From positions 1 through 11,790 of the forward strand of contig JAFUCW010000094.1 of the NCBI GenBank assembly GCA_017459485.1: a DNA stretch of 11,790 nucleotides, given 5' to 3'. Made by a program: the position numbers and the translations under genes. This document shows, piece by piece, positions 1 to 11,790 of this stretch. The stretch is from Eggerthellaceae bacterium. GTDB taxonomy: Bacteria; Actinomycetota; Coriobacteriia; Coriobacteriales; Eggerthellaceae. A model generated the notes under the pieces. The model had not been told where the DNA came from and did no database searches. It saw only the letters and a list, made by a program, of their open reading frames with translations. The first letter of the stretch is position 1, and every line of letters begins with the position of its first letter.

Positions 1-1
1 G

Positions 2-3000
2 AAGCGCCTGCTTGACCTTGGCGCTCCCGAGATCATCGTGCACCACGAACTGCGCCTGCTTCAGGAGGCGGTCGACAGCCTGGTCGACAACGGCCGTCGC
101 GGCCGCCCGGTCACCGGTCCCGGCAACCGTGCCCTCAAGAGCCTCTCCGACATGCTCAAGGGCAAGCAGGGCCGTTTCCGTCAAAACCTTCTGGGCAAGC
201 GCGTGGACTACTCGGGCCGTTCGGTAATCGTGGTGGGTCCGCAGCTGAAGCTGCATCAGTGCGGTCTGCCTTCTGCCATGGCCCTCGAGCTGTTCAAGCC
301 TTTCGTCATGAAACGCCTGGTGGAGCTTGAATATGCGGCTAACATCAAGGCTGCTAAACGTGCAGTCGACCGTGGCGCAAGCTACGTGTGGGACGTACTC
401 GAAGAGGTCATCACCGAACACCCTGTTTTGCTGAACCGCGCCCCCACGCTGCATCGTTTGGGCATTCAAGCGTTCGAGCCGGTGCTGGTGGAAGGCAAGG
501 CCATTCGCCTGCATCCGCTGGTGTGCACCGCGTTCAACGCGGACTTCGACGGCGACCAGATGGCGGTGCATGTGCCGCTGTCCAACGAAGCGCAGGCAGA
601 AGCGCGCGTGCTGATGCTGTCGTCGAACAACATCAAGTCGCCAGCTCATGGCCGTCCGCTGACCATTCCTACGCAGGACATGATCATCGGGTTGTACTAT
701 TTGACGGCGGTGCGCGAAGGCTTCCCGGGCGAAGGCCGTGCATTCATCGACTTCGCCGATGCGCTCAACGCCTACGATGCCCGTGCCGACCTGGACCTTC
801 AGGCTCGCATCTTTGCACGCCTTTCTCGCGACACGACCGTCGTCAACGAAGTCGAGTACGAAACCGAAGTCGAAGTGGAGACAACGGAGAACGGCAAGAC
901 GGTCAAGAAGACCGAAACGGTGGTCAAGAAGCGCCTCGAGACGGTCGAGATGAAAGCCGGTGAGCGCATCGAGACTTCCGTCGGCCGCATCACGTTCAAC
1001 AGCGTGTTGCCGCGCGACTACCCGTACCTGAACTATGAAATGGACAAGGGGAAGGTCAGCCGCCTTATCGAGGATTGCTGCGATCGCTATACGACCAGCC
1101 AGATGGAGCCTATCCTGGACGGCCTGAAAGATGCGGGCTTCCACTACGCAACCCGTGCAGGTGTGACCGTGTCCGTCTACGACGCGACCGTGCCGCCCCA
1201 GAAGAAAGAAATCCTCGACGAGGCCGACAAGCACGTCCAGGCCATCGAAGACGACTACGAGCTGGGTCTGATGTCCGACGATGAGCGCCATCGCCAGGTC
1301 ATCGAGGTGTGGACCGAAGCGAACGACGCAGTCGGCGACGCCATGGCAGACAACTTCGACCGGTTCAACCCCATCTACATGATGGCGTTCTCCGGCGCCC
1401 GTGGTAACATCAAGCAGATCCGCCAGCTTGCGGGCATGCGCGGCCTTATGGCAGACCCGAAGGGCGAAACCATCGACCGTCCCATCAAGGCGAATTTCCG
1501 CGAGGGGCTTTCAGTGCTCGAGTACTTTATCTCCAGCCACGGTGCGCGCAAGGGTTTGGCCGACACGGCACTGCGTACGGCAGACTCCGGTTACCTGACC
1601 CGTCGCTTGGTCGATGTTGCGCAGGACGTGATTGTGCGCGATCTGGATTGCGGTGTGGCCGAAGGTGTAGAGTACCCCCTGACCACTGCCAAGGGAGAGC
1701 TTGACTCGAACTTGATTGGCCGTTGTCTGGCCGAAGACGTGGTCGGGCCGCAAGGCAATGTGCTGCTGGAAGCCGACAACTACATTGAAAACCTTGCCCA
1801 AATGCGCGAATGGCAAAACGACGGGGTCGAGACGGTGAAGATTCGCACCATCATGACCTGCCACGCCGAGCACGGCGTATGCCAGAAGTGCTACGGCTGG
1901 GATTTGGCTACGGGCCGCCCGGTCAACATTGGCACGGCAGTGGGCATTATCGCAGCTCAGTCGATTGGCGAGCCCGGCACGCAGCTGACCATGCGTACGT
2001 TCCATACGGGCGGCGTGGCCGGCGAAGACATCACCATGGGCTTGCCTCGCGTTACCGAGCTGTTCGAAGCGCGCAAGCCTAAGGGCCAGGCAGTTCTGGC
2101 GGAGATTGCCGGTACGTTGCAGATTGGCGGCGACAAGACCGTCAAGACCCTGACTATTCACGACAAAGAAGGCAACATTCGCGAGTACGAAGTGCCTGCA
2201 CGTGCCACGATGATGGCAGGTGTGGTCGATGGATGCCAGGTCCAGATGGGCCAGCAACTAACCGTGGGCTCCATCAACCCGCACGACCTGCTGCGTTTGA
2301 CCGATCCGAACACCACTCTGCGCTACATCGTCAGCCAGGTGCAGGACGTGTACGTGAGCCAGGGCGTTGACATCAACGACAAGCATATCGAAGTGATTGC
2401 GCGTCAGATGCTGCGTAAGCTTGCGGTTTTGGACGCAGGCGATAGCGACTACCTGCCTGGTCGACAGGTCAACCGTTTCGAATTCGAGGCGGTGGCCAAC
2501 GAACTGGTGCTCGAGGGCAAAGAGCCGCCTGTGGGCCAGCCCTTGCTGCTGGGCATTACGAAGGCTTCCCTTGCAACCGACAGCTGGCTTTCCGCCGCGT
2601 CGTTCCAGGAGACCACCAAAGTGCTCACCGACGCCGCCATCGAAGGCAAGACCGACACTCTGGTTGGCCTGAAGGAAAACGTCGTCATCGGCAAGCCCAT
2701 CCCGGCGGGTACGGGCCTGGGCCGCTACCGCAATCTGGGCCTGACCTACAAGGGCGTGCCCATCTCGAAGGCTTCGGGCGATGCGCTGCCCGACTACGCC
2801 CCCGAGGAGCTGCGCGAAGTGGAAGAGCTGCTCCCGCAGCCGCAGGATTGGTCGCTTGACGGCGACGGCTATCTTGGTTTGGGCGGCAGCTACTCCAGCT
2901 ACTTCTCTAGCTTGGGAGCAGGCGGTCGCATGACTCAGTTGTCCGACGAGGAGGCTCGCCTCTATATCTACGACGACTTGGGCGTGTCTCAACGCTGGGC

Positions 3001-3457
3001 GAACAAGGTCTCCGAGGCCGGTATTGAAACGGTGGCTGACCTGGTGGGCTACACCGAAGAGGATCTGCTCAAGATCGAGGGTATCGGTGGGAAAGCGCTT
3101 GAAGAGCTGAAGGCAGGTCTGGAAGAGCGCGACCTCATGCGCGTGATCGAAGACGACCTGTCTGCGACGAGCGACGACATGAGCCAGCTGCTCGACATGG
3201 TCTTCAGCCCCGACGACACGATCCTTATCGGCGGCGACGAGCCTGCCACGTTCAACACCGACGGCGAGGACATGCTTGGAGAGGCGCTTCCGCCTCGTTC
3301 CTACCAGCGCAATCTGGAGGAGCTTGATGCCTTGTTCGGGGGCGGGAGTCTTGGGATTGACCTGACGGGCTTCCACTCGGAAGATGAGCAGTCTGCGGCA
3401 GACGTTATTGCCGAAGACGATGACGAGGTCGAACTTCCCCAGAGCGACGACGAGTAG
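2..3457 (+). CDS. rpoC: RNA polymerase beta' subunit, 5'-truncated, with an alpha-CTD-like C-terminal extension
   Basis: Largest catalytic subunit of RNA polymerase; the window holds the last 1151 residues, and the N-terminal part (first zinc site, clamp start) lies upstream. Seen: the catalytic Mg motif NADFDGDQM at visible residues 179-187; the second zinc site with Cys550, Cys620, Cys627 and Cys630, close to the usual beta' spacing; the bridge-helix/trigger-loop region around [18 protein letters not shown] (codons near 1960-2010) without the large insertion found in E. coli. A Glu/Thr/Lys-rich insertion lies near 838-960. The usual beta' end ([11 protein letters not shown], near 2704-2736) is followed by roughly 240 more residues: a Gly/Ser/Tyr linker, a helix-hairpin-helix module resembling alpha-CTD, and an Asp/Glu-rich tail. 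The stop TAG at 3455 is followed directly by a terminator, so rpoC ends its transcription unit here. Identity is certain; the role of the extension is inference. Confidence 0.98.
2939..3150 (+). other. Alpha-CTD-like helix-hairpin-helix domain inside RpoC
   Basis: Protein domain within rpoC. From [10 protein letters not shown] (2978-3007) to LEERDL (about 3118-3135) it aligns without gaps to the C-terminal domain of the RNA polymerase alpha subunit. By my alignment from memory, visible residues Arg998, Asn1001, Gly1029, Lys1031 and Glu1035 fall at the positions of E. coli alpha R265, N268, G296, K298 and E302, which contact DNA in UP elements. The positions of C269 and S299 are Lys and Ala here. 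The sequence [20 protein letters not shown] (3053-3112) is the helix-hairpin-helix core. The main alternative is a NusA acidic-repeat-type domain, which has a related fold. The fold call is strong; DNA binding is inferred. Confidence 0.85.
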
Positions 3458-3463
3458 ACAGGG

Positions 3464-3495
3464 AAACGGGGCGTCGAAACGGCGCCCCGTTTTTT
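3464..3495 (+). terminator. Intrinsic terminator of rpoC
   Basis: A 13-bp stem (3464-3476 with 3480-3492, one G-U pair) closes on an AAA loop. It has a GC-rich core (ACGGGGCG / CGCCCCGT) and runs into six T residues at 3490-3495. It begins 7 nt after the rpoC stop codon. It should separate rpoC from glmM. Confidence 0.95.
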
Positions 3496-3563
3496 GCAGG
3501 CAATAGTTCGGGGAAGGTTACGCGCCGGTGTGCTCAGGTGGCTAAATGTCCCTGGTGAAAGCC

Positions 3564-3591
3564 GCTTTTGGCTCTTGCGCGGGCCAAAAGC
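3564..3591 (+). other. Hairpin in the glmM leader
   Basis: A perfect 9-bp inverted repeat, GCTTTTGGC (3564-3572) and GCCAAAAGC (3583-3591), with a 10-nt loop that could close by two more pairs. There is no T tract, so it is not a terminator. It lies 41 nt before the glmM start, in the 175-nt gap after the rpoC terminator. It could be a leader structure affecting mRNA stability or translation. I see no known riboswitch in it and no convincing promoter hexamers for glmM in this gap. Confidence 0.5.
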
Positions 3592-3632
3592 AGACTTAGG
3601 CGCACCCCACAAACAGGAAAGAAGGGTCCACG

Positions 3633-5063
3633 ATGGGCAAGTACTTTGGAACGGATGGAGTGCGTGGTGTTGCGAACACGGAGCTGACGAACCGTATGGC
3701 GTACCTGCTTGGTCAAGCTGCCGCCCTGTTCATGGGGCCCAACATCGTTATAGGCAAAGACACGCGGCTTTCGGGAGACATGCTCGAGGCAGCGGCGTCG
3801 GCCGGCATCATGTCTGCTGGAGGCACCGCGCTGCTCGCTGGGATTGTGCCCACTCCGGCAGTTGCTCTGCTGGTCAACGAATTGCGCGCCGACGGTGGGT
3901 TGGTCATTTCCGCTTCCCACAACCCTCCCGAGTACAACGGCATCAAGCTGTTCGATGCGAACGGCTTCAAGTTGCCCGACGAAGTGGAAGAGAAGATCGA
4001 GGCATTCATCGACTACGGCGGCCTGGAGTCTTTGGTTTCCGCAGGCGATCCCGACGTCTGTGAAACCGAGGACTGGAAGAACGACCTGGCATATTGCTCG
4101 CTCTCATCAATCCTTGACGGTGTCGGTGGAATGCTTCCAGGCGACGCGGTAGGCGTGGCCATACCGGTCGAAGACGCAGTGGAAATATACGTCAACCATG
4201 CGGTCGAAAGCGTAAAAAGCCAGGGTTTGGACTTCTCTGGGCTTCATATTGCCCTTGATGCTGGCCATGGTGCCTCTGCTTTGACGAGCCGTCTTGCCTT
4301 CGAACGCCTGGGTGCACGCGTCACCGCCATTAACGAGGACTTCAATGGCGTTGACATCAACGTGGAGTGCGGCTCGACGTGCCTGACGCCCCTGCACGAC
4401 CTTATGGCCGAATGCGGTGCCGACGTGGGTGTGGCGCATGACGGCGATGCCGACCGCGTGATGCTTATGACGCCCGACGGGTTCGAGATCGACGGCGACT
4501 TCGTGGAGGCGGTGCTTGCGATCGACATGAAGGAGCGCGGAGTTCTTGCAGGAGACACGGCGGTGTCTACCGTTATGTGCAACCTGGGTTTTGTGAAGGC
4601 CATGGAAGCTGCCGGCATCAACGTGGTGCAGACCAAGGTGGGCGACCGCTACGTGCTGGAGGAAATGCGGGCAAGCGGTTATTCCATCGGCGGCGAGCAG
4701 TCCGGCCACATGATCTTGCTCGACTACAACTCTACCGGCGACGGTTTGATGACGGCCTGCCAATTTCTGGCAGCAGTGGTGCGCAGTGGTGGGTCGATTG
4801 CCGACGCTGTGTCCGTGATGCAGCGTTTTCCTCAGGAGTTGATCAACGTGCGTGTGGCCAGCAAGGACGGCTGGGAAGACAATGCGGCAATCGCAGACGC
4901 GGTGCGCAGCGCCGAAGAGACGCTGGGCGACACGGGTCGCGTACTCGTGCGCGCTTCCGGCACCGAGCCGCTCATTCGCGTGATGGTCGAAGCCGCCAGT
5001 GCTGAAGATGCCGTATCTCATGCCCAGGCTATTGCCCAGGTGGTGGAGCGAGTTCTCTCCTAG
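3633..5063 (+). CDS. glmM: Phosphoglucosamine mutase
   Basis: Cytoplasmic enzyme converting glucosamine-6-phosphate to glucosamine-1-phosphate, the step before GlmU on the way to UDP-GlcNAc for peptidoglycan. Seen: N-terminal GKYFGTDGVRG; active-site loop SASHNP with the phosphorylated Ser95; metal loop DGDADR (Asp270, Asp272, Asp274); sugar loop GGEQSGH (353-359); C-terminal phosphate-binding loop RASGTEP (440-446). These cover all four domains of the alpha-D-phosphohexomutase family in order. At 476 residues it is somewhat longer than the usual 445-450; the extra length lies mainly in domain 2 (about residues 125-190). The start ATG has GAAGGG 6 nt upstream, and the GKYFGTDGVRG motif right after it supports this choice. 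It follows rpoC but is cut off by a terminator, so it is probably transcribed from its own promoter. Confidence 0.97.
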   Translation: MGKYFGTDGVRGVANTELTNRMAYLLGQAAALFMGPNIVIGKDTRLSGDMLEAAASAGIMSAGGTALLAGIVPTPAVALLVNELRADGGLVISASHNPPEYNGIKLFDANGFKLPDEVEEKIEAFIDYGGLESLVSAGDPDVCETEDWKNDLAYCSLSSILDGVGGMLPGDAVGVAIPVEDAVEIYVNHAVESVKSQGLDFSGLHIALDAGHGASALTSRLAFERLGARVTAINEDFNGVDINVECGSTCLTPLHDLMAECGADVGVAHDGDADRVMLMTPDGFEIDGDFVEAVLAIDMKERGVLAGDTAVSTVMCNLGFVKAMEAAGINVVQTKVGDRYVLEEMRASGYSIGGEQSGHMILLDYNSTGDGLMTACQFLAAVVRSGGSIADAVSVMQRFPQELINVRVASKDGWEDNAAIADAVRSAEETLGDTGRVLVRASGTEPLIRVMVEAASAEDAVSHAQAIAQVVERVLS

Positions 5064-5110
5064 CTCATGGATTGCAACAAGGTGGCTAATTTGCGCGCTA
5101 TTCAGGCAAA

Positions 5111-5186
5111 AATGTGTACATTAATTACTGATAGCACCCCTAAATTACGACAATAGTGCTACATATTTAAAAAATATGTACACATT
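5111..5186. repeat. Nested AT-rich inverted repeats upstream of modA (operator candidates)
   Basis: Three inverted repeats overlap within 76 bp. (a) TACATATTT (5160-5168) and AAATATGTA (5172-5180) with a 3-nt centre, extended by GTG/CAC outside a 1-nt bulge. (b) TAGCAC (5132-5137) and GTGCTA (5156-5161). (c) AATGTGTACAT (5111-5121) and its exact reverse complement at 5176-5186. Repeat (a) contains CATAT-N7-ATATG, which resembles the half-site layout of ModE molybdate-repressor operators. No regulator gene is in view. The rest of the 352-bp gap from glmM to modA holds the modA promoter and no supported gene. Confidence 0.5.
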
Positions 5187-5327
5187 CTGATCAATGAGCC
5201 GAATTAAAGCGTGTGCACGGTTACGTGGCAGCCGCTTCTGCACGTGCGATTCTTTTCTGAAAAGGGAAGTGCTGAGAAACCGAAAAGTAGTCATTGGGGT
5301 AACAAGAGGAACTTCAATTATCCTCGT

Positions 5328-5356
5328 TTGACCACAAAATACAAAAGAGCTATTAT
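5328..5356 (+). promoter_or_regulatory. Sigma70-type promoter for modA
   Basis: -35 TTGACC (5328-5333), a 17-bp spacer and -10 TATTAT (5351-5356). Expected transcription start is near 5363, giving a leader of about 53 nt before the modA ATG at 5416. A short inverted repeat, GAGGA (5306-5310) with TCCTC (5321-5325), sits just upstream of the -35 box and might serve an operator. The modA ribosome binding site is AGGGAG (5401-5406), 9 nt before the ATG. Confidence 0.75.
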
Positions 5357-5415
5357 GAGGCAGGACTATTTTCAAATGGAAATAATTCAAACTGAGGAAG
5401 AGGGAGTGAGTTAGT

Positions 5416-6474
5416 ATGAAGAAGAACATGAAATGGCGAGTTATGGCAGTTGCTTGTGTTGCGGCTCTTTGCTCGTTTGCGCTTGCTGGTTGTGCGGGAG
5501 GGGAGGCAGGCTCGGCATCTGCGTCGGCATCCTCATCCGCAGAAGCGTCGGTATCCGCATCCACAGATACATCCGCATCAGCAAGCGCATCGGCAGCGGA
5601 GGCTCCGACGAGTCCCGCAGCCGCTTCGAGCCCCGACGCAAGTGCTGCAGCTGTCTCGGACGCTGTTGCAAGCTCGTCTGAGTCAGGCAGCTCTTCGGGT
5701 GCAGGTGGCGGTTCCGTCGAGCTCCAAGTCTTCGCAGCAAATAGCCTATCCAAGGCAATGGACGAAGCCCAGGCGCTCTACACCGAGCAGACGGGCATTG
5801 CCTTTGCCGACAGCCAGTACCTCTCTTCAGGCGACTTGAACGCAGAGCTTGAGGGCGGTGCATATGCCGATATAGAGATCACTGCATCCAAGAAGACCAT
5901 GGATGATGCAGAAGAAAAGGGCTTCATCGATCCTGCGACGCGTACCACGATGTTCGTGAATGACCTGGTCATGGTCACTGCAGAGGGCAACAGCAACATC
6001 ACAGAGGCTACGCTTGACGACATTGCATCCGGTCAGTACGTCGTGTGCGTGGGTGACGACAGCGTTCCCGCAGGTAACTATGCCAACCAGTCCTTGTCCA
6101 CGGTGGGATGCTTCATCGACCCTGAAGGCAAGACTGGGTCTGAAAGCGCAGGCAAGGCCGAGGGAACCGATGCGTATGCGGGAACTCCGCTCGAGGGCAA
6201 GGTCGTTACCGACACGTCGGTGGGCAACGTATGCAAGCATGCCGAATCTGGCGATGTCGACATTGCATTCGTCTACACATCTGATGTGTATCGTTTCGGT
6301 GGCGTGAAGGTGGTCGGAACGGTTCCGGGCGACACACATAAGAACATTACCTACCCCGGCGCCGTATGTGACCAGAGCGCACATCCTGCGGAAGCACAGG
6401 CATTCCTTGACTGGTGCATGACCGATGCCGGCGCTCAGGAAATCTGGCAGAAGTGGGGCTTCGAGCTCGCTTAG
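5416..6474 (+). CDS. modA: Molybdate-binding lipoprotein of the ABC importer
   Basis: Extracytoplasmic solute-binding protein that captures molybdate (or tungstate) for ModBC. Seen: lipoprotein signal peptide with lipobox LAGC, lipidated Cys26; a low-complexity Ser/Ala linker at residues 27-100; then a complete ModA domain from V101. Ligand-site counterparts by family alignment are Ser110 (in AANSL), Ser137/Ser138 (in YLSSGDL), the PAGNY loop (218-222), Val272 region (TSVGNV) and Tyr287 (in FVYTSD). The end, KWGFELA, matches the family C-terminus. The 352-residue length exceeds the usual 250-260 because of the linker and lipid anchor. It has its own promoter, and a 116-nt gap with a hairpin separates it from modB. 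Sequence alone does not decide molybdate versus tungstate. Confidence 0.94.
   Translation: MKKNMKWRVMAVACVAALCSFALAGCAGGEAGSASASASSSAEASVSASTDTSASASASAAEAPTSPAAASSPDASAAAVSDAVASSSESGSSSGAGGGSVELQVFAANSLSKAMDEAQALYTEQTGIAFADSQYLSSGDLNAELEGGAYADIEITASKKTMDDAEEKGFIDPATRTTMFVNDLVMVTAEGNSNITEATLDDIASGQYVVCVGDDSVPAGNYANQSLSTVGCFIDPEGKTGSESAGKAEGTDAYAGTPLEGKVVTDTSVGNVCKHAESGDVDIAFVYTSDVYRFGGVKVVGTVPGDTHKNITYPGAVCDQSAHPAEAQAFLDWCMTDAGAQEIWQKWGFELA
5509..5600 (+). repeat. Imperfect 6-bp repeats coding the Ser/Ala linker of ModA
   Basis: Degenerate tandem units of the type TCNGCA / GCATCC encode alternating Ser-Ala residues (SASASASSSAEASVSAS and similar). The units vary in third positions, so the protein composition may be kept by selection while the DNA is prone to slippage length change. 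The linker continues as less regular Ser/Ala/Pro/Gly to about 5715. It lies within modA, directly after the lipidation site. Confidence 0.7.
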
Positions 6475-6482
6475 GTTTGGGT

Positions 6483-6508
6483 CTGTGCCGTTTTAGCGAA
6501 CGGCACAG
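6483..6508 (+). other. Strong hairpin between modA and modB, no U tract
   Basis: Perfect 10-bp stem, CTGTGCCGTT (6483-6492) and AACGGCACAG (6499-6508), with a 6-nt loop, starting 8 nt after the modA stop. No T run follows on the + strand, so it is not a standard intrinsic terminator. It may stabilise the 3' end of a modA mRNA or mark a processing or partial termination point, so that the binding protein is made in excess over the permease. That role is inference from position. Confidence 0.6.
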
Positions 6509-6578
6509 CCACTCGCCGCTACGGAGGCCCTTGGCACCTTATCTTCTCGTACCCTGCCACCTTTCAGACTCGTTCAAC

Positions 6579-6584
6579 TATAAT
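6579..6584 (+). promoter_or_regulatory. Consensus -10 box positioned for leaderless transcription of modB
   Basis: A perfect TATAAT ends 6 nt before the modB ATG at 6591, so the expected transcription start coincides with the first base of the start codon. There is no Shine-Dalgarno sequence in the preceding 20 nt, which fits leaderless translation, a common arrangement in actinomycetotes. I see no good -35 box at 16-18 bp. Confidence 0.6.
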
Positions 6585-6590
6585 ATTCGT

Positions 6591-7988
6591 ATGAGAAGAA
6601 TCGTTCTTTGTATAGCGTGCGTCTTTGCCTTTCTGGCCTGTCCGAAGGCTTTGTGGGCGGACGAAGTTGCTGACGTGGATGCCGCTCCTTCTGAAAGCGC
6701 GGCCGGAGGATTACAAGAAGGTCCATCTGCGGCAGAGATGACCGTTTCTGCAGATGGCCTTTCCGCTAGTATTGACGGCTGTGCGTTCGCGCTCAATGAC
6801 TTCGCGCGCGCAAGCAAGGGGAGCAACCGCGAAATCGATGGCGACTACTACGGCTACACCTACCTGATCGGCCAAAAGCCGACCGACCTTATGTACACGG
6901 TGACCTCCACCGACGTGGTTGTCTATATTGATCCGGCTGCCGCCGATAGTGTGGCGCTTGACCTGTCGTCGGAGGCGGACTTGACAAGCGTGCGCGCGTA
7001 CATCGAAGCGTTGGACAAGGCGAACGAAAACGGCAACAGTGGGATTCCTGCAGCTGCCGACTGGCATTTCACCACGCAGGACGCTATCGAACTTGATAGG
7101 GTGGTTTTCAGCTTCAACCAGAATCTAACCGAGGACCGTGCGTACAACTGCGTCATCGGTCGCGACGGTTCGGACGTAACGGATTCCTCCAACGCACACT
7201 ACACCCAGATATCGCATGCGTGCTTTGCGCGCTTGGTCGCCGTCCAGGATGCTGCCATTGCGGCACCCCCTTCCGCACTGGAGCAATTCGGCCAATTCAT
7301 GGCAGAACTGGACTGGTCGCCTTTGTGGGTCACGCTGCGCACCACGCTCACGGCAATCGTGTTCATCTTCGTCCTTGGCCTGGCCGCTGCGTATCTCACG
7401 ATGCACGCTTCGCTGCGCGTGCGCGACTTGCTCGACACGCTATTCACAATTCCGATGGTGCTTCCCCCCACGGTGTGCGGCTTCTTGCTCCTTCTACTGC
7501 TTGGGAAGAACACAGCGCTAGGGCAGTGGTTCAACGATGTGGGCTTCCCGCTTGTGTTCAGCTGGCCGGCCACGGTTATCGCCGCCACAGTGGTGGCGTT
7601 TCCTCTGATGTACCGCAACGCGCGTGGGGCGTTCGAAAACCTGGACCCCAACATGCTTGATGCGGCACGCACGTTGGGTTGGAGCGAAGGCCGCATATTC
7701 TTCAGGCTCATGCTGCCGCTGTCTTGGTCGAGCATTGCGGCGGCGACCGTGCTTGCGTTCGCCCGTGCTCTGGGAGAATTCGGCGCCACGCTGTTCCTGG
7801 CAGGCAACTACTTGGGAGTCACACGCACCATACCCATTGCCATCTACTTCCACTGGATGAACGGGCGCGCCGACATCGCGCTCTTCTGGGTGATTGTCAT
7901 CCTGATATTCAGCTTCATCATGATTCTGTTCATTAACCTGTGGAGTCAGCACACTACGCGCTACCGGAGGGGAGCGGAAGGGCAATGA
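6591..7988 (+). CDS. modB: Molybdate ABC transporter permease with an extra N-terminal extracytoplasmic domain
   Basis: Inner-membrane subunit that forms the molybdate channel and docks ModC. The 465 residues divide into an N-terminal signal-like segment (1-23, possible cleavage after ALWA), an extracytoplasmic region of about 217 residues, and a permease domain from about residue 241. The permease part has five hydrophobic segments and the EAA-type coupling loop DAARTLGWSEGRIFFRLMLP (from residue 357), then ARALGEFGATLF typical of ModB. Ordinary ModB is about 220-230 residues, so the front half is an addition. I do not recognise that region; it contains three Cys (64, 187, 211) and is rich in Asp, Ser and Tyr. 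The ATG at 6591 is chosen because a signal sequence follows it and a TATAAT box precedes it. An upstream in-frame ATG at 6414 would overlap modA and add a segment with no clear family features. The stop overlaps the modC start (ATGA). Confidence 0.9.
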   Translation: MRRIVLCIACVFAFLACPKALWADEVADVDAAPSESAAGGLQEGPSAAEMTVSADGLSASIDGCAFALNDFARASKGSNREIDGDYYGYTYLIGQKPTDLMYTVTSTDVVVYIDPAAADSVALDLSSEADLTSVRAYIEALDKANENGNSGIPAAADWHFTTQDAIELDRVVFSFNQNLTEDRAYNCVIGRDGSDVTDSSNAHYTQISHACFARLVAVQDAAIAAPPSALEQFGQFMAELDWSPLWVTLRTTLTAIVFIFVLGLAAAYLTMHASLRVRDLLDTLFTIPMVLPPTVCGFLLLLLLGKNTALGQWFNDVGFPLVFSWPATVIAATVVAFPLMYRNARGAFENLDPNMLDAARTLGWSEGRIFFRLMLPLSWSSIAAATVLAFARALGEFGATLFLAGNYLGVTRTIPIAIYFHWMNGRADIALFWVIVILIFSFIMILFINLWSQHTTRYRRGAEGQ

Positions 7989-9097
7989 GCCTGCAAATTG
8001 ATATCCGCAAGCATTTCCCGTCCTTCGATTTAGGGGTGGCGCTGGAAGCAGATAGCGAAGTGCTGGGACTGCTGGGAGCGTCCGGCTGCGGCAAAAGCTT
8101 GACCATGCGTTGCATCGCAGGCATAGAAACGCCCGACGAAGGGCGCATCGTGGTGAACGACTGCGTCTTCTTCGACAGCGAGGCGAAGATCAACTTGAAA
8201 CCCCAGGAACGCAAGACGGCCTTGCTGTTCCAGAACTACATGCTCTTTCCTAACCTGACGGTGGAAGAGAACGTGGCGGCTGGGATCGGGCGCAGCGTGC
8301 CGGAAGCCGACCGTCGGCGCATAGTGGAAGAAGAGCTGCAGCGCTTCGACATCTCCACCTTTGCGGAACGCTACCCAGCCCAGCTTTCCGGCGGACAGCA
8401 GCAACGCGTGGCTTTGGCGCGCATGCTGGCGGCCCGGCCTGGCATCCTCATGCTCGACGAGCCATTCTCCGCGCTTGACGCGCACCTTAAGGGCGTGCTC
8501 GAGCAAAGCATGGTCAGCTTGTTCGAAGCTTACGAGGGCACCATCCTCTACGTGAGCCATGACATCGATGAAGCCCTGCGTTTCTGCGACCGCATTGCTG
8601 TTATGGAATCCGGGCACATCATGGAGGTGCAGGATGGTCGTGCGCTCATGGACCGCCCCACCAGCCTGGCCGGCATCAAGCTTTCCGGTGTGAAGAACGC
8701 CCTTGAAGTGGAAAAGGTGGACGAACACACGGTGTACTGCCCGCATTGGGGCGTGGATCTGGCAACGGAGGAGGCGGTACCCGACAACGTGAAAGCTTTC
8801 GGCGTGCGCGCCTTCTACATCCAGCAGGCGGCCGCGCCTGGCACCAACGTCTACCGCATGCGTGTGGACCGCACAAGCGACTCGCGCTTCGACCGCACCG
8901 CCCTGCTGCAGTTCCTAGACCGCCGTGAAGATGCGGACCCGGCCGTCGGCGCCGCCGAGCAGGAAATGCGTTTCTTGCACCAGCACCTCTACTGGCGCAT
9001 CAACCTGCTTGGAGCCGATAGGGATGCCCTGCCCAAAGTGGGAGACGAGCTGCTCATCTCCGTCCCTCCCGAAGCCATCTACCTCGTAACCCGCTAA
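7985..9097 (+). CDS. modC: Molybdate ABC transporter ATP-binding protein
   Basis: Cytoplasmic ATPase that powers molybdate uptake through ModB. The 370 residues show Walker A GASGCGKS (31-38), signature LSGGQQQR (134-141), Walker B ILMLDEP (154-160) and the switch histidine in YVSHD (His192). The C-terminal part (about 235-370) is regulatory-domain-like, with short beta-rich stretches such as VDLATEE, AFGVRAF and LLISVPPEAIYLV, in the place of the TOBE domain of ModC. The start overlaps the modB stop by 4 nt (ATGA), with the purine-rich AGGGGAG at 7968-7974 upstream, which implies translational coupling. It is the last mod gene; no molybdenum cofactor synthesis genes follow in the window. Related sulfate or iron importer ATPases are the alternative, but ModA and ModB beside it argue for molybdate. 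Confidence 0.94.
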   Translation: MSLQIDIRKHFPSFDLGVALEADSEVLGLLGASGCGKSLTMRCIAGIETPDEGRIVVNDCVFFDSEAKINLKPQERKTALLFQNYMLFPNLTVEENVAAGIGRSVPEADRRRIVEEELQRFDISTFAERYPAQLSGGQQQRVALARMLAARPGILMLDEPFSALDAHLKGVLEQSMVSLFEAYEGTILYVSHDIDEALRFCDRIAVMESGHIMEVQDGRALMDRPTSLAGIKLSGVKNALEVEKVDEHTVYCPHWGVDLATEEAVPDNVKAFGVRAFYIQQAAAPGTNVYRMRVDRTSDSRFDRTALLQFLDRREDADPAVGAAEQEMRFLHQHLYWRINLLGADRDALPKVGDELLISVPPEAIYLVTR

Positions 9098-9115
9098 ATG
9101 GCGCCGACTTAAGAC

Positions 9116-9150
9116 AAGACGATGGTTCGTCTTACGCATATAAGTATAAT
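9116..9150 (+). promoter_or_regulatory. Short hairpin and -10 box before the acetyltransferase
   Basis: A 7-bp hairpin, AAGACGA (9116-9122) and TCGTCTT (9127-9133) with a TGGT loop, follows the modC stop by about 20 nt. It has no T tract, so it is at best a weak terminator. A perfect TATAAT stands at 9145-9150, with transcription start expected near 9157. The upstream hexamer at 17 bp (ATGGTT) is a poor -35. The leader would be about 75 nt. Confidence 0.5.
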
Positions 9151-9230
9151 GACCATAATAACAGGGTAATGGTTTGCCTTATGAACTGGATAGGGAAGCC
9201 AAGACAGGGACGAAGCGAATAGGGGATGCT

Positions 9231-9824
9231 ATGTACGAATCGGCACCAGATTTGACACAAGAGCAGATTGAATTCTTCCTGGAGCGCATGAATTCAGGAG
9301 AAGAGTGCATAGCGGGCTCTGATGTGCATGGGTTGATGGTGGCGGCGTCAGAACGGGCGCTGCGCATCACATCGCGCATGAACGCCCAGTTCGAAAACCT
9401 CGATACGGCGCGTGCCCAGTTCGCTGAACTGACTCAACAGGACCTCCCCGAAGGCTTCGGCCTGTTCCCGCCGTTCTATACCGATTGCGGCCTGAACATC
9501 CATGTGGAAGAGGGCGGGTTCATCAATATGGGCTGTAAGTTCCAGGATCAAGGCGGCATCTATATAGGCGCTCGCGCTCTTGTTGGGCACAACGCAGTCA
9601 TCGCAACGCTCAACCACAATCCGGATCCTGCGCAGCGCGCCAACCTGCTGCCGGCACCGGTGCGCATCGGCTGCGACGTGTGGATGGGAGCGAATGTTAC
9701 GGTGCTGCCCGGCGTTACAATCGGCGACGGGGCCATAATCGCAGCAGGAGCGGTGGTTACGAAGGACGTGGACCCGGGTTCCGTAGTCGGCGGCGTTCCT
9801 GCAAAGGTGATCAAGCGCCTTTGA
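9231..9824 (+). CDS. Hexapeptide-repeat O-acetyltransferase (maltose/galactoside acetyltransferase family)
   Basis: Predicted cytoplasmic acetyl-CoA-dependent acetyltransferase of the Maa/LacA/NodL group; the sugar or other acceptor cannot be told from sequence. Of 197 residues, the N-terminal third is a helical Mac-like region ([16 protein letters not shown] onwards). The rest is a left-handed beta-helix with repeats such as [16 protein letters not shown] and [19 protein letters not shown]. The likely catalytic His129 lies in LNHNPDP, matching the conserved His before the looped-out segment, and the end [11 protein letters not shown] is typical. I chose the ATG at 9231, which has AGGGG at 9221-9225 with 5-nt spacing; an in-frame TTG at 9174 would add 19 residues but lacks a ribosome binding site. 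It has its own -10 box and no sign of coupling to modC. Confidence 0.88.
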
Positions 9825-9825
9825 T

Positions 9826-9860
9826 GGCGCAGGAGCCATGCAGCCAACGCTTCTTGCGCC
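9826..9860 (+). other. Imperfect hairpin after the acetyltransferase
   Basis: GGCGCA (9826-9831) pairs with TGCGCC (9855-9860), extendable to about 10 pairs with two G-U pairs, around a 15-nt loop. It begins 2 nt after the stop codon. With no T run after it, it is not a convincing terminator, but its position fits a 3'-end structure. Confidence 0.35.
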
Positions 9861-9913
9861 GAACACTCTGCAAGTGATTATGGGGTCTTTGCGGAGCGCA
9901 GTGAGAGCAGCGA

Positions 9914-10002
9914 TACAATAGGAGCAATCAACGAGTAGTCGCTACGACGTAAGTCCGGTTGTGGCGACCATGCAGCTCGCGGTGGAAGCCGCGGGCTTTT
10001 TT
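9914..10002 (+). ncRNA. Candidate structured leader or small RNA ending in a terminator
   Basis: A -10-like TACAAT (9914-9919) would start RNA near 9926; the -35 is weak. Hairpin 1 pairs GTCGCTAC (9938-9945) with GTGGCGAC (9961-9968, one G-U), and inside it GAC/GTC can close a GUAA tetraloop. Five nt later comes hairpin 2, the terminator at 9974-10002. The product would be about 75 nt with nearly every base in a helix. It ends 138 nt before the MFS start, so it could be an attenuator for that gene, a free small RNA, or only the end of the upstream transcript. It matches no riboswitch class I can recall. Confidence 0.4.
9974..10002 (+). terminator. Intrinsic terminator or attenuator upstream of the MFS gene
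   Basis: A 9-bp stem, AGCTCGCGG (9974-9982) with CCGCGGGCT (9989-9997, one G-U pair), a 6-nt TGGAAG loop and six T residues (9997-10002). It lies 150 nt downstream of the acetyltransferase stop. The remaining 138 nt before the MFS gene contain a possible 6-bp stem (10028-10033 with 10049-10054) but no clear promoter. Confidence 0.85.
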
Positions 10003-10140
10003 GTTGGATGGGCATGGAACGGATTCGGCGCTCACGTAAAACTCCATCGAGCGCAGGGAAAGATAGACTTGCGGGTCGAACCCATCCTCCTGTCCACCAG
10101 GCTGCACGTATGTCGCATCGGGAAGAAAGGAGCAGAAAGC

Positions 10141-11790
10141 ATGGGTGAAGCGGCAAAGCAGAAAACGGATTTAGGAATGGAACGACCAGGGCGCCCCCTC
10201 GCGCTCCTGACAGTGCTGTTTGCCTCGGCGTTCGTCGCTGCGTTCAACGAAAATATCGTTAACGTCGGACTGGTGGACATCATGGCCGAGTTCGGCATAG
10301 GCGCTGCAACGGTCCAATGGCTTGTCACCGGCTACATGATCATGACCACATTGGTGGTGAGTATCGTCGCGTTCCTTCAGCGCCGCTTTTCGCTGCGAAC
10401 GCTCTTCTTCGCAGCATGCGCGGTGCTCATTGTGGGTGCGCTCGTGGATCTTATGGCTCCCACGTTTCCGCTGCTTCTTGCGTTTCGCCTGCTACAGGCG
10501 GTAGGCACCGGCATTTTCGTTCCCGTGATGATGTCAACCGTGCTCATGCTGGCGCCCCACAACAAGGTGGGCACCTTCCTTGCAGTGGGCAGCAGCTGCA
10601 TCACGCTGGGGCCGGCGCTGGGGCCAGTGGCGTCCGGTGTCGCAGTTACGCTCTTCGGGTGGCGCAGCATGTTCGCGCTCCCGCTTGTCGCTATGGTTGT
10701 CATTCTGGCCGCTGGCATATTCTTCGTGAAACCCATTGCGCCTACGCAGCGCATCCACCTTGACGTTCCCAGTGTTGTGCTCCTTGCCGTGGGTTTAACG
10801 CTTGCGGTCTACGGCTTGCTGGTGGTCACCACGCAGCTGATTGTTGCATTGGCATGCTTGCTTGTGGGCGTTGCAGCTCTTGCGGCGTTCGCTTTGCGCC
10901 AAGCGCACTTGGAAGAGCCAGTGCTCGACTTGTCACCTTTGCGGGTTCCGCAGTTCGCACTTGCCTGTGTGCTGGTGGTTGTGTCCATGATGACCACGTT
11001 TTCCTTAAGCGTCCTTTTGCCGCTGTACTTCGAGGGCGCTTGTGCGCAGACGGCGCTTTCGGCGGGTTTGCTTATGCTTTCGCCCATTCTGCTCAACGCT
11101 GCAACAGCCATCTTAGGCGGCCGCATTCTGGACAAGCACGGCGAAAAAGTGCTGCTCCCAGCGGGGTTTGCCACCATGGTGGCAGGTTTGCTTCTTTGCT
11201 CGCTCGTTGCAGAAGGTGCAGAAGCGATACCCATGGTGGCCGCATCCTGCGTGCCCTACTTGGCCGTCGGCTTGGTGATGAGCCCGTCTCAGACGGCGGG
11301 GCTCAAGCAGATTCCAGCAGAGCAGCACGTGTCGGGCGTTGCCATCATGAACACGTTTATCCAGCTGGCCGCATCCATTGGTCCGTCGCTGTTCATCGGC
11401 ATCCTATCGAGCACTCATGCAGCCCAGGTGGCAGCGGGAAGCTCCGATGCCCTTGCCCAGGCCGCTGGGTTTGCTGCCGCTTCCCGCGTCGCTGCCGTAA
11501 TAGCTGTGGCGGGAATTGCATGTGCGGTGCTGTTTGTGATGCTCGGAAAACGTGGGCATGCGCAGGATGCTGCACGGACACATGCTATGCCCACCTTGGC
11601 TTCGGTGATGAAGCGCGATGCCTATACCATTTCGAACAAATCCTCTGTGCACGAGGCGGTGAAAACCATGCTCGAGTACGACACGAGCGGCCTGCCGGTT
11701 GTCGACCACAGTGGGGTAGTGGTGGGATTCATTTCGGACGGAGACATCCTAAAGGGCCTTGCCGGTGCGAGGCAAACCGATCTGGCTTAC
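10141..11790 (+). CDS. DHA2-family MFS exporter fused to a CBS domain (3'-truncated by the window)
   Basis: Predicted inner-membrane proton-driven efflux pump of the 14-TM drug:H+ antiporter-2 type, like LmrB-class multidrug exporters; the substrate is unknown. The reading frame is open for all 550 codons to the window end. Seen: 14 hydrophobic segments across residues 18-473; the family TM1 motif in FNENIVNVGL; QWLVTGYMI at TM2; a short RRFSLRTLFF loop in place of motif A; and the antiporter motif C in TLGPALGPVASG (TM5). After TM14 and the linker GKRGHAQDAARTHAMPTLA, a CBS domain starts at about residue 486 (VMKRDAYTISNKSSVHEAVK, then TSGLPVVDHSGVVVGFISDGD). CBS domains bind adenosine-type ligands and usually come in pairs, so a second copy may lie beyond the window. 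The start ATG has AAAGGAG (10126-10132) 8 nt upstream. Confidence 0.9.
   Translation, partial: MGEAAKQKTDLGMERPGRPLALLTVLFASAFVAAFNENIVNVGLVDIMAEFGIGAATVQWLVTGYMIMTTLVVSIVAFLQRRFSLRTLFFAACAVLIVGALVDLMAPTFPLLLAFRLLQAVGTGIFVPVMMSTVLMLAPHNKVGTFLAVGSSCITLGPALGPVASGVAVTLFGWRSMFALPLVAMVVILAAGIFFVKPIAPTQRIHLDVPSVVLLAVGLTLAVYGLLVVTTQLIVALACLLVGVAALAAFALRQAHLEEPVLDLSPLRVPQFALACVLVVVSMMTTFSLSVLLPLYFEGACAQTALSAGLLMLSPILLNAATAILGGRILDKHGEKVLLPAGFATMVAGLLLCSLVAEGAEAIPMVAASCVPYLAVGLVMSPSQTAGLKQIPAEQHVSGVAIMNTFIQLAASIGPSLFIGILSSTHAAQVAAGSSDALAQAAGFAAASRVAAVIAVAGIACAVLFVMLGKRGHAQDAARTHAMPTLASVMKRDAYTISNKSSVHEAVKTMLEYDTSGLPVVDHSGVVVGFISDGDILKGLAGARQTDLAY

Follow-up and report, generated by a model that had tools for sequence, protein, structure and literature searches.

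A predicted alpha-CTD-like domain at the C-terminus of the RNA polymerase beta' subunit of an Eggerthellaceae bacterium and related Coriobacteriia

Organization of the rpoC locus

The window, i.e. the whole 11,790-nucleotide stretch of contig JAFUCW010000094.1 that was analysed, opens within rpoC, the 5' end of which lies outside it. In the RpoC frame, hmmscan found PF04997 (its end only, the 5' part of the gene being beyond the window), PF00623, PF04983, PF05000 and PF04998. The features of the gene and its 3' flank are the following:

2..2731, + strand: conserved core of rpoC (beta'), residues 1-910, with a TIGR02386 match of 1250.8 bits and Rpb1 domains 1-5
2732..2941, + strand: variable Gly/Ser/Tyr linker from core to domain, residues 911-980, entropy 1.08, mostly low pLDDT
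2942..3148, + strand: alpha-CTD-like domain, residues 981-1049, with the PF03118 match at 2972-3127
2993..2995, + strand: Arg codon, equivalent of E. coli alpha R265 in a gap-free alignment
3002..3004, + strand: Asn codon, equivalent of N268, present in 43/43 sequences of the order and 8/30 elsewhere
3086..3094, + strand: Gly-Gly-Lys codons, the first Gly equivalent to G296 (73/73) and the Lys to K298 (66/73)
3104..3106, + strand: Glu codon, equivalent of E302 (73/73)
3149..3346, + strand: conserved acidic tail downstream of the domain, residues 1050-1115, entropy 0.29, modelled with low confidence
3347..3457, + strand: variable acidic C-terminal end and stop, entropy 1.63
3461..3495, + strand: hairpin followed by a T-run directly 3' of the rpoC stop, -25.4 kcal/mol, z -4.4

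The hairpin at 3461..3495 is a probable terminator, and it was absent from the output of the consensus scan. Downstream of rpoC lies a phosphoglucosamine-mutase-type gene with PGM_PMM domains I-IV (3633-5063). The region 5416-9097 encodes an ABC transporter consisting of a solute-binding protein, a membrane component and an ATPase; its gene arrangement is that of a molybdate-type system, the substrate being a guess. A single frame at 9961-11790, open at the window end, combines an MFS transporter with a CBS domain.

Identity and predicted fold of the additional domain

A sequence-only reading of this DNA had proposed an alpha-CTD-like module beyond the normal end of beta', an observation that was confirmed by the PF03118 match, the gap-free alignment and the predicted fold. 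On the window domain, PF03118 scored 45.9 bits in the genome search and 40.9 and 44.3 bits with hmmscan, for a cut-off of 23.8. The helix-hairpin-helix family HHH_5 (PF14520) reached 22.6 and 25.6 bits with hmmscan (cut-off 27) and 27.6 bits in the genome search, each time below PF03118 on the same sequence. With PF03118 ahead by about 18 bits, a generic helix-hairpin-helix was rejected as the main reading. Other HHH_5 proteins from four genomes obtained at most 13.5 bits (30 loci given of 34 matches) on our own CTD HMM, which was built from alpha and RpoC CTDs and is therefore biased towards the domain. The PDB sequence matches of the window domain were alpha subunits down to an E-value of 0.11.

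The structure comparison suggested by the sequence-only reading, performed with AlphaFold and Foldseek, predicted an alpha-CTD fold. The two models agreed, with ten-residue blocks of the domain at pLDDT 80-92 in the first and 76-86 in the second. The alpha-CTD matches included the Spx complexes 3gfk and 1z3e, and the other Foldseek rows, among the matches listed, were RNA polymerase entries. The linker and the tail were mostly of low confidence in the first model. The Gly/Ser/Tyr tether to beta' claimed earlier was supported as a variable linker (entropy 1.08 vs 0.17 at the core end), mostly of low pLDDT.

The domain is not joined to an alpha N-terminal domain but comes after the Rpb1 domains of beta', and the genome's own rpoA, located on another contig, retains its CTD. 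Taken together, the sequence comparisons establish homology to the alpha CTD, fusion to the beta' core, conservation, and the presence of a normal rpoA alongside; the alpha-CTD fold of the domain is a prediction of the models.

DNA-face residues and conservation

As had been stated in the sequence-only reading, Arg, Asn, Gly, Lys and Glu occupy the equivalents of E. coli alpha R265, N268, G296, K298 and E302 in the window, without any gap in the alignment. The same reading had proposed to follow these residues in relatives. All five were found in the 43 sequences of the window's order (window included), but in only 5 of 30 from other Coriobacteriia families, so that the expectation held within the order and only in part beyond it. 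In these 30 sequences, which represent 13 families and were chosen by PF03118 match rather than at random, so that more diverged domains could escape, the equivalents of R265, G296 and E302 do not vary; that of K298 occurs in 23 (lost in 7) and that of N268 in 8 (lost in 22), while the domain itself persists. The alpha CTDs from Coriobacteriia genomes carry all five residues in 21/21 cases. These counts exclude L015 (truncated), L002 (a duplicate of the window) and L093-L097, L107 and L109 (out-of-class sequences or other proteins). All five residues were also present in the best-scoring proteins of two search-derived Coriobacteriia sets (120/120 and 28/28) and in 79/80 named loci (80 kept of 151), for which the scan pattern demanded Arg-Trp.

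The RpoC domain is similar to the alpha-CTD of RpoA (PF03118; E. coli, B. subtilis, M. smegmatis) in its predicted fold, gap-free match, five residues and flexible tether, except that it sits on beta' in one copy per polymerase. It also differs from the RpoA domain by Trp at position 266 (68/73), Lys in place of Cys at 269 (67/73), Gly at the N294 equivalent (73/73) and Ala at the S299 equivalent (72/73), the last two being further DNA-face positions. Position 261 is Gly in 72/73 RpoC domains. Moreover, in the window's order the RpoC domain is more acidic, with a median net charge of -7 (n=43; window -8) compared with -3 in the other families and -2 in alpha CTDs (n=21), and is followed by a conserved acidic tail.

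Among 21 RpoC C-termini, those of the window and its near relatives, mean column entropy was 0.17 at the core end, 1.08 in the linker, 0.29 in the domain, 0.29 in the tail and 1.63 in the last residues. The acidic stretch at 3149-3346 is thus as conserved as the domain in these near relatives. Over 80 loci (3160 pairs), the domain had a median pN of 0.074 vs a pS of 0.534, both uncorrected; the core motif was missing from two of these loci, L155, whose frame begins inside the gene, and L191, a diverged type with a 1555-aa frame.

Distribution and other C-terminal modules

In the window's order, an rpoA-type match was accompanied by one in a frame of RpoC size (889-1534 aa) in 74/75 genomes and stood alone in the remaining one (G370). 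In a set of 70 Coriobacteriia genomes, of which 65 lie outside the window's order, the domain was located in an RpoC-type frame in 41 (frames of 327-1600 aa). It was above the Pfam cut-off in 39 of these and below it in two (G067, 23.2 bits; G006, 21.0 bits), and the short frames of G101 (327 aa) and G085 (515 aa) were probably cut by contig ends. Another C-terminal module was found in 24/70 genomes, both modules in 0/70 and neither in 5/70, namely G077 and G083, which had no beta' match, and G029, G119 and G139. A protein search with the window domain gave 1443 matches, of which the 120 listed carry PF04998 (beta') and PF03118. Titles among the 80 loci kept of 151 include Eggerthella, Adlercreutzia, Gordonibacter, Senegalimassilia, Slackia, Raoultibacter and Paraeggerthella.

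The other module, a zinc-finger-like tandem Cys/His repeat, occurred in 19/20 genomes of family f8, 4/4 of f19 and 1/1 of f20. In f8 and f19, the RpoC C-termini of the eight genomes whose tails were read (L033-L040) bear two tandem Cys/His repeats where the alpha-CTD would be. The tail of G003, the sole one scanned, matched zf-TRM13_CCCH (1.2e-9) and DUF5763 (2.9e-9). Three of the 24 zinc-tail frames were short (501, 527 and 781 aa), probably because of contig ends. Matches to the zinc-tail stretch were obtained somewhere in 68/70 Coriobacteriia genomes, mostly in other, shorter frames.

In the other classes of the phylum, PF03118 was found in an RpoC frame in 1/70 genomes (G336). A search with the G336 domain returned nine proteins, all of them RpoC with PF03118. 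This second actinobacterial clade (L093 of G336, P0121-P0129) has Tyr at position 265 and Ser at 268 in 9/9.

Origin of the modules

In the CTD tree, 44 Coriobacteriia RpoC CTDs (98/96) were separated from 21 alpha CTDs (99/90); the alignment had 56 columns, the bootstrap was not settled and the order sequences were thinned to 14. Because of this separation the RpoC copy looks old, and a recent copy of the bacterium's own rpoA CTD is not supported. According to the trees, the domain probably arose once, and early, in Coriobacteriia.

An unrooted tree of the beta' core, computed from 46 rows by a quick method with SH-aLRT as its only support, leaves out family f20 as well as L197, L209, L211, L212, L227 and L228, which yielded no usable frame. 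A branch of this tree (99) set the Coriobacteriia, zinc-tail families included, apart from the other rows, and five G336-like rows fell among actinobacteria that have no such domain (98 and 99). A single origin that would include the G336-like clade is disfavoured by this tree, and the position of these rows makes two origins likelier than repeated loss. Since f7 and f10, both long-branched families, also have the domain, it is simplest to assume that Coriobacteriia gained it once at their base, that f8, f19 and f20 replaced it, and that the G336-like clade gained it in a second event. A shift of the domain past a motif shared between orders was also considered and was dropped after comparison of post-domain tail and pre-domain linker profiles (probability 1.3, p 0.039).

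Proposed function and alternatives

In the textbook view, promoters are recognised upstream of the start site by sigma region 4 and a pair of alpha CTDs. The domain described here would add to the two CTDs of the alpha dimer a third alpha-CTD-like module, borne by the beta' C-terminus and, by a geometry argument from E. coli, within reach of upstream promoter DNA. In the excerpts of PMC9973325, omega joins the N terminus of beta' to its C terminus, and in those of PMC8096225, activation by dCas9-omega bound 80-81 bp upstream was about 8-fold in E. coli lacking rpoZ and not significant in the parent. Since the beta' C-terminus is near omega and a DNA-bound omega fusion can activate from about 80 bp in E. 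coli, the module should be able to reach upstream DNA. In this genome the omega match was barely above the cut-off (26.6 vs 26 bits).

The excerpts of PMC5511352 describe alpha CTDs as binding AT-rich UP elements and activators, R265 and N294 as touching DNA via water in E. coli and M. smegmatis, and position 261 as helping to contact sigma. They also report that an UP element stimulates mycobacterial polymerases about threefold and that Thermus, which is without some DNA-binding alpha-CTD residues, gives no response. According to the excerpts of PMC4495994, it was not possible to introduce R261A and G292A into B. subtilis, changes that we take to lie at the equivalents of R265 and G296.

The beta' module may be pictured as docking on the AT-rich minor groove through its R265-type face (R265, W266, N268, K269, K298, E302), and this docking, alone or with a DNA-bound activator, would stabilise the polymerase at promoters. 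We see even chances that it docks on DNA or on DNA plus activator. DNA contact is favoured by the invariance of the Arg and by the extra Lys, whereas the acidic charge in the order, the changes at 294 and 299 and the loss of N268 elsewhere point to binding that is weaker or of another kind, or to protein docking. Three more observations run counter to DNA docking, namely R265 in 0/9 of the second clade, the Gly at position 261 in 72/73 domains and the missing UP response of the Thermus polymerase.

The same observations bear on a rather unlikely alternative, in which the alpha-CTD fold was kept as a protein dock on which an activator, sigma or elongation factor would land, with weak or absent DNA contact. 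Alpha-CTDs bind regulators too, as in Spx complexes 3gfk and 1z3e, and a dock would agree with the acidic surface in the order, with the N294G and S299A changes, and with a fold and position that persist where N268 varies outside the order and R265 is found in 0/9 of the second clade. However, a pure dock has no obvious need for R265 and E302, invariant in 73/73, and at 269 a basic Lys stands in place of Cys in 67/73. A role in elongation or with RNA (nascent RNA, NusA, rRNA antitermination or transcription-translation coupling) instead of promoters appears improbable: the fold matches do include alpha-CTDs from E. coli complexes of transcription-translation coupling and of antitermination, and sister families bear zinc-finger-like repeats at the same place, but no sequence hint of RNA binding was seen, and R265-type residues have been described for DNA.

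It is hard to maintain that a generic helix-hairpin-helix merely resembles an alpha-CTD and serves beta' stability or omega assembly. This is largely contradicted by the lead of PF03118 over HHH_5 (about 18 bits), the alpha matches in the PDB to E 0.11, the remaining fold rows, which among the matches listed are RNA polymerase, and the invariant Arg at 265. A lineage decoration without selected function could be suspected from the absence and replacement of the domain in three sister families; the excess of pS (0.534) over pN (0.074), the presence in 74/75 order genomes and the two apparent origins make it most improbable.

The modules at the beta' C-terminus were alpha-CTD-like twice and zinc-finger-like repeats in three families, and a zinc-finger-like module in sister families would be expected if an extra nucleic-acid or activator docking arm is selected. 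The beta' C-terminus may be a natural attachment site repeatedly fitted with swappable docking modules, as an extra upstream arm setting promoter choice independently of the alpha CTDs, a proposal to which we give slightly worse than even chances.

Relation to known systems and significance

The NCBIfam beta' model NF011498/PRK14906 spans the domain (profile 1283-1448 of 1459, residues 954-1128) and is described just as 'DNA-directed RNA polymerase subunit beta''. Its CDD version is, we believe, titled beta'/alpha domain fusion protein. Precomputed Pfam lists also show the domain, and the NCBI fragment P0040 is named after the alpha CTD. The sequence-only reading had known of no description of such a fusion. 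This stood for the literature, where no paper recognisable as describing a beta'-alpha-CTD fusion appeared among the matches listed from open-licence full texts, and it did not for sequence databases, which already hold the architecture. The architecture is visible in databases and apparently undiscussed in print.

Actinobacterial beta'i1 and cyanobacterial SI3 are likewise lineage-bound extra domains on large subunits, but those in the excerpts of PMC5511352 and PMC13114784 are inserts within the subunit and have other folds, and none there is an alpha-CTD at the beta' C-terminus. The former describes one lineage-specific insertion, beta'i1, in actinobacterial polymerases. The dCas9-omega fusion, as presented in the excerpts of its report, is comparable in that a DNA-binding unit is tied near the beta' C-terminus and acts upstream of the promoter; it differs in being engineered, carried by omega, directed to a programmed site and active only without native omega in that study.

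A further module on beta' appears to be shared by a large part of this class of Actinobacteria from the gut and the environment (records titled Eggerthella, Adlercreutzia, Gordonibacter, Slackia and others), and the polymerase of this gut-type bacterium and its relatives may approach promoters with one hand more than the textbook enzyme has. Due to this extra module, promoter and activator rules derived from E. coli or mycobacteria may mislead for Coriobacteriia. These bacteria also provide a natural test of how an alpha-CTD acts from a different anchor, and an example of modules being exchanged on an enzyme that is among the most conserved in the cell.

Outside RpoC, five further genomes of other classes had a second PF03118 match, in non-RpoC frames. 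In L097 (G226), a 631-aa frame has an alpha-CTD-like domain (PF03118, 85 bits) followed by a stretch that, by eye, is AAA+ ATPase-like, and in L095 (G302), a 591-aa frame has such a domain (56.3 bits) close to its N-terminus.
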